A stretch of 64,000 nt of DNA from Chitinimonas sp. BJYL2. GTDB taxonomy: Bacteria > Pseudomonadota > Gammaproteobacteria > Burkholderiales > Chitinimonadaceae. Positions 1 to 64,000 of the stretch are shown piece by piece (within the stretch, counting starts at the first letter, position 1; the number at the start of each line of letters is the position of its first letter). The notes under the pieces were generated by a model. That model was not told where the DNA came from and ran no database searches. It saw only the letters and a list, made by a program, of their open reading frames with translations. The DNA is taken from positions 434,001 to 498,000 of the forward strand of contig NZ_JANZKW010000002.1 in NCBI RefSeq assembly GCF_027257935.1, given 5' to 3'. The position numbers and the translations under genes are program-made.

Positions 1-341
1 CCCATGACGATGATATCAGCCGGCCAATCCCGCGCCGCCTCAATCAGGGTTGTCGCAGTCGACCCGCCCCAGATCTCCAGCAGCACTGTTTCGGTCTCCA
101 CCCCATTTTCCGCGAGCAGCGCCCTGGCGCTTTCCAGCACCTTGCGCCCCGTCTCGCGCAAAGTGGTCTGCAGCTCGCCCACATCTACAAATTCGGCGCC
201 ACCCCAAGTGAACTGGGCAAGGTCAATCACATGGACCAGGCGTGTACGGCCATGCTGATCACAACAGAATCGGGTGGCCTCGATCAGCGCCTGACGCGAG
301 GTATCGCTGTCGTCCACCGGAATGAGAATGCGCTGGTACAT
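1..341 (-). CDS. Universal stress protein (UspA family), C-terminus cut by window edge
   Basis: The minus-strand frame from the ATG at 339-341 is open to the window start. It begins MYQRILIPVDDSDTSRQAL, which is the classic UspA N-terminus (IL-IPVD-S), and continues through a region rich in Val/Ile strands to WPADIIVMG. That last segment is the start of the family's G-2x-G-9x-G(S/T) ATP-binding loop, which is lost beyond the edge. About 113 residues are visible of a usual 140-150. UspA proteins are small cytoplasmic stress-responsive nucleotide-binding proteins. The gene is divergent from the thioesterase at 456, with about 114 bp between them. The family assignment is firm; the particular role is unknown. 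Confidence 0.85.
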   Translation of the reverse strand, partial: MYQRILIPVDDSDTSRQALIEATRFCCDQHGRTRLVHVIDLAQFTWGGAEFVDVGELQTTLRETGRKVLESARALLAENGVETETVLLEIWGGSTATTLIEAARDWPADIIVM

Positions 342-455
342 GGCGTCCCCCAATCTGTGCCAATCGGCTACACATACAATTCACTATAGCTTCCCGGTTG
401 CAGGGTAGTCCGGGAGACGCTTAGACTGGCCGCTCGATCACCCCGCCGCTCTCGC

Positions 456-887
456 ATGGCCCGCGTAAAACTAGACCTCCCCGAACGGTTTGCCTTTGTC
501 ACCACACTGGATGTGGGCATCGGCCATATCAACTACGGCGGTCATCTGGGCAACGATTCCGCGCTCACACTCATTCACGAAGCGCGGATGCGTTATCTCA
601 AATCCCTAGGCTTTACCGAGTTGGACATTGGTGGCCTGGGTTTGATCCTGTGCGATGCTGTGATCGTCTACAAATCGCAGGCGTTCTGGGGTGAGCAGTT
701 GCGTGCCGAAGTCACCGCGGCCGATTTCAACAAGTATGGCTGCGACCTGTTTTACCGTCTCAGCCAGGCATCCGATGATCGCGAAGTGTTGCGTGCAAAG
801 ACGGGTGTGGTGTTTTTTGATTATCAGCAACAAAAACCGGCTGCCGTTCCGGTAGTCTTTCTGGACGCAATGGAGACACAGTCATGA
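456..887 (+). CDS. Hotdog-fold acyl-CoA thioesterase family protein
   Basis: The 143-residue protein has the 4HBT/hotdog pattern. DVGIGHINYGGHLGND near residues 20-33 corresponds to the D-x-x-G-H-x-N-x-x-Y region of YbgC/FcbC-like thioesterases, followed by an alpha helix (ALTLIHEARMRYL) and beta strands. Such enzymes hydrolyse acyl-CoA thioesters in the cytoplasm; the substrate here is unknown. Its stop overlaps the start of the TerB-like gene at 884 (ATGATGA), so the two are probably translated together. Confidence 0.8.
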   Translation: MARVKLDLPERFAFVTTLDVGIGHINYGGHLGNDSALTLIHEARMRYLKSLGFTELDIGGLGLILCDAVIVYKSQAFWGEQLRAEVTAADFNKYGCDLFYRLSQASDDREVLRAKTGVVFFDYQQQKPAAVPVVFLDAMETQS

Positions 888-1300
888 TGAAACGCTACGC
901 CACCAATAGTCCGGAAGCCATGTCCCGCCTCCTCGTCATGCTGATGATGAGTGACGGCAATCTGGACCCGCGCGAAATCGACAGCCTCGAAACCCTGCAT
1001 ATGTACGAGGCCATCGGTATCAGCCGGCAGAAGTTCATCGAAGTGTTGCATACCTACTGCAATGACCTCAGCGACGAAGCCGACGAGGAAGGCCGCATCC
1101 ACCTGGTCGACAAGCAACGCATCGACGACATGCTCGACAGCATTACCGAACCCAAGAAGCAGCTGCTGGTCGCCACGCTGGCGCTGGATATGGCCAAGTC
1201 TGACCGCACCATCTCCGAGCCTGAACTCGCCATCTACAAGCACATGCTGGAGCGATGGCACCTGACGCTGGATGATATCGAGTCGGCTTACGCCAGCTGA
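884..1300 (+). CDS. TerB-like helical protein
   Basis: This is a 138-residue, almost wholly alpha-helical acidic protein. The pattern LLVMLMMSDGNLDPREIDSL, and again ALDMAKSDRTISEPELAIY, matches the two-repeat layout of the TerB/DjlA N-terminal fold, in which acidic helices may bind metal. No enzyme motif is visible. It overlaps the upstream thioesterase by 4 bp and is followed by a strong hairpin at 1341-1370, so the two genes probably form one operon. The function is unknown; family membership is inferred from the repeat pattern. Confidence 0.55.
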   Translation: MMKRYATNSPEAMSRLLVMLMMSDGNLDPREIDSLETLHMYEAIGISRQKFIEVLHTYCNDLSDEADEEGRIHLVDKQRIDDMLDSITEPKKQLLVATLALDMAKSDRTISEPELAIYKHMLERWHLTLDDIESAYAS

Positions 1301-1340
1301 GTCCCAGTTCGGCCCGGGTCGCCCAGCAAGCGGCCCGCAG

Positions 1341-1370
1341 AGCATGGTGCGTCCTGCTACGCACCATGCT
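1341..1370 (+). terminator. 12-bp perfect hairpin after the TerB-like gene
   Basis: AGCATGGTGCGT pairs perfectly with ACGCACCATGCT around a 6-nt loop, about 40 bp after the TerB-like stop. There is no T-run behind it, so it may end or attenuate transcription, or protect a 3' end, rather than act as a standard intrinsic terminator. Confidence 0.5.
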
Positions 1371-1421
1371 GAATTAGCTGCATAAGCAGGTAAAATCGGG
1401 CATCTATCAAGGATGCCCCGC

Positions 1422-2276
<855 letters not shown>

Positions 2277-2320
2277 TTGCCGCCTGTCTCACCTTGGTAC
2301 TTGGTAACACCGCCCAAAGC

Positions 2321-2344
2321 ATGGAGAATACGAACGTTCTCCAT
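2321..2344. promoter_or_regulatory. Inverted repeat upstream of dinB, candidate SOS operator
   Basis: ATGGAGAA and TTCTCCAT form perfect 8-bp arms around an 8-bp spacer, 19 bp before the dinB start. The spacing equals that of LexA boxes (arms about 8 bp apart), but the arms are not the usual CTGT/ACAG. It could be the operator of a LexA of different specificity or another regulator of dinB. Confidence 0.4.
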
Positions 2345-2363
2345 TCGTTTCATCGGGCCTGCC

Positions 2364-3455
2364 GTGCGCGAACGCCAGCGCAAGATCATCCACATTGATT
2401 GCGACTGCTTCTATGCCGCCGTCGAAACACGCGACAACCCCAGCTTGCACGGCAAGCCGGTTGCCGTGGGCGGGCGACCTGAAACACGCGGCGTGATTGC
2501 CACCTGCAATTACGAGGCTCGCCGCTACGGTGTTCGCTCTGCCATGGCCTCAGGCCAGGCATTGCGACGCTGCCCCGGCCTGATTCTGTTGCCACCACGC
2601 TTTGAGGCTTATCGCGCCGCATCCAGGCAGATTCATGCCATCTACAGCGACTTTACTGCCCTCATCGAACCCCTGTCGCTGGATGAAGCCTATCTGGATG
2701 TCACTGATTCCCCGCACCATCAGGGCAGTGCCACGCTGATGGCCGAAGCCATACGGGCGCGGATCAAGGCCGAAGTCGGCATTACGGCGTCGGCCGGCAT
2801 TGCGCCCAACAAGTTCGTCGCCAAAATCGCCAGCGACTGGAACAAGCCCGACGGCCTGTTTGTCGTGCGGCCACCCGAGATCGACGCCTTTGTCGCCGCG
2901 CTGCCTGTGGGCAAGCTCTTCGGCGTCGGTCAGGTCACCGCCGCCAAACTCAATCAACTGGGGGCGCAAACCTGTGCCGACCTGCGCAGCTGGCCGCTGA
3001 CCGAGCTGGTACGCCACTTCGGCAAGTTTGGCGAACGCTTGCACGCGCTGTGCCGTGGTATCGACGATCGACCGGTGCGCAACGATTATCCGCGTCGCTC
3101 ATTATCGGTGGAGACCACCTACGTCCACGACCTGGCTGACCTGGCGGCCTGCGCGCAAGCGCTCAGCCCGCTGATTGACGATCTGCAACGCCGACAGCAG
3201 CGCGATCCGGATGCCGGGCAACCCCATAAAACGTTCATCAAACTGCGCTTCAACGACTTTACCCACACAACGGTGGAATGCCTGTGTGCCAAGCCGGATA
3301 CCGAAGTCTGGCTGCGATTGCTGCAGCAGGGCTGGGAGCGGCAACGCAAACCCGTACGCCTGCTGGGGGTGGGGTTTCGTTATGAAGACGAAGACAAATC
3401 TGCCAGCCGCCAGTTGGCACTGTTCGAACCCGCTCACGCAGCCCATGCAGCATGA
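2364..3455 (+). CDS. dinB: DNA polymerase IV (Y-family translesion polymerase)
   Basis: From the GTG at 2364 the protein is 363 residues. It begins with the Y-family palm motif KIIHIDCDCFYAAVE and continues with EPLSLDEAYLDVT (catalytic Asp-Glu) and SAGIAPNKFVAKIASDWNKPDG, with helix-hairpin-helix residues GVGQVTAAKL, all typical of DinB. It copies damaged DNA in the cytoplasm during SOS or stress. The frame is open upstream of the GTG, but no better start is seen. Its stop overlaps the start of the glycosylase gene (ATGA at 3452), so the intact ancestor was a dinB-glycosylase repair operon. An inverted repeat lies just upstream. Confidence 0.93.
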   Translation: MRERQRKIIHIDCDCFYAAVETRDNPSLHGKPVAVGGRPETRGVIATCNYEARRYGVRSAMASGQALRRCPGLILLPPRFEAYRAASRQIHAIYSDFTALIEPLSLDEAYLDVTDSPHHQGSATLMAEAIRARIKAEVGITASAGIAPNKFVAKIASDWNKPDGLFVVRPPEIDAFVAALPVGKLFGVGQVTAAKLNQLGAQTCADLRSWPLTELVRHFGKFGERLHALCRGIDDRPVRNDYPRRSLSVETTYVHDLADLAACAQALSPLIDDLQRRQQRDPDAGQPHKTFIKLRFNDFTHTTVECLCAKPDTEVWLRLLQQGWERQRKPVRLLGVGFRYEDEDKSASRQLALFEPAHAAHAA

Positions 3456-3571
3456 ATGAACGCAAGCGCTGTTTCCCGCCCGTGGTGAATGCGCAGACCC
3501 GGGTATTGATCCTGGGTAGCCTGCCGGGCGAGGCCTCGCTGGCAGCCACGCAATACTATGCGCATCCGCAG
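3452..3571 (+). pseudogene. DNA-deoxyinosine/uracil glycosylase family gene, 5' part (interrupted)
   Basis: The ATG overlaps the dinB stop. Forty codons read MNERKRCFPPVVNAQTRVLI and then LGSLPGEASLAATQYYAHPQ, matching the N-terminus of the uracil-DNA-glycosylase-superfamily DNA-deoxyinosine glycosylases (LILGSLPG...S...QYYAHPxNxFW). After CAG at 3569-3571 the frame enters inserted DNA and stops at 3581-3583. The natural continuation NQFWRLMG is found at 7539. The family removes deaminated bases such as hypoxanthine or uracil. The gene is broken here by a 3967-bp insertion. Confidence 0.88.
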
Positions 3572-3573
3572 AA

Positions 3574-3621
3574 GAAGACTTGAGTAAAGCCCCCTGATGC
3601 TTTCTCGTTCAATATTTGAAC
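3574..3621. repeat. Left-end repeat of cargo unit 1
   Basis: This copy of the shared left end reads GAAGACTTGAGTAAAGC, and about 16 bp later carries the hairpin GTTCAA-TAT-TTGAAC at 3607-3621. Other copies lie at 5450 (diverged), 5605 and 7385. It touches the host codon CAG at 3569-3571 through GAA. Confidence 0.75.
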
Positions 3622-3721
3622 CTTACTTTACGCTTTTAACAAATCAAAAAAAATGGAATTATCCTCAGCCCATGTCAATGCCCATCCACGTAACCCAGAC
3701 AATCTGTTTCCCCAATAAAAC

Positions 3722-4831
3722 TTAGTCATAATCCGGAATACTGGAGTACCGCCACCCACCTTCGGGTTCATATTCATTTGGGTTGGCAAAATACTGATCG
3801 AGCAGCCTGGATTCCACAAGACTCAATGACTCATAGCGAACGTCCCACATGACACGGCCAATCTGTGATATCGATGGTCGTGATTCCGGCTCTTCATTGA
3901 CTGCCCACTCGAAGAGCCGAGGTAGAATTAGTCCGCCCGGTATGCTTAATTCTCGCAGTTCGTTCGCACGTTCCATTAAGCGACTTTTCAGTGCGCCACT
4001 ATAAACCTCTGATGCGTATTCACCCAAGCTAGCGAACGTAACCGGGTTCTGTAATGAGAGAACTCTGTAAAGAAGCATGCCGAGCCCCCAACTCTCATAT
4101 GTGCCCCCAAAATAGCGATTGTGTTGCCAAGGCTTAAAAACCTCAGGGGGAAGACTAGTAATAGCTCCCACGATCATACGTGGCGCTTGAGAGAGCATTA
4201 CGAAGTTGTGATCGGGTTCATCGTCATAGCTCCCCATAATCACAGGAAGCGCCTCCCCCCAATCAAGTACCATTACTGCCGACCTAGAGTCGCGGAACCC
4301 GACCGTAGGCCCCATATGTACCTGATCTTCTGGCAACAGTATTATGTTCCCAGGATGAAAGTCTCGGTGTTGAAAAGACAACGTGGCCTTGGACATTGCA
4401 ACTGCAATGCGATGAAAAACTTCAAGGCGTTTCTCCACATCTAGCGTGTGAGCACGTGCGAGCCAATCAGATAACAATTCACCGTCAACCCACTCGGTTA
4501 CTAATACCATCGATTGCAATTCGTCAAATTGCTCAAAGTGCAGAACTTCCGGGGCAACCCCCTCCCCAGGAAACTGTCTAGTTCTTACAAGGGCATCTCG
4601 TTCCATCAAAAACTTTGCTCGCTCTCCCTCGCCTCGAGGACAGATGAGGTATTTAAAAAATACTCGCTGCCCTGTACTAACATCCGTTCCTGAGAAAGTA
4701 GTTCCTCCAAACGAATTTCCGATATTTTCATCAGCGCGATACCGACCGTCAATTGTGTCAATTCCCAACCTTCTAATTAATGAGAGAGCGCTAGGCGATA
4801 AAGAAGTTTTACTCGAAATGGATATAACCAT
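3722..4831 (-). CDS. Hanks-type Ser/Thr protein kinase-like protein in mobile cassette
   Basis: The 369-residue protein shows kinase landmarks in order. These are a glycine-rich loop (GNSFGGTTFSG, about 38-48), a VFFKY lysine at about 60, the catalytic loop HRDFHPGN at 155-162 with Asp and Asn in place, and a metal-binding DWG at 190-192 where DFG is usual. Further on are a GTYESWGLGMLLYRVL helix (APE/F-helix region) and an ExRPS C-lobe motif. No transmembrane or sensor domain follows, so it is a soluble kinase. Only 9 bp separate it from the 163-residue gene upstream, so they form an operon. Many kinases carried in defence cassettes act by phosphorylating host factors on infection; that role is inferred from context here. 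Confidence 0.8.
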   Translation of the reverse strand: MVISISSKTSLSPSALSLIRRLGIDTIDGRYRADENIGNSFGGTTFSGTDVSTGQRVFFKYLICPRGEGERAKFLMERDALVRTRQFPGEGVAPEVLHFEQFDELQSMVLVTEWVDGELLSDWLARAHTLDVEKRLEVFHRIAVAMSKATLSFQHRDFHPGNIILLPEDQVHMGPTVGFRDSRSAVMVLDWGEALPVIMGSYDDEPDHNFVMLSQAPRMIVGAITSLPPEVFKPWQHNRYFGGTYESWGLGMLLYRVLSLQNPVTFASLGEYASEVYSGALKSRLMERANELRELSIPGGLILPRLFEWAVNEEPESRPSISQIGRVMWDVRYESLSLVESRLLDQYFANPNEYEPEGGWRYSSIPDYD

Positions 4832-4840
4832 ATTGCACTT

Positions 4841-5332
4841 TCATTCATCAATTCCCGGCTGGCGTATTGCTTGAACTCTGCTGCAAACCAACATGATTTC
4901 ATTCTGAGAACGGATCGCAGAAATAAGGTCGTCGCACCTAAATTGCAGACGGCTGAGTAGCTCCCCTATCGACTCGTTATGACTTGAGGTTTCATATGCA
5001 CCATAGAGGTCGTCACACAGTGGACTCCAACAAAAGCAGAAGTCTTCCACTGCGCGTAGAGTTCTTACCTCTCCTACCATATGCGTATATCCGCGCGCGA
5101 CTTCGATCGAACCCGTACAAAAAAGTGAACGTTGTCGAAATCGCACACCGAATTTAGCTTCAAACCAGTTGTCTATCTCCAACTGTACACACAGTGGCAT
5201 GTTCACCGGGAAGCGATCGGTCGGAGAACTTATTGTAACTATCTGTTCGCTGGCACGCGTCGGGAAGCCACGCAATAGCATGAGCCCACCTGCCAATTCG
5301 TCCCATGTATTTGCCGAGTTCCATATATGCAT
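4841..5332 (-). CDS. Unrecognised 163-residue protein paired with the cassette kinase
   Basis: I do not recognise this protein. It starts MHIWNSANTWDELAGG and has no signal peptide or membrane helix. The stretches LLRG near residue 20, RSLFCTGSIEVARGYTH in the middle, and FCFCWSPLCDDLYGAY later vaguely recall the R...STS layout of ADP-ribosyltransferase folds. No E-x-E pair is clear, so this is only a guess. It is the first gene of a two-gene operon, 9 bp before the kinase, and both lie on one mobile cassette. It may be the kinase's target, sensor or effector. A promoter-like TTGATT lies about 60-70 bp upstream on the minus strand. Confidence 0.55.
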   Translation of the reverse strand: MHIWNSANTWDELAGGLMLLRGFPTRASEQIVTISSPTDRFPVNMPLCVQLEIDNWFEAKFGVRFRQRSLFCTGSIEVARGYTHMVGEVRTLRAVEDFCFCWSPLCDDLYGAYETSSHNESIGELLSRLQFRCDDLISAIRSQNEIMLVCSRVQAIRQPGIDE

Positions 5333-5428
5333 AGTTTTGTTTGTTTAGAAGTTAGGAGTGATTGCCGACGATATGTAAAACTACCATACAAAATCAAACT
5401 GATCCGCGCGCAGGCATCTTGTAGAAAT

Positions 5429-5604
5429 ATCAAATTTGCCAGCAATTCAGAAGGCCCAGGCAGCGCTTCATGACACTTATCGATTCAATTGGTGAAATCC
5501 AGCCGAAGATTCCGGCAAGGCCCAAGAAGGGCTTAGACGCCGGCAAACCAGCATAAATTTGAGCTGAATACCCTCAAAAGGTGTCAAATTGACCAGAGGT
5601 TTAA
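5429..5604. repeat. Diverged right end of unit 1 followed by a cargo-less unit
   Basis: At 5429-5449, ATCAAATTTGCCAGCAATTC is a decayed copy of the right end GTCAAATTGACCAGAGGTTT. At 5450-5604 a complete short unit follows. It has a diverged left end (GAAGGCCCAG..GCTTCATGACACTT), then an AGGCCCAAGAAGGGCTT hairpin (5517-5533), and a perfect right end. The cargo-less copy at 7385-7540 matches it over its whole length. Confidence 0.75.
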
Positions 5605-5654
5605 GAAGACTTGGGTAAAGCTTCTTGATACTTCTCGGTTCAATAAGTGAAATT
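5605..5654. repeat. Left-end repeat of cargo unit 2
   Basis: This is near-identical to the left end at 7385: GAAGACTTGGGTAAAGCTTC is exactly shared. With the preceding AA it forms an AAGAAG/CTTCTT hairpin spanning the unit junction. The second inverted repeat (GGTTCA..) is imperfect here. Confidence 0.75.
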
Positions 5655-5683
5655 CATATATAGCTTCTCACAAATACTTTGGG

Positions 5684-6961
5684 CTACTTCTCTATGGCTC
5701 GCTGTAGACGCCCCCAAAGAGGCCGCAACTGGCGCCTAATTGCCTTTGAGTTCATTACCTTGGCCGCTTTATATCCATATCGCAGGAAATTTCGACTCCC
5801 AAGGTGTGAATATCTGGACAGCAACTTTCGCCGGTATAGCGTTTTCTCATCGGCTCCGTTAGCGATTTTTGCCTTGTTCCTGCTCCGCATCGTCTGCTTG
5901 GCCAAACTGACACCACGCTTCATATGGTTTGAGAACTTAGCGAATGCAGCAGAGCGAATAATAGTTTGCTGTCCATCGAAAAGAAAACCAAGGTATTGCA
6001 AAGGTTTATTACAAACAAGGGAAGCCCCATTTTTTGTAAAAACACAGGTATCGGTTTTGTCTGGATTAATTTTTAGTTCTAATTTCCCTATCTCAGAAAT
6101 ACAGAAACTCTCGGTCTCACTGGCAAGTTCTACAGGCATGACAAACAGAATGTCGTCACAGTACCGCATGTACTTACCGCCATGGGCTGTTGCGAACGCA
6201 TTAGCCACAGCATCAAATTCCAGCATATACACATTGGAGAGCAGAGCACTGATTGCCGTTCCCTGTGGAATGCCGCATTTGTTCGGGTTCGTTTTGATCA
6301 GTTTTGCGTCCCGAACTTGCCCCCGGAAGTTAGTAGGGCTGCAAAGACGGTATTTGCCGTTTCCCCGAGGGTTATGAACGGAAATCCCCAGAGCACCGAA
6401 GACTTCATCTCGATCAACATATGCAAACTTGGTCAATGCCTTGTAAACCGCAAAGTGATCAGAAGGGAGTTCTGAGATCCCAAGCAACTGCTTCCAACGA
6501 AGCTTAAGTTGGGCGTGGTCAATCGTATCGAAAAACTTCGTCACATCTAGAGCAACTGCAACACAGTTACCACGAACACTAATCTCATCAAATGCTGACT
6601 TCGCAAAGTTGATGTTGTTCTTACCTAACGAACGGAAAGCGAGCACACAGTCTGCAAGACCTTGCTTTGCAAGATGTAATTCATATAACGCGCCAATTCT
6701 CTCCGCATAAAAACCAAAGATAAGTGAGTCACTATGGGCGGCGTAAGAGATCTCTCGATCCTTATGGTGCCAGTCCAGATGTCCAGTGGTCTTGTTCTGC
6801 TTGATTTTGGTGGTATGTACATTGAAACGAATCAATGGCCAAAAAGCATGAGTCGCCACTGCATTTGGATTAGTAACCAGCGCCATCGCCTTTTGAAGGC
6901 TCAGCGGCTCATCGAAATGCAAGTAACGGCGTTGACGAAACCAAGTAGGTGTATCAAGCAT
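5684..6961 (-). CDS. Reverse transcriptase, DRT2 (UG2)-like antiviral RT
   Basis: The 425-residue protein has RT palm motifs. VALDVTKFFDTID (catalytic Asp at about 139), GIPQGTAIS (about 230-238), YCDD at 267-270, LKINPDKT and LQYLGFLF follow in the right order. The N-terminus WFRQRRYLHFDEPLS and the segment YAAHSDSLIFGFYAERIGALYE are typical of the unknown-group defence RTs. A stand-alone RT of about 430 residues with YCDD and a structured leader fits DRT2, in which the RT copies a partner ncRNA into repeated cDNA that creates a growth-arresting gene during phage infection. There is no maturase or endonuclease domain, arguing against a group II intron. About 400 bp of non-coding DNA precedes it within the same cassette. 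Confidence 0.82.
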   Translation of the reverse strand: MLDTPTWFRQRRYLHFDEPLSLQKAMALVTNPNAVATHAFWPLIRFNVHTTKIKQNKTTGHLDWHHKDREISYAAHSDSLIFGFYAERIGALYELHLAKQGLADCVLAFRSLGKNNINFAKSAFDEISVRGNCVAVALDVTKFFDTIDHAQLKLRWKQLLGISELPSDHFAVYKALTKFAYVDRDEVFGALGISVHNPRGNGKYRLCSPTNFRGQVRDAKLIKTNPNKCGIPQGTAISALLSNVYMLEFDAVANAFATAHGGKYMRYCDDILFVMPVELASETESFCISEIGKLELKINPDKTDTCVFTKNGASLVCNKPLQYLGFLFDGQQTIIRSAAFAKFSNHMKRGVSLAKQTMRSRNKAKIANGADEKTLYRRKLLSRYSHLGSRNFLRYGYKAAKVMNSKAIRRQLRPLWGRLQRAIEK

Positions 6962-6964
6962 GTG

Positions 6965-7350
6965 CTAGCAATTTCAGTAGCAAAACCGAGGAGGGATAAG
7001 ACCGTGGCAATCTTTACCACCCTCCCCGGCTTAACCGAGTGATAACTCATCACCATCTTGCGACACGAGGTCGCGTAGCCACGCGTGTTAGCAATGTCGT
7101 ACAGTTACCTAGAGACAACCATGAGGCTGAGATTCCAAGTTCAGTGGTCAAGTTTGCCCGGCATGGCCGGATGGCTTGACATCCTGTGACATACCCCTGA
7201 TACCGATCTATCAAGGCATGCGCACAATATCATTAAATCCGCTAGCCGCTGAAATCCGAGCTGATATTCACTAAGAACTGGATCAGACAGTAAGAGTACC
7301 GTCGCTGATGATGTGGCCTCGTGTTCGTAAAGCCTCATCGTGGGCAAATC
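6965..7350 (-). ncRNA. Candidate structured ncRNA upstream of the RT
   Basis: The 420 bp between the RT start and the cassette's right end hold no recognisable gene but several strong minus-strand hairpins. At 6987-7030, CCGGGGAGGG pairs with CCCTCCTCGG (10 pairs, one G-U), ending about 25 nt before the RT start codon. At 7058-7074 GCGAC pairs with GTCGC. At 7147-7180 a two-part stem has GTCAAG/CTTGAC outside CCGGC/GCCGG. DRT2 systems encode the template ncRNA exactly here, upstream of and co-oriented with the RT gene. A TTGACA hexamer in the right-end repeat (7361-7366) points towards it. The ends and the template region are not determined. Confidence 0.6.
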
Positions 7351-7362
7351 AGCAATGAAGAT

Positions 7363-7384
7363 GTCAAATTGACCAGAGGTTTAA
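7363..7384. repeat. Right-end repeat of cargo unit 2
   Basis: GTCAAATTGACCAGAGGTTT followed by AA is identical to the right ends at 5583-5604 and 7519-7540. Read on the minus strand it starts the cassette with TTAAAC and contains TTGAC. Confidence 0.75.
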
Positions 7385-7540
7385 GAAGACTTGGGTAAAG
7401 CTTCTTGATGCTTCTCGGTTCAACTAGTGAACCCCCGCGCAAAGCTTCCGACAAGGCCCAAGAAGGGCTTAGACGCCGGCCAACCAGCATAAAATCGAGC
7501 TGAATGCCCTCAAAAGGTGTCAAATTGACCAGAGGTTTAA
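7385..7540. repeat. Cargo-less 156-bp unit at the right edge of the insertion
   Basis: It has the left end GAAGACTTGGGTAAAGCTTC, the perfect hairpin GGTTCA-ACTAG-TGAACC at 7417-7433, an AGGCCCAAGAAGGGCT hairpin, and the right end GTCAAATTG..GGTTTAA. It is a miniature version of the cargo units, as a MITE or empty cassette would be. The final AA is shared with the host codon AAC at 7539-7541. Confidence 0.75.
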
Positions 7541-7931
7541 CCAGTTCTGGCGACTGATGGGTGCATTACTGAACGATGACCTGCATGTGCAACCCTATCC
7601 AGCTCGGCTCGACAAGCTGCAGCACCATGGCATCGGTCTGTGGGACGTGATCGCCGAAGCAGAGCGGCAGGGCAGTCTGGATGGCGCTATCCGTCGCGAA
7701 GTAGGCAACGACCTCACCCGCCTGATTTGCACCTTGCCCGCTCTGCAGGCTGTGGCCTTCAACGGCAAGACCGCCGCCCGGATGGGACGGCGGCAACTGC
7801 TTGCACTGGGAAGCCGGGTAGCCCTGCTCGATCTCCCCTCCTCCAGTCCGGCCTACACACTGGATGCGGGGCTGAAACAGGCTGCTTGGGCCAGCCTGCT
7901 GCCCTACATCCGAAGCGCTCAGACAGGCTGA
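7539..7931 (+). pseudogene. DNA-deoxyinosine/uracil glycosylase family gene, 3' part
   Basis: The frame begins AAC CAG TTC TGG (NQFWRLMGALL), the exact continuation of the HPQ that ends the 5' part at 3571. It then shows YPARLDKLQHHGIGLWDVI and FNGKTAARMG, with LDLPSSSPAYT as the C-terminal H/S-P-S-type motif of the family. Together the two parts give about 170 residues, a normal length. The first internal ATG (7557) could start a fragment, but it would lack the N-terminal active-site loop. The end overlaps the convergent CPBP gene by 13 bp. Confidence 0.88.
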
Positions 7932-8788
7932 CGATGAGCGGGTCGTAAATAGCCGCGCCGGTGTGCCAGGAGGAGAAAGACGGCAGCTGCCAGCAGACTG
8001 ACCACCAGCGTGACGACCGATGCCTCGATACCAAACGCACCCCCCGTCCAGAGCGGAGAACCCGTTACCTGACCGGACAGCACGCCGGTACGCTGCTCAT
8101 GGCCGGAAACCACCGCGGAGAATCCCTGCTCCAGCATCACGTTCCAGCCGATATGCGCCCCGATGCACAGCCAGAGCCGCCCCGTATACAGGTACAGCGC
8201 TCCCTGTAGGACCCCCACTGCCAGCATGTTTGCAAACGCCCAATTCGAGGCCGCAGGGGTAAAGAGGTGCCCCAGTGCAAACAGCAGGGATGACACCATC
8301 AAGGCCGCCCAGACGCCCAGAGCACGCTCGGTTACCTGGAACACCACGCCGCGCATGACCAGCTCCTCGCTGACACCCACCAGTATCTGTCCGGCAAGTG
8401 GCAAGAACAGATACCCCCCCACCGGATGCATCCCGTCCACCGTGTAGTGCCCTGTCAGGGCAAGCCCGGCCAAGGTCAGCAGTACCAGCACAGCACCAAG
8501 CAGCAAGCCCATGCCCAACTCGCGCCCTGCCCCGGTCGAAGAGAACTCGTGCAGCGGTCGGCGTTCTATCCGGTTAACGAACAGGTAGTAGCCCCAGGCA
8601 GAGAGTCCGACTGCGAGTAAGGCGGGCCAGATCACGGCATAGGGTTTACCAATGAGTTTGTGTGCAAAGAGCATGGTGAGGGGAATGGGGCCGAACACCA
8701 TCAGCACGCCTACCAGCCCCCTCAGCAGCGGAATGTTCATGCATCGCTGCCACCAGCCAGTGGAATAAGGTAGTGCCTGGGTTGTCAT
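7919..8788 (-). CDS. CPBP-family intramembrane metalloprotease
   Basis: The 289-residue protein, from the ATG at 8786-8788 with CAGGAG upstream, has about eight hydrophobic helices. It carries the CPBP (Abi/Rce1-like) motifs EELVMRG, FALGHL (F-x3-H) and IGAHIGWN (H-x3-N), the presumed zinc-ligand and catalytic residues. These inner-membrane proteases act in prenyl-protein processing or bacteriocin self-immunity; the substrate here is unknown. It is convergent with the interrupted glycosylase gene. Confidence 0.85.
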   Translation of the reverse strand: MTTQALPYSTGWWQRCMNIPLLRGLVGVLMVFGPIPLTMLFAHKLIGKPYAVIWPALLAVGLSAWGYYLFVNRIERRPLHEFSSTGAGRELGMGLLLGAVLVLLTLAGLALTGHYTVDGMHPVGGYLFLPLAGQILVGVSEELVMRGVVFQVTERALGVWAALMVSSLLFALGHLFTPAASNWAFANMLAVGVLQGALYLYTGRLWLCIGAHIGWNVMLEQGFSAVVSGHEQRTGVLSGQVTGSPLWTGGAFGIEASVVTLVVSLLAAAVFLLLAHRRGYLRPAHRQPV

Positions 8789-9058
8789 GTTTTTTGTCTC
8801 CTGGTCAGAAGGCTGCGCAGACACCATCAAGGCGGCGCCATTGAGCCTGGCGAACGGAGCCTAGGCGAGCCGCAGAGCGAGCAGACAGTGTCATCCGACC
8901 GCACGCAGTTTGACTGGCATGAAACGCAGCCGGCACCGCCGGGTGTGCCGGGCGGCAAGCATGCATGGTGATCAGGGCCGGCGACCGCTACACTGCAGAC
9001 ATCAGGCATGATCCCGGGCCCCACCGGCATCGCCTTCACTTCACGCTCGGCACACACG

Positions 9059-10228
9059 ATGGAACTGGAAAAGGTAAGCGCAGACGATCTCGTCTCCGGC
9101 GACCGGACGCTATGGAATATGTATGGCGAAGACGGCAAGCTGCTGATTCCAAAAGGGAAGATCGTCGGCAACGACGCCCTGCTCAACAAGCTGCTGGCCA
9201 TGGGCCTGTACGCACCCAAGCTGGAACTGCTGAAAACCCGGCAGGAATGGCGCGAATCGAAGGCGCGCGACAACCAGCGCAATGAGCGCCCGCCCTCCAC
9301 CCTGGATGCCCTGATCAACTCACGCAAAAAGCTGGATGCCATGGTGGCGCAGCTGGATCGTGGCATCCATGGTCGCTGGCTGGAGCAGAAGGTCGGTGAG
9401 CTGGCCACGGAGGTCATGACGGCTTGCGCCAGTGACAGCGATGTCGCCATTGCAATGATCCTGCTCAGGCAAGAGGGCAAATACGCGGTTCGTCACATGG
9501 TCAACGCCGCGATTGTCTGCGCCTTGGTCTGCCGATCACTCGAAAAAACAGAGGCCCACACCCGTTCCATCGTCTCCGCAGCATTGACGATGAACATCGG
9601 CATGATCGAGTTCCAGGACCAGCTCAAGGAACAGAAGACCCCCCTCAGCGCCGCGCAACGAGCGCGCCTGGAACGCCATCCGATGATGGGGGCCGACATG
9701 CTGCGCGAAGCCGGCATTCAAGACCCCGTGTGGCTGGATGCGGTCGAGCAGCATCATGAATGCATTGATGGCAGTGGCTACCCGGACAAACTGTTCGGCA
9801 AGGAAGTATGCGAAGGCGCGCGCATCCTCTCGCTGGCCGACTTGTTCTGCGCGCGGGTGACGCCGCGTTCTTACCGGCCCGCCGTGGCCTCCAATGTGGC
9901 ACTGAAAGGCATCTTGCTGGAGCGCGGCAAGTCGCTCGACGAAACCGTAGCCTCGCACTTCATCAAGACGCTGGGCATCTTCCCGCCGGGCATGCTGGTG
10001 CGGCTGGCCAATGGTGAAATCGGCGTAGTCACCCGTGCCGGCGCCAAGGTCAACACACCTCAGGTCAAGAGCATCCTCAGTGCCGATGGCCACAAGATGG
10101 GCCTCGCCATGACGCGCGACACCGCCGTTGAACAGTTCTCGATCCGCGAAACGGTCGATCCGCGGCAGGTATCCACCTATGTGAACATGGAGGCAATCTG
10201 GGGTAGTGCCGCCGCACACCGGGGATGA
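9059..10228 (+). CDS. HD-GYP-like protein with degenerate HD motif
   Basis: The 389-residue protein has an N-terminal DUF3391-like region (about 1-60, with GKLLIPKGKIV) and then an HD-GYP layout: RHMVNAAIVCALVCRSLE, LSAAQRARLERHPMMGADML, VEQHHECIDGSGYP and SLADLFCARVTPRSYRPA. The HHE..DGSGYP and the later D are intact, but the usual L-H-D-I-G is LTMNIG, so the metal-binding HD pair is lost. The family hydrolyses cyclic-di-GMP; this one may be inactive, altered, or a binding protein. The ATG at 9059 (MELEKVSADDL) is preferred to 9008 because it starts at the conserved part. Confidence 0.8.
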   Translation: MELEKVSADDLVSGDRTLWNMYGEDGKLLIPKGKIVGNDALLNKLLAMGLYAPKLELLKTRQEWRESKARDNQRNERPPSTLDALINSRKKLDAMVAQLDRGIHGRWLEQKVGELATEVMTACASDSDVAIAMILLRQEGKYAVRHMVNAAIVCALVCRSLEKTEAHTRSIVSAALTMNIGMIEFQDQLKEQKTPLSAAQRARLERHPMMGADMLREAGIQDPVWLDAVEQHHECIDGSGYPDKLFGKEVCEGARILSLADLFCARVTPRSYRPAVASNVALKGILLERGKSLDETVASHFIKTLGIFPPGMLVRLANGEIGVVTRAGAKVNTPQVKSILSADGHKMGLAMTRDTAVEQFSIRETVDPRQVSTYVNMEAIWGSAAAHRG

Positions 10229-10320
10229 GCCCCACCGGCCGTCGCCCACGTATTTGCCCGGCTTGACGCCCCCCGAGCAAGCTGCGATCTTGCGCCCCCA
10301 CGCCTGCACCCTTGCCTGAT

Positions 10321-12243
10321 ATGTCCGCCGCCGCCATCAAGGTGCTGTCGATCATCCCGCCGATGACGCAGCTCAATACGCCCTACCCGTCCACCGCCTA
10401 CCTGACGGGTTTTCTGCGTTCGCGCGGCGTGGAGGCCGTTCAGGAAGACCTGGCGCTCAAGCTGGTGCTCAGACTGTTTACCGCCGATGGCCTGCGCGCC
10501 ATGCGCGCACAGATACTCGCGGCCAACAAACGCAAGCCCGTCAGGGTGGTACGCGACTTTCTCGACGAGTTCGATCGCTACGAAGCCGCCATTGAACCCG
10601 CCATTGCCTTCCTGCAAGGCCGCGACCCCACCATCGCCTACCGCATCGCCGCCCGCCAGCTGCTGCCCGAGGGTCCGCGTTTCGAATCGCTCAATGCCTA
10701 TGTCGACCCGGATAGTGAAGACGGCGGCGATGCACTAGCCTGGGCATTCGGCGCGCTGGGCACGCAGGATCGTGCCCGCCATCTGGCCACGCTGTTCCTG
10801 AACGACTTAGCCGATGTGCTACGCGAGTCCATTGACCCGCGCTTCGAGTTTGTCCGCTATGCCGAGCGGTTGGCATCGGGCCAGCCCACGTTCGATCCGC
10901 TGGCCGAGGCGTTGACGGCACCGGCTTCGTTGGTCGACGAAACTTTGCAGGCGCTCACGCGCGAGGCCATTGCCAAACACCAGCCGCAGCTGGTTTTGCT
11001 CTCGGTACCCTTCCCCGGCTCGGTATATGGTGCGTTACGCATCGCCCAGCAGATTCGCGCCATCGATCCCGCCATCCGTATCAGTCTTGGTGGTGGCTAT
11101 GTGAATACCGAACTGCGCGAACTGCGGGAATCGCGGCTGTTCGACTACGTGGACTTTGTGACCCTGGATTCGGGTGAGCGGCCGCTGCTGGCGCTGCTGG
11201 AGCATCTGGCCGGCAAGCGCTCATCAGAACGGCTGGTGCGTACCTTCGTGCGCGATGATGCGGGCAAGGTGCGCTACATCAACTTCCCCGAACCCGATGT
11301 GCCGTTCGAGGACTGGGGCACGCCGACCTGGGATGGTCTGCCCATCCACGATTACCTGTCGCTGCTCGACATGCTGAACCCCATGCACCGGCTATGGAGC
11401 GACGGGCGCTGGAACAAGCTGACGATTGCGCATGGCTGCTACTGGAAGAAATGCAGCTTCTGCGATGTGTCGCTCGATTACATCTCGCGCTATGAAACCG
11501 CCACGGCCGAGACCCTGGTCAACCGCATCGAAGCCATCATTGCCGAGACGGGCCAGACCGGTTTCCACTTTGTTGATGAAGCCGCACCACCCAAGATGCT
11601 GCGCGCGCTCGCCGAGGAGCTGATTCGTCGCAAGGTAGCGATTTCCTGGTGGGGCAATATCCGCTTTGAGAAATCATTCACACCCGAGCTGTGCCAGTTG
11701 CTGGCGCAAAGCGGCTGCATTGCAGTCACGGGCGGCTTGGAAGTGGCGTCGGATCGCCTGTTGCAGCTGATGAAGAAAGGCGTTTCGGTCGAACAGGTCG
11801 CGCGCGTCACCTACGCCTTCAGCGAGGCCGGCATTCTGGTGCATGCCTACCTGATGTATGGCTTCCCCACCCAGACCGTGCAGGACACGGTGGACGCACT
11901 CGAATACGTACGACAGATGTTCGAGGCAGGCTGCATGCAATCAGGCTTCTGGCATCGCTTTGCCTGCACCGTGCATTCACCGGTGGGCCAGAACCCGGAG
12001 GAGTACGGCGTCAAGCTCGTGCCTTTGCCGGCCAATGCCCATTTTGCCCGTAACGATATCGGCTTTATCGACCCGACCGGGGTGGATCACGACAGCCTGG
12101 GCAAGGCGCTCAACAAGGCGCTCTACAACTACATGCACGGCATTGCGCTGGACTGGAATGTGCAGCGCTGGTTTGAAGAACGCGTGCCGCGCACCACCGT
12201 GCCCAAACACTTCGTCAGCAAGGCCCTGGGGCGCCGCGGTTAA
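10321..12243 (+). CDS. B12-binding radical SAM protein
   Basis: The protein has about 640 residues. The N-terminal 250 or so look like a cobalamin-binding Rossmann region (IKVLSIIPPMTQLNTPYPSTAYL; LLSVPFPGSVYGALRIAQQI). The radical SAM core has HGCYWKKCSFCDV, i.e. the C-x4-C-x2-C set that ligates the 4Fe-4S cluster; the second residue after the last Cys is Val rather than aromatic. VTGGLEVASDRLLQLMKKGV and YLMYGFPTQT are typical of the barrel. The substrate is unknown. It abuts, with 4 bp overlap, the convergent YiiD-type thioesterase. Confidence 0.85.
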   Translation: MSAAAIKVLSIIPPMTQLNTPYPSTAYLTGFLRSRGVEAVQEDLALKLVLRLFTADGLRAMRAQILAANKRKPVRVVRDFLDEFDRYEAAIEPAIAFLQGRDPTIAYRIAARQLLPEGPRFESLNAYVDPDSEDGGDALAWAFGALGTQDRARHLATLFLNDLADVLRESIDPRFEFVRYAERLASGQPTFDPLAEALTAPASLVDETLQALTREAIAKHQPQLVLLSVPFPGSVYGALRIAQQIRAIDPAIRISLGGGYVNTELRELRESRLFDYVDFVTLDSGERPLLALLEHLAGKRSSERLVRTFVRDDAGKVRYINFPEPDVPFEDWGTPTWDGLPIHDYLSLLDMLNPMHRLWSDGRWNKLTIAHGCYWKKCSFCDVSLDYISRYETATAETLVNRIEAIIAETGQTGFHFVDEAAPPKMLRALAEELIRRKVAISWWGNIRFEKSFTPELCQLLAQSGCIAVTGGLEVASDRLLQLMKKGVSVEQVARVTYAFSEAGILVHAYLMYGFPTQTVQDTVDALEYVRQMFEAGCMQSGFWHRFACTVHSPVGQNPEEYGVKLVPLPANAHFARNDIGFIDPTGVDHDSLGKALNKALYNYMHGIALDWNVQRWFEERVPRTTVPKHFVSKALGRRG

Positions 12244-12698
12244 ACCGCCACCTCAGCCCGTTTCGCCACGTACTCAGCCTCGAACCGGGCCGTCAGGACG
12301 CCCTCGCAATGCACGCTGGCCGTCAGTGCCAGCCTCGCCAGGCCTTTGCGGGCAAACAGGCGTAGGAAGCGCCCGAGCACGTCGGTATCCAATTCGTCTG
12401 CGGTGGCAGAGAAGTCGGCAGTCACCGGCAGCAGGTAGGTTGTCTCGCCACGCTGGATGACAATTTCCACGCTGTCACCCAAGCCGGCCAGATCGAGCTG
12501 CCGCTGCACCTCCACCCAGCCCGCCAGCGTGGCGACCACGGCCAGGCTGCCGCCAAAGCCTGTGCCCTTGTCGTTGACATTCGGTGCCAGCGGCACGGCA
12601 ATGGTGATACGGCCATCGGCCTGTGCCGTGGCATCCACGCCCATAAGGCGTGTAAGCGGGATGGATTGGTGCAGCAGGGTTGGCCAGTGTTTTGGCAT
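12240..12698 (-). CDS. YiiD C-terminal-domain thioesterase
   Basis: The 152-residue protein starts MPKHWPTLLHQSIPLTRLMG. It shows the motif PLAPNVNDKGTGFGGSLAVVATLAGW, the hallmark of the YiiD_C hotdog thioesterase family (P-x-x-N-x-N-x-K-G-T-x-F-G-G-S), with TYLLPVTADF following. The likely activity is hydrolysis of a thioester; the substrate is unknown. It is convergent with the radical SAM gene. Confidence 0.8.
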   Translation of the reverse strand: MPKHWPTLLHQSIPLTRLMGVDATAQADGRITIAVPLAPNVNDKGTGFGGSLAVVATLAGWVEVQRQLDLAGLGDSVEIVIQRGETTYLLPVTADFSATADELDTDVLGRFLRLFARKGLARLALTASVHCEGVLTARFEAEYVAKRAEVAV

Positions 12699-12803
12699 AC
12701 GGTTCAGTCGTCCGGAAGTTGCCCGCAAGCTTACCGCAACCGTAGGGGGCAATTAGCAAGGCGTCTGGCACCCTACCCACACCCTATGGGCTTGAACGGC
12801 AGC

Positions 12804-12824
12804 AAAAAGGGCGCCGAAGCGCCC
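12804..12824 (-). terminator. Intrinsic terminator of rhlE
   Basis: On the minus strand GGGCGC-TTCG-GCGCCC is followed by TTTTT, 23 bp after the helicase stop. A UUCG tetraloop makes this very stable. Confidence 0.85.
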
Positions 12825-12846
12825 TTTCCATTCACATCACGACAGC

Positions 12847-14280
12847 TTACTCGCCCACCGTATAGCGCGGCGGGAGCAACAGCGCCGGCAGTTCACGGGC
12901 CGCATCACGGGCGCGATTGAATGGCGCTATCGCAGCACCAAATCGGCTGCCCGTTGCGGCAGCGGTCTTGCGGCCTTCTACCAGCGGCGTTTCGATCTGT
13001 TCGATATCGTCGCGGCGACGGCGGCTTTCGCGGCCATCTTGCGATTCGCGGCCAGCCTGGGGAGCGCGCGGCTCGCGGGGCTCACGCGCCGGGCGCGCAT
13101 CGCGACCTTCACGGGGTTCACGGCTTTCACGCGGCGGACGGGTATCGCCACCCGGCACGGGGATGATTTCCATCGGCTTGCCCAGCAGCTTGCGCACCAG
13201 CGCCAACGACTTTTCTTCTTCGGGCGCAACCAGCGAGATCGCGATACCGGTGGCGCCGGCACGACCGGTACGGCCAATACGGTGGACGTAGTCTTCGGGG
13301 TTGGTCGGCATCTCGAAGTTGACCACAAAGGGCAGCTCCGAAATATCCAGCCCACGCGCGGCCACATCGGTGGCAACCAGTACTTTCAGCGTACCTTCCT
13401 TGAACGCAGCAAGCGTTTCCAGACGGCTCTGCTGGGTGCGATCGCCATGGATAGCTTCGCAATCAAAGCCTTCACGCTTGAGTTCGCGCGCCAGGCGCTC
13501 TGCCATCACCTTGGTCTTGGTGAACACGATGACCTGGTTCATGTCGTGATGGCGGATCAACTGGGCCAGCACGCGACGCTTCTTGTCGATCTCGACCGAG
13601 TGCAGGTGCTGCTCTACCGACTCATTGGCGGCGTTGCGGCGGGCGACCTCGATGACCTCGGGGTCTCGCATGAAGTCTTCGGAGAGCTTTTTGATTTCGG
13701 GCGCGAAGGTCGCCGAGAACAGCAGCGTCTGCCGGCGGGCGGGCAGCAGGCCGAGAATGCGGCGGATATCGAGAATGAAGCCCATGTCGAGCATGCGGTC
13801 GGCTTCATCAAGGACGAGAATCTCGACCTGGCTCAGATCAATCGAGCGGCCTTGCACGTGATCGAGCAGGCGGCCCGGCGTGGCAACCACCACTTCCGAA
13901 CCACGGCGCAGCGATTCGCTCTGCGGCTTGATGTCCACGCCGCCAAACACGGCCGTGGCACGCAGCGGCAGGTATTTGCTGTAGGTGATGACGCTATCGA
14001 AAACCTGATCACACAGCTCGCGTGTGGGGGTGAGGATCAGGGCGCGAACCGGGTGGCGAGCCGGGCTTGCGCTGGTATTGGCATAGGGCTGCAGCTTGTG
14101 CAGTAACGGCAGCGTGAATGCGGCGGTCTTGCCGGTGCCGGTCTGGGCGCCTGCCATGACATCACGGCCGCTGAGTACCACGGGTATGGCGCGCGCCTGC
14201 ACGGGGGTGGGCTCGGTGTAACCCGAGTCGAGTACGGCGCGAAGGATCTCGGCATGCAAGCCGAGGCTGTCAAAAGACAT
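12847..14280 (-). CDS. rhlE: DEAD-box RNA helicase, RhlE type
   Basis: The 477-residue protein has the Q motif [20 protein letters not shown], motif I AQTGTGKT, Ia [21 protein letters not shown] and [12 protein letters not shown]. The C-terminal tail after residue 375 is low-complexity, made of R-E-P-R-E-like repeats. That basic/acidic RNA-binding tail is common in RhlE. It unwinds short RNA duplexes in ribosome assembly or RNA decay. A 389-bp leader lies upstream. Confidence 0.9.
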
Positions 14281-14669
14281 TGCGGGGGATTCTCCAGTAA
14301 ACCTAGGCTGCTGACTTGCTCACTGACGGCGGCGCAACCTGTTGGGGCAGGCACGATAGGATGGCACCGAGCCGGCAATCAGCCCGGCCTCGCCTCACCC
14401 CACGCCGTCTCCGCGCTCAGGGCGGAAACCGGCACGCAAACAGGGTTGCATGCCGAAAACACGAACGGGCGAGAAGCAGCGTCTGCCCGTGAGGGCCGAA
14501 CTATACGCTGCCACGCCGCCCCTGAAAACCGCTAAGTCATGAATTCCAAAGGAATTTTGCCGGTTTAGCGCAAGTTATCGAAAGCCTGTTGCGGGGCTTC
14601 GCGTAAAATGCGGTTCCTGCACCACGGCTCCAGCGCAGCCGCAAACCCATTGAAGACAGGCCCTGGCCC
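14281..14669. other. Intergenic region between divergent rhlE and prmB
   Basis: I see no gene in this 389-bp stretch. It must hold promoters for both genes. Near the prmB side there is nested dyad symmetry: CGCTAA (14530-14535) pairs with TTAGCG (14565-14570) around an inner GAATTCC/GGAATT hairpin (14541-14556). This could be a regulatory leader or operator. Confidence 0.5.
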
Positions 14670-15575
14670 ATGTACACGCTCGCTCGCACCCATTTACAGA
14701 CCGTCCGCGATCTCGTTCGGTTTGCCGTTTCCCGGTTCAATGAAGCCGGCCTGTTCTTTGGCCACGGCAACACCAGCGCCTGGGACGAGGCCGCCTATCT
14801 GACCCTGCATGCACTGCATCTGCCGCTCGATCAGCTGACCCCGTTTCTGGATGCGCGACTGATTCCGGACGAAATCGACGCGGTACTCAAACTGATCGAA
14901 ACGCGTGTCAGCACGCGCAAGCCGGCAGCGTATCTCACCAAAGAGGCATGGCTTGGCCCCTACCGCTTCTTTGTTGATGAGCGGGTGATCGTGCCGCGCT
15001 CCTTCATTGCCGAGTTGCTACCGACAGCACTAGAACCCTGGATCGAATACCCGGAGCTGGTCCATCGCGCGCTAGATCTGTGCACGGGTTCGGGTTGCCT
15101 GGCCATCCTGATGGCCGAGCACTACCCCGACGCAGAGGTGGACGCGATCGACCTTTCTGCAGACGCCCTGGATGTGGCCGAGATCAACGTCCGCAACTAT
15201 GGTTTGCAGGACCGCATCAACCTGTTGCAATCCGATTTGCTGACGGCGGTGGAAGGTGAGACCTATGACCTCATCGTTTCCAATCCGCCCTACGTGGATG
15301 CAGAGTCGGTGGCCGCGCTGCCGCAGGAGTACCTGCACGAGCCCGAACTGGCACTGGGTAGCGGCGAGGACGGTCTGGACGCCACCCGCATCATCATTGA
15401 ATCAGCCAGCCGCTTCCTGAAGCCGCTGGGCGTACTGGTGGTGGAAATCGGCCACAATCGCGAAGTACTGGAACCCCAGTATCCCGATCTGGCATTCAAC
15501 TGGCTGGATACCAGTAGCGGTGACGGTTTTGTCTTCCTGCTGACACGTGAACAACTGGTGGAAGCCGGCTACTGA
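14670..15575 (+). CDS. prmB: Ribosomal protein uL3 N5-glutamine methyltransferase
   Basis: The 301-residue protein has the PrmB/HemK layout: a helical N-terminal domain, LGPYRFFVDERVIVPRSFIAELL, SAM-binding LDLCTGSGCLAI (about 131-142) and the catalytic NPPYVD (about 209-214). The RSFI form and the N-terminal sequence favour PrmB over PrmC. It methylates Gln of the 50S protein L3 using SAM in the cytoplasm. Confidence 0.9.
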   Translation: MYTLARTHLQTVRDLVRFAVSRFNEAGLFFGHGNTSAWDEAAYLTLHALHLPLDQLTPFLDARLIPDEIDAVLKLIETRVSTRKPAAYLTKEAWLGPYRFFVDERVIVPRSFIAELLPTALEPWIEYPELVHRALDLCTGSGCLAILMAEHYPDAEVDAIDLSADALDVAEINVRNYGLQDRINLLQSDLLTAVEGETYDLIVSNPPYVDAESVAALPQEYLHEPELALGSGEDGLDATRIIIESASRFLKPLGVLVVEIGHNREVLEPQYPDLAFNWLDTSSGDGFVFLLTREQLVEAGY

Positions 15576-15580
15576 GCCAC

Positions 15581-15605
15581 CTCACGCCGCGCAAGGCGGC
15601 GTGAG
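15581..15605. repeat. Hairpin between convergent prmB and tetR
   Basis: CTCACGCCGC and GCGGCGTGAG form perfect 10-bp arms around a 5-nt loop, just after prmB and over the last codons of the TetR gene. There is no T-run on either side, so termination is only possible, not shown. Confidence 0.45.
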
Positions 15606-16193
15606 TCCATCGAAACAGGTTGTCAGCATCATCGCAATGATGTCTTCGTCGCTGTATTGGCCCGTTGCCTTCATGAAATGCAAGACCGGATCGCAGGCGT
15701 TCGCAAACAGGCGGAACAGGATCAGCTGCGGCGACAGTCCAGGGTTCAGCACACCTGCCTCTTGGGCTGCCAAGATCCAGCCGCCCATCTCATCGCTCAA
15801 CCGAAATACCCGCTCAAGATAGCCCTCGTGCTTGCTCAGGGCCGTCACTAAGGACGAATTGGCGTGCGGCAGAGAGGGCATGTTGCCGGCCAGCGCGGTT
15901 GCCATGGCCCAGCGTGACATGGTCTTGAGCTTGTCCAGTGGCGCGCGCTCTTCCGGCTGGGCGGCAGCTTGGGCCAGGGCGGCATCCAGCATCCGCATCA
16001 TGGCCGCCGCGGCCAGATCTTCCTTGGATGGAAAGTGGCGATACAGACTCGCCTTGGCAATGCCGGCCTCCGCCGCCACGGCATCCACCGTCATCAGATC
16101 AAATCCCTTGGTGGCGAGCAGCGTATTGACCGCCTCCAGGATGGCCTCCTCACGGGCAATCTGCATTTTCTGACGAAAGGTAGTGGTTTCCAT
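15582..16193 (-). CDS. TetR/AcrR-family transcriptional regulator
   Basis: The 203-residue protein has an N-terminal helix-turn-helix, AILEAVNTLLATKGFDLMTV and then AGIAKASLYRHFPSKEDL, the TetR signature. The variable C-terminal ligand domain gives no clue to its inducer. It is divergent from the isochorismatase-like gene, with 162 bp between them that include a dyad at 16270-16300. It probably represses itself and that neighbour. Confidence 0.85.
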   Translation of the reverse strand: METTTFRQKMQIAREEAILEAVNTLLATKGFDLMTVDAVAAEAGIAKASLYRHFPSKEDLAAAAMMRMLDAALAQAAAQPEERAPLDKLKTMSRWAMATALAGNMPSLPHANSSLVTALSKHEGYLERVFRLSDEMGGWILAAQEAGVLNPGLSPQLILFRLFANACDPVLHFMKATGQYSDEDIIAMMLTTCFDGLTPPCAA

Positions 16194-16269
16194 GGCGCCG
16201 CATTCACGTTGAATCTGGCTTCATTCTACGCGCCTTGTCGCCACAATGAAACTTGACGGTTCATTTGTG

Positions 16270-16300
16270 ACTGATTAGTATCATTTCGAAACCAATCAGT
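16270..16300. promoter_or_regulatory. Candidate TetR operator
   Basis: ACTGATT and AATCAGT form perfect 7-bp arms 17 bp apart in the divergent TetR/isochorismatase-like promoter region. The arm spacing is wide for a single TetR dimer, so it may be two half-sites or a different dyad. Confidence 0.35.
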
Positions 16301-16355
16301 TCATTCCGCAAGTGAAGGCCACTGCGGCTGTTACTTCAACCACAGGAGCGAGATC

Positions 16356-16886
16356 ATGACTTGGGCACTGGTCGTCGTGGATATGCAAGGCAAACTGCAG
16401 CAGGACAACTCCGCACTGGCCAGGCAGGTCGGTGCCAAGGTCGACAGGCTGATCGAGGCATTCGAATCAGCCGGCGAAGCGATCTACCGCGTCGAGAATG
16501 CACTCGATGCCCGCCCTCTCCTGCCCGGCAGCACAAGGCAAACGTTATATCGCTACGGCACAGATGCCTTCACCGGCTCCGGGCTGAGCAGCCGGCTGCG
16601 TAGCGATGGGGTGAACTGCATCGTGCTCTGCGGCGCAGGCACTGACACGGTGATCGATACCACGGCCAAGCGGGCGCTGGCGTCGGGATTCGATGTGCTT
16701 CTGGTAAGTGACGCGCATCTGGCGCATGCACGCGGCGATCTGAGCGCCGAGACCATCGTGACCTATCACAATGCGCTGCTGGCCGACTGGGTAACACCGG
16801 GACAGATCATCGAGGTACTACCGGCCGAGGATATTCTGGCCATCTTGAGCGAATCGCCCATGCTGCCTGCGGCAGTGGGCTGGTAG
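16356..16886 (+). CDS. Isochorismatase-like cysteine hydrolase lacking the catalytic Cys
   Basis: The 176-residue protein keeps the fold: VVVDMQGKL at the N-terminus (the usual catalytic Asp), a central LYRYGTDAFTGSGLSSRL, and IVLCGAGTDTVIDTTAKRALASGF. In the family the last motif reads G-x-x-T-D-x-C-V-x-x-T; here the Cys position is Val. The central Lys also appears to be Arg. It is therefore probably not a standard amidohydrolase. It is divergent from a TetR gene that may control it. Confidence 0.75.
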   Translation: MTWALVVVDMQGKLQQDNSALARQVGAKVDRLIEAFESAGEAIYRVENALDARPLLPGSTRQTLYRYGTDAFTGSGLSSRLRSDGVNCIVLCGAGTDTVIDTTAKRALASGFDVLLVSDAHLAHARGDLSAETIVTYHNALLADWVTPGQIIEVLPAEDILAILSESPMLPAAVGW

Positions 16887-16898
16887 TTGCGGCACGGC

Positions 16899-17441
16899 TC
16901 AGTGGCCGTCGAACTGGCAGAGTGTGAAAAGCGTGATGCCCTCGCCAGCCACGGCTGCACTGCCACCCAGCTCGGGCAGATCGACAATGGCGGCGGCTTC
17001 GACGACCTCGCCGCCCAGTCGGCGTATGAGTCGGGCAGCCGCCAGCAGCGTGCCGCCGGTTGCTACCAGATCATCCACCAACAGGACACGCTGCCCGGGC
17101 GCAACCGCGTCGATGTGCAGTTCGATGGTTGCCGCGCCATATTCCAGCGCATAGTCCTCGGCAATGGTCTGGAAAGGCAGCTTTCCCTTCTTGCGGATAG
17201 GCACAAAGCCCCGCCTCAGCGCGTAGGCCAGGGCGGCGCCCAGAATGAAGCCGCGAGCGTCGATGCCTGCGACCAGGTCAATATGCTGTGCAAGATAGCG
17301 CTGCACAAAGCAGTCAATCAGCCGCTGGAAGGTATCGGCATCCTGCAGCAGCGGGGTGATATCGCGAAACTGGATGCCGGCCTGCGGCCAATCAGGCACC
17401 GTGCGGATACGGTCGCGGAAATCATCAGTAGCGCGGGGCAT
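16899..17441 (-). CDS. apt: Adenine phosphoribosyltransferase
   Basis: The 180-residue protein starts [19 protein letters not shown]. It has the apt-type N-terminus ([14 protein letters not shown]), [22 protein letters not shown] and the PRPP-binding motif [14 protein letters not shown]. It makes AMP from adenine and PRPP (purine salvage). It lies 10 bp after the NCS2 purine permease gene in the same direction, so uptake and salvage are co-expressed. Confidence 0.93.
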
Positions 17442-17451
17442 GGCGCTCCGT

Positions 17452-18741
17452 TCAGAACAGGGCAAAACGCGCGATCCATAACAGCGCGATGACCACGACA
17501 GCGAACGACAGGTCTTGCCAGCGCCCTGCCAGCAGCTTCAACCCGGCATAGCAAATGAAGCCGAAGGCGATGCCGTCGGCTATTGAAAACGTAAACGGCA
17601 TGGCCAGCGCTGTCACCACAGCTGGTGCAGACTCGGTGAGGTCGTCCCAGTTGATCTCAGCCAGGCCTCGTGTCATCAGGACCGCCACGTAGCACAGCGC
17701 GGGGGCGGTGGCATAAGCCGGCACGGTACCCGCCAAGGGCGACACCCAGAGTGCAGCGAGAAACAGGATGGCCACCACCACGGCGGTCAATCCGGTACGC
17801 CCCCCTACTGCCGTACCGGCGGCCGACTCGATATACGCCGTGCAACTGGATGTCCCTAACGCCGCTCCGCCAACAATGGCAGTGGAGTCCGCGGCCAGTG
17901 CACGCTTGAGCCGCGGCAAGCGGCCTTGCGCATCCAGCAGACCGGCGCGATGGGATACACCCACCAGCGTCCCCGTGGTGTCGAACAGATCCACCAAAAA
18001 GAACACAAAGACCACACCGATCAGACCCGCATTCAGAGCGCCCGCAATATCCATCTGCATCAGCGTGGGCGAGATGCTGGGCGGCAGGGCGAACACGCCG
18101 TCAAAGCGCTGGTAGCCGAGCAATACCGAGAACACAGTGACACCGAGTATGCCGATGATGACCCCGCCGGTAACCCGCCGGTATTCAAGTGCAAGGATCA
18201 TCAGAAAGCCCAGCACGGCCAGCAACACGCGGGGGTCTGTCACATCGCCGAGCGTGACCAGGGTCGCCGGGTGGGCCACCACGATGCCGGCGTTCTTGAG
18301 CGCGATGATGGCCAGAAACAGGCCGACCCCGGCCGAGATCGACAATTTCAGAGAATGCGGAATGGCGTTGACCAGGGCCTCGCGCACCCGGAACAAGCTG
18401 ACCGCCATGAAGATGACGCCTGAGAGGAACACCGCGCCTAGGGCGACCTGCCAACTCACCCCCATGCCCTGCACCACACTGAAGGTAAAATAGGCATTCA
18501 GACCCATACCGGGCGCCAGCGCGATCGGGTAGTTGGCAACCAGTCCCATCACCGCAGACCCCAGCGCCGCCGCAAGGCAGGTGGCCACGAAAACCGCGTT
18601 GAAATCCATGCCGGTCTGCGACAGGATCGCCGGGTTTACGAAGATGATGTAAGCCATGGTCAGAAACGTGGTGCACCCGGCCAGCACCTCGGTCTTTACA
18701 TCGGTACCGTGCTCACGCAGCTTGAACAGGGTGTCGAGCAT
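17452..18741 (-). CDS. NCS2-family purine permease (guanine/hypoxanthine type)
   Basis: The protein has about 429 residues with a dozen or more hydrophobic helices. It starts [26 protein letters not shown], the AzgA/GhxP-type start. Characteristic segments are [28 protein letters not shown] and [27 protein letters not shown]. It imports purine bases across the inner membrane with protons. It is followed directly by apt, which favours an adenine/hypoxanthine substrate. Confidence 0.88.
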
Positions 18742-18797
18742 GAAGTGCCCCATGGCGATGATCCCGACTTTCGTTATGGCCGCAGATCCCTAACGCT

Positions 18798-19283
18798 TCA
18801 AGACCGGCGGGCGGCTTGCAAGTGGGCAATCAGGCCTGTGGTGGCATCTTCGATCAGATCCAGCACATGCTCAAAACCCCGACCGCCGCCGTAGTAGGGA
18901 TCGGGCACATCTTCGCCGACCGCCAAAGTGCCGAAATCCAGAAACAGCCGGAGTTTGTGCTGCAGTTCGGGCGGGCAAAGCCGGCGCATGTAGGCCAGAT
19001 GGCCGCGATCCATGGCCAGCAGCCAGTCAAACCGGCTGAAATCGGCTTTCACAAGCTGCCTGGCGCGCTGAGTGGACAAATCGTAGCCCCTTGCCAGTGC
19101 ATGGGCCTGCGAACGGGGATCAGGCGGCTCGCCCACATGGTAAGACTCGGTGCCACACGAATCTACCTCCAGCAATAGCCCCGCTTTCCGCGCCTGTACC
19201 GCCAGAACCCCTTCTGCCGTGGGCGAGCGACAGATATTGCCAGTACAGACAAAACAGACAGAAGCGAGTGGTGCCGGGCGCAT
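18798..19283 (-). CDS. Low-molecular-weight protein-tyrosine phosphatase
   Basis: The 161-residue protein has the P-loop VCFVCTGNICRSPTAEGV (C-x5-R-S) near the N-terminus and the general-acid DPYYGG near residue 130, both diagnostic for the LMW-PTP family. It removes phosphate from phosphotyrosine proteins in the cytoplasm. No tyrosine kinase or exopolysaccharide genes are adjacent. Confidence 0.92.
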   Translation of the reverse strand: MRPAPLASVCFVCTGNICRSPTAEGVLAVQARKAGLLLEVDSCGTESYHVGEPPDPRSQAHALARGYDLSTQRARQLVKADFSRFDWLLAMDRGHLAYMRRLCPPELQHKLRLFLDFGTLAVGEDVPDPYYGGGRGFEHVLDLIEDATTGLIAHLQAARRS

Positions 19284-19509
19284 GCGGGGTGATTCCTGAG
19301 ATGGCGATAAGGCGGCCTGCAAGCCTAGCACCAAGGTCTATGGACGCTCAAACAAGGCGACCGCGGGAAAGCGACAGCCGGCAGGCTGGCAGAGCGCAGG
19401 GGCGTGCGTGGGTGACTATAGTCCCCATCAGGAGGAGCCATGCCGCGCTCGTATCCCGCCGCCACGCGAGCGACGGATGCCAGCAGCCAACCCGCTGCGG
19501 AGAAACGCC

Positions 19510-21513
19510 ATGCGCCTCGCCGATCTATCACTCCGTTACCGCCTCATCCTGTTTTCGCTTGCCAGCGCCCTGCTGGGACTTGCCGTATCCGGCGCGGTAC
19601 TCGCCAGCAAGAGTCGCGATACGGTACGCGAAGCCGCCATGGCCAGTGCCCGCAATCTGGCTGCCGGCGAGGCAGCGCGTCTGGAGGGCGGGCTCAACGC
19701 AACCTATGCCACGGTGCACAGTCTCGGCCAGTTGATGACCGGCATGAAGGCGAGCAGCGAGCCCCCCACCCGCGCACAGCTGGATGCCGCCATCGCCGAG
19801 CTGTTGCGCCAGCAAACCGATGTGCTGGCCTACAGCACCCTGTGGGAACCCAATGCCCTCGATGGCCGCGATGAGGAGTTCGTCAATGCCAAACCGGGAC
19901 ATGACGCCACAGGCCGCTATCTGCCTTACTGGAATCGCGGCAGCGGCCAGATAGCCGTTGAGCCGCTGGTGGATTACGACAAACCCGGTGCCAACGACTG
20001 GTACGCCATTCCCAAGCGTACGCTCAAGGATGCCTTGATCGAACCGTATCTCTACAAGGTCATGGGCAAGGATGTGCTGATGACTTCGCTGATGTCGCCC
20101 CTCATCGTCAACGGCCAGTTCGTCGGCGTGGTCGGGGCGGATTACCCGCTGGCGGGGCTGCAAGCACAGCTAGGTCGGATCAAACCCTTTGGCACAGGCT
20201 CGGTCACCTTGCTCTCTCACACGGGCCTGTACGCCACCCACGCCGATCCCCGCAGACTGGCCCAGGCTGCTGATGACATCCCGCCCGAAGCGCGTGCCGC
20301 CATTGCGGCCGGGAAACCGCACGAATACCGTCAAGCCGGCATCGCCCACCTGTTCCAGCCGCTCAGCGTGGGCAACGGTGGCACGCCGTGGTCGTTGCGG
20401 GTCTCGTTCCCGCTGGACAGCGTGATGGGCCCGGCCAATGCCATCGTCACCGTCTCGGTCATCGTCGGCCTGTTGAGCCTGATACTGATGGCGGTGCTGC
20501 TGACGCTGGCCATCAGTCAGGCCACCCGACCGCTGCTGAAACTCGCCGAAACCATGGAAGAGCTGTCGCAAGGCCAAGGGGACCTCACACGCCGGCTCAG
20601 TGCTGACGGCAAAGACGAAATCGCCCGTATCTCCCGCGCTTTCAATGCTTTTGTGGGCCGTATCCAGGAACTGGTTGCCGATATCAAAACCCAGAGCGAT
20701 CACCTGGACAACGCCAGCGAGGCCTTATCGGCCACTACCGAGTCCATCTCACAGCGTTCTCGCCAGCAAAGCGACGCTTCCAGCTCCACGGCAGCGGCGA
20801 TTGAGGAGGTCACCGTGAGCATCGGCCACGTGGCGGATCATGCCCGCAGTGCCGACGTGGGCGCGCGCGAGGCGGCGGAGCTGACCGGCTCGGCAAATGC
20901 GCGTATCGATGCCATGGCCCGCGAGATCAGCGCCGTCAATGACACCATGGTCCATGTCCGCGACCTCGTGCAGCGGCTGGACAACCGGACCCGGGAGATT
21001 GATGCCGTGGCCACCGTGATCAAGGAAATCGCCGGACAAACCAACCTGCTGGCGCTCAATGCGGCCATCGAGGCGGCACGTGCCGGCGAACAGGGGCGGG
21101 GCTTCGCGGTGGTAGCCGATGAGGTACGCAAACTGGCCGAACGCACCAGTCAGGCCACGATCGAAATTGCACAAATGCTCGAAAGCATCCAGCAGGAAGG
21201 GACAGAGGCCGTGGCAGGCGTCGACAAAGCTGCACAGCGCGTGGATCAGGGAGTGGCCCTGTCGCACGAAGCCGCTGAGGCGGTTGCCGGGGTACATGCC
21301 CGTATCGTGACACTGCGGAACCAGGCCACTGAAATTGCCGGCGCGATGGCGGCCCAATCCAGTGCCAGCACCGATATCGCGCGCCATGTAGAGTCCATCA
21401 GCGCCATGGCGCAGGAAAACGACCAGACTGTTCATACCGCCCAGCTATCCGTCAGGCAGCTGCGCGAGCAGGCTGCCTTGCTGCACCAGCAAGTCGCCCG
21501 CTTCCGTATCTGA
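19510..21513 (+). CDS. Methyl-accepting chemotaxis protein with periplasmic sensor domain
   Basis: The 667-residue protein starts at the ATG at 19510. TM1 spans about 10-30, then comes a large periplasmic region with dCache features ([43 protein letters not shown]). TM2 follows (about 315-340), then a HAMP domain and the hairpin tip [35 protein letters not shown]. It senses a ligand, often an amino or organic acid, and drives CheA. No C-terminal receptor pentapeptide is present. Confidence 0.9.
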
Positions 21514-21548
21514 AGGTCCGGGCGCACCGAAAATCGCCCCCAAGACAC

Positions 21549-21576
21549 AAAAAAAGCCGCGGCATCGCGCCGCGGC
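21549..21576 (-). terminator. Intrinsic terminator of the chalcone isomerase-like gene
   Basis: GCCGCGGC and its complement around a 5-nt loop are followed on the minus strand by seven T residues, about 20 bp after the stop at 21597. Confidence 0.85.
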
Positions 21577-21596
21577 CTGTGGATCACTCGCCGAGC

Positions 21597-22163
21597 TTAT
21601 CGGCCTGCGAGCAGACCCTTCTTGAGATCGCTGCTGACCGGGTTCTTGCCCAGCCAGATGCGCAGCAGCGCAGAGGCAAAGTCGTCGCCGGCAATCACAT
21701 CCTTCACTTGGCCGCGCACGGTAATCTGCGTGCCCTTGCCGGGAATGAAGTCCAGCGCAATCACGTCACCGTCCTTGACTTCCTTCACTGCCTGGAAGAT
21801 CGCGTTCATCTCCTGAATGCGCGGTTTGAACTTGGCAAACTCGGCCTCGGACACGTTTTCTTCCAGACCTTCGATGAACGAGGCATGCAACTTGTCAGCC
21901 TCTACCGAGCGCAGCATCGTCAGTTGCATGCGACGCGGCGTCGCAGCACTGATGACCGCATTGGCATCGCCCACCTTCTGGGCAACATACAGCGCGCCAA
22001 CATAGACCTTCGCCACACCAAACTTGGTACGGACACCACCACCATTGAGCACCAGATCCTGACCGCCCACCTTGACGGTATCGTCGATACGCTTGCCGCC
22101 GATTTCAGCTGCACTCGTCACCATGCTGGCAGCAATGACAACACCCACAAACAGTTTCTTCAT
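21597..22163 (-). CDS. Exported chalcone isomerase-like protein
   Basis: The 188-residue protein starts MKKLFVGVVIAASMVTSAAE, a signal peptide with an A-x-A-like cleavage site. It then shows the chalcone-isomerase-like pattern LVLNGGGVRTKFGVAKVYVGALYV, FIEGLEENVS and a final SALLRIWLGKNPVSSDLKKGLLG-type end. Bacterial members are periplasmic and of unknown role (no flavonoid substrate implied). The start at 22163 is chosen for the signal peptide and upstream GGAGAGAC. Confidence 0.78.
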   Translation of the reverse strand: MKKLFVGVVIAASMVTSAAEIGGKRIDDTVKVGGQDLVLNGGGVRTKFGVAKVYVGALYVAQKVGDANAVISAATPRRMQLTMLRSVEADKLHASFIEGLEENVSEAEFAKFKPRIQEMNAIFQAVKEVKDGDVIALDFIPGKGTQITVRGQVKDVIAGDDFASALLRIWLGKNPVSSDLKKGLLAGR

Positions 22164-22232
22164 CTTGTCTCTCCGTCTCAGGTTTTGGACTGCAATCGCT
22201 ACCCCAACATCATACGGGCGGCGGGCAACAAC

Positions 22233-22267
22233 AAAAAGGGCCAGCCGAAAGGGATTCCGACTGGCCC
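22233..22267 (-). terminator. Intrinsic terminator of the thiolase gene
   Basis: On the minus strand GGGCCAG..CTGGCCC closes a stem-loop that ends in TTTTT, about 22 bp after the thiolase stop at 22289. Confidence 0.8.
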
Positions 22268-22288
22268 TGATACTACGTGTAGCTTGCT

Positions 22289-23494
22289 TTACAGTGCCTG
22301 AATGATGCCAGCGGCGCCCATACCGGTGCCGATGCACATGGTCACCATGCCGTACTGACCCTGCTGGCCACGACGGCGCATGCCATGGACCAAGGTGGCG
22401 GTACGGATCGCACCGGTGGCACCCAGCGGGTGCCCCAGCGCAATCGCGCCACCCAGCGGGTTGACCTTGCTGGTATCCAGACCCAGATCGCGGATCACGG
22501 CCAGCGCCTGTGCGGCGAAGGCTTCGTTCAGTTCCATCCAGCTGATGTCGTTGAGGCTCAGGCCAGCTGCCTTCAGCGCAGCAGGAATCGCTTCCTTGGG
22601 GCCGATACCCATGATTTCAGGCGGCACACCCTTGACGGCAAAGCCCACGTAGCGAGCCAGCGGCACCAGGTTGAACTGCTTGAGGATCTTTTCCGACACG
22701 ATGACCACGGCGCCAGCGCCGTCGGACATCTGCGAGCTGTTACCGGCAGTGACCGAACCCTTGGCGGCGAACACCGTCTTGAGCTTGGCCAGACCTTCCA
22801 TCGTGGTGCCGGCGCGCGGGCCTTCGTCTGTATCGAGCAGCTTCTTGATGATCTCGACTTCGCCGGTGCTCAGGTTCGGGTTGCGGTAAATGGCTTCGAG
22901 CGGGCTGATTTCCTGCTTGAATTCACCGGCCTCGATCGCGGCGACGGCGCGGCGATTCGACTCCACCGCAAAGGCATCCTGGTCTTCGCGGCTGATCTTC
23001 CATTGCTCGGCCACCTTCTCGGCGGTCAGGCCCATGCCGTAGGCGATACCGATGTTCTCGTCCTTGGCGAAGATTTCGGGGTTCAGCGATACCTTGTTAC
23101 CCATCATGGGCACCAGCGACATCGATTCCGAACCGCCGGCGATCACCACATCGGCTTCACCGGTGCGGATGCGGTCGGCCGCAATCTGCACGGCGTTGAT
23201 GCCGGACGAGCAGTAACGGTTGATGGTCAGGCCACCCGTCGTGTGCGGCAGGCCAGCCAGCAGGGCCGAGATACGGGCCATGTTGAGGCCTTGCTCGGCC
23301 TCAGGGAAGGCACAACCGGCCACCACGTCTTCCACCAGTTCCTTGGGCAGCGTGGGCACCTGGGCCATGGCTTCGCGGATCACATGGGCCAGCATGTCGT
23401 CGGGACGCACGAAGCGCATCATGCCGCGCGGTGCCTTGCCCACCGGCGTGCGGGTGGCCGCGACGATGTAGGCTTCCTGTACTTGTTTGGTCAT
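22289..23494 (-). CDS. fadA: Acetyl-CoA acyltransferase (thiolase)
   Basis: The 401-residue protein carries all thiolase signatures: NRYCSSGINAVQIAADRI with the acyl-accepting Cys (about 90), NEAFAAQAL, GHPLGATGAIR (catalytic His) and CIGTGMGAAGI (second Cys). It cleaves 3-ketoacyl-CoA to acetyl-CoA in beta-oxidation. It lies 239 bp after the dehydrogenase/hydratase gene on the same strand and likely belongs to its operon. A FadA role is inferred from that pairing; a biosynthetic PhaA-like role is less likely. Confidence 0.88.
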   Translation of the reverse strand: MTKQVQEAYIVAATRTPVGKAPRGMMRFVRPDDMLAHVIREAMAQVPTLPKELVEDVVAGCAFPEAEQGLNMARISALLAGLPHTTGGLTINRYCSSGINAVQIAADRIRTGEADVVIAGGSESMSLVPMMGNKVSLNPEIFAKDENIGIAYGMGLTAEKVAEQWKISREDQDAFAVESNRRAVAAIEAGEFKQEISPLEAIYRNPNLSTGEVEIIKKLLDTDEGPRAGTTMEGLAKLKTVFAAKGSVTAGNSSQMSDGAGAVVIVSEKILKQFNLVPLARYVGFAVKGVPPEIMGIGPKEAIPAALKAAGLSLNDISWMELNEAFAAQALAVIRDLGLDTSKVNPLGGAIALGHPLGATGAIRTATLVHGMRRRGQQGQYGMVTMCIGTGMGAAGIIQAL

Positions 23495-23733
23495 TTCACT
23501 TCTCCTGTTTCCGGACCTTGCCGGATTTCACAGCCAGATAGTTCAATCTGTTCAGTCTTGGGCTCCGACTCAACGGAGCGCTGTCGAGCGTCAGCGAGGC
23601 TCCCTCGCGGCGGCGAGGGCGGGGGGAGTGGAATGGATCAGCCCAGAACAACAAGCCGCCGGGTTCCGCACCGCTACCGCCTCGCGCCCGGCTTTGCCGG
23701 GTGCCTGCGCTAACGCCTGAAATTCAACCGCAA

Positions 23734-26100
23734 TCAGTTTCTCAGCGGCTTGTTGTTCTGGAGCATGTAAGCAATGCGCTCTTGTGTCTTCTCGTTCTTG
23801 AGAAGCGACAGGAAGCCCTTGCGTTCCAGGTCCAGAATCCACTGTTCGTCCACCAGCGTGCCGGCTTCGATATCGCCACCGGTGATGATGTCGGCGATCA
23901 GTGCGCCAATGTGGTAGTCGTGCGCCGAGATGAAGCCACCTTCCTTCATATTGGTCAGCTGACCCTTGATGGACGCTGCGCCAGCACGACCGGCCACGGC
24001 AAACTTGGCTGGCAGCGGTGCACGGTAGCCGGCTTCGGCCAGCGCCAGCGCTTGTTGCTTGGCCACGTGCAGCAGTTCGTACTGGTTGAACACGATCACA
24101 TCGGCCTCGCGGAAGAAGCCCAGTTCCTTGGCTTCCTCTGCGCTCTTAGCCACATTGGCCGTGGCGATGGTCATGTAGCGGTCCTTCAGCGCGGCGAACA
24201 CGTCGCCACGGGCTTCCTTGGCAGCACGCAGGGCGAATTCCTTGGTGCCACCGGCGCCCGGCAGCAGGCCCACGCCCACTTCAACCAGACCCACATAGCT
24301 TTCCAGGTGGGCGACCACGCGGTCGGCGTGCAGACACACTTCGCAACCACCACCGAACACATAACCGCGCGTTGCGGCCACGACCGGGATCTGGCTGTAG
24401 CGCAGGCGCATGGTCATGGCCTGGAAGTCGCTCAGCATCTTCTCGATGCTGGCCCAGTCGCCAGCCATGAAGGCGGGCAGCATGGAGCTCAGGTCAGCAC
24501 CGACCGAGAACGGCTCTTCCGGTGCCCAGATGACCACACCCTTGAAGCGCTCTTCGGCAATCGTGATGGCTTGGTTGATGCCTTCGAGCACAGCGGGGCC
24601 GATGGCGTGCATCTTGGACAGGAAAGTCACGACCAGTACGCCGTCGCCGTTCGTCCAGGCACGCACGCCTTCGTTTTCGTAAACCGTTTCGCCGTAAACC
24701 GGGGCAGCTTCGCCAACCAGTTGCGCCGGGAACAGCTGGCGCTTGTACACATCCAGGGTCGAGCGCGGTACCAGCGCGTTCTTGCTGGCGCTGAACGAGC
24801 CTTCCGGCTGGTGCACGCCGTCGCGGTCAAACACCCAGGCCGGCAGCGGTGCGTTGACCAGCGACTTGCCGGCGGCGATGTCTTCCTTGACCCACTCGGC
24901 AACCTGTTTCCAACCCGCTGCTTGCCAGGTTTCGAACGGGCCTTCGTTCCAGCCGAAGCCCCAGCGAATGGCCAAGTCCACATCACGGGCGTTGTCGGCC
25001 ACGGTATCGAGGTGGAAGGAGATGTAGTGGAACACGTCACGGAAGCAGGCCCACAGGAACTGGGCTTCCGGGTTGGCGGATTCGCGCAGCTTCATCAGAC
25101 GCTTGCCCGGATCCTTGATCTTCATCAGTTCCTTGACCGCGTCGTCGCCCTTCTTGTTGGCTTCAACATACTGGCCGGCGGCCGGGTCCAGAACCAGCTT
25201 GGTCTTGCCTTCGCGCTTGTAGATGCCAGCCTTGGTCTTGGCGCCCAGAGCACCGGCTTCGATCAGCTTGGCGAGCCACTCGGGCGACTGGAACAGGCCA
25301 TGCCACGGATCGTTCGGCAGCGTGTCCTGCATGGTCTTCACCACATGGGCGAAGGTATCCAGACCCACCACATCGGCCGTACGGAAGGTGGCCGACTTGG
25401 GGCGACCGAGGCGCGGGCCGGTCAGGTCATCAACCACATCGAAACGGATACCGAACTTGCGGGCGTTTTCAATGCAGGCCAGCATCGAGAACACACCGAT
25501 GCGGTTGGCGACAAAGTTGGGGGTGTCCTTGGCGCGGATCACGCCCTTGCCCAGCGTGGTGGCCAGGAAAACTTCCAGCTGATCCAGCATGGCCGCATCC
25601 GACGTCACGCACGGGATGATCTCGACCAGATGCATGTAACGCGGCGGGTTGAAGAAATGGATGCCGCAGAAGCGCGAACGCATGCTGGCCGGGCAGCCTT
25701 CGGCGAGCTTGTTGATGCTCAGGCCCGAGGTGTTGGTAGCAAAAATCGTGTTGGCGCCCAGGTGTGGCGCAACCTTCTCGTACAGACCCAGTTTCCAGTC
25801 CATGCGCTCGGCAATGGCCTCAATCACCAGATCGCAATCCTTGAGCAGGTGCAGGTGCTCGTCATAGTTGGCCGGCGTGATGAAATCGGCGCGACCCTTG
25901 GCCGACAACGGCGCCGGGTTCTGCTTCTTCAAGGCCTCGATCGCCTTCAGGGCGATGCCACTCTTGGGGCCTTCCTTGGCCGGCAGGTCGAACAGGATGG
26001 CTTCGACATTGGCATTGGCGAGGTGGGCGGCAATTTGCGCACCCATCACGCCGGCGCCGAGTACGGCCACCTTGCGGACGATGAATTTGGATTGAGACAT
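23734..26100 (-). CDS. 3-hydroxyacyl-CoA dehydrogenase/enoyl-CoA hydratase fusion
   Basis: The 788-residue protein has the order dehydrogenase then hydratase. The Rossmann motif VAVLGAGVMGAQIAAHLAN is at about 12-30 and IHFFNPPRYMHLVEIIP follows. The C-terminal crotonase part has FGGGCEVCLHADRVV (oxyanion hole) and GLVEVGVGLLPGAGGTKEF with the catalytic Glu. This order is opposite to E. coli FadB and resembles FadN-type proteins. It performs steps 2 and 3 of beta-oxidation. A PsrA-type operator lies 72 bp upstream. Confidence 0.9.
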   Translation of the reverse strand: MSQSKFIVRKVAVLGAGVMGAQIAAHLANANVEAILFDLPAKEGPKSGIALKAIEALKKQNPAPLSAKGRADFITPANYDEHLHLLKDCDLVIEAIAERMDWKLGLYEKVAPHLGANTIFATNTSGLSINKLAEGCPASMRSRFCGIHFFNPPRYMHLVEIIPCVTSDAAMLDQLEVFLATTLGKGVIRAKDTPNFVANRIGVFSMLACIENARKFGIRFDVVDDLTGPRLGRPKSATFRTADVVGLDTFAHVVKTMQDTLPNDPWHGLFQSPEWLAKLIEAGALGAKTKAGIYKREGKTKLVLDPAAGQYVEANKKGDDAVKELMKIKDPGKRLMKLRESANPEAQFLWACFRDVFHYISFHLDTVADNARDVDLAIRWGFGWNEGPFETWQAAGWKQVAEWVKEDIAAGKSLVNAPLPAWVFDRDGVHQPEGSFSASKNALVPRSTLDVYKRQLFPAQLVGEAAPVYGETVYENEGVRAWTNGDGVLVVTFLSKMHAIGPAVLEGINQAITIAEERFKGVVIWAPEEPFSVGADLSSMLPAFMAGDWASIEKMLSDFQAMTMRLRYSQIPVVAATRGYVFGGGCEVCLHADRVVAHLESYVGLVEVGVGLLPGAGGTKEFALRAAKEARGDVFAALKDRYMTIATANVAKSAEEAKELGFFREADVIVFNQYELLHVAKQQALALAEAGYRAPLPAKFAVAGRAGAASIKGQLTNMKEGGFISAHDYHIGALIADIITGGDIEAGTLVDEQWILDLERKGFLSLLKNEKTQERIAYMLQNNKPLRN

Positions 26101-26171
26101 GGTGTTCCTCGATTGGGGAGTCGATCGGGGCTCGCGGAGCGGAGTCTGTGTTAGCTGGTATAGACACTAAT

Positions 26172-26187
26172 CCAAACGTTTGTTTGA
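26172..26187. promoter_or_regulatory. PsrA-type operator before the beta-oxidation fusion gene
   Basis: CCAAACGTTTGTTTGA matches the operator at the psrA-like promoter (31428-31443) at 14 of 16 positions. It fits the known PsrA half-site form (G/C)AAAC-N2-4-GTTT(G/C). It should switch the fusion gene, and perhaps the thiolase, on in response to long-chain acyl ligands. Confidence 0.65.
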
Positions 26188-26440
26188 TTCAAGCGCTTGC
26201 TCGGTAAAAATGTCAGACAGAACCCGCGATGTGGTCACTGCGGCCCATATCGTCTGTTTTACATCACAGCCAATAAAAAACCAGCGCAGGTTTGTGACCC
26301 GCGCTCGAACGGTTTGTTGCACGACAGCCCTTATCCTGTCATCCCCTGCGCCCAGCCGGCTACCAAAGGCAGAGCCCGCCCGTCACCCGCCAAAGGGAGT
26401 ACCAAACAGCCACCACCATTGCCCCGGCTGCTTGAGACCC

Positions 26441-26470
26441 AAAACGAAAACACCCGGGTCTCCCCGGGTG
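26441..26470 (-). terminator. Intrinsic terminator of the fadL-like gene
   Basis: On the minus strand CACCCGGG-GAGA-CCCGGGTG is followed by TTTTCGTTTT, 48 bp after the stop. Confidence 0.88.
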
Positions 26471-26517
26471 CTTGCTAGCTGCTGCTGCCAGGCCGTGCTC
26501 AGCACGGCCATCAGGCA

Positions 26518-28002
26518 TCAGAAGCGGTAGCTGGCCTGAATACCGACCAGATGTGCGCTGCTTTCGAAGTTCACAGTACCGGTGGTGTAGCTCGACACGC
26601 AATTGACAGCCGTAGCGGGTGCGGTAGCGGGGCTGGTGCCACCGCAGTAACCATTCACATTGGCCGAGGCATCCTTGATGCTGATGTACGAGTAGGCTGC
26701 ATCCACCACCAGCGACTTGCTCATGGCGTACTTGGCACCAAAGGACAACCAGCTGCGGTCGCTATCCGGCAGCGTGCTCAGACGGTCGTTGGCGCTAGGT
26801 ACAGGCGACTTGTCATGCGCAATACCGAAGCGCAGTTGCAACGGATCGGACAACTGGTAGCTACCGCCGATGGCAACCTTGGTGGTGTCTTTCCAATTCG
26901 GGTTCAGACGGGTAAACGTAGCAGCCTGAGCCGGGTTGATGGTCGTCTTGGGAATGGCGTACTTCACATCAGCCGAGGTAAAGCTGGAGTGATTAGTGCG
27001 GCTGATATCGGCGTACATGCGCAGCACGGGGCTGAACTTGTGCATGATGTGCAGGGAATAGCTCTCCGGCGTGGTGACCTTCACCGAAGCGGCGGAGTCA
27101 CGGTAGCCCAGGGAACTCTCGATGATCGACACGGCCGATGGGTACTCGGTCGCGCTCGGCGAAGGCAGCGTCCAGTCTGCGGTACCGGCCAACTCATGCT
27201 TCACCTTGGAGCGGTAGTTGAAGCCGACGCGAGTGTTGTCGCTCACGTCCAGCAACATGCCGAAGTTGAAACCCACGCCCCAGTCGTCACCGGAGATCTC
27301 GGCAAAGCCATCCAGCGGACCCTTGCCGTCTTGTGCAATGGCGCGCATGGCAGCTGCACCGAGCGCAGCTTGTTGAGCCGAACCAGCCGGTGCCGCAGCG
27401 GCTTGCAGTTGATAAACACGGGCCAGCGAAGCGGCGAAGTTAGCGTACTGGCGCAGTTCTGCTTCAGCATGCTGAGCAACAACACCAAAGCCAACCGAGA
27501 GCTTCGGCGTCAGCTTGAACGATACGGCCGGGTTCAGCGCAATCACGGCCAGATGAGTCTGGTTCACGTTGTAGCGCAGCACGGAATCCTTCTCATATTC
27601 GGTACCGCTACCGAACGGCACATAGATACCCATGCCGTAGGCAAAGCGATCATTCACACGCGACGAGAAGTAGGTGTGCGGGGCAGCGGCGGCGTCACCG
27701 ATCTTGTCGTTGGCGCGGCCGGCAATGGCATTGCCCGACAGCGTGCGGCCGGTTGCATTCTTGGCCTCGACGGTGGGTACAACCACAGTCAGCGTACCGG
27801 AGAACTGGGTGCCATCGAGATAGCTCAGACCAGCCGGGTTATACGAGATGGTGCTCGCGTCGGCGGCTTCGGCAGCGCTGGAGTTGGCTGTGGCCTGGCT
27901 GGCTGCAGACTGGCTGCTGAACTGGAAGCCGGAAGCGTGGGCATATTGCGCCAGAGCGGCGGTCACCAGCAGCGTGGTCACTCGCAATGCGTGCTTGTTC
28001 AT
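26518..28002 (-). CDS. fadL: FadL/OmpP1-family outer-membrane fatty-acid transporter
   Basis: The 494-residue protein starts MNKHALRVTTLLVTAALA, a signal peptide ending AHA before SGFQFSSQSA. The mature N-terminus G-F-x-x-x-x-x-S-A-S and the NPAGLSYLDGTQFS motif are typical of FadL plug domains. The rest is amphipathic beta strands ending in the outer-membrane F (ASYRF). It takes long-chain fatty acids across the outer membrane, and its neighbours are the degradation genes. GGAGACAAC before 28002 fixes the start. Confidence 0.87.
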   Translation of the reverse strand: MNKHALRVTTLLVTAALAQYAHASGFQFSSQSAASQATANSSAAEAADASTISYNPAGLSYLDGTQFSGTLTVVVPTVEAKNATGRTLSGNAIAGRANDKIGDAAAAPHTYFSSRVNDRFAYGMGIYVPFGSGTEYEKDSVLRYNVNQTHLAVIALNPAVSFKLTPKLSVGFGVVAQHAEAELRQYANFAASLARVYQLQAAAAPAGSAQQAALGAAAMRAIAQDGKGPLDGFAEISGDDWGVGFNFGMLLDVSDNTRVGFNYRSKVKHELAGTADWTLPSPSATEYPSAVSIIESSLGYRDSAASVKVTTPESYSLHIMHKFSPVLRMYADISRTNHSSFTSADVKYAIPKTTINPAQAATFTRLNPNWKDTTKVAIGGSYQLSDPLQLRFGIAHDKSPVPSANDRLSTLPDSDRSWLSFGAKYAMSKSLVVDAAYSYISIKDASANVNGYCGGTSPATAPATAVNCVSSYTTGTVNFESSAHLVGIQASYRF

Positions 28003-28177
28003 CGATGTTGTCTCCATATACGGTTGGGGTGAATCCTGACCAGCCTTTCAAGCGCTCGGCCGGCAATGAAAAAGAGCATAGCACAGCGTTTAGAGCAAAC
28101 AGTCGAGGCGCCCTTCTGGTGGGGTTTTGTGGGCACTTTGACGACGCATGTGTGGCACCGTTGCAACTGGGCAGATG

Positions 28178-28208
28178 AAAAAAATCCCCGGACATGCCGG
28201 GGATTTTT
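28178..28208. terminator. Bidirectional intrinsic terminator after fadE
   Basis: AAAAATCCCCGG and its exact complement flank a 5-nt loop, with A/T runs on both sides. It lies 9 bp after the fadE stop on the minus strand. Confidence 0.88.
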
Positions 28209-28216
28209 CGGGTGGA

Positions 28217-30670
28217 TCAGACCGGCTCGCGCTGGCTGATGCCGGTATCGTGCTTATCCAGCATCTTGTCGAAATCATCGACCATGATGACCTCGCGCTT
28301 GAGGCGACGTGCGCGGGTCACGGCATCGAACTCGGCTTGCGTGATGAGGCCGGCAGCCAGCGCCTCATCCAGGCGACCCTTGGCGTTGAGCGACTTGAGC
28401 TTGCCGTCGCGCTGGGCACGACGCAGCTTGCCCTCGGTGGATTCGGCCTCGATATGGGCGACCAGTGCGTAGTTGAGCACACCCACCGCGTCGTTCTCAT
28501 CCTTGGGCACGTACATGTCGCAAGTCAGGCGATCACGAGCCTCACCCGGCTGCATGAGCAGGCGTGCGATCTTGGTACCCAGGCGGTCACGCGGCGTGGT
28601 GAAGTGACGACCCAGCGGGAACACGATCCACTTGATCAGGAAAGCGAGCGGCTTGTTCGGCAGGTTGGCCAGCACACCGGTAAAGGCCTCCTGCGCGTCG
28701 TGCAACGCTTGCAGTACCGACCACTTGACCAGCGGCAGGTCTTCCTTGGGGCTGCCATCGTCGGCAAAACGCTTCAGACAGGCGGTTGCGATGAACAGAT
28801 TGGACAGGATGTCACCCAGACGGGCCGAGATCTTCTCGCGGAACTTGAGCGAGCCGCCCATGCTGAACATGGCCATGTCCGAGAGCAGCGCAAAGGCGGC
28901 TGACAGACGCTCGATATCCTTGTAGTACTGCGCCAGTTCACCTGCATTGGCCGGAGCCGAAGCGATCTTCGAGCCTGTCATGCCCAGCACGAAGCTGCGG
29001 ATGGCGTTATCCATCACAAAGCCAAGGTGCCCGCTGAATGCCTTGTCGAACTCAACGGCATCGTTCGCCATGGCGGCCTTCATTTCACGCAGCACGAAGG
29101 GATGGCAACGGATGGCGCCCTGACCGTAGATGATCATGGAACGGGTCAGGATATTGGCGCCTTCCACGGTAATGCCGACCGGGATGGTCTGGTAGGCATG
29201 ACCCAGGTAGTTGCGCGGACCCATCACCACTGCCTTGCCGCCGTGGATATCCATGGCGTCATTGAGCACCTTACGCATGCGCTCGGTGTTGTGATACTTG
29301 AGGATGGCCGAAATCACCGAGGGCTTCTCGCCCGAATCCAGACCGGTCAGCGCCAGGCGCTGGCTGGAATCCATCTGGTAGGTGTAACCACCGATGCGCG
29401 CCATGGCTTCGTCCACACCCTCGAACTTGCCGATCGACAGGCCGAACTGTTCGCGAACACGGGCATAGGCGCCGGTCACAAAGCTGGAGAACTTGCCGGA
29501 TGCCACAGACATGGCCGGCAGCGAGATGCAACGGCCCACGGACAGACACTCGACCAACATGCGCCAGCCTTGGCCCACGAAGTCCTGACCACCAATCACC
29601 CAATCGATCGGGATGAACACGTCCTTGCCCATGGTGGGGCCATTCATGAACACCGAACCCGGTGGCGAGTGGCGGCGACCGATCTGCACGCCTTCGTGCT
29701 CTGCCGGAATCAGGGCGCAGGTAATGCCGATGTCTTCCTTGCTGCCCAGAATGTGGTCCGGGTCATACAGCTTGAATGCCAGACCCAGTACCGTGGCAAC
29801 CGGTGCCAGCGTGATCCAGCGCTTTTCCCAGTTCAGGCGGATACCCACCACGTTCTCATGACGCTGGCCGGTACGCGGGTCGGTATACGAGCCACGGCAA
29901 ACCACGCCAAAGTCGGGAATCGCACCCGCATCGGAACCTGCATAGGGACTGGTCAGTGCGAAACAGGGGATATCGATACCCTTGGCCAGACGCGGCAGGT
30001 AGTAATCCTTCTGCGCTTCGGTGCCGTAGTGCTGCAGCAGCTCGCCCGGTCCGAGCGAGTTCGGCACCATCACCGACACGGCCGCGGTACCACCGCGGGT
30101 GGCGATCTTGGTCACGACGCGAGCATGCGCGTAGTTGGAGAACTCCACCCCGCCATACTTCTTCTTGATGATCATGCCCAGGAAGCCCTTGTCCTTGATG
30201 AACTGCCACACATCCGGCGGCAAGTCCTTGAGCTCATGGACGATCTTCCAGTTGTCGATCATGGCGCACAGCTCTTCAACCGGACCATCCAGGAAGGCTT
30301 GCTCTTCAGCAGTCAGCTTGGGCTTAGGGAAGGCATGCAGGCGATCAAAATCCGGCTTGCCCGAGAACAGCTCGGCATCCCACCAGATCGAACCGGCATT
30401 GATGGCCTCTTGCTCGGTCTGCGACATGGCCGGCGTGATCTTCTTGAAGATGGCGAAGATCGGGCCCGTGATCAATGCACGACGCAGCGGCACCAGATTG
30501 AAGATCGCCAGCACGATGCCGGCACCAATCAACCAGCCGGGGTGACACCCCGTACCGAATACCGCGTAAGCAATCCCGCCAAGGATTGCCGCGCTCCAGA
30601 CGATAAGCGGCGCTCGCAGGTAGCCGAGCACCAGAATGCCCAGTACCACGATCAGGATGGTGAGTGCCAT
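28217..30670 (-). CDS. fadE: Acyl-CoA dehydrogenase, FadE type
   Basis: The 817-residue protein is close to the length of E. coli FadE (about 814). Two N-terminal hydrophobic segments (MALTILIVVLGILVLGYL; VWSAAILGGIAYAVFG) are followed by the acyl-CoA dehydrogenase domains, with CFALTSPYAGSDAG (substrate/FAD loop) and YQTIPVGITVEGANILTRSM. It introduces the first double bond of beta-oxidation. It starts 17 bp after the psrA-like gene, so regulator and enzyme form one operon. Confidence 0.92.
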   Translation of the reverse strand: MALTILIVVLGILVLGYLRAPLIVWSAAILGGIAYAVFGTGCHPGWLIGAGIVLAIFNLVPLRRALITGPIFAIFKKITPAMSQTEQEAINAGSIWWDAELFSGKPDFDRLHAFPKPKLTAEEQAFLDGPVEELCAMIDNWKIVHELKDLPPDVWQFIKDKGFLGMIIKKKYGGVEFSNYAHARVVTKIATRGGTAAVSVMVPNSLGPGELLQHYGTEAQKDYYLPRLAKGIDIPCFALTSPYAGSDAGAIPDFGVVCRGSYTDPRTGQRHENVVGIRLNWEKRWITLAPVATVLGLAFKLYDPDHILGSKEDIGITCALIPAEHEGVQIGRRHSPPGSVFMNGPTMGKDVFIPIDWVIGGQDFVGQGWRMLVECLSVGRCISLPAMSVASGKFSSFVTGAYARVREQFGLSIGKFEGVDEAMARIGGYTYQMDSSQRLALTGLDSGEKPSVISAILKYHNTERMRKVLNDAMDIHGGKAVVMGPRNYLGHAYQTIPVGITVEGANILTRSMIIYGQGAIRCHPFVLREMKAAMANDAVEFDKAFSGHLGFVMDNAIRSFVLGMTGSKIASAPANAGELAQYYKDIERLSAAFALLSDMAMFSMGGSLKFREKISARLGDILSNLFIATACLKRFADDGSPKEDLPLVKWSVLQALHDAQEAFTGVLANLPNKPLAFLIKWIVFPLGRHFTTPRDRLGTKIARLLMQPGEARDRLTCDMYVPKDENDAVGVLNYALVAHIEAESTEGKLRRAQRDGKLKSLNAKGRLDEALAAGLITQAEFDAVTRARRLKREVIMVDDFDKMLDKHDTGISQREPV

Positions 30671-30687
30671 GAGTCTTCCTTCCCAGG

Positions 30688-31359
30688 TTATGCGTGCCGT
30701 AACGCAGTCGCCGGAGCCGTGAGGCCAGCCACTACGAAAGGCACGAGGTAAGTGGCGATCAGGCGCGGGTCGCGCGCGTTGACCACCGGTTCAATCACAA
30801 ACAAACGCAAGATGTTGTTACCCGCAAAGGCGTTGAAGATGGCCGAGAAGGCAAAGTTCAACCGCCACTGCAATTCGATATCGCTCAAACCCGGCAGTGC
30901 CCTGGCAACGGCTTGGGCGTAGCGTGCAAACAGCTCTTCATAATGGCGCGGCAAACTCTCGCGCAAGGCCGGGTGTGCCTCGACAAAGGTACGGCTCAGC
31001 AAGCGCACGAAAATGGCACCACCCCGCTTTGGGTCATGGGCCACATCGAGCGCCGCGTCCATGAACGCCTGCATGATGGCGTCCACAGGCACCGGTGCCT
31101 GATGCGCCACCGATTCCAGACGATCCAGATTGCTGATGGCCAGCTTGGTCAGCGGAGTCAACCGGCGGGTGAAAACACCCTGAAACAGGGCATCCTTGCT
31201 GCCGAAGTGGTAGTTCACCGCCGCCAGATTCACATCGGCTCGCTGGGTGATCATGCGCATCGACGTCGCCTCGAAGCCGTGCTCGACAAACAGCACCTCC
31301 GCCGCATCCAGAATGCGGGTCGCGGTATCGAGTTGTCGTGCTTCCAGTATTTCGCCCAT
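30688..31359 (-). CDS. psrA: TetR-family fatty-acid regulator, PsrA-like
   Basis: The 223-residue protein has the HTH region RILDAAEVLFVEHGFEATSMR..ADVNLAAVNYHFGSKDALFQ. This resembles Pseudomonas PsrA closely (AGVNLAAVNYHFGSK). PsrA represses beta-oxidation genes until it binds long-chain fatty acids or acyl-CoA. A perfect operator TCAAACGATTGTTTGA lies 68 bp upstream, fitting autorepression. A second copy lies before the fusion gene at 26100. The role is supported by both the protein and the sites. Confidence 0.85.
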   Translation of the reverse strand: MGEILEARQLDTATRILDAAEVLFVEHGFEATSMRMITQRADVNLAAVNYHFGSKDALFQGVFTRRLTPLTKLAISNLDRLESVAHQAPVPVDAIMQAFMDAALDVAHDPKRGGAIFVRLLSRTFVEAHPALRESLPRHYEELFARYAQAVARALPGLSDIELQWRLNFAFSAIFNAFAGNNILRLFVIEPVVNARDPRLIATYLVPFVVAGLTAPATALRHA

Positions 31360-31696
31360 GGTGCTTCAGCTATTGCCCTTGCAGACCGGGTTCAGGACAG
31401 TGCCCTGTGGGTCAGCATAGACGTTGATCAAACGATTGTTTGAAACATACGTCCCAGTTATCGATCAGTCAAGCAAGCGCTCGATTTTTTGATTTTGTCT
31501 GTGTCGTTTGCATCCCAAGCTGTGGCGAGATCGCGCAGCAGCATGCTTACGCAGGATGTGCAGCACATTTTCCACAGCCAACCGGCTTGCAACACGAACA
31601 GGTGACAAAAGCAAAAAAATGAGATAATTCAATGAAGAAGCCCGGTTTTTGAAACCGCTTTATCAAGAGTTCAATACAGGCGCGCAACGCAAGCCC
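31360..31696. other. Intergenic region between psrA and flhA
   Basis: This 337-bp divergent region holds the PsrA operator. The remainder, AT-rich around 31480-31640, must contain the flhA promoter; I see no clear sigma-54 or sigma-28 consensus and no gene. Confidence 0.5.
31428..31443. promoter_or_regulatory. Perfect PsrA-type operator upstream of psrA-fadE
   Basis: TCAAAC-GATT-GTTTGA has perfect 6-bp arms and matches the PsrA consensus (G/C)AAAC-N4-GTTT(G/C). The divergent flhA gene starts about 250 bp away on the other strand. Confidence 0.7.
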
Positions 31697-33787
31697 ATGT
31701 TTTCCCGGCTCAATCTCTCATCGCTGGCTGGCCCCATCCTCGTCCTGATGGTGCTGACGCTGTTCATCCTGCCGCTGCCAGCGTTCATGCTCGACCTGTT
31801 CTTCACCTTCAATATTGCGGTGTCGATCATCGTGCTGATGGTGGCCATCAACACCAAGAAGCCGCTGGAGTTTTCGGCCTTCCCGGTGGTGTTGCTGATG
31901 ACCACCCTGCTGCGGCTGGCGCTCAACGTCGCCTCCACGCGCGTGATCCTGACCAACGGCCATCAAGGCGAGGCCGCCGCGGGCAAAGTGATCGAAGCCT
32001 TCGGCCACTTCCTGATCGGCGGCAATATCGCCATCGGTATCGTGGTGTTCATCATTCTCACGGTCATCAACTTCGTGGTGATCACCAAAGGTGCCGGGCG
32101 TATTGCCGAAGTGAGTGCACGCTTCACCCTGGATGCCATGCCCGGCAAGCAGATGGCTATTGATGCCGACCTCAATGCCGGCCTGATCAAGGAAGACGAA
32201 GCACGAGAGCGGCGCAAGATCATCTCGCAGGAGGCCGACTTCTTCGGCTCCATGGACGGTGCATCCAAGTTTGTTCGCGGCGATGCGGTTGCCGGCATCC
32301 TGATCATCGTGATCAACCTGGTGGCCGGCATCATCGTCGGCATGCTGTCGCATGACATGCCCTTCGCCGTGGCCGGCAAGACCTACACCCTGCTCTCGAT
32401 TGGCGACGGCCTCGTCGCACAGATTCCCGGCCTGATCATCTCTACCGCAGCCGGCCTCGTGGTGTCGCGCGTGGGTGATGATCGCGACCTGTCCGAACAG
32501 GTCATGAGCCAGATGTTTGCCAAGCCCAGCACGCTGTACATCACGGCGGCCGTGATCGGCGTGTTTGGTTTGATCCCCAACATGCCGCATATCGCCTTCC
32601 TGCTGATTGCAGGCTCGCTGGCGGGCCTCGCGTGGTATCTGGAACGGCGAGCCGAAGAGGCAAGTCGGCCGGGGCGTCCGCTCGATCCGGTCGCCGCCCA
32701 GCAACAGGCGCAGCAGGCTCAGCAAGCGGCTCAGGAAACCCAGAATGCCGAGGTCGGCTGGCACGACGTGGGCACCGTCGACCCGGTCGGGCTGGAAGTG
32801 GGTTACCGGCTGATTCCGCTGGTAGATCGCAATCAGGATGGCGAACTGCTGCGGCGCATCCGCGGCATCCGTAAAAAGATTGCGCAGGACTTGGGCTTTC
32901 TGGTCCCGCCCATCCATATCCGCGACAACCTGGAGCTCAAGCCCAATGCCTATCGCATCCAGCTCAAAGGCGTGGATATCGGCGAAGGCGAAGCCTGGCC
33001 CGCACAGTTTCTGGCCATCAACCCTGGCCGCGTGATGGGCCCGCTGCCGGGCACGCCCACTACCGACCCGACTTTCGGCCTGCCCGCGATCTGGATCGAT
33101 GCCAACCTCAAGGAACAGGCGCAATCGCTTGGCTACACGGTAGTGGATGCCAGCACGGTGGTTGCCACCCATATTTCCAATGTGCTGCAAAGCCACTCGG
33201 CCGAACTGCTGGGCCGGGAGGAAGTACAGCAACTACTCGACCATCTGGCCAAGGAATGGCCCAAGCTCGTCGAGGACCTGGTGCCCAAGCTGGTGCCGAT
33301 CAATGTGTTGCAGAAGGTGCTGCAAAACCTGCTCGACGAGGGCATGCACATCCGCGACATGCGCACGATTCTGGAAACACTGGGCGAACACATTACCCGT
33401 ACGCTGGATGTGGACGAGCTGACCTCGGCCACCCGTGTGGCACTGGGCCGCGCCATCATTCATCAATTGTTCCCCGGCGAAAGCGAACTGCAAGTACTGG
33501 CGCTGGACCCCAGCCTGGAGCAAGTCCTGTTGCAGGCCAGCCAGGGTAAAGGCGGTGGCCTCGAACCCGGATTGGCCGAAACGCTGCTCAAGCAGGCGGG
33601 CGAACTCAGCGAGCAGATGGAAAATCAGGGCCTCAACAGCGTGCTGGTCACACCCACCCAGCTGCGTCCCTTGTTATCGCGCTTCTTGCGTCGTTCCATC
33701 CCCCAGTTCCGGGTGCTGGCGCATGGCGAGATTCCCGATACCAAGACCATCCGTATTGTCGGCGTGCTGGGTAGCCAGGGCGCGTAA
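31697..33787 (+). CDS. flhA: Flagellar export gate protein FlhA
   Basis: The 696-residue protein starts MFSRLNLSSLAGPILVLMVL, with eight transmembrane segments in the N-terminal half. Signature segments are FNIAVSIIVLMVAINTKKPLEFSAFP and VTKGAGRIAEVSARFTLDAMPGKQMAIDADLNAG (the FHIPEP region). A large cytoplasmic domain follows that docks chaperones and substrates. It is the first gene of flhA-flhF-flhG-fliA. No flhB is adjacent, although the two are often neighbours. Confidence 0.95.
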   Translation: MFSRLNLSSLAGPILVLMVLTLFILPLPAFMLDLFFTFNIAVSIIVLMVAINTKKPLEFSAFPVVLLMTTLLRLALNVASTRVILTNGHQGEAAAGKVIEAFGHFLIGGNIAIGIVVFIILTVINFVVITKGAGRIAEVSARFTLDAMPGKQMAIDADLNAGLIKEDEARERRKIISQEADFFGSMDGASKFVRGDAVAGILIIVINLVAGIIVGMLSHDMPFAVAGKTYTLLSIGDGLVAQIPGLIISTAAGLVVSRVGDDRDLSEQVMSQMFAKPSTLYITAAVIGVFGLIPNMPHIAFLLIAGSLAGLAWYLERRAEEASRPGRPLDPVAAQQQAQQAQQAAQETQNAEVGWHDVGTVDPVGLEVGYRLIPLVDRNQDGELLRRIRGIRKKIAQDLGFLVPPIHIRDNLELKPNAYRIQLKGVDIGEGEAWPAQFLAINPGRVMGPLPGTPTTDPTFGLPAIWIDANLKEQAQSLGYTVVDASTVVATHISNVLQSHSAELLGREEVQQLLDHLAKEWPKLVEDLVPKLVPINVLQKVLQNLLDEGMHIRDMRTILETLGEHITRTLDVDELTSATRVALGRAIIHQLFPGESELQVLALDPSLEQVLLQASQGKGGGLEPGLAETLLKQAGELSEQMENQGLNSVLVTPTQLRPLLSRFLRRSIPQFRVLAHGEIPDTKTIRIVGVLGSQGA

Positions 33788-33883
33788 ACAGATAGACAGA
33801 GCCGCCAACAGCCCACTGGTATGCTGGCTTGGCGGTAGCACCACCACAACAAACCAGACACCCGACCAAAAAAGGACAGGATC

Positions 33884-35455
33884 ATGGTCGTCAAAAAATT
33901 CCAGGGTGACAGCACCCGCGAGGTGCTCAAGCAGGTCCGTGACGAGCTGGGTCCGGATGCGTTGATTCTCTCGAACCGGCAAATGCCGGACGGTTCCATC
34001 GAGATCATGGCCGTCGCCGATACCGAGCTGGCCACGCTGACCGAAGACAAGCGTACCGCCGCGCCGGTTGCCAAGCCCGCGCCGCCACGTACTACTGCCG
34101 CTGCCAACCGTGCGCTGCAGCGAACCTATGCGCTACCACCCGAGCTCGAAGATGACGAAGAGCCTACGCTCGACGCCATCCGCCCTGCCAGCCCGCCGCC
34201 ACCCGCCGTCCAGGTGGCGCCACGCTACAGCCACGAGGTACTGGCCGACGACGACCCGCAAGCAACAGCGCCCAAGACATTCACGCCGCGCTATCGCTAC
34301 GAGCCACCGGAAGCCGAGCTGCCGCCTCCCTCGCAAGCGCGGATGGAGCCCACGCTGAGCGCCGACGCGCTGCCTGCAGCCCCTGCCCCTGTTGCCCCCG
34401 AGATGCCCACCCTGGCCCCGGCAAGCACAGTCGCAACACCCGCCACCGCGCCACTGGGCGAGCATGGTCGTAAAATCGATACGATCAGCCACGAAGTCGA
34501 AGACATCGCCAGCGAAATCAAGTTGTTACGTGGCCTGCTGGAAGGCCAGCTGGCGGGCCTTGCCTGGTCAGAACTCAAGCGCCATGCGCCGGAACGGCTC
34601 GAAGTATTGCGTCGCCTGTTGAGCGTGGGCTTCAGCCCGGCACTGAGCCGCCAGATCGTCGAGCATATGCCCACGGGCTACAGCACCGAGCGCGGCATGA
34701 AATGGGCCCGCACTGCCCTGCAGCACAATCTGCCTACCGTGGGCGCCGGTGCCGATATCGTCGAGGCCGGTGGCGTCTATGCGTTGGTCGGCCCGACCGG
34801 TGTGGGCAAGACCACCACCGTAGCCAAACTCGCTGCACGCGCCACACTCAAGCACGGCGCCGCCAAGGTCGCCCTGATTACCACCGATGGCTACCGGATC
34901 GGCGCTCAGGATCAGCTGCGCATTTACGGCAAGATTCTGGGCGTGCCGGTGTATGCCGTGACGGACGAAACCGATCTGGCAGAAACCCTGGCCGATTTGC
35001 GTAACCGTCATCTGGTGCTGATCGACACCGTCGGCATGGGTCAGCGCGACCAGCGCGTGGTCGAGCAGATCGCCCTGCTGGCTGGCCAGACCACGCCCGT
35101 CAAACGCCTGTTGCTGCTGAGCGCCAATGCGCAAGGCACCACACTGGACGACGTGGTGCGCCGCTATCACGGTGAAAATCTATCGGGCTGCGTCTTCACC
35201 AAGATCGATGAGGCGTTTGCACTGGGTAGCGGACTCGATGTGATCATCCGTTACAAGTTGCCGCTGTATTACATTACCAATGGTCAGCGCGTCCCCGAGG
35301 ACCTCCATGTAGCCAGTGGCCTGTACCTGGTCGACCGGGTGTTCAAGACACCGCCCGAGGCGCCGGCCTATCGGCTCAAGCAGGAGGAGTATCCGCTGTT
35401 CATGAGTGCCCAGCAGCCCGCGCTGGATTTCTCCTGGCGTGAAGCCGCGGCCTGA
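33884..35455 (+). CDS. flhF: SRP-type GTPase FlhF, flagellar placement
   Basis: The 523-residue protein has the N-terminal B domain MVVKKFQGDSTREVLKQVRDELG, a long Pro/Ala-rich linker (about 60-190), and an NG domain. G1 is GPTGVGKTTTVAKLA, then ITTDGYRIGAQDQL, DTVGMGQRD and the G4 TKIDEA. It recruits the first flagellar components to the cell pole and is balanced by FlhG. The linker is longer than in many FlhF proteins. Confidence 0.93.
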   Translation: MVVKKFQGDSTREVLKQVRDELGPDALILSNRQMPDGSIEIMAVADTELATLTEDKRTAAPVAKPAPPRTTAAANRALQRTYALPPELEDDEEPTLDAIRPASPPPPAVQVAPRYSHEVLADDDPQATAPKTFTPRYRYEPPEAELPPPSQARMEPTLSADALPAAPAPVAPEMPTLAPASTVATPATAPLGEHGRKIDTISHEVEDIASEIKLLRGLLEGQLAGLAWSELKRHAPERLEVLRRLLSVGFSPALSRQIVEHMPTGYSTERGMKWARTALQHNLPTVGAGADIVEAGGVYALVGPTGVGKTTTVAKLAARATLKHGAAKVALITTDGYRIGAQDQLRIYGKILGVPVYAVTDETDLAETLADLRNRHLVLIDTVGMGQRDQRVVEQIALLAGQTTPVKRLLLLSANAQGTTLDDVVRRYHGENLSGCVFTKIDEAFALGSGLDVIIRYKLPLYYITNGQRVPEDLHVASGLYLVDRVFKTPPEAPAYRLKQEEYPLFMSAQQPALDFSWREAAA

Positions 35456-35469
35456 GCAGCCACCCATCC

Positions 35470-36360
35470 ATGGACCGTTTCAATAACCCCGTACCCACTC
35501 TGGCCACCGATCAGGCCGCTAGCCTGCGCAAGCTCGTTGGCGGCCCCGGTGGACGCGCTATCGCGCTCACAGGGGGTAGCGGCGCCGGCGTAACCACGCT
35601 GTCGCTGAATCTCGCCTCTGCGATCAGCGCCATGGATCAGCGCGTCTTGCTACTTGATGAGGACGACAGCCGGCACAATGCCATCAACCGCCTTCAATTG
35701 CGCCAGCGCTTTGCCTTCGAACATGCCATAGGCCGGGAAGTACGGCTCGATGAGCTGCTGCTTGCTGCGCCGGGGTTTGAAATGATGCCGGTCAAGCTCG
35801 CTCCCGCACTGGTCGGTCATCTGCCACCGGGTCGGGCGGCACAACTTGCGGACGAGTACGACTCGCTGATCGCGCGGATCGACTGGGTACTCATCGACGC
35901 CCGCCCGATCGCTGATGACACCGCGGCCGGGCTTGCCCTGTCGGCCGATGAGGTCATCGTCGTGATTACGCCCTCTGGCGATTCGATCACAGCGGCCTAC
36001 GCCGCCATCAAGCGCCTCTACACCGACTATGGCCGGCGCGATTTCCGCCTGCTCGCCAACCGTGTGCGCACGCTTGATACAGCCATGGCGTTGCTGCAGC
36101 GGGTCAAGGAAGTGGCGGCACGTTATCTGGACGTCAAGATGAAACTGGTGGGCTTTGTGCCGGAAGACGAGCAGCTCGCTCGTGCAGATCGGCTGGCCCA
36201 ACCTGTTTCTCATGTCTTTCCGCAAAGCGAGGCCAGTGTCGCCTTCGCCCAACTCGCCAGTGCCATGCGCCGCTGGCCCGGCAAGCGCAGCAGCGCAGAC
36301 CGCGAGAACCTGCTTTTCCGTGCCCTGGATGTGAGCCGCCGCCTCGCCACAGTGCGCTAA
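35470..36360 (+). CDS. flhG: FlhG/FleN-like MinD-type ATPase with degenerate P-loop
   Basis: The 296-residue protein sits between flhF and fliA, where flhG/fleN normally lies. The deviant Walker A of the family (K-G-G-V-G-K-S/T) reads GGSGAGVTTLSLNLA at about 35-49, so both conserved lysines are missing. LLLDEDDSRHNAINRL and WVLIDARPI fill the switch and Walker B positions. FlhG limits flagellar number through FlhF and FleQ; here ATP binding or hydrolysis may be altered. Confidence 0.82.
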   Translation: MDRFNNPVPTLATDQAASLRKLVGGPGGRAIALTGGSGAGVTTLSLNLASAISAMDQRVLLLDEDDSRHNAINRLQLRQRFAFEHAIGREVRLDELLLAAPGFEMMPVKLAPALVGHLPPGRAAQLADEYDSLIARIDWVLIDARPIADDTAAGLALSADEVIVVITPSGDSITAAYAAIKRLYTDYGRRDFRLLANRVRTLDTAMALLQRVKEVAARYLDVKMKLVGFVPEDEQLARADRLAQPVSHVFPQSEASVAFAQLASAMRRWPGKRSSADRENLLFRALDVSRRLATVR

Positions 36361-36460
36361 AGCCCTGCCGGATTTGTCAGCCCTCGCGGCGATTGCTAAC
36401 CTTGATCAGACCCGCAATCGCTTTCCCGGCGCGGCACACAGAGAAAAACGCTTCCCCCGC

Positions 36461-37216
36461 ATGCCCAGCAAATCCTCCTCACGTGCCATAGGCGCTTACC
36501 AACAGCATGCTGAAGACCCGGTTGAAACCCGGGTGAACCAGTTTGCGCCGCTGGTCAAACGGCTGGCTTATCACCTGGTATCCCGGCTGCCCGCCAGCGT
36601 GGAGGTCGACGATCTGATCCAGGCCGGGCTGATCGGCCTGATGGAGGCCGCACGCAATTTCGATGCAGCGGCCGGCGTCATGTTTGAAACCTATGCCACG
36701 CAACGCATCCGCGGCGCCATGCTCGACGAACTGCGTGAGGCCGACTGGATGCCACGCCAGCTTCGCCGCTCGATGCGAGACATCGAATCCATGCTGTCCA
36801 AGCTCGAACACCAGCTTGGCCGCGCACCGTCAGAAACAGAAATGGCGGCGGGCATGCAACTGAGTCTGGCGGATTACCAATCGTTGCTGGCCGATTGCCG
36901 CGGCCACCAACTCATCTATTACGACGACTACGACAGTGATGACGAGCATCGCGAAGTGCTGGACGGCTTCGCGGCCGATCACGGCTCGGATCCTTTGCGC
37001 GGTCTTGATGACGCGAGCTTCCGCCAAGTGCTGATCGAGGGCATTGCCGCCCTGCCAGAACGCGAGAAGATGGTGATGGGGCTGTACTACGAGCAGGAAC
37101 TCAACCTGAAGGAAATCGGCGCCGTACTGAATGTCTCCGAGTCCCGCGTTTGCCAGCTGCACAGCCAGGCGGTTGCCCGCCTGAGGGTGAAGCTGCATGA
37201 CTGGACCGACAAATGA
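36461..37216 (+). CDS. fliA: Flagellar sigma factor sigma-28
   Basis: The 251-residue protein starts MPSKSSSRAIGAYQQ. Region 2 has VDDLIQAGLIGLMEAARNFD and FETYATQRIRGAMLDELREADWMPR, which are FliA signatures. Region 4 has LPEREKMVMGLYYEQELNLKEIGAVLNVSESRVCQLHSQA. It directs late flagellar and chemotaxis genes and is held by FlgM. It lies 100 bp after flhG. Confidence 0.95.
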   Translation: MPSKSSSRAIGAYQQHAEDPVETRVNQFAPLVKRLAYHLVSRLPASVEVDDLIQAGLIGLMEAARNFDAAAGVMFETYATQRIRGAMLDELREADWMPRQLRRSMRDIESMLSKLEHQLGRAPSETEMAAGMQLSLADYQSLLADCRGHQLIYYDDYDSDDEHREVLDGFAADHGSDPLRGLDDASFRQVLIEGIAALPEREKMVMGLYYEQELNLKEIGAVLNVSESRVCQLHSQAVARLRVKLHDWTDK

Positions 37217-37291
37217 GCATCGTTCGCCGTGCCGACCTGCCATCTGCTATAAACCGGGCGACACCGCCCCACAACAAGAGCGCCTGATCCC

Positions 37292-38032
37292 ATGGATAGA
37301 CTGAGCCTGATCGGTATTGCCTTCGGCCTGATTGCCATCGTTGGCGGTCAGGTACTTGAGGGTGGCCAAATCTCTTCACTGCTGCAGGCAACTGCGTTTC
37401 TGATCGTGCTCGGCGGCACTGCCGGTGCGGTCATGCTGCAAAGCAGTTCGGCAGCGGCGATCGAAGGCGTGAAAATGCTCAGATGGGTCGTCGCCCCGCC
37501 CAAGGTCGAGCTTGAGCCCTGGGTCAAAACCCTGGTTACCTGGAGCAATACGGCCCGGCGTGGTGGCTTGCTCGCGCTGGAAACGCCGCTGGAATCCGAG
37601 AAGGACCCTTTCGTGAAGCGTGCCCTGCAGATGCTGGTCGACGGCACAGAACCCGAGGCGATTCGCCACAATATGGAGCTGGAGATCGACAGCTACGAAG
37701 AGAAGCTGCGTGCTGCGGCTCGCATCTGGGAGTCTGCAGGCGGCTATGCCCCCACCATCGGCATTCTGGGCGCCGTGATGGGTCTTATCCATGTGATGGA
37801 AAACCTGACCGATCCAGCCAAGCTCGGTTCCGGTATCGCGGTTGCCTTTGTTGCGACGATTTATGGTGTAGGCTCGGCCAACCTGTTCTTCCTGCCCATC
37901 GGCAACAAGCTCAAACATGTGATCGGCACCGAAGTGCGCCGTCGTGAACTGATCACGGAAGGGTTGGTGGCCATTGCCCATGGTGAAAACCCGCGCATTA
38001 TCGAAGGCAAGCTGCGCGGCTTCATGGTTTGA
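37292..38032 (+). CDS. motC: Flagellar stator protein MotC (MotA family)
   Basis: The 246-residue protein has four transmembrane helices and the MotA/MotC pattern, with GGYAPTIGILGAVMGLIHVMENL in TM3 and VAFVATIYGVGSANLFFLPIGNKLK in TM4. It starts MDRLSLIGIAFGLIAIVGGQVLEGG as in Pseudomonas MotC. The ion-channel partner MotD (MotB family) normally follows but is not in this window; the next gene is an acyltransferase after about 230 bp. Confidence 0.9.
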   Translation: MDRLSLIGIAFGLIAIVGGQVLEGGQISSLLQATAFLIVLGGTAGAVMLQSSSAAAIEGVKMLRWVVAPPKVELEPWVKTLVTWSNTARRGGLLALETPLESEKDPFVKRALQMLVDGTEPEAIRHNMELEIDSYEEKLRAAARIWESAGGYAPTIGILGAVMGLIHVMENLTDPAKLGSGIAVAFVATIYGVGSANLFFLPIGNKLKHVIGTEVRRRELITEGLVAIAHGENPRIIEGKLRGFMV

Positions 38033-38260
38033 TGGCTGCCTCTCTGTTGGCGCAATCCCTTGAGGCGTCACCAGACTGCCTGATCGCGACCCGCATCATG
38101 CCCTACGAGAGGGGCAATAGCTCGGCATGACCAACCGCGCATCGCTTCGGGCATGCAGCGCATCGGCCCAGGCGGACTCCATGCCCCGCCCGGCCTCGTC
38201 GAGCCAACGCTTACAGGGTACCTTCATGATCCAGCTGATGTCGTATCCGGTGCCAATGCG

Positions 38261-39004
38261 ATGATTGCTCTCTTCCGTCTCAGCTGGCGCCTGGTTGCCA
38301 TTCTTGATTTTGTGCTCTTCACCTTGCTGTTACTGGTGTTGGCTCTGCTCCCCCTGCGCCTGATTTCACCGCTTTTCCGGCCACTCTTTCACGCCTGGTG
38401 CCGCGCCTTCGTCCGCGCGCTGGGCGTTGAACTCAAACTGCACCAACACTACCGCGGCCATTTGCCGCGTCATTACGTCCTGGTTGCCAACCATCCCTCC
38501 GCGTTCGAGGATGTCGGAATCCCGGCCCTGTTCCCGGTACGCTCCCTGGCCAAGATCGAGGTAGCAGACTGGTGGCTGGTGGGGCGCATCGCTGTCGCGG
38601 CAGGCACGCTTTTCGTCAAGCGGGAGTCCGCCGATTCGCGTAAGGCTGCCGGTCAGGCACTGGTCGATGCTGCCAGGGCCGGCGATTGCATCGCCCTCTA
38701 TCCCGAAGGTGGGTGTAAAGGCAGACGACTCGCTGGTCGCTTCTTCAACGGTGCCTTTATTGCCAGCTTCGAGAGCGGCACACCAATCGTGCCGGTCTTT
38801 TTGCACTACCAGGCTCAGGAAGAGTTCGAGTGGGCCGATCAGAACATCTTTCTCAAGCTCTGGCAGATTGCCACGGCACGGAATCCGCGCGCCGACTACC
38901 ATGTATTCGAGCCTATTGATCCACACCACTTCGATTCGGCCGAGGCTATGAAGGAGCACGCTTACCGGCTTTACCAAGGCTGGCAGAAGCGTTTTCTCGA
39001 ATGA
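38261..39004 (+). CDS. 1-acyl-glycerol-3-phosphate acyltransferase-like (LPLAT family)
   Basis: The 247-residue protein starts MIALFRLSWRLVAILDFVLF, with an N-terminal membrane helix. The acyltransferase motif I is VANHPSAFED; in the family it is NH-x4-D, so here Glu occupies the usual Asp place with an Asp right after. LYPEGGCKGRR is motif III. The enzyme would transfer acyl chains to lysophospholipids or similar acceptors at the inner membrane. It is 34 bp ahead of the asparaginase gene. Confidence 0.82.
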   Translation: MIALFRLSWRLVAILDFVLFTLLLLVLALLPLRLISPLFRPLFHAWCRAFVRALGVELKLHQHYRGHLPRHYVLVANHPSAFEDVGIPALFPVRSLAKIEVADWWLVGRIAVAAGTLFVKRESADSRKAAGQALVDAARAGDCIALYPEGGCKGRRLAGRFFNGAFIASFESGTPIVPVFLHYQAQEEFEWADQNIFLKLWQIATARNPRADYHVFEPIDPHHFDSAEAMKEHAYRLYQGWQKRFLE

Positions 39005-39038
39005 CTACCGCCGGCTACCCCAGGGGCACGGACTGCCT

Positions 39039-39965
39039 ATGCCTTACGCCATCGCCATTCATGGCGGCGCCGGGACCATCCCGCACAACAGCCTGACCCC
39101 TGAGCGGGAGGCTGCCCTCCATGCCGGCCTGCATGCCGCGCTGGATGAGGGTCTTGGCCGGCTGATGGCTGGCCAGACTGCGCTCGACGCCGTGGAAGCC
39201 GCCGTAATGGCACTGGAAGACAACCCGCTCTTCAATGCCGGCCGAGGGGCGGTGTTCAATGATCAGGGCTTCGTCGAGCTGGAGGCCGCCATCATGGACG
39301 GCCCAATGCGCAGGGCCGGATCAGTGACCGGCGTGCGCCGGGTTCGTAATCCGGTTCGGCTCGCGCGCGCCATCATGGAGCAGACCCCGCATGTCACGCT
39401 CGGCTTCGACGCTGCCGATGCGCTGGCCGAGAGGCTGGGATTACCCGCGGCCGATGCCGACTACTTCTTTACTCAAGCCCGTTGGGATGCACTGCAAACG
39501 GAACTCGCGCGACTGGCAGCAGGTGGCAGTGATGCCGAGGTCTCCGAACAGGTCAAACACGGCACGGTGGGCGCGGTTGCTCTGGACCGGCAGGGCTGCT
39601 TGGCCGCGGCCACATCGACCGGCGGCCGTACTGCCAAAATGGCCGGCCGTATCGGCGACACGCCGGTGATCGGCGCGGGGACCTGGGCAGATGAGCTGGT
39701 TGCGGTGTCGTGCACCGGGCACGGGGAGAGCTTCATCCGTTGCGCCGCAGCACATGAGGTGGCCAGCCGCATCCGCTATCTGGGCCAGCCACTGATTGAT
39801 GCCTGCGATGAGGTTGTACATGGCCAGTTGATTGAAATTGGCGGCACTGGCGGGCTGATTGCCGTGGATTGGGAGGGCAATATCGCCCTGCCCTTCAATT
39901 CCGAAGGCATGTATCGGGCCGCGGTCAATGCCGAGGGTGAGCGCTTTGTGGGGATTTATCGCTGA
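39039..39965 (+). CDS. iaaA: Isoaspartyl peptidase/plant-type L-asparaginase
   Basis: The 308-residue protein starts MPYAIAIHGGAGTIP. It has GRGAVFND..ELEAAIMDG and the autocleavage site KHGTVGAVALD, where Thr becomes the new N-terminal nucleophile (Ntn hydrolase). ATSTGG and GTGGLIAVDWEGN complete the signature. It hydrolyses isoaspartyl dipeptides and L-asparagine in the cytoplasm. Confidence 0.9.
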   Translation: MPYAIAIHGGAGTIPHNSLTPEREAALHAGLHAALDEGLGRLMAGQTALDAVEAAVMALEDNPLFNAGRGAVFNDQGFVELEAAIMDGPMRRAGSVTGVRRVRNPVRLARAIMEQTPHVTLGFDAADALAERLGLPAADADYFFTQARWDALQTELARLAAGGSDAEVSEQVKHGTVGAVALDRQGCLAAATSTGGRTAKMAGRIGDTPVIGAGTWADELVAVSCTGHGESFIRCAAAHEVASRIRYLGQPLIDACDEVVHGQLIEIGGTGGLIAVDWEGNIALPFNSEGMYRAAVNAEGERFVGIYR

Positions 39966-40105
39966 GCGCTGAGGCCGTGCAGCCACAGCCATCCTGGTCG
40001 TCGCCCGAGGTACTACGACACTGTCATCGGCGAGCCCGATAGCCACGCTATAATCGCCGCGACGCCGACATCTGCCGGCCCCTACTTTTCATTCCGGCTG
40101 CGCCC

Positions 40106-42565
40106 ATGCTGTTTTTCCGTCGCTCCAAGAACACCCCCAATGCCTCCAAACGCGAGGGTTCGCCGCTGCCACCGCAGTTCGCTGCCGTCCTGCGCGAGAG
40201 CTGGTGGCTGGCTGCCGTGGTAGCCGGTATCTACCTCGTCATCATCCTGGCCAGCTATCACCCCGGTGACCCCGGCTGGTCCCATGCGGCAACGGAAACA
40301 GTCATCCGCAATAAAGGCGGGCTACTGGGCGCCTGGCTTGCGGATGTACTGCTCTATCTGTTCGGTTTTTCAGCCTGGTGGTGGGTCGTGTTCTGCCTCG
40401 CCGCCATCCTGTGGGGCTACCGGCGACTCGAAAAGGTGGAGCACAATCATCGTCTAGCCGTGGTGGCCATTAGCGGCTATCTGCTGCTGATCCTCTCCAG
40501 TTGCAGTCTGGAAGCCTTGCGCATGAACAGCTGGCAGATTCCCCTGCCCTATGTGCCCGGTGGCATGCTGGGTCTGGCGCTGGGCGGGTGGCTGTTCCAT
40601 GCACTCGGCTTTACCGGAGCAACGCTGGTCCTGCTGGCTTGCTTCGGGATCGGCCTATCGCTGTTTGCCGGCGTGTCCTGGCTCGACTTGATGGAAAAGC
40701 TCGGCGGCTTCATCGAGAACAAAACGGTCGGCGTGTGGCAACTATGGCAAGCGCGGCAGGATCGCAAGATCGGCGAGGAAGCTGCGATCGCACGCGAAGC
40801 CCGGGTCACGGTGGAAAAGCAGCGTTTCGAAGACGCCCCAGCCCTGCGCATAGAGGAGCCGGTACTCGAAATCGAACCGGCCAAGGCCGTGCTCAAGGAA
40901 ATCGAACAGGAACAAAAGGCGCAGGAAAAAGCCCGCGTCGCCGAGGCCCAGCCTTCGTTGTTTGCCGCAGAAGACCTGCCGCCCTGGGAAGATACCGCAC
41001 CCGCTGCAGCCCCCAAGGCCAAGACGGTCAGCAAGAAGACACCAACACTGATCCAGTCTCAGCGTGGCGAGTTGCCCAGCATCACCCTGCTGGCCCCACC
41101 GCCGCCCTCGCAAGAGGTCGTCAGCCACGAAACCGTCGAGTACACCTCGCGCCTGATCGAGCGCAAGCTGGCCGAATTCGGTGTGGAAGTGAAGGTCGTG
41201 GCCGCCTATCCCGGCCCGGTGATTACGCGGTACGAGATCGAACCCGCCACCGGCGTGAAGGGCAGCCAGATCGTCAACCTGATGAAGGATCTGGCGCGCG
41301 CGCTGAGTCTGGTCAGCATCCGAGTGGTGGAGACAATTCCCGGCAAAACCTATATGGGCCTGGAACTGCCCAACCCGAAGCGGCAGATCGTACGGCTATC
41401 GGAAATTCTCGGCTCGCAGGCCTACCACGATTCCGGTTCGTTCCTGACCATGGCCATGGGCAAGGACATTTCCGGCAAGCCGGTCGTTACCGACCTCGCC
41501 AAGGCCCCGCACATGCTGGTGGCCGGCACCACGGGCTCGGGCAAGTCAGTGGCCATGAACGCCATCATCCTGAGTTTCCTGTACAAGGCCACGCCCGAGG
41601 AAGTCCGCCTGATCATGGTCGACCCGAAGATGCTCGAACTGAGCATCTACGAAGGCATCCCGCACCTGCTGGCCCCGGTCGTCACCGACATGAAGCACGC
41701 CGCCAACGCGCTGAACTGGTGCGTGGCCGAAATGGAAAAGCGCTACCGGCTGATGAGCGCCATGGGCGTGCGTAACCTGGCGGGCTATAACGCCAAGCTC
41801 AAGGAAGCCGAAAAGCGCGGCGAAAAGCTGACCAACCCGTTCAGCCTGACTCCGGACAACCCCGAACCACTCGAATCCCTGCCCCTGATCGTGGTGCTGA
41901 TCGACGAGCTGGCCGATCTGATGATGGTGGCTGGCAAGCAGATCGAACAGCTGATCGCCCGTCTGGCACAAAAGGCCCGTGCTGCCGGCATCCACCTGAT
42001 CCTGGCCACACAGCGGCCGTCGGTGGACGTGATTACCGGCCTGATCAAGGCCAACATTCCCACGCGCTGCGCGTTCCAGGTTTCGAGCAAGATCGACAGC
42101 CGCACGATTCTCGACCAGATGGGCGCCGAAAGCCTCCTGGGTCAGGGCGATGGCCTGTTCCTGCCACCGGGCACGGGTTACCCGCAGCGTATCCACGGTG
42201 CGTTTGTGGCCGATGAGGAAGTCCACGCCGTGGTCGAATTCCTCAAGACGCAAGGCGAGCCGAACTACATCGAGGGCATTCTCACCGGCCAGGTCGAAGG
42301 CATGGGTGGCGATGCGGGTGGTGGCGAGTTCAGCCTTACCGGCGGAGGAGAAGGTGGCGGTGAGGGCGACGATATGTACGATCAGGCCGTCGCCTTCGTA
42401 CTCAAGAGCCGCAAAGCGTCCATCTCGTCGGTACAACGCCAGCTACGCATCGGTTACAACCGCGCGGCGAGGCTGATTGATCAGATGGAACAAGCTGGTC
42501 TGGTCAGCCCGATGGAAACCAATGGCAACCGGACGGTGCTGGTACCGGCACGCGGCGACGAGTAA
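40106..42565 (+). CDS. ftsK: DNA translocase FtsK/SpoIIIE
   Basis: The 819-residue protein has four or five N-terminal membrane helices (about 30-200). A Glu/Lys/Ala-rich linker follows, then the motor with Walker [13 protein letters not shown] and Walker [16 protein letters not shown]. The C-terminal gamma domain ([30 protein letters not shown]) binds KOPS DNA. It pumps DNA at the septum and activates XerCD at dif. Length is typical of a compact FtsK. Confidence 0.95.
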
Positions 42566-42583
42566 GACGCAAGGGTTGATTGA

Positions 42584-42674
42584 TCAGGCCTGAGCGTCGA
42601 GACGACGTGGACCTATTTCAGGCTTGTACGTCCAGTCGACGTGAATCTTTTCAGGCCTGCACGTCGAGTCGACG
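42584..42674 (-). repeat. Three copies of the 3' end of the next gene, each encoding RRLDxQA-stop
   Basis: Units start at 42584, 42618 and 42651 (steps of 34 and 33 bp). On the minus strand each 24-bp core reads CGTCG-(A/T)CT(C/G)GACG.. and encodes RRLD(V/A)QA followed by TGA. The copy at 42651 is the true C-terminus of the minus-strand gene; the other two lie beyond its stop. The differences between copies are mostly silent, which is notable. Confidence 0.75.
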
Positions 42675-43340
42675 TGCATTGGGCTCCTGGCGCAGATCGA
42701 GATAACGCGGGCCATCGGGCAAGTCGAGCACCTTGGCCAGCAAGCTGCCCAGCACATCCTGTCCGCCCAGCTGGAACTGGAATGGCAGGCGCACAGGCTC
42801 GGGCGTCAGCCGGTCGAACAAATCGGCTGCGTTGCCATCAAAGTCCGCCGCCAGCGCCGGCGCCCCCTCGGCCGATTGGGCTACCGTGGCGCTTGAAGCC
42901 AGCGTGGCGCTGTAACTCACCTCAATCTCGAATTCGAACTGCCGGCCATCCTTGGTGGTGATGGTGCCGCGCCCGGTGAAGGTGCTGCCCTCGGCATACT
43001 CCATGGCCTCGGATCGCAGGCTGGCATTGCCTTGCTGCACCGATTGGCGGCTGTAGGTGAGGCTGGCTTGCGAGGAGAGGCTGAAACTATCGAAGCTGAA
43101 CTGCAGATCCTTGGCGTCTTCGCCGAGCACCTGACTGGCGAACTGGCCAAGGAAATTGCCGGCCAGTGAGGTCACCTGCTGCCCGAGTTGGTTGACGCGC
43201 TGACCCAGCTTCTGAGCGGCCCTGTCCAGGTCCAGCACACCACCCTGCCCACGTGCTTGTACCTCGCCTTGGTTGCGGGCATAGCTAGCCGGAGACCGGG
43301 CAGCGGGTTGGCTGGAAGGGAACTGGATGGGCGAGAGCAT
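42651..43340 (-). CDS. Conserved-looking hypothetical protein
   Basis: I do not recognise this protein. From the ATG at 43340 (MLSPIQFPSSQPAARS) it has 229 residues; an upstream in-frame ATG at 43451 would add 37. It is predicted soluble, with a helical LGQRVNQLGQQVTSLAGNFLGQF segment and then alternating beta-type sequence (FTGRGTITTKDGRQFEFEIEVSYSA) rich in Ser. No signal peptide or catalytic motif is evident. Its last eight codons are repeated twice downstream. Confidence 0.6.
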   Translation of the reverse strand: MLSPIQFPSSQPAARSPASYARNQGEVQARGQGGVLDLDRAAQKLGQRVNQLGQQVTSLAGNFLGQFASQVLGEDAKDLQFSFDSFSLSSQASLTYSRQSVQQGNASLRSEAMEYAEGSTFTGRGTITTKDGRQFEFEIEVSYSATLASSATVAQSAEGAPALAADFDGNAADLFDRLTPEPVRLPFQFQLGGQDVLGSLLAKVLDLPDGPRYLDLRQEPNARRLDVQA

Positions 43341-43472
43341 GATCGGTGGCCGGGGTGATACCGGGATATCGGCCGAACAGTGGCGCTTCTTGAGGTTGAT
43401 GCTATGCCGTTTGTCGCCAGCGATAAGTGATTTCCGGTCTGTTCGTATCACTGAGGCTTAGGCGCCCCCCAC

Positions 43473-44264
43473 TCAAGCGCCTACCGTCAACCCCCGCCGA
43501 TACTGATCCGGCGTCGTACCCGCCAAACGCTGGAACATGGTGATGAATGCCGACGCGCTGCTGTAACCCAGATCAAACGCCACCGCCTGTATCGTCGCCC
43601 CCGCCTCCAGCCACTCGATCGCCCGCAAAAACCGCAAACGCTGCCGCCACTCACCCAGGCTCATCCCCAGCTCGCGCTGACACAACCTTGCCAAGGTGCG
43701 TTCGGTGGTGTGAACGCTGGCAGCCCAATCCGCCACACCCCGGTTATCGGCCGGGTTGTCATGCAAAGCGGCCAGCACGCCCGCTAGCACGGGCGACTCC
43801 GCCATCGGCAGGTAATGCTGCTGTATCGGCGCAGCATGCAGCTGGTCCACCACCACGGCCGCCAGACGCAAATCGGCGTCCGATTGCGGCACCTTCACAT
43901 CGCGCTCGGCAAAATCGTTGAGGATGCTTTTGAGGATGGGACTCATGCCCAGCGTGCAGGGCTGCATGGGCAGCGGCGCGCACAAAGGCAGCGCCAGATA
44001 GACCGAGCGGTACACCACGGCATAGCGGTTGTAGCAGCTGTGCTCGGCGTGCGGTGGTATCCACACGGCGTATTGCGGTGGCGACAGGAATCGCTGGCCG
44101 GCAATGTTCAGCTGCATCACCCCATGGGCCACGTAATTGAGCTGGCCCCAAGCATGGCGATGCGGTGCGGCATGGGTGTCGGCACCGAACTCGTCGTGGC
44201 GGAAATAAACGCTAGCGGGCAAGGTGGAGAAGTCGGGAATGGCCAGCGGCTGGGGGCTACTCAT
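43473..44264 (-). CDS. AraC-family transcriptional regulator
   Basis: The 263-residue protein starts MSSPQPLAIPDFSTLPASVYF. An N-terminal cupin (HRHAWGQLNYVAHGVMQLNI) is followed by two HTH motifs, VADWAASVHTTERTLARLCQRELG and IQAVAFDLGYSSASAFITMFQRLAGTTPDQYR. This cupin-AraC layout is common for regulators controlling a divergent transporter. Here the DMT exporter gene starts 92 bp away on the other strand and is the likely target. Confidence 0.88.
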   Translation of the reverse strand: MSSPQPLAIPDFSTLPASVYFRHDEFGADTHAAPHRHAWGQLNYVAHGVMQLNIAGQRFLSPPQYAVWIPPHAEHSCYNRYAVVYRSVYLALPLCAPLPMQPCTLGMSPILKSILNDFAERDVKVPQSDADLRLAAVVVDQLHAAPIQQHYLPMAESPVLAGVLAALHDNPADNRGVADWAASVHTTERTLARLCQRELGMSLGEWRQRLRFLRAIEWLEAGATIQAVAFDLGYSSASAFITMFQRLAGTTPDQYRRGLTVGA

Positions 44265-44356
44265 GAAAGTCCGGTGCGCGTGATGATCTGTCTGTTCATG
44301 AGTATATCCATCACAGCAGACAAGGCGACAATCCACCTATCGCTTCGGAGTGCCTC

Positions 44357-45262
44357 ATGGCCTATCTGTATCCCTTGATTGCCGTCCTGATCTGGGCGGG
44401 TAATACCATTGTCAGCAAGCATGCCGCCGGTGTCATTTTTCCGGCCGAGATCGGCTTTTATCGCTGGCTACTGGCGGGCTTGCTGTTCACGCCCTTCCTG
44501 CTGCGCCCGGTACTGGCCAACTGGATGGCAGTGCGGCCGCAACTATGGCGACTGGCCGTGCTAGGTGTGCTGGGCATGGCGACCTACCAGAGCCTCGCCT
44601 ACTACGCGGCACATCTGACCACGGCCACCAATATGGGCATGATCCTGGCGCTGATGCCGATGATGGCGCTGGGCCTGTCGATTGCCATGTTGGGCCAACA
44701 ACTCACGCTCGGCACACTGGTCGGTGCGATGGTGTCACTGGCCGGCGTGTTGCTGGTTGTCACTGAGGGGCAACCCGCCCGCTTGCTCACGCACGGTATC
44801 GGCTGGGGCGACGCCATGATGCTGGTCGCCAACTTTGCCTATGCGCTCTACAGCGTATTGCTCAAGCGCTGGAAGATCGACCTGCCGGCCACGCAGATGC
44901 TGTATGTGCAGATACTGGTCGCGATCATCGCCCTGCTGCCGCTGTATCTGGCCTCGCCCAAGGCTGGCATCCACCTAAACAATCTGCCGCATATAGGCTT
45001 TGCCGGCGTGCTGGCTTCGATGGTCGCTGCGCTGGCCTGGATGCACGGCGTGGCGCGTCTGGGGCCAAGCCGGACGGCACTGTTCTTCAATCTGCTGCCG
45101 GTGTTCACGGCCTTGGCCGCGGCGCTGGTGCTCGATGAGCAACTGCACGGTTCAGTGCTCATTGGCGGTGTGCTGATTGTGGGTGGTGTGCTGGCCAGCG
45201 GGCGTTGGCAAAAAGCAGTCTGGACACCATCCAATGCGACAATGAAGCGAGCCAGCACCTAG
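44357..45262 (+). CDS. EamA/DMT-family transporter
   Basis: The 301-residue protein has ten hydrophobic helices in two EamA repeats. It starts MAYLYPLIAVLIWAGNTIVSK, includes YYAAHLTTATNMGMILALMPMMALG at the repeat end, and the second repeat ends with FFNLLPVFTALAAALVLDEQL. It probably exports a small metabolite or amino acid. It is divergent from the AraC-family gene and overlaps the HDAC-like gene end by 4 bp. Confidence 0.85.
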   Translation: MAYLYPLIAVLIWAGNTIVSKHAAGVIFPAEIGFYRWLLAGLLFTPFLLRPVLANWMAVRPQLWRLAVLGVLGMATYQSLAYYAAHLTTATNMGMILALMPMMALGLSIAMLGQQLTLGTLVGAMVSLAGVLLVVTEGQPARLLTHGIGWGDAMMLVANFAYALYSVLLKRWKIDLPATQMLYVQILVAIIALLPLYLASPKAGIHLNNLPHIGFAGVLASMVAALAWMHGVARLGPSRTALFFNLLPVFTALAAALVLDEQLHGSVLIGGVLIVGGVLASGRWQKAVWTPSNATMKRAST

Positions 45263-46164
45263 GTCGTCTCGCAAAATCGCTGCCAGGCAGCCTGTACGCT
45301 GGCAGCCTGCACGGCCACCGTGTTTGCGATAGGCTCGGCATAGCCGCCCGCCATCGTCATCACCATGGCAGCGCGGTATTGCTCGATCAAATCGAACACC
45401 ATCGTATCGCGCGCGGCCACGCCGGCCGGCGTGAGCGCAAGGCGGCCGAGCCGGTCGCCGGCCAGTACATCGGCACCGGCCAGGTAGAACACCAGATCGG
45501 GCTGGGTCTGGGCGAACACCATGGGCAAGATCGTACCCAGGGCAGCCAGATAATCGTCATCGCCCGTGCCATCGGGCAGCTCCACATCCCAGTCGCTCTG
45601 GGTTTTGCGGAACGGAAAGTTGCGTGCGCCGTGCACCGACAGGGTGTACGCGCCAGGCTGGTGCGCCAGCATGGCGGCCGTGCCATTGCCCTGATGCACA
45701 TCGAGGTCCACCACCAGCGTGGTGCCGCGCCAGCCATCCGCTGCCAGATTGGCAATCGCCACCACCGTGTCATTGAACACGCAGTAGCCCTCGCCATGAT
45801 CGGCAAACGCATGGTGCGTGCCGCCAGCCAGGCTGATACCCACGCGACCGCCCGTTATTGCGTGCCGCGCCGCAGCCAAGGTCGCCCCGGCAGATCGGCG
45901 CGAGCGCTCGGCCATGGCGGGCGACCAAGGAAAGCCGATGGTACGTTGCTCACGTGGACTGAGAGTGCCATCGAGTACGCGCGCCACATAGTCGGCATCA
46001 TGCGCACGCCGCAGTTCCGCCTCGGTGGCGGCCGGTGCCTCGCAGACGAGGTTGGCCGGCACATAGCCGGCTACCGCCTCGTGCAACAAGGCGTACTTTT
46101 CGATGGGGAAACGATGGCCCGTTGGTAGCGGCAGAACGAAATGATCACTGGTATAGATGCGCAT
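45259..46164 (-). CDS. Histone-deacetylase-superfamily zinc amidohydrolase
   Basis: The protein has about 301 residues. It shows the HDAC core SLAGGTHHAFADHGEGYCVFND (His pair and channel), VVDLDVHQGNGTA (zinc-binding D-x-H) and YLAGADVLAGDRLG (second Asp). Bacterial members remove acetyl groups from polyamines, acetoin-pathway proteins or other small amides. The ATG at 46164 (MRIYTSDH) is the likely start; two earlier in-frame ATGs are possible. Confidence 0.87.
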   Translation of the reverse strand: MRIYTSDHFVLPLPTGHRFPIEKYALLHEAVAGYVPANLVCEAPAATEAELRRAHDADYVARVLDGTLSPREQRTIGFPWSPAMAERSRRSAGATLAAARHAITGGRVGISLAGGTHHAFADHGEGYCVFNDTVVAIANLAADGWRGTTLVVDLDVHQGNGTAAMLAHQPGAYTLSVHGARNFPFRKTQSDWDVELPDGTGDDDYLAALGTILPMVFAQTQPDLVFYLAGADVLAGDRLGRLALTPAGVAARDTMVFDLIEQYRAAMVMTMAGGYAEPIANTVAVQAASVQAAWQRFCETT

Positions 46165-46321
46165 TCGCATAGTTTGCCAGTGCCACACGGCCGCGGATAA
46201 CCGGCCATGCCTGTAGAGCCCGCAGCATCCGCCCGGTGACTTAACCGCCCTGCGCGGGGTGCGTGAGCCTCATCCCCTGCGGATACATCACCTGCGGATA
46301 GCCCGGCTGGCCGATGCCGGA

Positions 46322-46729
46322 TCAAGCAAGCAGCAACATCCAGACCCAGTAGATGGCGATGCCGATCTGTACAGCAAACGCGGCAAACCGGGCGTTGACG
46401 GCCAGATTGCTGGTCGAGGCCACATGGATGGACGATTGCACGACTCGGGCGAGCAGCACCCAGGGTGCCAGGGCATCCGTCACATCGCTACGCCCAGTCG
46501 CCAAAGCCAGCAGCAGCACGCCACCTATAACGGGCAAGCCTTCCAGGCAATTGGCATGTGCCCGCGTGAGGCGCTGCATGAAGGGGGACAGATTGGCGTT
46601 ATCCGGGCGGAACTCATTGGATTTGACGCGGCCCGCCAGGACCAGGTAGCCCCGTACGATCTCCATGGCCAGCAAGAGCACGATGGTCCATGAAATGAAC
46701 AGCAGCAATACGGTGGCGGACACGCTCAT
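46322..46729 (-). CDS. MAPEG-family membrane protein
   Basis: The 135-residue protein has four hydrophobic helices and the MAPEG pattern: RGYLVLAGRVKSNEF, then RLTRAHANCLEGLPVIGGVLLLAL (R-A-x-x-N-x-x-E), and a C-terminal RFAAFAVQIGIAIYW. The family holds membrane glutathione/eicosanoid enzymes; bacterial members have no settled role. Confidence 0.8.
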   Translation of the reverse strand: MSVSATVLLLFISWTIVLLLAMEIVRGYLVLAGRVKSNEFRPDNANLSPFMQRLTRAHANCLEGLPVIGGVLLLALATGRSDVTDALAPWVLLARVVQSSIHVASTSNLAVNARFAAFAVQIGIAIYWVWMLLLA

Positions 46730-46808
46730 GACAACTCCTCGGAAAGATGGGTGAGAGACCGCAGGGATGCGGGCCCGCAGACCAATCTAGCCCAAAGCGT
46801 GCCAATCC

Positions 46809-47216
46809 TCACCGGTCACCACGCGAAAAAGCATCCAGCTGGCGACGCAGTTTCTTGCTGGGCCGGCCCTTTAGATCGGGATGATCGAATGTGGGCGCTA
46901 AGGCGCGTTCAACCTTGCGTTGCGCGCGTGCCTGCTGACTGGCGTCGGTTTCGGCATAAAGTTGCCGGGCTGCGTCAGCCGGGCCGCGCTTGTCGCTGAG
47001 GGCCAACACGGTGATTTCGTATTCATCACCGGCCGTCAGCACCCGTAGCACTTCACCGACTTTGAGATGTCGCGCCGGCTTGGCGCGATCACCACCAATG
47101 CGTACATGGCCGGCGTCAATCGCGTCGGTCGCCAACGAACGGGTTTTGAAGAAGCGCGCGGCCCAGAGCCATTTGTCGAGCCGGGTACCGGCCTCCTTGT
47201 CCTCGTCGCGCGCCAT
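46809..47216 (-). CDS. hslR: Heat-shock RNA-binding protein Hsp15 (S4 domain)
   Basis: The 135-residue protein starts MARDEDKEAGTRLDKWLWAARFFKTRS. The S4 domain has AGHVRIGGDRAKPARHLKVGEVL and a basic C-terminus (LKGRPSKKLRRQLDAF). This matches Hsp15, which rescues 50S subunits carrying nascent chains after heat shock. It lies 6 bp after the SDR gene, so the two are co-transcribed. Confidence 0.9.
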   Translation of the reverse strand: MARDEDKEAGTRLDKWLWAARFFKTRSLATDAIDAGHVRIGGDRAKPARHLKVGEVLRVLTAGDEYEITVLALSDKRGPADAARQLYAETDASQQARAQRKVERALAPTFDHPDLKGRPSKKLRRQLDAFSRGDR

Positions 47217-47222
47217 GGTCGC

Positions 47223-48002
47223 TTATGCCACCGAAGTGCCGACGAACTCGGCCTCATTGAAGCGCAGGGTCTGGCCACGCATTTCACGGCTGGCGGGGCC
47301 GGCCAGCCACAGGAACAGGTTGCGCATCTCGCGCATCTGCGGGAGCTGGGCCATATCTTCACCGGGGTGGGTCTTGAGCCGGAACGGGCTGCGCACCGGG
47401 CCAGGAATCAGCAGGTTCACGCGCGGCATCGGGTCTTTGTCCCATTCGTCCGCGGCAATCGTTGCCAAGGCCGCCTGCGCCGCGCGGGTCACCCCGAAAC
47501 CACCCCAGTAAGCCTTGGGGTTCAAGCCGTGTTGCTCGCCCACGATGACCACCGACGGATTATCGGACTTCTTCAGCAGCGGCAGACAGGCGCGGCTGAT
47601 CGCAAACGGCGCGGCCACATTCACCCGGAACATGCTGACCCACTCTTCGAGCTTCTGGTTCGTAAGCGGCGACAGGTGATTGAAGCCATTGGCGCAATGG
47701 ACAATGCCATCGAGCTGGTCGAATTCCTTCCAGATCAGGTTGGCGAAGTTCACGCAGTCCTGATCCGTCATGGCTGCCAAGTCCACCGGAATGGCTGCTG
47801 GCTGCGGGCCGCCGGCGGCTTCAATAGCGTCGTAAACCTTGCCCAGTTTCTTCTCGTTACGGCCCACCAGGATCACCGTAGCGCCGTGCTCGGCAAAGGC
47901 CATTGCGGCCACCTCGCCCAGCCCCTGGCCGGCACCGGTCACCAGAATGACACGGTCTTTGAGGTAGTCGGCGGGCGGCGTGAAGTCTTGCCAAGGCTGC
48001 AT
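47223..48002 (-). CDS. SDR-family oxidoreductase, YciK-like
   Basis: The 259-residue protein has the nucleotide loop LVTGAGQGLGEVAAMAF (T-G-x3-G-x-G) and NGFNHLSPL. The usual SDR Ser-Tyr-Lys triad appears altered: the region after VVIVGEQHGLNPKAYWGGFGVTRAAQAAL gives Y and then G-x-x-x where K is expected. It resembles YciK, whose substrate is unknown. It is the first gene of an SDR-hslR operon. Confidence 0.82.
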   Translation of the reverse strand: MQPWQDFTPPADYLKDRVILVTGAGQGLGEVAAMAFAEHGATVILVGRNEKKLGKVYDAIEAAGGPQPAAIPVDLAAMTDQDCVNFANLIWKEFDQLDGIVHCANGFNHLSPLTNQKLEEWVSMFRVNVAAPFAISRACLPLLKKSDNPSVVIVGEQHGLNPKAYWGGFGVTRAAQAALATIAADEWDKDPMPRVNLLIPGPVRSPFRLKTHPGEDMAQLPQMREMRNLFLWLAGPASREMRGQTLRFNEAEFVGTSVA

Positions 48003-48138
48003 GTCAGGTTCCTGCGGGGGTGTTCGACAAAGGCGGGAAGTTTACCACGCGCCCCCTGCCCCACTTTGATCTGACCTAACATGAACGCAGACAAACGCAG
48101 CACAGACCGCTCTCCGTTCACACACACGCAGGAACACC

Positions 48139-48531
48139 ATGGCCAAAGTCGAAAAAACCGATGCCGAATGGCGCGCGCAGCTGACCGATACGCAATACCG
48201 CGTCACCCGCCATGCCCATACCGAGCCGCCCTTCACGGGAATCTACTGGGATACCACCACGGACGGCACCTACAACTGCATCTGCTGCGGCACGCCGCTA
48301 TTCATCTCTGACACCAAGTTCGATGCCGGCTGCGGCTGGCCCAGCTTCTGGCAGGCGCTGCCCGATGTGGTCAAAGAGAAGCGCGACATGAGCCACGGCA
48401 TGATCCGCACCGAAATCCTGTGCGCCAATTGCGATGCCCATCTGGGCCATGTATTTGACGATGGCCCCGGACCTACCGGCCTGCGCTACTGCGTGAACTC
48501 GGCGTCCATTGATCTCGACCCCAAATCCTGA
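48139..48531 (+). CDS. msrB: Methionine-R-sulfoxide reductase B
   Basis: The 130-residue protein starts [15 protein letters not shown]. It has zinc ligands CICCG and CANCD, the substrate pocket CGWPSFW, and the catalytic Cys in [11 protein letters not shown]. It reduces methionine-R-sulfoxide in proteins with thioredoxin. No MsrA fusion is seen. Confidence 0.95.
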
Positions 48532-48591
48532 ACCCGGCTCGTGCGCCGCAGCGGTAAAATGGCGGGCAAATCCGCCAGCAAGGACAGCATC

Positions 48592-49593
48592 ATGTACATC
48601 GTCGTCACCGGCGCGGCCGGCTTTATCGGCTCGAACCTCGTCAAGGCACTCAACGAGCGCGGCATCACCGACATCATCGCAGTCGATCATCTCAAGCAGG
48701 GCGACAAGTTCCGCAACCTTGTCGATTGCGAGATTGCGCACTACATCGACAAGGACGACTTCATCGAGCAGCTCGATGCCGGTGATTTTGATGGCGAGAT
48801 CGACGCCATCCTCCATCAGGGCGCGTGCTCCGACACGATGGAGCCGGACGGCCAGTACATGATGGACAACAACTATCAGTACTCGCTGGCCCTGCTTGAT
48901 TACTGCCAGGCCGAGGAAATCCCGTTCATCTATGCGTCCAGCGCCTCGGTGTACGGCGGCGGCAGCGTGTTCAAGGAAGAGCGCGAGTTCGAAGGCCCGC
49001 TCAATGTCTACGGCTATTCCAAGTTCCTGTTCGACCAGATCGTCCGCCGCCGCTTCAATGAGCTGAATGCCCAGGTCGTGGGTCTGCGCTACTTCAACGT
49101 CTACGGCCCACGCGAGACCCACAAGGGCCGCATGGCTTCGGTGGCTTTTCACCACTTCAACCAGTACCGCGAAACCGGCAAGGTCAAGCTGTTCGAAGGC
49201 ATCGAAGGCTATGCCAATGGCGAGCAGCGCCGCGATTTCATCTCGGTGGAAGACGTGGTCAAGGTCAATCTGCACTTCCTCGACAACCCCAAGGTATCCG
49301 GCATCTTCAACTGCGGCACGGGTCGCGCGCAGAGCTTTAACGAACTGGCCGCCGCCAATGTGAACGCCTGCCGCCGTCACCAGGGCAAGACGGCACTTAC
49401 GCTGGATCAGCTGGTGGCAGAAGGCATCATCGAGTACATCCCCTTCCCCGAGGCGCTCAAGGGCAAGTACCAGAGCTATACCGAGGCCGATGCCAGCAAG
49501 CTGCGCAATGAAGGCGGCTACAAGGACGACTTCCTCACGGTGGAACAAGGCGTCAGCCAATACATAGATTGGCTCGCCGCCCGCGCCGGATGA
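48592..49593 (+). CDS. hldD: ADP-L-glycero-D-manno-heptose-6-epimerase
   Basis: The 333-residue protein starts [20 protein letters not shown]. It has the NAD loop G-x2-G-x2-[12 protein letters not shown] and [12 protein letters not shown] (catalytic Tyr-x3-Lys), and the HldD-specific [21 protein letters not shown]. It makes the heptose precursor of LPS inner core. The stop overlaps the recX start (ATGA). Confidence 0.95.
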
Positions 49594-50036
49594 GCGAACT
49601 TCGCAACAAAGCCCTCAAGCTGCTCAATGGCCGAGAGCATTCGCGCGCCGAGCTGCGCCGCAAACTCATATCGCGCGTAGAGACCAGCGATAGCGAAGTC
49701 GATGCCCTGCTCGACGAGCTGGAAGGCAGGAACTGGCTGTCGGATGCGCGCTTCGCCGCAGCTTATGTCAGCGCGCACGCGGCACGCTTTGGCAAACTGC
49801 GCATCCAGCATGATCTTCGCGAACGCGGCGTAGCGGATGCCTTGATCGAAACAGCGCTGGCGGCCATGAACGAAGAAGACGACGAACTCAGCCGCGCCCG
49901 CAACGTCTGGCAAAAAAAATTCACCGCGCTGCCGCAAGACGCCCGCGAGCGCGGCCGGCAAATCCGCTTCCTGCAGGCGCGCGGCTTTGGTTTTGATGTG
50001 ATCCGCCGTGTACTCGGCGGACTGGGCGATGACTGA
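49590..50036 (+). CDS. recX: Regulatory protein RecX
   Basis: The 148-residue, all-helical protein starts [22 protein letters not shown], followed by [32 protein letters not shown]. That is the triple helical repeat pattern of RecX, which restrains RecA filaments. recA is not next to it. It overlaps hldD and the VanZ-like gene by a few bases, forming a tight unit. Confidence 0.88.
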
Positions 50037-50403
50037 AACCTGGCTGCGGCGACTGGCCGCACTGGCGGGTACGGCCATGGCCACCGGTATCCTGATCGGT
50101 TCACTGATACCCAACCCGCCCTCGCCCGATGTGGCGCAAGGCGACAAGCTCATGCATCTGGCCGGTTACGGTGTGCTGGCCTTTTGCTGGGCCAGCGCCT
50201 TGCCGGCACACCGCCTGCGCGTGTGGCTGGCTTGCGCACTCTATGGCGTGCTGATTGAAGGCCTGCAAGGACTCACCGCGTATCGCAGCCTCGATGGCTG
50301 GGACATGCTGGCCAATGCACTGGGTGCCGCACTGGGCTGGCTGGCCGCCACGCTCGCCTGCCGGCTGGCGCGCGTGGTGTTGGATCGACGCCAAGCTGTC
50401 TAA
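50029..50403 (+). CDS. VanZ-like membrane protein
   Basis: The 124-residue protein has four hydrophobic helices. It shows SLIPNPPSPDVAQGDKLMHLAGYGVLAF and the motif GLQGLTAYRSLDGWDMLANALGAALG, a VanZ pattern (P-x-x-x-R-x-x-x-x-D-x-x-x-N). The function of most VanZ relatives is unknown. The ATG at 50029 overlaps the recX stop. Confidence 0.8.
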   Translation: MTETWLRRLAALAGTAMATGILIGSLIPNPPSPDVAQGDKLMHLAGYGVLAFCWASALPAHRLRVWLACALYGVLIEGLQGLTAYRSLDGWDMLANALGAALGWLAATLACRLARVVLDRRQAV

Positions 50404-50524
50404 CCATTCATCCGGCCCGGCAACGGTTCGTCGCAGTCTGCTCGCCCGCTCCATCACATCACGCTTATCCTCGCGCGGCATCCCGGCACCAAGCCGGCTC
50501 GACCCGATTCCACGCAGGATTTGT

Positions 50525-52609
50525 ATGAAAACCCTTCTGATTTCCGTTGCCCTGGCCGCTAGCGGCCTGCATGCATCGGCCGGTACCGCGGCCGATCCTT
50601 ATCAGTGGCTTGAAGACGTCGGCGGCGAAAAGGCGCTTGATTGGGTCAAGGCCCGCAACGCCACCAGCCGCGCCATGCTCGAAGCCCAGCCCGGCTTTGC
50701 CGAACTGCGTGGCGAGATCAAGGACATTCTCGATTCCAAGGCGCGCATTCCCTACGTGGAGAAGATGGGCAACTGGTACTACAACGTCTGGCGCGATGCC
50801 GAGCACCCGCGCGGCCTGTGGCGGCGTACCACGCTGGCCAGCTACCGCACGGCCAACCCAGAGTGGGAGACCGTGCTCGACTTTGATGCGCTGGCCAAAG
50901 CCGATAACGAGAACTGGGTTTACAAAGGCAGCGATTGCCGTCGCCCCGCCTACGACCGCTGCCTGGTACGCCTCTCGCGTGGCGGTGCCGATGCCGTGGT
51001 GGTGCGTGAATTCGATCTGGGCACCAAAACCTTCGTCGCCGATGGCTTCACCCTGCCCGAAGCCAAGCAGGACGTTACCTGGCAGAGCCGCGATGCGCTG
51101 TTTGTCGGCACCGACTTCGGCGCCGGTTCGATGACGGACTCGGGTTACCCCCGCGTGATCAAACTCTGGCAGCGCGGCACCCCGCTCAGCGCCGCCAGCA
51201 CCGTATTCGAGGGTCAGCAGACCGATGTATCGGTTTCGGCTGCCGTCTACACCAAGGGCGATCATCGCTACGAAATCATCCAGCGCGGCATCACTTTCTA
51301 CACCAGCGCCTCCTTCCTGCGCGAAGGCGACAAGCTCAGCCGGATTGATGTGCCTGAACATGCCGAGGTCAGCTTCTTTGGCCCGCAACTGATGGTTACC
51401 CTGCGGGAAGCCTGGACGGTGGGCGGTAAAACCCATCCCGCCGGCAGCCTGCTGGCGATCGACTTTGCCGAGTTCCGCGCTGGCAAGCGGGACTTCACCA
51501 CCCTGTTCACGCCCACGGCCACGGCTGCGCTAGAACGCGATGGCATTACCGCCACCCGCAATCATGTGCTGCTGTCGGTGCTCGATAATGTGAAGGGTCG
51601 CGTGATCGAGTGGCGCTTTGCTGATGGCAAGTGGACCCAGCGCGAGGCCAATGTGCCCAAGCTGGGCAGCCTGTGGATCAGCGGGATCGATGCCGATGAA
51701 TCGGACGATTACTTCTTCTCCCATGTCGATTTCCTGACCCCGGATTCGCTGTATCTGGCCCAGGCTGGCAGCGACAAGCAAGAACTCCTCAAGCAGCGCC
51801 CAGCCTTCTTTGATGCCAGCGGCTTCGAGATTGCCCAGCAGTTCGCCAAATCGAAGGACGGTACCCAGGTGCCTTACTTCATCATCAAGCCCAAAGGCCT
51901 GAAGGCCAATGGCAAGAACCCGACCCTGCTCTACGGCTATGGCGGCTTTGAAGTCAGCATGACGCCGCGCTACTCGCCCGGCGTGGGCAAAGCCTGGCTG
52001 GAAAAAGGCGGCGTGTACGTGATCGCCAATATCCGCGGTGGTGGAGAATATGGCCCGCGCTGGCACCAGGCCGCCCTCAAGGCCAATCGCCAGAAGGCTT
52101 TTGATGATTTCATCGCCGTGGGTCAGAGCTTGATTCGCGCCAAGATCACCCAGCCCAAGCATCTGGGCATCATGGGCGGCAGCAATGGCGGCCTGTTGAT
52201 GGGCGTAATGATGACGCAGCGCCCCGATCTGTTCGGCGCCGTGGTCTGTCAGGTGCCGCTGCTCGACATGCAGCGCTACAACAAGCTGCTGGCCGGTGCA
52301 TCGTGGATGGGTGAATACGGCAATCCGGATGACGCCAAGGAATGGGCATTCATCCGCAAGTACTCGCCTTACCACAATGCCAAAGCGGGGGTGAAGTACC
52401 CGAACGTACTGTTCACCACCTCGACGCGCGACGACCGCGTCCACCCCGGCCATGCCCGCAAGATGATGGCCAAGCTCGAAGGTCTGGGCGTGAAGAACGT
52501 CTGGTACTACGAGAACATGGAAGGTGGTCATGCCGGCGCGGCCGACAACAAACAGAAGGCTGACATGACGGCGCTGGAGTACAGCTTCCTCTGGAAGATG
52601 CTCAAGTAA
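50525..52609 (+). CDS. Secreted prolyl oligopeptidase (S9A family)
   Basis: The 694-residue protein starts MKTLLISVALAASGLHASAG, a signal peptide. The beta-propeller region opens with DPYQWLEDVGGEKALDWV. The C-terminal hydrolase domain has GGSNGG (nucleophile Ser), TRDDRVHPGHA (Asp) and GGHAGAADN (His). It cleaves peptides after proline, probably in the periplasm or outside. GGATTTGT before 50525 is a weak ribosome site; the perfect terminator at 52632 ends the gene. Confidence 0.92.
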   Translation: MKTLLISVALAASGLHASAGTAADPYQWLEDVGGEKALDWVKARNATSRAMLEAQPGFAELRGEIKDILDSKARIPYVEKMGNWYYNVWRDAEHPRGLWRRTTLASYRTANPEWETVLDFDALAKADNENWVYKGSDCRRPAYDRCLVRLSRGGADAVVVREFDLGTKTFVADGFTLPEAKQDVTWQSRDALFVGTDFGAGSMTDSGYPRVIKLWQRGTPLSAASTVFEGQQTDVSVSAAVYTKGDHRYEIIQRGITFYTSASFLREGDKLSRIDVPEHAEVSFFGPQLMVTLREAWTVGGKTHPAGSLLAIDFAEFRAGKRDFTTLFTPTATAALERDGITATRNHVLLSVLDNVKGRVIEWRFADGKWTQREANVPKLGSLWISGIDADESDDYFFSHVDFLTPDSLYLAQAGSDKQELLKQRPAFFDASGFEIAQQFAKSKDGTQVPYFIIKPKGLKANGKNPTLLYGYGGFEVSMTPRYSPGVGKAWLEKGGVYVIANIRGGGEYGPRWHQAALKANRQKAFDDFIAVGQSLIRAKITQPKHLGIMGGSNGGLLMGVMMTQRPDLFGAVVCQVPLLDMQRYNKLLAGASWMGEYGNPDDAKEWAFIRKYSPYHNAKAGVKYPNVLFTTSTRDDRVHPGHARKMMAKLEGLGVKNVWYYENMEGGHAGAADNKQKADMTALEYSFLWKMLK

Positions 52610-52631
52610 GCCCGCATTTGCCGGCCATCAG

Positions 52632-52659
52632 GACAAAGCCCGCCACTGCGGGCTTTGTC
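52632..52659. terminator. Hairpin terminator after the prolyl oligopeptidase gene
   Basis: GACAAAGCCCGC-CACT-GCGGGCTTTGTC has perfect 12-bp arms 22 bp after the stop. The T-run is short and inside the arm (TTTG). Confidence 0.75.
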
Positions 52660-52793
52660 ATATAAGCAAAATGTCATAGACCATTGATTCGGCAAGGATT
52701 CGTGCATAATCCGCCGACTTGTTATCGCCACAACCATCTCGTTCCGAAGGTGGCTTTCGCCGGTGCCCCCAAGCATCGCAGGAGGATAGGCAG

Positions 52794-54896
52794 TTGAAAC
52801 GCTGGCTCGAAGCATGCACCCCCAAGACCGCCCGCTTGCGCATCCTGTGCGTGTTCCTGCTGGTCAATCTGCTGGCCACGGTGGCCTATACGCTGTTCAT
52901 CTGGGATCTTAAAGCCACCAGCGCTCGTGAAGCGATTGATGCCCGATTGGTTGCCGGCGTCAGTGCGGCACCCAAGATCATCGGCCAGGCCTATCTCGAC
53001 AGCGCCAACAAGCCGGACGCCATTGACCCGGCCCGCTATACATCCTTGGTGCGCTTGCTCAACGATTACTGCCAGCGCACCGGGGTGCGGTATGTCTATG
53101 TGTTCGAGCAGGTGCAAGGCCAACTGGTCTACATTGCCGATGCCGCCGATGACGATGAAATCCGCATCGACAACTACGGTCACTTCTACCAGCTCTACGA
53201 ACCCGTTCCCAATCCCGCCATTCTGGACACGCTGCGTACCGGCAAAACCAACTTTGCCGAATACCGCGACCGGTTCGGCCACTTCCGCTCGGTATTCCAG
53301 CGTATCCATCGCAGCGACGGCAGCGCGCTGGTGGTGGGCGCCGATGTCGATATCCGCTATCTGCGCGGTGAGCTGACCAAGGCGCTGCAGCAATCCATCG
53401 GTATCGGTGTGGTGATCTTCCTGCTGGGTGCGGCAGGCTCCATCTGGCTGGCACGCATGATCAGCAACCCGCTGGCGCGGCTCGCCAACGCTGTGGATCA
53501 ACTCGCCGAAGGCGAATATCACACCCGCGTTGAGGTCAAAGGCCGGGATGAGATCGCCCATCTGGCGCTGGCCATCAATGCCATGAGTACCGCCATTGAG
53601 GAGCGCGAACGCGACAAGGATCGCCTGCTCGACCAGCTCGCGCGCAACGAAGCCGCGCTGGAAGCGCGCGTGGCAGAGCGGACGCGCGAACTGGCCGAAC
53701 TCAATACCGCCCTGTTGCAGCATGAGGCCGAACTGGAAGCCGCGCGCGCGCAGGCCGAAGATGCCTCGCGGATGAAATCCCTGTTCCTGGCGAACATGAG
53801 CCACGAAATCCGCACGCCCATGAACGGCATTCTTGGCATGTCGCACCTCGCCCTGATGACGGAACTCAATCCCAAGCAGCGCGACTACGTCGAAAAAATC
53901 CAGCGCTCCGCCAAGCACCTGCTGGGCATCCTCAACGACATTCTCGACTTCTCCAAGGTCGAGGCTGGCAAGCTCGATCTGGCCTGTACCGAATTCTCCG
54001 TGCGCGATGTGTTTGACCATGTCGCCAACCTGCTGGCCGAACCCTGCGCGCAAAAGGGGCTGGCCTTCAGCATGGAGATCGATCCAGCCCTGCCTGCCCG
54101 GTTGATGGGCGACCCGCTCAGACTGGGGCAGATCCTCCTTAACTTCAGCAACAACGCCGTCAAGTTCACCGAGCATGGCTGTGTGACCCTGCGTGCCCGC
54201 CCACAGCAACAGCAGGACAAGACGCTCAGCCTCTATGTTGAGGTCGAAGACACCGGCATCGGCTTGTCCGATATCGAGCAGGCGCAGCTATTCCAATCGT
54301 TCCAGCAAGCAGATGCGACCACCACCCGTCGCTATGGCGGCACCGGCCTCGGTCTTGCCATCGCACGCCAGCTGGCGCTGCTGATGGGTGGAGAGGTGGG
54401 CGTGCGCAGCCAGCCTGGTCAGGGCAGCACATTCTGGCTACGTGTGCCCATGACCCTTCCGGGCAGCCCCTCCCAAACGCCCCCAGCGACGGCCGGCCAG
54501 CCCGCCGTCAGCGGCCTGGGGGGCTATCGCGTCCTGCTGGTGGAGGACAACGAGATCAATCAGGAGATCACCAGCTACCTGCTCAAGCGTGCAGGCGTGA
54601 CGGTGGAGGTCGCCAGCAATGGCGAGCAGGCGCTGGCAGCGCTGGGCAAGGCAGATTTTGATCTGGTGCTGATGGACATGCAGATGCCCATCATGGACGG
54701 CATGACGGCCACCGCCCGAATCCGCAGCCAAGCCGCGCTCAGCAACCTGCCCATCATCGCCCTGACGGCGAATGCACTCAGCACCGACCGCGAACGCTAT
54801 CTGCAAGCTGGGGTCAGCGATTACCTCGCCAAACCCATTGAACCAGACCAATTGTTTGCCATGTTGCAACGCTGGCTGCCCACACGCGTGAGTTGA
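52794..54896 (+). CDS. Hybrid sensor histidine kinase/response regulator
   Basis: The protein has about 700 residues from the TTG at 52794, chosen because AGGAGG lies 9 nt before it. TM1 is at about 15-35. A periplasmic sensor follows ([22 protein letters not shown]), then TM2 and HAMP, and a coiled coil ([18 protein letters not shown]). Next come the H-box [14 protein letters not shown], an ATPase domain (GTGLGLAI), and a receiver with [11 protein letters not shown], phosphorylatable LVLMDMQMP and a Lys in LAKPI. No HPt domain is present. The output is unknown. Confidence 0.92.
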
Positions 54897-54908
54897 ACCC
54901 GCAAAGCA

Positions 54909-54937
54909 CCGCAGCGCATACGCCAGCGCTGCGGTTT
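54909..54937 (+). terminator. Hairpin terminator before alaS
   Basis: CCGCAGCGC and GCGCTGCGG form a 9-bp stem followed by TTT, 13 bp after the hybrid kinase stop. Confidence 0.7.
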
Positions 54938-54988
54938 AAGGCATAATTGACGGCTATTTTCCGACTTTCAGCCTGGATAGCCCGTCCC

Positions 54989-57607
54989 ATGCGTACCACC
55001 GAGATTCGCCAGAAATTCCTCGCCTTCTTCGAGTCCAAAGGCCATCAGGTCGTGGCCTCCAGCCCGTTGGTGCCGGGCAACGATCCGACCATCATGTTCA
55101 CCGTGGCCGGCATGGTGCAGTTCAAGGACGTGTTCCTGGGCTTTGACAAGCGCGCCTACAGCCGCGCCGCTACCAGCCAGAAGTGTCTGCGCGCCGGCGG
55201 CAAGCACAACGATCTGGAAAACGTGGGCTACACCGCCCGCCACCACACCTTCTTTGAAATGCTGGGCAACTTCAGCTTTGGCGATTACTTCAAGCGCGAC
55301 GCCATCGTCTACGCCTGGGAATTCCTTACCAGCCCAGAATGGATGGGCATCCCCAAAGAAAAGCTGATGGCCACGGTGTATGCCTCCGACGACGAGGCTT
55401 ACGACATCTGGCACACCGTGGTCGGTTTGCCCGCTGACAAGATAGTGCGCATTGGCGACAACAAGGGCGCGCCCTACGCCAGCGACAACTTCTGGGCCAT
55501 GGGCGATACCGGTCCCTGCGGCCCCTGTTCCGAAATCTTCTATGACCACGGCCCCTCGGTTGCCGGCGGCCCCCCCGGTTCGCCCGATGAAGACGGCGAC
55601 CGCTTCATGGAAATCTGGAACAACGTGTTCATGCAGTTCAACCGCGACGAGAGCGGCACGCTGCACCCACTGCCCAAGCCCTCGGTTGATACCGGCATGG
55701 GTCTGGAGCGTATCTCCACCGTCTTGCAGGGCGTGAAGTCCAACTACGAAACCGACATTCTGGCCGAGCTGGTCAAGGCTGCCGCGCGTGAAACTGGCGT
55801 GCCCTACACGCAGGATCAGCCCTCACTCAAGGTGATTGCCGACCACATCCGCGCCTGCGCCTTCCTGGTGGCCGATGGCGTGATGCCCAGCAACGAAGGC
55901 CGTGGCTATGTGCTGCGCCGTATCATCCGCCGCGCAATTCGCCACGGTTACAAGCTGGGCCAGAAGGGTCTGTTCTTCAGCAAGCTGGTGGCCGACCTGG
56001 CCCGAGTGATGGGCGATGCCTACCCGCAACTCGTCGAAGGCCAGGCTCGCATCACCGCCGCGCTCAAGGCCGAAGAAGAACAGTTCAGCCGCACGCTGGA
56101 AACCGGCATGAGCCTGCTCGACAAGGCACTCGAAGGCGGCAAGACCGTGCTCGACGGCAAGACCGCCTTCCTGCTGCACAGCACCTACGGCTTCCCGATT
56201 GACCTGACTGCTGACGTCTGCCGCGAACGCAATGTGCAGGTGGACATGGCTGGCTATGAGAAGGAACTGGCCGAAGAACAGGAACGCGGCCGTGCTGCCG
56301 GCAAGTTCAACGCCGCCGCCAATGTGGAATACAGCGGTGCCGATACGGCCTTTGAGGGTTACGACAAGGCCAGCAGCAACGCCAAGGTACTGGCGCTGTA
56401 CAAGGATGGCGCCGCAGTTACCGCACTCAACGCCGGCGACGAAGGCGTGGTCGTGCTCGACAACACCGCTTTCTACGCCGAGGGTGGTGGTCAGGTCGGC
56501 GATACCGGCACGCTGACGGCGGCTGGCACGCTGTTCAATGTGACCGACACGCAAAAGGTCAAGGCCGCAGTATTCGGCCACCAGGGCACGCTCGCCAGCG
56601 GCAGCCTCAAGATCGGCGATGCCGTTACCGCCACCATCGATACCAGCAAGCGCATCGCCACGGCCCGCAACCACTCGGCCACCCACTTGCTGCACGCCGC
56701 CCTGCGCGCCGTGCTGGGCACCCATGTGCAGCAGAAGGGCTCGCTGGTGAACAGCGAACGCACCCGTTTCGACTTTGCCCACACGCAGGCGGTGACGGCC
56801 GAGGAACTGGCCAAGATCGAGGCACTGGTCAATCGCGAGATCGCCCTCAACCACCCGGTGTCCGCCACCATCATGAAGCAGGACGACGCGCTCAAGGCCG
56901 GGGCCATGGCCCTGTTCGGCGAGAAGTACGGCGACGAAGTGCGCGTGCTCAAGATGGGTGAGTTCTCCACCGAATTGTGCGGCGGCACCCACGTGCAGCG
57001 CACCGGCGATATCGGCTTCTTCAAGATCGTGTCCGAAGGCGGCGTGGCCGCCGGCATCCGCCGCGTCGAAGCCGTGACCGGCGAAGGCGCTGTGGCTTTT
57101 GTGCAGGACATGGAACGCGAGATCAAATCGGCCACCGCCTTTATCGGCGCGCAGCCGGGCGATCTGCTGGGCAAGCTCGAAAAGTTGCACTTGGAGCAGA
57201 AGGCACTGGAAAAGGAACTGGCCAAGCTCAAGGGCAAGCTCGCCGCCAGTGCTGGCGACAGCCTGTTTGAGCAAGCTGTGGACGTGAATGGCGTGAAGGT
57301 GCTGGCTGCGCAAGTGGACGGTGCCGACAACAACGCCCTGCGCGAGATGGTGGACAAGCTCAAGGACAAGCTCGGCAGCGCTGCCATCGTGCTGGCCTCG
57401 GTCGTGGACGGCAAGGTTGCGCTGGTTGCGGGCGTCACCGCCGACAAGACCGGCAGTATCAAGGCTGGCGAACTGGTCAACTTTGTCGCCCAGCAGGTCG
57501 GCGGCAAGGGCGGTGGCCGCCCCGATATGGCCATGGCCGGTGGCACTAATCCGGCAGGGCTGGCGAGTGCGCTGGCTGGTGTGGCGGATTGGGTGCGCAG
57601 CAAGTAA
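54989..57607 (+). CDS. alaS: Alanyl-tRNA synthetase
   Basis: The 872-residue protein starts [20 protein letters not shown]. It has class II motifs ([22 protein letters not shown]), the editing-domain zinc site [13 protein letters not shown] and [14 protein letters not shown], and a C-terminal coiled coil and C-Ala domain with [15 protein letters not shown]. It charges tRNA-Ala. It is of full normal length (E. coli 876). Confidence 0.97.
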
Positions 57608-57624
57608 TCGTCCCTGCGCAAAAC

Positions 57625-57655
57625 AAAAAAGCCGGCTTGCACGCCGGTTTTTTGT
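57625..57655. terminator. Bidirectional intrinsic terminator after alaS
   Basis: An A-run, then GCCGGC-TTGCAC-GCCGGT and a T-run, lie about 20 bp after alaS. They can serve transcripts from both sides. Confidence 0.85.
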
Positions 57656-57789
57656 TTTGCCAAGTCCATCTCGAATCGCTGAATGCTATCAAACGTCTAG
57701 GCCGCCTTGTCCCGATATCGCTGCCGGATTGACCGGCATGTCCTGGTGCAATGCGCTGCGCTTATTGCACCCTACGCGGCCGAGTGGCG

Positions 57790-58809
57790 TCAGGGTTTGC
57801 GCAGGGCTTCCACGGCTTGCCAGGTAGCATCGCTGCGCCAACCGGGTGTGCTGAGCTGCAAGTCCCACAGGGCCACACCGGCACCTAAAGTTCTGAGCTC
57901 CTCCATATGGGCAACGATACTGCTGCCCTTACCCGTGGCACCCGCCTTGCCCCAATCGTCCATCCAGGTGGGTGCGCCCAGGATGATCTGTTCGGGCTTA
58001 TAGCCCGCCCTGATGCCGTATTGCTGCTGCCAGCTGTAGCGGAATAGCGGTGCGCCGCCGGCGCAGACTTCGGTCTTGCCCGGCGGGGTGAAGGTGTCGG
58101 TGCTGCCTTCATACAGGTCCTGGTAGCCCATGCTGTGCAGGGCGTCGATATGGCCAGCCCAGTCTTGCCACCAGAGCATATTGGGGGCGTTGAAGCAGGG
58201 GCTGTGGAAGGTATCGATAGTCAGCAGCTTGCCGCGTGGGCGGACCAGTTTGGACAGGTGCTTCACAAAGCGGGCGTAGACCGGGCGGTCGTCGTCCAGA
58301 AAGCCTTCGCCTTCCAGATCGAGATCGATGCCATCGAGTTTGTATCTGTCCATCTCGGCCACCAGCGCGGCGGCGAAGGCTTTGCGGTTGTTGGCAAAGG
58401 CGTTGCGGGCCAGCGGCCAGTCCCAGTGCTTGAGCACCTGGGAGTTGTTGTACACCGTGAGCAGCACCTTGATATTGCGCGCATGTGCCCAATCGCGGAT
58501 TTCGTCGATGTGGCGCGGATCGACTTGTTTACCCGTATCGTCTACCGGAGCGAGCACCAGCGATTTGCCATCCTTGGACGGGTTCCAGAACTGCAGTCCG
58601 ATGCGGGTCAGCCCCTTGCCGATCAGCGGATTGCTGCTGAGTGCGGCGATGCTGGTTTCGATGCCATAAGGTGGCACCCAGCCCACGACCTGAATATTGC
58701 GCGGCTGTGCCTGGGATACGGATGAAGCAGTGGTTTTGTCGGCAACCGGCGCGGCAGCCAGCGGGCTGGTCAGCAGGGAAAGCGCCAGCAATCGGTGTAT
58801 CAGCTTCAC
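57790..58809 (-). CDS. Secreted GH18-family glycoside hydrolase (chitinase-like)
   Basis: The 339-residue protein starts MKLIHRLLALSLLTSPLAAAP, a signal peptide. The catalytic GH18 motif D-x-x-D-x-D-x-E is present as DGIDLDLE (about residue 149-156) with the acid Glu intact. The barrel strands VLLTVYNNS, LLTIDTFHSP and IILGAPTWMDDW fit. No chitin-binding module is attached. It may cleave chitin oligomers or related beta-1,4-GlcNAc polymers. Confidence 0.85.
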   Translation of the reverse strand: MKLIHRLLALSLLTSPLAAAPVADKTTASSVSQAQPRNIQVVGWVPPYGIETSIAALSSNPLIGKGLTRIGLQFWNPSKDGKSLVLAPVDDTGKQVDPRHIDEIRDWAHARNIKVLLTVYNNSQVLKHWDWPLARNAFANNRKAFAAALVAEMDRYKLDGIDLDLEGEGFLDDDRPVYARFVKHLSKLVRPRGKLLTIDTFHSPCFNAPNMLWWQDWAGHIDALHSMGYQDLYEGSTDTFTPPGKTEVCAGGAPLFRYSWQQQYGIRAGYKPEQIILGAPTWMDDWGKAGATGKGSSIVAHMEELRTLGAGVALWDLQLSTPGWRSDATWQAVEALRKP

Positions 58810-58896
58810 AGCGGCATCCAGTTTTAGTGGTATTAAACTGGACTATACACGGAACGGTACCAACCTTGATCACCACGGTGTGATCCGTTGCGTGCA

Positions 58897-59505
58897 TCAG
58901 GCTGCTTTGCCAGCCAGCATCTGCGCCAAATCTACCGCCGAACGCACACCCATCTTGGCAAACACCTTGGCGCGATGGACCTCGATGGTACGGATGGTGA
59001 TGTTGAGGTCGTCGGCAATCTGCTTGTTGAGCTTGCCGGCCAGTACGCGGTCCATGACCTCTCGCTCTCGCTGGGTCAGTGTGGCAAGACGCTTGTCCAC
59101 GGCCTGCTGGCCCTGGCGTGACTGGCTGCGGCCGCGCACCACTTCGAGCGCATCGTCGAGCTTGTCGAGCAATTGCTGCTCGGCACAGGGTTTTTCGAGG
59201 AAATCGAAAGCGCCCTGCTTTATCGCCTGCACGGCCATGGGGATATCGCCGTGGCCCGACAGGAACAGCACGATCAGTTCGCTATCCACAGCACGCAGCT
59301 GATCGAACACATCCAGCCCCGAAAGGCCCGGCATGCGCACATCGAGTATGGCGACACCGTCACTGCCAGCGTCGACCTCGGCCAGGAACTGCTCCCCACT
59401 CTCGAACGAACGCACCATATAACCATGCGACAGCAGCAACAGACCCAGTGCATCTCGGACTGCTGCATCGTCATCAACCAGATAGACATGGCCCGGCTTA
59501 TGCAT
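58897..59505 (-). CDS. FixJ/DctR-type response regulator
   Basis: The 202-residue protein starts MHKPGHVYLVDDDAAVRDALG. The receiver has the Asp in VAILDVRMPGLSG, Thr/Ser LSGHGD and Lys LEKP. The LuxR-type HTH reads LTQREREVMDRVLAGKLNKQIADDLNITIRTIEVHRAKVF. The ATG at 59505 overlaps the histidine kinase end, so the two are coupled. Opposite the dctPQM genes, it likely activates them like Rhodobacter DctR. Confidence 0.9.
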   Translation of the reverse strand: MHKPGHVYLVDDDAAVRDALGLLLLSHGYMVRSFESGEQFLAEVDAGSDGVAILDVRMPGLSGLDVFDQLRAVDSELIVLFLSGHGDIPMAVQAIKQGAFDFLEKPCAEQQLLDKLDDALEVVRGRSQSRQGQQAVDKRLATLTQREREVMDRVLAGKLNKQIADDLNITIRTIEVHRAKVFAKMGVRSAVDLAQMLAGKAA

Positions 59506-61405
59506 GGTCACCCCTTGGCAGGCTCAGGTGGAATACGGCCCCGCCCGCTGGCGCGGCCTCGAACCAGAGTTTGCCATGATGCTGCTCCAGGATGGAGCGA
59601 CAGATATTGAGGCCAATACCCATGCCGAATTCCTTGGTGGAGAAGAAGGCTTCAAACAGCCTGGCCGCGACTTCAGGGGAGATGCCCGGCCCGTTGTCCT
59701 GCACACTGAGTTGCACCGTATCGGCATCGTAGCGTGTGCTCAGCTGCACTTCGCGCGCCGAGGCGGCCCTGCCCGCGCAAGCATCCAGTGCGTTGCGTAG
59801 CAGGTTCAGCACCACCTGGCCCAGCAACACCCGGTCCGCCTCAATATCGGGCAAATCCACAGCCAGATCCCGGTTCAGACGGATGCCCCGGTTATGGGCG
59901 GTGGCATCGATCAGTTCCAGCGCGTCAATAGCAATGGCGTTGAGATTGCAGGTTTCGCGGTGGGGCGCATGCTTGCGCACGAACTCACGGATGCGGCGCA
60001 CCACATCGGCGGCACGCTGGGCCTGTCCGGCGATTTTTTCCAGCGTGGTATCCAGTGTGACGGCATCCCCCTGGCTGGCGAACTGGCGGGCGGCGCTCGC
60101 ATAGCTCGACATCGCCATCAGCGGCTGGTTCAGCTCGTGTGCCAGCGTGGAGGCCATTTCGCCCATGGCGACCAGACGACCGGTCTGACGCAGCTTTTCT
60201 TCCTGCTCCCGTTCGCGTGCTTCTGCGGCCTTGATGGCGGTGATATCGACCACCGAACTCATCCAGCCCGATTGCTTGCCTGTCGCATCGATGAGCGGCG
60301 CGGTGTACACGCGGGTGGCGACCAAGTGTCCGTCGGCATGGCGTATTGTCGACTCAAAACCATCGACCGGCGCCTTGCCTGCGAGCACCGCCTCGTTCTG
60401 CGCCTGATGTCCGGCCAGATCATCGGGGTTCCAGTAGGGGTAAGGCGGGCGCGTGCCGATCAGTTCGGCGGAGCTGTACCCCACCATACGGCAGAACGCC
60501 GGGTTCACATAGACGATGCGGCCTTCCATATCTCGCGCACGCATGCCCACGCTGAGCGAGTCTTCCATCGATTGGCGAAACGCGTGCTCCTCCCGCAATG
60601 CGGCCTCGGCCGATAGCCTTTGCTGCACCTGCCGGCGCAAGCGCCACCAGCTCAGCAGCACGATCACCGCGAGCACGATCACCGCGGCAATCAGCAGGCG
60701 CTGCACCACACCCGTCGGGGCGCGATACGCGGTGATCCGCAAACTCAGTCCATGCCCGACCGGATCAAAAGCCAGCTGGTACGACAGGGACTGATCGTCA
60801 GCAGCAATGCTGGACTTGCTGGCGATCTCGCGACCCTGTTCATCCAGCAAGGCCAGGCGGTATTTGGTGGCGAACCACCAAGGCACCTGCTGCGCTATCA
60901 ATGCGGGCAGATCCACCAATGCGAGGAGGCGACGATCATGGTCAGCCAGCACCATCGCCACCGTACCGCGCCGGTCCAGCGGTGCTGTATAGGTCGTCCG
61001 GCCACTCAGCCGAGCCAGTCGCGTTTCTGCCGCCAGCTCACCGGCCAGCGCTGTACTGCCGGATTCGTAGCGCTGTGAGGGGGTATCCAGACGAATCGCC
61101 CGAATGGCCGGGTTGGCGGCAACCAGCAAGCGCGCCCGGGTACGGAACTGCGCGGCATCCAGCGGATTTTCACCCGCGTAGGCCAGCAAGGCCGCCATGC
61201 GCTCCTCGCTTTGCTGAAGCTGGAAGCGCAGGTTCTGCTCCACCCAGAGCACGTCGCTGATCAGGGTCAGCCGGGCCTCCTCATGCTCGCTATGACGCAA
61301 ATAGGCAAGCAGACCCAGTACGGCCGCGACAAACAACACCAGCGCCACTCTGGGCCAGAGCCAGAGCCGACGGGGCGACAAGAGATCGTTGAGTGCGTAG
61401 TGCAT
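59498..61405 (-). CDS. DctS-type sensor histidine kinase with PAS domain
   Basis: The 635-residue protein has TM1 at about 15-35, a periplasmic sensor (DctB/DctS-like Cache), TM2 at about 235-255 and a PAS domain (YVNPAFCRMVGYSSAEL). The H-box is MGEMASTLAHELNQPLMAMSSYA and the ATPase domain GMGIGLNICRSILEQH. It probably senses C4-dicarboxylates or related acids. It is divergent from dctP, with 139 bp between them containing a perfect palindrome. Confidence 0.9.
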   Translation of the reverse strand: MHYALNDLLSPRRLWLWPRVALVLFVAAVLGLLAYLRHSEHEEARLTLISDVLWVEQNLRFQLQQSEERMAALLAYAGENPLDAAQFRTRARLLVAANPAIRAIRLDTPSQRYESGSTALAGELAAETRLARLSGRTTYTAPLDRRGTVAMVLADHDRRLLALVDLPALIAQQVPWWFATKYRLALLDEQGREIASKSSIAADDQSLSYQLAFDPVGHGLSLRITAYRAPTGVVQRLLIAAVIVLAVIVLLSWWRLRRQVQQRLSAEAALREEHAFRQSMEDSLSVGMRARDMEGRIVYVNPAFCRMVGYSSAELIGTRPPYPYWNPDDLAGHQAQNEAVLAGKAPVDGFESTIRHADGHLVATRVYTAPLIDATGKQSGWMSSVVDITAIKAAEAREREQEEKLRQTGRLVAMGEMASTLAHELNQPLMAMSSYASAARQFASQGDAVTLDTTLEKIAGQAQRAADVVRRIREFVRKHAPHRETCNLNAIAIDALELIDATAHNRGIRLNRDLAVDLPDIEADRVLLGQVVLNLLRNALDACAGRAASAREVQLSTRYDADTVQLSVQDNGPGISPEVAARLFEAFFSTKEFGMGIGLNICRSILEQHHGKLWFEAAPAGGAVFHLSLPRGDHA

Positions 61406-61440
61406 ACCTTCATGCTAACCCGGTGGCGCGCACGACTCAT

Positions 61441-61454
61441 TGTGGTTAACCACA
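61441..61454. promoter_or_regulatory. Perfect 14-bp palindrome in the dctS/dctP divergent region
   Basis: TGTGGTTAACCACA is fully self-complementary and lies 36 bp before the kinase start and 90 bp before dctP. This is a plausible binding site for the DctR-like regulator. Confidence 0.45.
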
Positions 61455-61544
61455 GCGGGGTATCCACAGTTGAATCAGCAGCTTGTGCGGCCAACAATGT
61501 AGCCACGCTGCAGCTCACTACGACAATCACAACGGAGACACGCC

Positions 61545-62549
61545 ATGAAACGCCGCACCTTGCTGGGTACCAGTCTTGCCCTGATTCTCTCTGCCACGGC
61601 GTTCGCCGCCGATGCCCCCATCGTGATCAAGTTCAGCCACGTGGTGGCGCAGGACACGCCCAAGGGCAAAGCCGCCGAGCATTTCAAGAAGCTGGCCGAG
61701 GAGCGGACCAAGGGTCGCGTCAAGGTGGAGCTCTACCCGAACAGCCAGCTCTACAAGGACAAGGAAGAACTGGAAGCCCTGCAACTCGGTGCCGTGCAGA
61801 TGCTGGCACCCAGCCTCGCCAAGTTCGGGCCGCTGGGCGTGAAGGAGTTCGAAGTCTTTGATCTGCCTTACATCTTTGACAACTACGACGAGCTGCACAA
61901 AGTCACCCAAGGCCCCATCGGTAAGGCGCTACTGGGCAAACTCTCCAGCAAGGGCATTACGGGTCTGGCGTACTGGGACAACGGCTTCAAGCAGTTCAGC
62001 GCCAACAAGCCGCTCAAGGCGCCGGGGGATTTCCGTGGCCTGAAGATGCGCATCCAGGCATCCAAGGTGCTCGATGCGCAGATGCGCGCACTGAGCGCCC
62101 TGCCGCAGCAGATGGCCTTCTCCGAGGTGTATCAGGCCTTGCAGACCGGCGTGGTGGATGGCACCGAGAACCCGGCATCGAACTTCTACACCCAGAAGAT
62201 GCATGAGGTGCAGAAGTTCCTGACCCTCAGCAACCACGGTTATCTGGGCTACGCCGTGATCGTGAACAAGAAGTTCTGGGATGGCCTGCCGGCGGATGTA
62301 CGCACTGCGCTCGACGGTGCGATGCGCGATGCCACCAAGTACGCGAACGAGATTGCCAAGGCCGAAAACGATGGCGATATCGAGAACGTGCGCAAATCCA
62401 ATCGTACCCAGATCCTCACCCTGAACCCGGCCGAAAAAGCCGCGCTGCGCAATGCCATGGTACCGGTCCACAAGCAGATGGCCGACCGTATCGGCATGGA
62501 CCTGATCACGTCCATCTACAAAGAAACCGGCTTCACCCCGGCCCAGTAA
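61545..62549 (+). CDS. dctP: TRAP transporter solute-binding protein, DctP family
   Basis: The 334-residue protein starts MKRRTLLGTSLALILSATAFA, a signal peptide. Mature DctP features include KFSHVVAQDTPKGKAAEHF, LKMRIQASKVLDAQMRALSA (with the Arg that binds a carboxylate) and QTGVVDGTENPASNF. It catches organic acids in the periplasm and gives them to DctQM. The gene order dctP-dctQ-dctM is standard. Confidence 0.94.
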   Translation: MKRRTLLGTSLALILSATAFAADAPIVIKFSHVVAQDTPKGKAAEHFKKLAEERTKGRVKVELYPNSQLYKDKEELEALQLGAVQMLAPSLAKFGPLGVKEFEVFDLPYIFDNYDELHKVTQGPIGKALLGKLSSKGITGLAYWDNGFKQFSANKPLKAPGDFRGLKMRIQASKVLDAQMRALSALPQQMAFSEVYQALQTGVVDGTENPASNFYTQKMHEVQKFLTLSNHGYLGYAVIVNKKFWDGLPADVRTALDGAMRDATKYANEIAKAENDGDIENVRKSNRTQILTLNPAEKAALRNAMVPVHKQMADRIGMDLITSIYKETGFTPAQ

Positions 62550-62597
62550 GTCCTTCGGCCCCGCTCGTTCCGTGCGGGGCCCTACCCGGAGCACACC

Positions 62598-63155
62598 ATG
62601 AAATTCCTCGATCACCTTGAGGAGTGGCTGATTGCGTCCCTGATGGCCGCTGCCACCCTGATCATTTTTGTCGCCGTAGTCCACCGCTATGCCTCGGGCT
62701 GGGCCATCCCCGGCGTACAGGATTGGCTGCTGCAGCAAAACCTGGGCTGGGCGCAGGAGACCACCATCTACCTGTTCGTGTGGATGGCCAAGTTCGGTGC
62801 CGCCTATGGGGTGCGTACCGGCATCCATGTGGGTGTGGATGTGCTGGTCAACCGGTTGGCACCGCAGCACCGCAAGATTTTCGTCGTCATCAGCCTGCTG
62901 GCCGGTGCCCTGTTCACCGGCATCATTGGCACGCTGGGTGCGACTTTCGTATGGGAAATCGGCCATACCGACCAGACCTCGGTCGACCTCGAAATCCCCA
63001 TGTGGATTGTCTATCTGGCCATTCCGCTGGGCTCGTTCCTGATGTGCTTCCGCTTCCTGCAAGTGCTCTGGACCTTCCTGCGCACTGGTGAAGTCCCCCA
63101 CCACGATCACGGCCATGTCGAAGGCCTGGATGACGCCAAAGGAGAACCGGCATGA
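62598..63155 (+). CDS. dctQ: TRAP transporter small permease DctQ
   Basis: The 185-residue protein has four hydrophobic helices. It starts MKFLDHLEEWLIASLMAAATLIIF and has the DctQ features QETTIYLFVWMAKFGAAYGVRTG and HVGVDVL. The short tail is rich in His, Asp and Glu. Its stop overlaps the dctM start (ATGA at 63152). Confidence 0.92.
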   Translation: MKFLDHLEEWLIASLMAAATLIIFVAVVHRYASGWAIPGVQDWLLQQNLGWAQETTIYLFVWMAKFGAAYGVRTGIHVGVDVLVNRLAPQHRKIFVVISLLAGALFTGIIGTLGATFVWEIGHTDQTSVDLEIPMWIVYLAIPLGSFLMCFRFLQVLWTFLRTGEVPHHDHGHVEGLDDAKGEPA

Positions 63156-64000
63156 GCGCCGCTGAACTCAACCCTGCCAAGCCCATGTCGCTGAAGATCC
63201 CGCTTGCCGTGCTGGCTTCGCTGCTGGTGCTGGCGATTGCGGGTGGCAAGAACGCCATCATCTTCTGCCTGCTGATCGGCCTGATGCTGACCGGCATGCC
63301 GATCTCGATCGCACTCGGCCTCACCGTGCTGACCTTCATGTTCACCATGACCCAGGTGCCCATCGAAGCAGTGGCGCTCAAGCTGTTCACGGGTATCGAG
63401 AAGTTCGAGATCATGGCGATCCCGTTCTTCATCCTCGCCGGTAACTTCCTCACCCACGGCGGTGTAGCACGCCGGATGATCAACTTTGCCACCAGCATGG
63501 TCGGGCACTTCCACGGGGGGCTGGGCCTGGCTGCCGTGCTGGCCTGTGCGTTGTTTGCCGCCGTATCGGGCTCCAGCCCGGCTACGGTGGTGGCGATTGG
63601 CTCCATCATCCTGCCCGCCATGGTGAAGCAGGGATTCCCGAACCGATTCGGTGCCGGTGTCGTTACCACCTCCGGCGCACTGGGCATTCTCATTCCACCC
63701 TCCATCGTGATGGTGATGTACTCGGTGGCGACCAACACCTCGGTCGGCGCACTGTTCATGGCCGGGGTGATTCCGGGCCTGATGCTGGCTTTCCTGCTGG
63801 GCCTGACCACCTGGTGGCGTGCCCGCAAGAACGGTTACCCGCGCATGCCCAAGGCCAGCTGGCTGGAACGCTGGCAGGCCTTCCGCAAGGCGATCTGGGG
63901 CTTGCTGCTGATCGTGGTGGTGATGGGCGGCATCTACTCGGGCATCTTTACCCCCACCGAAGCCGCCGCCATGAGCGCCGTGTATGCCTTCGTCGTAGCA
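63152..64000 (+). CDS. dctM: TRAP transporter large permease DctM, C-terminus cut by window edge
   Basis: The frame is open from the ATG at 63152 to the window end (283 codons of about 430). It starts MSAAELNPAKPMSLKIPLAV and shows DctM motifs: GMPISIALGLTVL, IPFFILAGNFLTHGGVARRMINFA, ACALFAAVSGSSPATVVAIG and ALGILIPPSIVMVMYSVATNTSVG. It is the channel subunit driven by sodium ions. The N-terminus is extended by about 15 residues compared with many DctM. Confidence 0.93.
   Translation, partial: MSAAELNPAKPMSLKIPLAVLASLLVLAIAGGKNAIIFCLLIGLMLTGMPISIALGLTVLTFMFTMTQVPIEAVALKLFTGIEKFEIMAIPFFILAGNFLTHGGVARRMINFATSMVGHFHGGLGLAAVLACALFAAVSGSSPATVVAIGSIILPAMVKQGFPNRFGAGVVTTSGALGILIPPSIVMVMYSVATNTSVGALFMAGVIPGLMLAFLLGLTTWWRARKNGYPRMPKASWLERWQAFRKAIWGLLLIVVVMGGIYSGIFTPTEAAAMSAVYAFVVA

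Follow-up and report, generated by a model that had tools for sequence, protein, structure and literature searches.

The window, a stretch of 64,000 nucleotides from Chitinimonas sp. BJYL2, very probably contains a complete DRT2 system, made up of a reverse transcriptase (RT), its ncRNA and a junction-made Neo protein, that arrived as one unit of a four-unit cassette array. The sequence itself shows the RT family, the RNA scaffold with its handle, where the template begins and ends, the stop-free frame and the junction promoter. With an RT roughly half identical to those it was compared with, the host locus is an additional full DRT2, and the carrier may matter more than the DRT2 system itself.

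The reverse transcriptase belongs to DRT2

The predicted DRT2 reverse transcriptase gene (5684–6961, minus strand) encodes 425 aa and carries YCDD at residues 267–270, just as the initial annotation had described for a stand-alone RT. That annotation had also called the RT a DRT2, and the Drt2 profiles are indeed several hundred bits ahead of the other RT classes listed. The NCBIfam Drt2 profile NF041746 matches at 555.9 bits (cut-off 390) and PADLOC Drt2 at 610.6 bits, and in each collection Drt2 ranks first. Residues 5–423 align with solved Drt2 chains at up to 440.3 bits (PDB 9c0i, which we take to come from Klebsiella pneumoniae). A retron, a group II intron RT or another UG-class RT would have the RT core in common with this protein, which does give weak matches to those profiles. 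However, the runner-up class in PADLOC reaches only 88.4 bits, the NCBIfam group II profile scores 64.6 against a cut-off of 300, and an RT-12 scaffold and a template layout are present upstream, so that we regard such an identity as practically negligible. The search against UG and DRT class profiles that had been suggested as a check places the RT in Drt2 and not with retrons, group II introns or another UG class. From these profile comparisons, the DRT2 label is secure.

The RT is 49.8% identical to that of G259, a genome of the same class, 49.2% to a Photobacterium plasmid copy, 47.1% to Escherichia coli N921 and 46.0% to a second E. coli copy. The Drt2 cut-off was exceeded in two of 369 class genomes, the host and G259. 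In a third class genome, G264, the Drt2 match is below the cut-off at 353.8 bits and contains one in-frame TGA. A peptide-pattern search of the genome collection found 17 loci with Drt2 relatives, 21–36% identical (34% for the best by E-value), and the same kind of search of viral contigs found two at 25% identity. The DRT2 unit had no blastn match in E. coli genomes.

A structured ncRNA precedes the RT gene

From the RT start (6961) to the repeat edge (7384) there are 423 bp. The initial annotation had proposed about 420 bp of non-coding, hairpin-rich leader here. The length and the folding hold, and a known RNA family lies within; the mechanical ORF listing also places short putative ORFs in the stretch, for example one of 68 aa at 7141–7347. 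The 280 nt at 6977–7256 (minus strand) fold at −103.9 kcal/mol, compared with a mean of −87.6 for 200 dinucleotide shuffles (z −3.44), and beat all 200 of them. The 3' scaffold of the predicted ncRNA (6977–7090, minus strand) matches the Rfam RT-12 RNA (RF03016) at 73.4 bits, with a gathering score of 44.2, and RT-12 is the sole Rfam family at the gathering threshold in the whole window. Directly upstream of ACA-1, folding places a 5' handle hairpin at 7188–7221 (minus strand). A hairpin at this position folds in six of six loci, the host and five others, with stem sequences that all differ, although this count has no shuffle control. A search for a sigma-70-like promoter for the ncRNA gave none, where 2.3 were expected by chance.

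RT-12 was present in two of the 369 class genomes under strict filters that lose weak matches, and these are the host and G259, the same two above the Drt2 cut-off. Among seven other loci scanned with Rfam, two were above gathering (Photobacterium, 72.9; G259, 71.7), Nitratidesulfovibrio was just below it at 43.6 and four lacked RT-12. The Rfam scan gave no RT-12 at the Psychrobacter, Calothrix or G264 Drt2 loci.

The template predicts a promoter and an open frame at each repeat junction

Under the published ACA rule, template copies are joined from ACA-1 to ACA-2, and length, frame and promoter are then read. The RT-12 model starts with UAACA, that is, at the ACA at 7086–7088 (minus strand), which supports this ACA as ACA-2, the template-jump acceptor; it aligns with the CTAACA of homologues. 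With ACA-1 at 7185–7187, the predicted cDNA template is 7089–7187 (minus strand). This pair (ACA 7187 and ACA 7088) delimits 99 nt, or 33 codons, a length divisible by three, with antisense frame 2 free of stops. The open frame alone is weak evidence: among 20,000 shuffles of the template, 20% have frame 2 free of stops and 51% have at least one such frame. TTGACA at 7176–7181 (plus strand), the predicted neo −35, is in place only after head-to-tail joining, and the predicted −10, TACAGT at 7100–7105 (plus strand), matches the consensus at four of six positions. Joined copies read TTGACA-17 bp-TACAGT over the junction, 10/12 to consensus with a perfect −35. The chance of at least 10/12 at fixed promoter positions is 3.8e-5 with equal bases, before allowing for the four ACA pairs examined. 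An in-frame ATG at 7121–7123 (plus strand), 15 nt after the −10 hexamer, is the candidate neo start. A 90-nt template, from an ACA at 7097, is also divisible by three and open; we rejected it because the promoter spacing is missing and the RT-12 model begins at ACA 7088 instead.

By analogy with published DRT2 work, the system may be expected to make cDNA, respond to phage, express Neo and arrest growth. The RT would bind the upstream ncRNA through the RT-12 scaffold and the 5' handle, copy the 99-nt template and jump from ACA-1 to ACA-2, yielding head-to-tail cDNA. Upon infection, second-strand synthesis would turn this cDNA double-stranded, each repeat junction would then provide a promoter and a stop-free frame for a repeated 33-aa Neo protein, and Neo would arrest the cell. 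The whole system would have entered as one unit of a common-end array of four cassettes, inserted in a glycosylase gene.

As in K. pneumoniae DRT2 (PMC12039810, PMC11100668), the host has a YCDD RT with an upstream ncRNA, a handle, template and scaffold in that order under the ACA rule, a 17-bp junction promoter and, antisense to the ncRNA, a frame without stops. The two differ in repeat length (99 nt in the host, 120 nt in K. pneumoniae), in the −10 (TACAGT, TATAAT) and in the cassette-array carrier of the host. According to the main text of PMC12039810, the repeat in 42 homologues is mostly 117 nt, with several of 111 or 129. The predicted 33-aa Neo repeat is shorter than the lengths given there and could be useful for asking what the minimum length of a Neo unit is. 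Search listings and the openings of abstracts yielded no matching repeat length and nothing relevant on "RT-12".

The locus could instead be a decayed DRT2 relative, or one with another output, with RT and scaffold intact but a template too short and a −10 too weak for this host to make a useful Neo. The TACAGT hexamer, a repeat below the 111–129 nt that PMC12039810 names for close homologues and the lack of a recognised ncRNA promoter all fit such a reading. However, the RT is full length with its YCDD, the length stays divisible by three with the frame open in the phase of the homologues, the −35 is perfect with a spacing of exactly 17 bp, and the scaffold score of 73.4 bits compares with 72.9 and 71.7 at the other loci above gathering. 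We consider decay or another output very unlikely and favor a complete DRT2 system.

The ncRNA layout recurs at some other Drt2 loci

The ncRNA tests covered four of 33 plasmid records (H1, H2, H3 and H6), two of three E. coli records and G259, with none of the three phage records that carry Drt2. Loci L024 and L005 had the Rfam scan only, and the two E. coli loci the ACA rule only. In G259 the rule gives 111 nt, open in frame 2, with no in-frame ATG in the examined stretch past the −10. The E. coli mip270_05 and N921 loci give 117 nt each, again with frame 2 open. The −10 is TATAAT in the other four passing loci, in contrast to TACAGT in the host. No convincing neo emerged under the ACA rule at the Psychrobacter and Calothrix Drt2 loci.

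Applied strictly, the ACA rule fails for the Photobacterium plasmid, where the best pair gives 92 nt without an open frame. When an aligned ATA is taken as ACA-2, Photobacterium plasmid pPHDD1 (L080 2743–2854) gives 111 nt with frame 2 open, and the junction promoter is then perfect, with TATAAT. The Drt2 locus of the Nitratidesulfovibrio plasmid (L081 2680–2842) gives 162 nt, open, with one template edge and 161 nt, closed, with another; its neo repeat may possibly be much longer, at 162 nt, though the edge is uncertain.

The Drt2 loci of Photobacterium damselae pPHDD1, G259 and E. coli N921 have the ncRNA layout in common with the host, with repeats of 111, 111 and 117 nt, respectively, instead of 99. 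Their neighbors, where annotated, differ from those of the host and include a tyrosine recombinase, a DNA methyltransferase, a restriction subunit S and a recombinase family protein.

The insert splits a DNA-deoxyinosine glycosylase gene

As judged by comparison with family relatives, the insert at 3574–7540 splits a DNA-deoxyinosine glycosylase gene, leaving the 5' part at 3452–3573 and the 3' part at 7541–7931 (both plus strand). The ORF within the 3' part, 7557–7931, matches TIGR04274 from profile position 42 at 77.2 bits, just below the cut-off of 80; the gene of relative L053 scores 153.7 bits. The gene is stop-free through the insertion point in eight of nine family relatives sampled, and the ninth, a genome 87% complete, had no glycosylase match. 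We compared the insertion-site sequence in four of the eight intact relatives (L053, L054, L055 and L059), and from these we infer that the empty site in the host was CATCCGCAG-AA-CCAGTTCTGG, with the join ambiguous by AA. The "mobile cassette" of the initial annotation can be kept in the sense of a shared-end insertion whose target gene runs unbroken in relatives. GC content is 46.8% in the insert and 59.6–61.9% in the flanks.

Four units with shared ends are stacked in one orientation

Direct repeats of 74 nt, 95% alike, flank the DRT2 unit at 5578–5651 and 7358–7431. It had been described as lying inside one repeat-bounded unit; repeats do bound it, but the unit, at 5605–7384, is one of four within 3574–7540. 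When the last unit's 47-nt left end was used to scan the window, four copies appeared, with 47, 44, 35 and 33 matches and a next best of 25, all within the insert and all in one orientation. These four copies define units U1 to U4. In leave-one-out scoring the left ends reach 28.5–64.0, whereas nothing in the rest of the window exceeds 2.3. A position-weight scan scores the four left ends at 56.9–71.8 and the best right ends at 40.3, while the best in 90 other loci are only 12.5 (left) and 14.9 (right).

Unit U1 (3574–5449) carries a kinase gene and an orphan ORF; its left end matches that of U4 at 35/47 positions (leave-one-out 34.9, compared with −1.4 in the rest of the window). U2 (5450–5604, 155 bp) is gene-less, and its left end agrees with that of U4 at 33/47 positions (28.5, compared with −2.2 in the rest of the window). 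U3 (5605–7384, 1780 bp), set by the direct repeats and shared ends, carries the DRT2 system, and U4 (7385–7540, 156 bp), set by shared ends, is also gene-less. Right ends are clear in three units but not in U1, where a degenerate candidate at 5427–5450 scores 9.8 (window best outside the insert, 7.5). It counts for little because chance matches in other loci reach 14.9, and the U1/U2 border is therefore placed by U2's left end. U2 and U4, at 155–156 bp, are 94% identical over their right 99 nt, with left ends 33/47 alike. These gene-less units could possibly be solo units or attachment sites. The single-stranded DNA fold of U4 did not stand out clearly from those of shuffled sequences (z −1.07 and −1.31).

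The array is unlikely to derive from the host integron

A sedentary chromosomal integron is present in the host on contig C4 (L102 602–6777; G000:C4, about 156602–162777), in a low-GC stretch. Its IntI matches TIGR02249 at 458.9 bits, and its nine attC-like repeats of 119 nt are 69–100% alike to the reference copy.

The carrier could have originated as an integron-type array of attC cassettes, displaced from this integron: the host has IntI and nine attC-like repeats, and the insert is likewise a head-to-tail cassette array, with units in one orientation in both. However, one host attC aligned to the insert gave local scores of 18 and 22, not above the maximum of 24 in 30 shuffles, and by this one comparison of sequence, for a kind of site whose sequence varies, the two have no significant similarity. 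No integrase gene adjoins the array, IntI being on another contig, C4. The unit ends are direct repeats, the array sits inside a gene, and by inspection the join with the host gene is incompatible with a G^TT cut, only AA being ambiguous. With the attC tested aligning at the shuffled level, an integron origin is disfavored, and we hold displacement to be very unlikely. The initial annotation had called the carrier unusual, which is apt for a four-unit shared-end array that splits a DNA-repair gene and is unlike the host integron repeat tested.

A recombinase acting in trans may have moved the units

That the units stack head to tail, all facing the same way, suggests a site-specific process. 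SCC elements, too, have units that stack head to tail. One explanation, which we rate as plausible though at somewhat less than even chances, is that the units are non-autonomous and that an HUH (IS200/IS605-like) enzyme, or a site-specific recombinase able to restore its own site, moved them in trans. Besides the stacking, the unit ends have no terminal inverted repeats by eye, the joins have the 2-bp AA ambiguity, and palindromes lie close to both ends: by eye, TTCA..TGAA in all four left ends and GTCAAATTGAC in the three clear right ends. The host genome also has seven tyrosine-recombinase domain matches, IntI and Xer-type included. Against this, the insert has no recognised recombinase, its three main ORFs being the kinase, the RT and one without a family, and the host genome has neither a large serine recombinase domain nor an IS110 DEDD transposase (PF01548), which is present in four of 14 control genomes. 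Moreover, only the host's own copy of the unit ends was found among 200 relatives and 399 genomes of the order. The ends were absent from plasmids and phage records, three exact 22-mers from them had no match in viral contigs, and search listings and abstract openings on such a carrier yielded no matching array.

More tentatively, the units may belong to a new non-autonomous cassette system that carries defence genes, distinct from integrons, with a recombinase acting from elsewhere and with U1 as a new two-gene defence system; we think this somewhat doubtful as a whole. With similar reserve, such a system might consist of units, with or without cargo, whose left ends (47 nt) and right ends (24 nt) are conserved and which stack head to tail at one site. 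If a non-integron array were confirmed, the stacked defence genes would point to an undescribed route by which small defence systems spread.

Unit U1 carries a kinase and an orphan ORF

The predicted protein kinase of U1 (3722–4831, minus strand; 369 aa) matches Pfam Pkinase at 42.5 bits (cut-off 31.7) and resembles PD-T4-6 defence kinases, with a PADLOC PD-T4-6 match at 9.8e-15. Only its own copy was found in the 200 relatives at 1e-20, and none in plasmids at 1e-8. Directly upstream lies an orphan ORF (4841–5332, minus strand; 163 aa) to which PADLOC, Pfam and NCBIfam assign no family; its own copy was the only one in the 369 class genomes, with none in plasmids or viral contigs. The profile match is in common with PD-T4-6 kinases, whereas the U1 kinase adjoins the 163-aa ORF, and it is a fair guess that the two genes form a second, two-gene defence system.
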